A DNA stretch of 10,288 nt from an uncultured bacterium (GTDB lineage: Bacteria; CALINM01). Under the pieces are notes generated by a model. That model had not been told where the DNA came from and made no database searches. It worked only from the letters and a program-made list of their open reading frames with translations. Positions 1 through 10,288 of this stretch are shown here, piece by piece. Made by a program: the position numbers and the translations under genes. Position 1 is the first letter of the stretch; each line of letters opens with the position of its first letter. Location: assembly GCA_938045315.1 (NCBI GenBank), contig CALINM010000103.1:1-10288 (forward strand), read 5' to 3'.

Positions 1-1064
1 CCCTCTGCTAAAAGGAGAAGCCATGGTTCTGTTAATTTCAAATCCCTTTCACTTACTCCCTTTGTATATCCTTTAATTGAAGTTACAAACTCAGCATATC
101 CCGTTGATTGGCGCTCCCTTAGTACTAAAGCTGGAGCGTAGGTTATACGCAATCTGCCGTCCGTTCTGTCCGCAGGCTTTAACTCCCTTGGATATATCTC
201 CGCGTTTGGGCTTATATTATTAGCAACAAAATTAAAAAACCTTTCAATGTTATTTCCGTCGGTTATATTCTCGCTTAACTCTCTCAGAAGTCTTTCCTTT
301 TCCCTTTCGTCTAAAAAGGGCCTACTTTCTGGATCTAACATGTCAAGCTCTAAACGGAACTTATCAAAGTTTTCCGATAAGCTAACCCTTAATATTCCGT
401 TTTCCGCATCAAGTTCAATTTCAGCAGGTGTTGTTAAAATGTGGCGTTTTATTGGTTGCATATTTTGATCACGCCACTGAATTAAACCAATAGCAAAAAC
501 CACTTCAAATCTTTCCTCTGCTTCTCTAATTCTACGTCTAAATTCGTCTATTCGCTGGAATATCCTATTTAAATTATACTCATTTAGCCAAGGAATAAGC
601 TTTTCTTCAATGTAACTTTCCCATAGAACCCTTAGGCTATCAAGTTTATGTGGGTCATTTTGTAAAAAATTTTGAAATAGGGGAGTATTGTATGTTCTTG
701 AAGTTTCATCGTTAAAGAGCCTTATTAAATCCTCCTTTCCTTTTGTTATGTAATCATCTATATTACTATCAAAATCTTCTGGTAAATATGGCTTTAACTC
801 TTCGGGAATTGGTGGAATGTGTAGCATTTCCTTTTTGCGAATAAAAAACAACTCTTCTTGCATATTATCCTGATTTTCAGTAAATATGGAAGAACTAATA
901 TGGTTTTTAAAGGGATCGTTTAAAAGGCATTCAATCTCATAAAACCAGAAAATCTTGGAGTTAGAGCTGTATGTCCTATGAGTACCCCTTCGTAAATTGT
1001 GAATAGCATATAAAAAATCAAGCAACTTTTCTGTTTTAGTTTTTCCCCGTACCACATCAAGCAT
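1..1064 (-). CDS. N-terminal part of a probable SF1 (DNA2/NAM7-like) helicase, runs off the window
   Basis: An uninterrupted frame of about 354 codons on the minus strand continues past the left edge, so only the N-terminal part is visible. The stretch FEVVFAIGLIQWR, followed by IKRHILTTPAEIELD and later ELDMLDPESRPF and LRITYAPALVLRER, resembles from memory the accessory N-terminal region of large bacterial DNA2/NAM7-type helicases (COG1112-like). Some of these carry a C-terminal phospholipase D nuclease and act in phage defence. No Walker A or B motif falls inside the window, so helicase activity is inferred from resemblance only. The ATG at 1064 is the only ordinary start in the frame and has no good Shine-Dalgarno sequence. 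The frame stays open upstream to a TGA at 1131-1133, next to an IS end, and that extra stretch (VSRIACSFLKYDKICLLLA) looks protein-like. The original N-terminus may have been cut off by the insertion. Reality of the coding frame is fairly sure; the family call is moderate. Confidence 0.55.
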   Translation of the reverse strand, partial: MLDVVRGKTKTEKLLDFLYAIHNLRRGTHRTYSSNSKIFWFYEIECLLNDPFKNHISSSIFTENQDNMQEELFFIRKKEMLHIPPIPEELKPYLPEDFDSNIDDYITKGKEDLIRLFNDETSRTYNTPLFQNFLQNDPHKLDSLRVLWESYIEEKLIPWLNEYNLNRIFQRIDEFRRRIREAEERFEVVFAIGLIQWRDQNMQPIKRHILTTPAEIELDAENGILRVSLSENFDKFRLELDMLDPESRPFLDEREKERLLRELSENITDGNNIERFFNFVANNISPNAEIYPRELKPADRTDGRLRITYAPALVLRERQSTGYAEFVTSIKGYTKGVSERDLKLTEPWLLLLAE

Positions 1065-1140
1065 GGCTAATAATAAGCATATTTTATCATATTTAAGGAA
1101 GCTACAGGCTATACGAGAAACTGGTTTTCCTCAAATATCT

Positions 1141-1349
1141 AAGAGTGTGCTCCAAAAATAGCCCAATAGCTCCGAAATATAACCAAGTAAAGGAAAACAA
1201 AAATTTAACCGAGCTAAGCAAACCAGCTATATTCCATAAGATAAACATACCCAACACTATAAACTTTGCTATATGCTCCCTCTGAACAAACTATAGGCTT
1301 ATATCCAAGAATTTTCATCTTTTTAATAAATTCCATACAACTTGTCACC
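1141..1349 (-). pseudogene. 3' end of an IS transposase gene plus its terminal repeat
   Basis: The minus strand reads KKMKILGYKPIVCSEG, then AYSKVYSVGYVYLMEYSWFA and a TAG at 1214-1216. The same tail is found, degraded, on the plus strand at about 1790-1931, so this is the C-terminal end of the same type of transposase in inverted orientation. The outer end (about 1144-1160, gtgctccaaaaatagcc) resembles the terminal repeat of the neighbouring element. Only the last roughly 45 codons and the 3' non-coding end remain. It abuts the left end of the second IS remnant at 1361, so the two copies lie tail to head across a sharp junction. It is not expected to be functional. Confidence 0.7.
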
Positions 1350-1360
1350 TACTATACTGA

Positions 1361-2000
1361 GAGTGTTCCAAAAATCCCGAAAGTATGAGAAACTGATACT
1401 CCATGAGGCACAAAAGCTTAACCACACTTAAACCAAAAGAAATCTATAACCTTATCAAACAATTCTATAAAGAACACCTACCAGAAAAACAAAAAAGAGG
1501 AAGACCAAGAAAATACTCAAAAGAACTAATACTGCTTTAAAAACCTACCAGAAGAAAGATTGCATCGGCTCCTCCTTTGGCTTTATAAAGAAGGAATTAG
1601 AGAAAAAAGGAGAGGTTCCATATGCTATGGTAGATGGAACAGGCATAGGATACAATACACCCTTTTATCTAAGAGATAAACGAGGTCAAGAGATAAGGAA
1701 GATAAGCTCCCATTTGAAGCTGGTTGCCTTTTGTTATTGGCAAGGGGGTAAGAAAGGCATATAGCGATGAGGGTTAATGTAATAAAAAAGATAGAAAGTC
1801 TTGGCTATAAGCCTATAGTTTGTTCAGAGGATACGATGGGAGTTACTTGGATGTTAAGAGGGAGGATATGGCAAAGCTTATGGTGTTGGGTATTTTTATC
1901 TTATGGAATATGGCTGGTTTGTTTAGCTTAGTTAAATTTTTGTTTCCTTTATACTTGGTGAGGATATTAAAGTCTTTAGGTTAATTTTGGAACACCCTTC
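1361..2000 (+). mobile_element. Decayed, internally deleted insertion sequence with terminal inverted repeats
   Basis: The left end gagtgttccaaaaat (1361-1375) is matched in inverted form by attttggaacaccctt (1984-1999), which bounds an element of about 640 bp. This is much shorter than a usual IS of this kind (over 1 kb), because the middle of the transposase gene is missing. An IS-type DDE transposase is encoded in pieces (see the next entry). The family could not be assigned securely; the GRPRKYSKEL and MVDGTGIGYNTPFYLRDK segments suggest an IS4/IS5-like DDE enzyme. A second 5' end of the same type, about nine tenths identical by eye, lies inverted at 9996-10136 on the far side of the Csm operon. 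Confidence 0.75.
1403..1931 (+). pseudogene. DDE transposase pseudogene in three fragments
   Basis: The gene starts at ATG 1403 and reads LKPKEIYNLIKQFYKEHL, then GRPRKYSKELILL, ending at TAA 1538-1540. A second piece resumes with FKNLPEERLHR, so the region between LILL and FKNL was deleted. The frame then changes to FGFIKKELEKKGE followed by AMVDGTGIGYNTPFYLRDK and RGQEIRKISSHLKLVAF, which contains the probable first catalytic aspartate (VDGTG). This piece stops at TAG 1762-1764. A last piece from ATG 1767 covers the C-terminal IESLGYKPIVCSE region in yet another frame context. The deletion, several frame changes and stops make this a dead gene. Confidence 0.75.
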
Positions 2001-2008
2001 TACTTTTC

Positions 2009-2057
2009 TTGACAATTATCCTTTATTTGCACACCATGAAAGCATATTAAGGAGGTG
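2009..2057 (+). promoter_or_regulatory. Relic promoter -35 box and strong ribosome binding site of the antitoxin stump
   Basis: A perfect -35 hexamer TTGACA lies at 2009-2014, nine bases beyond the IS end, but no convincing -10 box sits 16-18 bp further on. A strong Shine-Dalgarno sequence (aaggaggtg, 2049-2057) precedes the ATG at 2064 by six bases, which fixes the start of the VapB-like stump. The start signals have outlived the gene behind them. Confidence 0.45.
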
Positions 2058-2063
2058 TATAAT

Positions 2064-2144
2064 ATGCGTGCGACATTAAACATACCTGATGACCTCATTT
2101 TTAAGGTACAAGAGCTTTCGGGTGAAAAAAACAAAACATCGGAA
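2064..2144 (+). pseudogene. VapB-type antitoxin N-terminal stump
   Basis: The first 25 or so residues, MRATLNIPDDLIFKV then QELSGEKNKT, match the ribbon-helix-helix start of small VapB-family antitoxins of type II toxin-antitoxin systems. That start is typically an MRTTLNIPDDL strand followed by a helix ending in SGEKNKT. After about residue 26 the reading frame continues to 2303, but it is only the antisense of the neighbouring nucleotidyltransferase pseudogene, so the antitoxin body and any cognate PIN toxin are missing. The junction lies near 2136-2150. The stump retains a strong ribosome binding site. The family call rests on recognition of the motif; a shared ancestry of this 27-codon piece with VapB is likely, but function is not expected. 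Confidence 0.65.
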
Positions 2145-2515
2145 AAATCCATCAGTTCCCTTGATTCATCATTTTTAATCGCCTGCAGCTTAAAACCTAT
2201 AAGATCCTCTACCCTCAATACCTTAATGGTAATTGATTCTTTAAAGATCCTTCTTTCTTCTGATCTCTCAAGCATACTCAAAGAAGGTGTTCTGAAGGCA
2301 TGAATAAAATCCACTTCTCAAATATCTTTATTGGAGATAAATACTGTGAGACATTTTCACTCCTATATTAACATTTATTAACATTTATAACCGAGTGCCT
2401 CCATGATCTTATCCACTTTTTTTTATCATTTCTATGCACAAGAAAATCAATATCGACCGTGCTTCTTGGAACCCCAAATATATTAAGTGGCAATCCACTC
2501 ACTACCCATTTTCCT
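2145..2515 (-). pseudogene. Frameshifted nucleotidyltransferase (AbiEii/DUF6036-like) pseudogene
   Basis: Pieces of one protein appear in different minus-strand frames. GKWVVSGLPLNIFG and VPRSTVDIDFLVHRND give a polymerase-beta-type nucleotidyltransferase core, with the catalytic D-x-D as DID at 2454-2446. VDKIMEALGYKC follows after a shift in a run of eight A (2417-2424 as T). Next come YRSENVSQYLSPIKIF and then VDFIHAFRTPSLSMLERS with EDLIGFKLQAIKNDESREL. Such proteins occur as AbiEii-like toxins or stand-alone nucleotidyltransferases near defence loci. A near-perfect 10-bp tandem duplication lies in the coding path at about 2370-2390 (acatttatta, then acatttataa). The N-terminus is lost at the boundary with csm5 and the C-terminus at the junction with the VapB-like stump. 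With at least two frameshifts and one stop it is dead. Confidence 0.7.
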
Positions 2516-2544
2516 TCTGTGCCTCTTCAAAGGTCTTAAATTTT

Positions 2545-3699
2545 TTAATCGGCATCAACTACCTCAATTGCCGCCCAGCCAAAGGGGATCGCTTGATTAT
2601 TTTTAAGCCATACCCTTCTTGATTTGGGTGCGATATCCTGTCCTCTGTTTAGTCCTGCATAATTGCGAACCTTTTTTCTTAAGTCTTCATCAAGAAGCAT
2701 CACAATAGTTGTGGAAATCATTCCTGAACCAAAACCAATCCTGAAGTTTCCATGATTAATTTTATACCACTCTGTTAAGGTGTAGCCAGCAGAAAACTGC
2801 TTTTCAAAATTATGAACATCCTTTGCCCACTGTGTGATATTATCCAGTATTGCGTTAAAATCTTGAGGAAGGCTAATCTCTTTATTGGTTATTTTGAACT
2901 CCTCAAGAAGTCTATTGTCCCATGTGACTGTAAATTCAAAAATCGTATTTTCTGGTATGCATTCAATCCATATGGTGGTATTCTGTCCTGATGCCTCCTT
3001 TTTGTAAGCCCATCTATCTTCTTTCTTCAAGATATTTGCAGGTATAAGAACTGTTTCAATACCATTTGCCGGATAAGCATCTGATACATGAAGCATCCTC
3101 AACCAATCAGTATTTGGAGTTTTTCTTTTATTACCAAGAAGAAAGCCTTCAAGCCATTCCTCATTAGCCCACCGGAAGAGTTTCTTTTTGTTTTTCTTTC
3201 TGAAATCTTGATCTATATCCTCTGATATTTTTTGCTCTATTTTTCCTTTAAAACCTTCCTTATCTCTGTTCTTAAAGTCCTTAAGGAGATTATAAAGTAT
3301 AGCAGTTCTAATTACTCCCTTTATTGAGGTGCCCGGGATGTAGGGTTTGCCAAAGCCATCTCTTATAAATGGTTTATAATCCTGAAGTCCACTTCCTAAA
3401 AGCCTTGTTTTGCGACCACCGCTTATCTTTGTTAAATCAGTTTCAGTTAGTGTAACCTGATTATCTTTGAAAAAATTCAAGAGTCTGAATCTATGTCCAT
3501 CTCTATCAACAGCTGCAACATAAGAATCTATCAAATTCTTTTGACGCAAGAATAAAGAAAGTTTTTCATCAGATATTTGATAGACAAATTCATTCTGATG
3601 AATATATTCAAAGGGAGTAATTTTTTGCTCAACGTTTCCTATATGGATTGGAGATTTGGTAATGAGCCTCATCTTTTTCGTTTCAAAGATATTGTTCAC
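2545..3699 (-). CDS. csm5: Csm5, type III-A effector RAMP subunit
   Basis: This is a 384-residue RAMP-family protein, a normal size for Csm5, which caps the crRNA 3' side of the Csm ribonucleoprotein. The N-terminus MRLITKSPIHIGN (from residue 10) is the typical first RAMP strand. KPYIPGTSIKGVIRTAIL at about 119-135 is the conserved glycine and lysine segment shared by Csm3 and Csm5. GFGSG at 322-326 is the glycine-rich loop. The start is GTG at 3699, overlapping the csm4 stop by 4 bp (GTGA) and preceded by aaggag six bases upstream, which supports translational coupling. It is the last gene of the operon. Directly behind its stop lies a truncated nucleotidyltransferase pseudogene, and no clear terminator was seen. 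Confidence 0.92.
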   Translation of the reverse strand: MNNIFETKKMRLITKSPIHIGNVEQKITPFEYIHQNEFVYQISDEKLSLFLRQKNLIDSYVAAVDRDGHRFRLLNFFKDNQVTLTETDLTKISGGRKTRLLGSGLQDYKPFIRDGFGKPYIPGTSIKGVIRTAILYNLLKDFKNRDKEGFKGKIEQKISEDIDQDFRKKNKKKLFRWANEEWLEGFLLGNKRKTPNTDWLRMLHVSDAYPANGIETVLIPANILKKEDRWAYKKEASGQNTTIWIECIPENTIFEFTVTWDNRLLEEFKITNKEISLPQDFNAILDNITQWAKDVHNFEKQFSAGYTLTEWYKINHGNFRIGFGSGMISTTIVMLLDEDLRKKVRNYAGLNRGQDIAPKSRRVWLKNNQAIPFGWAAIEVVDAD

Positions 3700-4685
3700 T
3701 TAACACTCCTTAACGGTGCAGTAAAGGCATAGCCATATCTGTAAACCTTGTGAACTAATATGTTAAAAGGATCGGTATCTGGTGTAACATCTATAATGCA
3801 TCCCAGTGGCTGTTCTTTTAATACACTTCCCTCAATTATAAAGCCTACGGACTTTCTCTTTAATGGAAGGGCATATCTACCAGTAGTTACCCAGCCCCTT
3901 TTTCTTATTACATCATAGGCTATTAGTTTATCTTCAAGTGCATGAAGTTCATTTTCGGATGGATGGTACAGGGAAAGTAGGGTATAAGTATCAGAGTTGT
4001 TATTCAGAATCTTCTCAAATAAACCCGAAATTTTTTGAAAATTTTCTACTTCAAACATTCCACATCCATAAGTCCTTTCTCCGCCAAGTCCAATTTCGCC
4101 AAGTGTTTTTAGCAAAACCTCAAACTCTTTTATATAAGTTTCATTATTAAAAGCGACTAAACCATAAAGCCCGGCCTTTTCTTTAAAATATACATAGCCG
4201 GCATGATAAATATTACTATTCTGTGAAATCCTATCAAGTGTAACTCGTGGCCTTATTTCAGTGATAAAGGCTTTTTTATAAATTTCTTGCGCGGATTGCA
4301 TCTTTTCAATGTCTGTTTTCATAATATCCTTTCCGTTTAACCACTTAAAGAATCCTTCCAAATCAAGCCATTTGAGTTTTTTAAGTTCTTTGCCCAGCTT
4401 CTTTTTTAAGTCTTTACTAATATGATTATCAAATAGTGGGCGTGGTAAAAAGTAATTATCTTCTTGATATAGGAAAAGCGAGCTAATCAGAAATAGAGGT
4501 TTTTCCTTAAATGCCTGAATAAGAGTAGTGACAGCATCTTTTCCATTTAAAATTCTATTAGCATTCATAAGAGCAGAAAAAAAAGTATCAGAACTTACCC
4601 ATTCAGATACGTTCTCAAGGTCAATGCCTGTATCTCCAAAATGGGTTGCACCTTTAAACTTAAGTTTATAAACGTATATTTCCAT
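3696..4685 (-). CDS. csm4: Csm4, 5'-handle-binding RAMP subunit of the Csm complex
   Basis: Csm4 (Cas5-like) binds the crRNA 5' handle and contacts Cas10. The sequence begins MEIYVYKLKFKGATHFG, a typical first RAMP strand with the HFG turn. It carries the glycine-rich loop GLGGERTYGCGMFEV about two thirds along, followed by a second domain ending in FTAPLRSVK. The frame could begin further upstream, at TTG 4700 or ATG 4697, the latter overlapping the csm3 TGA. The ATG at 4685 has a better Shine-Dalgarno sequence (ggtgg, five bases upstream) and matches where family members usually start, giving 329 residues. It follows csm3 closely and overlaps csm5 by 4 bp. All expected parts are present. 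Confidence 0.9.
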   Translation of the reverse strand: MEIYVYKLKFKGATHFGDTGIDLENVSEWVSSDTFFSALMNANRILNGKDAVTTLIQAFKEKPLFLISSLFLYQEDNYFLPRPLFDNHISKDLKKKLGKELKKLKWLDLEGFFKWLNGKDIMKTDIEKMQSAQEIYKKAFITEIRPRVTLDRISQNSNIYHAGYVYFKEKAGLYGLVAFNNETYIKEFEVLLKTLGEIGLGGERTYGCGMFEVENFQKISGLFEKILNNNSDTYTLLSLYHPSENELHALEDKLIAYDVIRKRGWVTTGRYALPLKRKSVGFIIEGSVLKEQPLGCIIDVTPDTDPFNILVHKVYRYGYAFTAPLRSVK

Positions 4686-4696
4686 TGTTACCACCA

Positions 4697-5494
4697 TCAA
4701 ACGCCAAAAAGGGTTTTAATGTTAGTTAAATCATCCAGTGAGTTGCATATGACAATTTTTGTTGAATCGCCGTTCTTTAGATAATCAACAGTTATCGCTC
4801 TAATGCCATCAGTTCTATATTTGATTTCTACCTTTCCATACCCTCTTGAGCCATGGCCACCAATGGAATCAAGTTCTAAAAGGTCAAGGGCAAGTTTAAG
4901 ATTTTTTAGGTCATCCTCTATATGAGCTTTATCCTCTACATTGTATACAAGTTCTAATTCAAACTCCGCTCCACGGGGGACTCTCTCAATCTGTCTTGGA
5001 TTGGCTGCTGATGTAACTCTGTCAATAGCATTCTCAAACTTCCACTCTGTGTATTGAAGTCCAGTATCAATGTCAGAAAGTTTCGACACGCTATCTCTCG
5101 TAAGATAAAGATCACGAACTATCAAACGAGCAGGAAAGTTTTTGCCCCCATCTTTACCTGTTGAACCAAATATTCTACAAACGGGACAGGAAAATGCATC
5201 TTTTTCATTGTCGCAGACATGAATCCAAACTTCATTACTTCTTGTTCCTATGTTTCTTCTTTTTGTTGTACCCACAATTCCTAAATCTATTGCGAGTGCC
5301 TTTTCAAGCAAAGAGCGCATCTTGCCTTTCATGGAACTACCAGGTATATAAGGTTCACGGGTTACAGGATCACGAACAACAGATAAATCAATAGCCCCTA
5401 TTTCCATATTTTCTTTTGAGGCACCAATGTGCATACCTGTCAGGCACTCAAGGATACCCGAAATGATAATTTTACCTAATAGATTTCCATCCAT
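4697..5494 (-). CDS. csm3: Csm3, backbone RAMP subunit and target-RNA nuclease
   Basis: Csm3 forms the filament along the crRNA and cuts bound target RNA every six nucleotides. At 265 residues it is of somewhat larger than usual size. The catalytic aspartate is visible as D36 in MEIGAIDLSVVRD, equivalent to D33 of the streptococcal protein. EPYIPGSSMKGKMRSLLE (about 47-64) is the conserved crRNA-contacting segment. H92, C94, C103 and C106 (HVC...CPVC) look like the zinc-binding site seen in this subunit. IGGHGSRGYGKVEI near the C-terminus is the glycine-rich loop. The ATG at 5494 is preceded by ggagga at the right distance, 15 bp after the csm2 stop. The nuclease should be active. Confidence 0.93.
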   Translation of the reverse strand: MDGNLLGKIIISGILECLTGMHIGASKENMEIGAIDLSVVRDPVTREPYIPGSSMKGKMRSLLEKALAIDLGIVGTTKRRNIGTRSNEVWIHVCDNEKDAFSCPVCRIFGSTGKDGGKNFPARLIVRDLYLTRDSVSKLSDIDTGLQYTEWKFENAIDRVTSAANPRQIERVPRGAEFELELVYNVEDKAHIEDDLKNLKLALDLLELDSIGGHGSRGYGKVEIKYRTDGIRAITVDYLKNGDSTKIVICNSLDDLTNIKTLFGV

Positions 5495-5509
5495 GATTAA
5501 TCCTCCCTT

Positions 5510-5983
5510 TTATGAATCTTTACCTCCATAAAATCTGTGGTAAGCAATAATACCCTCTATGAGGGCAATTAACTTTTTAAAGTCCTCATAGGTTTTAGCA
5601 CCCGCTGTTATAGCAGGTTCTAATACATCCATTAAAGGTTTAATTTTTTCTCTATCCCTGCCAGCTGCATAAGCAAGTTTTGGCTTTAAAAGCACAACTA
5701 AATCCGAATTAAAATTCTTTCCCTTATTTGACTGGACATCAATCCTTCTTACCCCATCGAGGAATCTTCTGACCTGAGTTGTTTTTAGATCAAGAAGCTT
5801 GAGATATTTTCCCATTTTATCTGCTATTTCAACCAATTCATTAGCAGACAATTCTTTAAGCCCTCTTGTCTTATACGACTCTATTTTTTGTTTAACTTCC
5901 TGTACAGGTGATTCTTCCTGTCTTCTGTCGGCTCTGTTTTCTTGACGAGGCTCTCTTTGTCCATGATGTCTATTATCTGGCAT
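5510..5983 (-). CDS. csm2: Csm2, small subunit of the Csm complex, with charged N-terminal extension
   Basis: Csm2 is the helical small subunit that lines the target-RNA channel opposite Csm3. The recognisable core is LKPKLAYAAGRDREKIKPL followed by helices ending in IIAYHRFYGG. The first 30 or so residues (DNRHHGQREPRQENRADRR and on) are very rich in Arg, Gln, Glu and Asp, are probably disordered and are not part of the usual fold. The frame is open from GTG 5992, which would give 160 residues, but the ATG at 5983 has a better-spaced ribosome binding site (ggtga), giving 157 residues. The gene overlaps the end of cas10 by about 11 bp, implying coupled translation. Confidence 0.85.
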   Translation of the reverse strand: MPDNRHHGQREPRQENRADRRQEESPVQEVKQKIESYKTRGLKELSANELVEIADKMGKYLKLLDLKTTQVRRFLDGVRRIDVQSNKGKNFNSDLVVLLKPKLAYAAGRDREKIKPLMDVLEPAITAGAKTYEDFKKLIALIEGIIAYHRFYGGKDS

Positions 5984-8414
5984 TTCCGTCACCCCCTTTT
6001 CTCATCATCATTAATGTTAATAGTGTTGCTACTTCTGTAATCTTCCATTCATTTTCATTGGAAGTCATGATAACCTCCTTTAACTTTAAAATATCTTTAG
6101 GATTAACTCCCTTTAACCTTGCCCTTGAGATTAGATACGCTGCCTTTGGCAGAATCAAAACCTTGTCATCATTAAACCTTCTTGCCAACGCAAGAAGGCG
6201 GTAAAAGAATGTCTTTGGCAGCTTGTCCTCATCAATTGCAAGGTGGTCTCCTTTAGGGATAAGAAAACCTTTAAAGAGTTTAAGCCTTTCCAATATCTTT
6301 TCTATGTTATTCCATTTGAAAACATATCTATCAAAAAGTGTGATTGCATCTTTGCCAATTCTTTTATCTTTTGCCATTTTTTCAGATGCTTCAGCATCTT
6401 TTGCAAACTGATAAACAGGGTGTTTCTCATGGTTTATAGCAATTCCACCTGAAATGGTTATAAAAGGGTTGCCTGTATATTTCTTGAAATATTTATTTAT
6501 GTCAATAGCTGCCTCTATAACATCAAGCCAGTGGCCAATGATAAATAAGTCATCACCTCCCGAATAGACAACTGTAAGCATCCTTCCTTTCTCCTTCACA
6601 TTTCTTTCAGCGATGTCGGTTGGGTCATCTATTCCTTTACCTTCCACTATTTCATTGAGACAGGATTTAAAAAATTTGTTCAACCCTCTTGAAATAGACG
6701 CCATACGAGAAAATGTTCTACATTCTTCAGGCACTGACTCTGAAAAAATCTTACCGAGGTTATCCACATCCATCCTTAGGACCGCAATCCGATTAATGCC
6801 AAAAATAGGAGAGGCATCAGAAAGCTCTACAAGTTTTTCATGCTGATAAATACCCAATTGTAGATAAACTGATTTAGGATGGCTGTAGTGTTTTGCAGTT
6901 AAATCATTTATCCTGTAAACAGCTACAGCAGAAGAATGAAGGGTTTTATCCCATCCTTTCTTGAAGAGATAATAACTATCCATAATCTTGATTGCATCTT
7001 CTGATGGTTCAGACAGTTTGAATATTACTGGAAATTCTCCATGTGATATTTTTTTAAGCAATTCTCCGAGTCGATATTGTGTTTTGCATGGTTCGCAAAC
7101 CTTTAATATATCTTCATTCCGATGTAAATCCACTAAAGGGAGGTCTTCTCTAAAACAGACCTCACAATATTGAGTAAAGCAGTCTTTGTGAGGCATTTCC
7201 GTATTCAGTATTTCTATAATCCTTTCCTTCCATTTCGTCTTTTTGGCTGTTTCAAGTTTTTCTACAAGTCTACTCCAAACTTCTTTGGTATTTCTAAAAT
7301 TGTCTGGATGAAATTCTTCATAGGCAAGATGGAGCTGAAGATTACCCTTAAATTCCCTGAATAGATATTCATCGACCTTTGCTTTTACTGTCTTAATCGC
7401 ATCTTTTGCAGTAAGGGTATTATAAGAAAGTATATAGAAATGCCCGCCTCCTGAAAATATAATATTGCATCGAGTAAGGTTCAATGACTCTATAAATTCA
7501 GATACTATATGTTCACATAAAAGTTCAAGAAAGAATGACCTGCCTTTTAGTGACTTTAGAGCGCCTTTGGATGTAATTGTATAGATAAACTTCTGAACAC
7601 CTGATATATCTCCGCCAATCAAGAGGTATGGATTTACACCATTAGGCACATTCAGGATTTCGTCTTTAAGAAGTTCGTTTCTTTGCCATTTTTCAGGATA
7701 GATTTCCTTGTAATAGTGATACATGCACCCTGCTATAGCGGCAGTGAGTTTTGAATGGTCAAAGAGAGATAGATCAGGGTGTTTGTCTTTGATTTCTTCT
7801 TTTCTTGATCCATCATAAATCTTCATGGTTATTGAAGGAACTCTGGAGAAATGCTTTTCAAAAAGCATCAGAAGGAAATTTATAGAGTGTGGCTTTGAAA
7901 TCTCAGGATTATGAAAATCCTTTTCAAATTCATTCCATATTCTTTTATAATCTTCTTTAGAGTATTCTGGAGCTTCTTTTAAAGCCACATCAATCCTCTT
8001 CTCGTTTATTAAAGGTAGAAAGTAAAGGGGTGGTTTTTCTTTTATATTGTTAGGATTATTTATCCTGCTAAAAGGACAAGCGATACTAATTTCAGAATGC
8101 CATTTGCCCTCTTCAAGTTTTTCTTTTTCTACACCAGCCCTTTCTTTAGATGAAAGATTGTCTGCCTGATACCATATCAGACCGAAGTTATTATTAAGGG
8201 CATAATCGTCGTCTTTTGTATAATGGTGAGCAATGGCAGACAAGGCAATCAATTCATTATCGAGGTTTTCTTTAAGCCAATCATATCCCCATTCAGTGTG
8301 CTTCTTGGTGGCGGGGTTATCTTGTGCTCTTTGAATTACTTTACCTATATCATGTAGAAGTGCTCCTTTAACAATCGAGAGAAAATGATTGTCCTTCATA
8401 TTTTTCTCCGTCAT
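5973..8414 (-). CDS. cas10: Cas10/Csm1, large subunit with HD nuclease and cyclic-oligoadenylate synthase motifs
   Basis: Cas10 is the signature subunit of type III systems. When the complex binds target RNA it can cut single-stranded DNA and make cyclic oligoadenylate. At 813 residues it is of usual length. The HD domain is intact (GALLHDIGK, H21-D22, plus HH at 63-64). The first palm domain contains SGGGHFYIL (321-329) in place of a GGDD. A zinc finger has C417, C420, C440 and C443. The second palm has RMDVDNLG (547-554, D549 and D551) and YSGGDD (617-622), the catalytic motif for cyclisation. A helical C-terminal domain follows. ATG 8414 has no Shine-Dalgarno sequence; ATG 8399, five codons in, is preceded by GGAG and is probably the true start. 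It is the first large gene of the operon, with its own promoter at 8525-8553. Confidence 0.95.
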   Translation of the reverse strand: MTEKNMKDNHFLSIVKGALLHDIGKVIQRAQDNPATKKHTEWGYDWLKENLDNELIALSAIAHHYTKDDDYALNNNFGLIWYQADNLSSKERAGVEKEKLEEGKWHSEISIACPFSRINNPNNIKEKPPLYFLPLINEKRIDVALKEAPEYSKEDYKRIWNEFEKDFHNPEISKPHSINFLLMLFEKHFSRVPSITMKIYDGSRKEEIKDKHPDLSLFDHSKLTAAIAGCMYHYYKEIYPEKWQRNELLKDEILNVPNGVNPYLLIGGDISGVQKFIYTITSKGALKSLKGRSFFLELLCEHIVSEFIESLNLTRCNIIFSGGGHFYILSYNTLTAKDAIKTVKAKVDEYLFREFKGNLQLHLAYEEFHPDNFRNTKEVWSRLVEKLETAKKTKWKERIIEILNTEMPHKDCFTQYCEVCFREDLPLVDLHRNEDILKVCEPCKTQYRLGELLKKISHGEFPVIFKLSEPSEDAIKIMDSYYLFKKGWDKTLHSSAVAVYRINDLTAKHYSHPKSVYLQLGIYQHEKLVELSDASPIFGINRIAVLRMDVDNLGKIFSESVPEECRTFSRMASISRGLNKFFKSCLNEIVEGKGIDDPTDIAERNVKEKGRMLTVVYSGGDDLFIIGHWLDVIEAAIDINKYFKKYTGNPFITISGGIAINHEKHPVYQFAKDAEASEKMAKDKRIGKDAITLFDRYVFKWNNIEKILERLKLFKGFLIPKGDHLAIDEDKLPKTFFYRLLALARRFNDDKVLILPKAAYLISRARLKGVNPKDILKLKEVIMTSNENEWKITEVATLLTLMMMRKGGDGNAR

Positions 8415-8415
8415 T

Positions 8416-8478
8416 TCAATCTATACAGGGATATGACATAGCTATCACTACTGTATCTCTTTTAGTTAAATTACTCAT
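8416..8478 (-). CDS. Possible 20-codon leader ORF ahead of cas10
   Basis: ATG 8478 is preceded by a good ribosome binding site (aaggaaggg) and opens a 20-residue frame, MSNLTKRDTVVIAMSYPCID. It ends with TGA one base before the first possible cas10 ATG (TGA-A-ATG). It lies in the 5' leader downstream of the predicted promoter, at about +40. It could be a translationally coupling leader peptide. It could also be a relic: MSNLTKRDTVVIA resembles the way some Cas10 proteins begin, so an older N-terminus may have been displaced by a frame change. Nothing else supports a function. Confidence 0.3.
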   Translation of the reverse strand: MSNLTKRDTVVIAMSYPCID

Positions 8479-8524
8479 ATCCCTTCCTTTTTCCAATGAA
8501 ATTCAAAAACTAAGATTCTAATAA

Positions 8525-8553
8525 ATTATCCCAAAAATTTACCTCTTTTTCAA
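8525..8553 (-). promoter_or_regulatory. Sigma70-type promoter of the csm operon
   Basis: On the minus strand TTGAAA (8553-8548) and GATAAT (8530-8525) are separated by exactly 17 bp, both close to the housekeeping consensus. Transcription would start near 8518, about 105 bp before the first possible cas10 start, leaving a leader that carries the 20-codon frame. The -35 box is five bases from the tandem palindromes. Confidence 0.65.
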
Positions 8554-8580
8554 GAAAAGAAATATTTCTGAAATGTTTCA
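8551..8580 (-). promoter_or_regulatory. Operator-like tandem palindromes ahead of the csm promoter (copy 2)
   Basis: Reading the minus strand, GAAACATTTC (8579-8570) and GAAATATTTC (8568-8559) follow each other with an 11-bp period, then TTTTC leads into the -35 box. Twenty-eight of 30 bases match 9787-9816. Two dyads one helical turn apart directly upstream of a -35 box look like a cooperative regulator site. The first bases coincide with the TGA that ends the relic csm6-like frame. Confidence 0.6.
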
Positions 8581-9728
8581 TTCTATTCTTATATTACTTT
8601 TCTCCAGCCATATGCCATATCTACTGCTACAATATCTTTTCAGGGATGTGATTTGATAGTACGGAAGGAATATCTAATCTGCAAGCTTTTCCTCCAATGT
8701 TCTGTTAATTTTGCTGATATTCTGGCGTATTATATCTTCATCTATTCCATCATCCCATCTTTTTAAAAATCTTTCACCTTAAAATTCTGCTCCAGGTATA
8801 TCTTTTTTTAATCCTTAGTCATTTTCTCTGTTAAGGATCGCCTTGAGAAATCTACCAGTGTGAGGAAACACTCATTGCAGTCAAGACAGTAGGGCCAGTC
8901 AGGATATTTGCAATTATCTATCTTCAGCCTTAAAAAGGCGGTATAGATCATCAATTCTACTGGCACCATTTCTATGATTGTGTTGCCGATTTTGATGAAT
9001 CTTTGAGCAAGATTCACTGTTAGTTCTGGCTGGATTGTGGCTGTGTCTATTTCATTCTGGCTTTCTAAAACTAGTTCCCGGAACCCCATTCCATGCAATG
9101 AAATCTTGTTACCAAGCCTTATAAAGGGTAAATCTGCAAGCTCTATTTTGGCCTCTGCTGTATTAAGACCTTTGATGCTTCCATCAGGCATCCTGCACTC
9201 AATAAACTTATCATTTTTTGGCTTATAGAAGAATGCAGGATTTGACTCAAACTCAGAGGTTACAAGGACATGGTAGAGCTTATCCCATGGTCTTCCAAAG
9301 AGCTGAAGGGCTGAGCCAAGATAAAAGCTCATGGTCTTTCTTCAGTCTGCCAGTGAACAGTGAAGGCAAGTATTCATATCTTTTGCCTTTTCCCTGATAA
9401 AAGATGTAATAGCATCTCCCGTAGCCTCGTTTTCCTCTCTACTTCTTATGTCATCAAGGATAATGCCGCTGGTATCCTTCACGATAATGAAGGATTCATC
9501 TGTAAGTATGAATGAGGGAATATTGTATTCCTCACACATGGTTTTTGGTATTTGCTGTTTGATAATTGTTTCCTCTATGCGTTTTTTGCCTGTTTTAGTG
9601 GTTATGATATAAAGCTCATCGGCATATACGGGAGGATCTTTAATGGCAAGGGCAAAAATCGTTTCTGTTATGATCTGAGGGGTTGCTCCAGCAACAAATA
9701 TGAAGACTTCTTTAAAGTTATGATTCAT
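8578..9728 (-). pseudogene. Broken CARF-domain accessory protein (Csm6/NE0113-like)
   Basis: The gene starts at ATG 9728 with FIFVAGATPQIITETIFAL, the first strand and loop of the CARF fold that binds cyclic oligoadenylate. After CLHCSLAD an in-frame TGA (9344-9342) replaces a glycine of the conserved S-x-A-G-G-R-K motif. The same frame then continues as RKTMSFYLGSALQLFGRPWD through to TAA at 8808. A further frame (8778-8578) carries ERFLKRWDDGIDED, NISKINRTLEEKLAD, a TAG, then PYYQITSLKRYC and RYGIWLEKSNIRIE with a TGA. That is the expected C-terminal end of the NE0113-type family. So there is at least one nonsense codon in the binding motif, one frame change and another stop. No HEPN R-x4-6-H motif was identified. 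In working relatives the protein would act downstream of Cas10 signalling. Confidence 0.8.
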
Positions 9729-9759
9729 AGGTTAATGCCTGTTGTTTAAAACTGAAAAA

Positions 9760-9789
9760 ATTATAATAGAAAAAATAAACACAACGCAA
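9760..9789 (-). promoter_or_regulatory. Probable promoter of the csm6-like gene
   Basis: A perfect TATAAT lies at 9765-9760 on the minus strand (within TATTATAAT). A weak -35 box TTGCGT (9789-9784) sits 18 bp upstream, directly behind the shared palindromic element. The predicted transcript would start near 9753, about 25 bases before ATG 9728. The weak -35 next to a putative binding site would suit activation, but repression is equally possible. Confidence 0.5.
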
Positions 9790-9816
9790 GAAAAGAAATA
9801 TTTTTGAAATATTTCA
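9787..9816 (-). promoter_or_regulatory. Operator-like tandem palindromes ahead of the csm6-like promoter (copy 1)
   Basis: On the minus strand GAAATATTTC (9815-9806) and AAAATATTTC (9804-9795) repeat with an 11-bp period, followed by TTTTC and the TTG of the -35 box. The outer unit extends to a perfect 12-bp palindrome TGAAATATTTCA (9816-9805). It matches 28 of 30 bases at 8551-8580, and the same five-base distance to the -35 is kept. Confidence 0.6.
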
Positions 9817-9838
9817 GAGAGGGTCTAATTGGTGTCAA

Positions 9839-9909
9839 TATGAAGTTATGGAGCGCTTCTGGATGAGGCGTGAGACTGTGATACCTACAAAGCGCCTTCG
9901 CACTTCATA
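9839..9909. repeat. Symmetric 71-nt foldback
   Basis: TATGAAGT (9839-9846) pairs with ACTTCATA (9902-9909), and GCGCTT (9853-9858) pairs with AAGCGC (9890-9895). The two stems are separated by exactly six unpaired bases on each side and enclose a 31-base loop. No open reading frame of note crosses it. It could be a structured RNA, a recombination site or a foldback relic; nothing in the sequence decides between these. Confidence 0.4.
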
Positions 9910-9925
9910 AGAGTCTGTTCAGCTG

Positions 9926-9994
9926 GTAGCCGCAAGCTTTAGCTTGCGTTTTTTGTATTTCCACCATTTATCGCAGTCTGAAGTCTGCGGCTAC
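9926..9994. repeat. REPIN-like pair of inverted REP sequences
   Basis: A 23-bp unit starting GTAGCCGCA with an internal hairpin (CGCAAGCTTTAGCTTGCG, 9931-9948) is followed, inverted, by a variant at 9972-9994 that also begins GTAGCCGCA on the minus strand and has its own hairpin around CTTCAG. Head-to-head REP units of this form (GTAGCCGCA-R-R-CTT-Y-A-G type) occur as dispersed intergenic repeats mobilised by REP-associated tyrosine transposases. The right unit directly borders the IS fragment. Confidence 0.6.
9931..9954 (+). terminator. Possible intrinsic terminator formed by the left REP unit
   Basis: The stem CGCAAG/CTTGCG with an AT-rich six-base loop is followed at once by six T on the plus strand. 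This is the form of a Rho-independent terminator for transcripts entering from the left, although no plus-strand gene ends here. Confidence 0.35.
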
Positions 9995-9995
9995 T

Positions 9996-10136
9996 TCCTT
10001 TTTTGTTTTTCTGGTGGGTGTTCTTTTTAGAATTGTTTGATGAAGCTATAGATTTCTTTTGGTTTAAGTGTGGTTAATCTTCTGCACTTCATAGAATATT
10101 AGTTTCTCATACTTTCGGGATTTTTGGAACAGCCTC
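9996..10136 (-). mobile_element. 5'-end fragment of the same insertion sequence, inverted relative to the left copy
   Basis: The minus strand from 10136 begins with a terminal-repeat-like gaggctgttccaaaaat. It then follows the left IS end (1361-1502) at about nine tenths identity by eye, through the start of the transposase (LTTLKPKEIYS, ATG at 10092). A TAA falls early in that frame, so it is not coding. Similarity ends at the REP boundary near 9995. Relative to 1361-1502 it is inverted, so the two arms face each other across the Csm operon. Confidence 0.75.
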
Positions 10137-10145
10137 TCTTTTCTC

Positions 10146-10288
10146 TCAGGGTATTCCAAAAATATAGCCTATGATTACCCACAGGCTACGCCCCTACTCC
10201 CTGAAGTAGGAACTCGTGCCCATAATTGGTCCCCCTACTTACCCTGAAGAAGTCTACACTTCAGGATAGAGAGGTTCCTTAATACCCT
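10146..10288. other. Hairpin-rich non-coding stretch, possible IS end
   Basis: No gene was found here. gtattccaaaaatatagcc (10151-10169) resembles the far end of the IS at about 1146-1164. Three simple hairpins follow: TAGCCT/AGGCTA (10165-10188), CCTACT/AGTAGG (10193-10210) and CCTGAAG/CTTCAGG (10243-10265). CCCCTACT followed by CCCTGAAG occurs twice, at 10191-10206 and, with two extra bases, at 10232-10249. Hairpin-bounded ends of this kind occur in IS200/IS605 elements, but the transposase would lie outside the window, so that reading is only a guess. Confidence 0.35.

Follow-up and report, generated by a model that had tools for sequence, protein, structure and literature searches.

A tandem 11-bp operator at CRISPR-Cas promoters, a probable binding site of the CARF-family protein NE0113

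Two copies of a 21-bp element in the window, the whole 10,288-nt stretch of DNA analysed here, belong to a CRISPR-Cas regulon. Judged by the sequence of its copies and of their surroundings, the element is a regulon operator and not a dispersed repeat: it is confined to CRISPR-Cas loci, shares one geometry and is used at cas10/csm, cmr1, cas2-cas1, cas3, NE0113 and array leaders. It is probably the landing site of NE0113, a CRISPR-encoded sensor, and we infer that the NE0113-family accessory protein is its binder. The combined proposal, a CRISPR-Cas regulon operator bound by a cyclic oligoadenylate (cOA)-sensing NE0113 that most likely acts as an activator, is in our judgement a likely one. 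Since the element lies upstream of many CRISPR promoters in Nitrospirota-like bacteria and is likely an NE0113 site, a dedicated switch seems to turn the whole CRISPR apparatus of these organisms up or down.

The window encodes a type III-A effector operon, with cas10/csm1 (5973–8414) followed by csm2 (5510–5992), csm3 (4697–5494), csm4 (3696–4700) and csm5 (2545–3699), all on the minus strand, as is the accessory gene, which starts at 9728. The sequence-only reading of this DNA had reported that positions 8551–8580 and 9787–9816 match in 28 of 30 bases. This is exact, and the two segments are the top 30-mer pair of the window; in six third-order shuffles the best pair reached 22–23 of 30 and never exceeded 23. 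Both copies read on the minus strand and contain operator 1 (8559–8579, GAAACATTTC-A-GAAATATTTC), located before cas10/csm1, and operator 2 (9795–9815, GAAATATTTC-A-AAAATATTTC), located before the accessory gene, with a TTG starting 5 bp past each element. Each operator lies directly upstream of a predicted sigma70-type promoter on the same strand, TTGAAA-N17-GATAAT (8525–8553) for the cas10-csm operon and TTGCGT-N18-TATAAT (9760–9789) for the accessory gene. The ancestral stop codon of the accessory gene (TGA, 8580–8578) shares bases with operator 1. The earlier view that this is a shared promoter element, with conservation limited to the repeats, their spacing and the −35/−10 geometry, holds and points to a dedicated CRISPR regulator. 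By contrast, the description of the units as palindromes 11 bp apart had to be amended. The distance is 11 bp from start to start, but the units are 10 bp long and the gap is only 1 bp. Furthermore, only two of the four units, the GAAATATTTC copies at 8559–8568 and 9806–9815, are perfect palindromes, whereas the GAAACATTTC unit of operator 1 has an asymmetric CA centre and is not palindromic, and the unit at 9795–9804 reads GAAATATTTT on the plus strand.

The consensus of 34 oriented sites is GAAAYATTTC-N-GAAAYATTTC-TTTTSTTG, followed by a −10 box at about +28. The search pattern behind this set fixed the A and T columns only and left the G/C columns free, so that the G that begins and the C that ends a unit, kept in 28–30 of the 34 sites, were not imposed by the search. 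Positions 5/16 carry C 25 times, whereas positions 6/17 carry G 4 times (p=1e-4), so the units point promoter-ward and are direct repeats rather than symmetric dyads. The symmetric dyads proposed earlier are therefore doubtful. Relative to the predicted start site, the element runs from about −61 to −41, ending 5 bp before the TTG of the −35 box. Direct repeats of this kind, which recur every 11 bp and face one way with respect to the promoter, are of the tandem OmpR/PhoB type. OmpR/PhoB proteins bind as tandem dimers to direct repeats with strict spacing (e.g. 7 bp plus a 4-bp spacer; PMC4832192), and their operators, such as the pho box, are head-to-tail repeats with a period of ~11 bp next to the −35.

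The element recurs in relatives of the host. In contig L012, whose Cas10 is 76% identical, it lies 64 bp ahead of an intact accessory gene, with TYTTCTTG and the promoter spacing retained and divergent flanks. The complete genome G263, with an accessory protein 71% identical to that of the window, has operator sites at the head of the accessory (NE0113) operon, before cas2, at two III-A array leaders and at four III-B array leaders, and G386 has them before the NE0113 gene, before cas2-cas1 and at an array leader. The exact pattern RAAAYRTTTYNRAAAYRTTTY was then scanned across 295 genomes of the phylum of G263, which we read as Nitrospirota-like, with the reversed pattern as a control. About 50 sites were found in 25 genomes, against 4 single sites with the reversed pattern. 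By our count from their surroundings, some 40 of these lie at CRISPR-Cas genes or arrays, and another four occur next to cas remnants or at the end of a contig. A further six or so resemble chance hits, in line with the reversed control; the sites judged chance or unexplained are those in G534, G545, G570 and G669, G499:C143 and G263:1036246. The last of these (L048:5247) is a perfect operator with a PEGA lipoprotein and an IS21 element for neighbours and no cas gene nearby. A stricter pattern, applied to 386 genomes of other groups, gave one site beyond those of the window genome and G263. Across the entire 1.86 Mb of the host genome, a search with 0–1 mismatches returned the two window sites and no others. 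Thus, the further matches before cas or CARF genes that had been proposed as a check were found in the phylum scan, G263 and G386, and the frequent occurrence in unrelated intergenic regions that would have spoken for an ordinary repeat was not seen. The Csm operon and the accessory gene, to which the element had been assigned, both carry it, but the regulon is wider.

The targets comprise cas10, cmr1, cas2-cas1, cas3, NE0113, array leaders and a TraT gene heading an NE0113-cas10 operon. In nearly all cases, including L025, L092, L097, L099, L100, L108 and L115, the cas2 start codon lies 41–42 bp past the operator, approximately where transcription should begin, and a leaderless cas2 mRNA is therefore predicted. 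An operator also stands ahead of a cas3 helicase gene adjoining cmr genes (L110:8159–9998), which places a type I gene in the regulon. Genes for a surface-exclusion-like TraT lipoprotein (PF05818) were observed at L103:7490–8245, L116:9104–9868 and L025:12893–13120. The first is directly behind an operator and ahead of NE0113-cas10, and the second is also behind an operator; TraT of G263 is reduced to a C-terminal remnant.

A variant of the operator provides an independent test. Three genomes with no canonical operator (G522, G595 and G512) have tandem RMAAYATTGY units before NE0113 that likewise recur every 11 bp and occupy the same place. When twelve genomes were scanned for this variant, it was found before cas2-cas1 in G629, G595 and G522, and also before NE0113 in G629, a genome outside the set that had defined it. 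The variant, TTGT in place of TTTC, is the same at the NE0113 and cas2-cas1 promoters, and such paired changes are the trace expected of one trans-acting regulator with drifting specificity. Comparison of the NE0113 recognition helix with the operator variant gave no clean link, G595 combining a TTTC-type helix with a TTGT operator, and the correspondence is suggestive only. For the other NE0113 genes, a de novo search of their upstream regions for 11-bp repeats yielded no further clear operators. In L130 and L131, which encode a second NE0113 type, a tandem ATATTGCAAA-like 10-bp repeat lies just upstream of the start and is perhaps another operator.

The sequence-only reading saw no regulator gene in the window; however, the accessory gene itself (8578–9728, minus strand) belongs to the CARF family NE0113 (TIGR02584/PF09623), predicted to regulate transcription. 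Both of its halves exceed the curated family cut-off, as do homologues in 45 genomes. When the two window fragments were scanned against NCBIfam, TIGR02584 was the sole match and the Csa3 family model gave none. In 2014, NE0113 was predicted to be a CARF-winged-helix transcription factor that, like Csa3, acts without an effector and regulates transcription directly (Makarova et al. 2014, PMC4012209). Its distribution is consistent with a role at the operator. Within the 295-genome phylum set, NE0113 is present in 19 of the 25 operator genomes versus 26 of the 270 others (p=6e-13); the association is weak once only Cas10-positive genomes are counted (12/31 versus 3/21, p=0.07, raw test). Moreover, NE0113 lies behind the operator in many genomes, and no other recurrent regulator family or HTH gene was found in the operator neighbourhoods. 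The six operator genomes without NE0113 are G544, where an apparent NE0113 start is interrupted by the contig end, four genomes with sites judged chance, and G412, a true exception with three good operators and NE0113 undetected. Conversely, 26 genomes have NE0113 without the canonical operator, and the variant was seen in only a few. A search of IMG/VR gave no NE0113 relatives.

The N-terminus of the protein is CARF/NE0113, with no receiver domain. NCBIfam labels the family 'ring nuclease Csm6', yet the C-terminus lacks a shared HEPN RxxxxH motif, no R-x(4-6)-H being conserved in this domain across 13 homologues. When the C-terminus was compared by hhalign with OmpR-family proteins of the same genomes, the score was 34.1 (P=4.7e-5, probability 68), against at most 15.9 with shuffled columns. 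The DNA-binding domain of KdpE is among four weak PDB matches and covers the same N-terminal segment (E=1.2), and the full-length profile matched PDB entries in the CARF region only. An AlphaFold model built from three sequences was of too low quality (pLDDT 41) to reveal the fold, and a PDB search with it was meaningless beyond a weak top match, the CARF protein Card1.

In the window, the NE0113 frame is not intact: it contains an in-frame TGA (9342–9344, minus strand) within the conserved SLAGGRKTM motif, a 1-nt deletion and further stops. The near-identical contig L011 has the same TGA, and the window copy carries additional lesions; 11 of the 21 differences between the two NE0113 copies cluster in 8670–8870. 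As read from these lesions, the gene is in the course of decay. Both window operators are intact although the gene is broken. They may be relics, may answer to another NE0113 copy elsewhere or may work without NE0113, and present-day control in the window is uncertain because the regulator gene is broken there.

According to the proposed mechanism, Cas10 would make cOA upon target recognition, the CARF domain of NE0113 would sense it, and the predicted OmpR/PhoB-like winged helices would form a tandem dimer on the two 11-bp units, between about −61 and −41. Bound NE0113 would then contact RNA polymerase at the −35 and, as the most likely sign of regulation, activate transcription, and positive autoregulation would provide more complex, adaptation genes and arrays during infection. 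Activation is favoured because of the operator position upstream of the −35; a fixed site directly upstream of, and not over, the −35/−10 is typical of activators. The opposite sign, in which NE0113 sits on the operator as a repressor until it is released by cOA or by cOA cleavage, is less likely, and we regard it as an unlikely outcome with some arguments on its side. Repressors commonly have autoregulated operators, Csa3b, a CARF-wHTH protein of archaea, represses interference genes together with Cascade (review PMC10013973), and the operator copies at array leaders lack the same, activator-type −35/−10 geometry, but the fixed position directly upstream of the promoter boxes, rather than over them, argues against repression. 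A broader claim, that NE0113 is a cOA-responsive master switch through which one operator, once a type III complex recognises its target, raises transcription of several CRISPR types, leaderless cas2-cas1, the arrays and the surface-exclusion-like TraT, is tentative, and we would lean slightly against it. If it is true, sensing one invader would boost memory formation and the whole defence.

Other binders, or none, could also account for the element. A real, CRISPR-specific operator might be bound by a regulator encoded elsewhere, such as a ribbon-helix-helix or other HTH protein, instead of NE0113. The near-palindromic units could suit a dimeric binder, operators occur in G412, where NE0113 was not detected, and the window has two intact operators and a dead NE0113 gene. 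Nevertheless, such a regulator would need to be common to several families, and it would leave aside the strong co-occurrence of operator and NE0113, the fact that in many genomes the gene behind the operator is NE0113 itself, and the matching variants at the NE0113 and cas2-cas1 promoters; we consider it improbable. An UP element, that is, a pair of A/T tracts read by the RNA polymerase alpha subunit and producing strong constitutive promoters with no regulator, would fit the placement at about −61 to −41 and the 11-bp phasing of the A/T tracts, both of which are features of UP elements. It would not call for unforced G/C unit ends in 28–30 of 34 sites, for confinement to CRISPR loci instead of strong promoters generally, or for a TTGT variant set, and is thus very improbable. 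Least credible is that the element is a short dispersed repeat, marks the end of a transposon or arose when one promoter region was recently duplicated. IS-like inverted repeats do flank the contig, but the host genome has two sites only, the 384 genomes left when the two focal ones are set aside have a single site, and in divergent species only the element and the promoter are conserved. With few copies, tied to cas genes, this explanation is largely refuted, and we give it next to no weight.

A CRISPR-encoded CARF protein with a predicted C-terminal winged helix and a putative role at cas promoters, including cas1/cas2, resembles Csa3a and Csa3b, CARF-wHTH proteins that in archaea regulate type I-A adaptation and Cmr genes (PMC4333418, PMC7480081, PMC8699464). 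Csa3, however, is archaeal and has a MarR-like wHTH, whereas NE0113 is bacterial, with a predicted OmpR/PhoB-like wHTH and a Cys-rich insertion, and its putative operator is a tandem 11-bp repeat adjoining a bacterial sigma70-type promoter. OmpR/PhoB response regulators, in turn, use a phosphorylated receiver domain, in place of which NE0113 has a CARF domain. Type III cas genes are also under the transcriptional control of CasR in Mycobacterium, which is described from one species and appears not to be a CARF protein encoded at the CRISPR locus (PMC9953421). A 2022 review names Csa3 as the sole experimentally characterised non-nuclease CARF effector (PMC9704534), and the literature searched, which under-represents subscription papers, contained no operator, target genes or regulon for NE0113. 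In archaea, cas genes are already known to be under CARF-wHTH control (Csa3). How bacterial type III CRISPR systems switch on is poorly known, and the gain is a specific operator, a list of target genes and a candidate regulator for a widespread, uncharacterised CARF family. With these three named, the 2014 prediction becomes testable by one binding assay. If it is true, cOA signalling in bacteria would influence how adaptation genes and arrays are transcribed, linking detection to memory.

Several further features of the contig were observed. Positions 3–1064 encode a 354-aa protein with no match in Pfam or NCBIfam. Near both contig ends lie 139-nt inverted repeats (1359–1497 and 9998–10136) that are 89% complementary and represent IS or MITE copies. 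Window positions 1279–10288 are 99.8% identical over 9 kb to L011 positions 4126–13136 (CALLBR010000046.1, from another MAG); by kinship, that MAG belongs to a different phylum, which indicates misbinning or very recent transfer.
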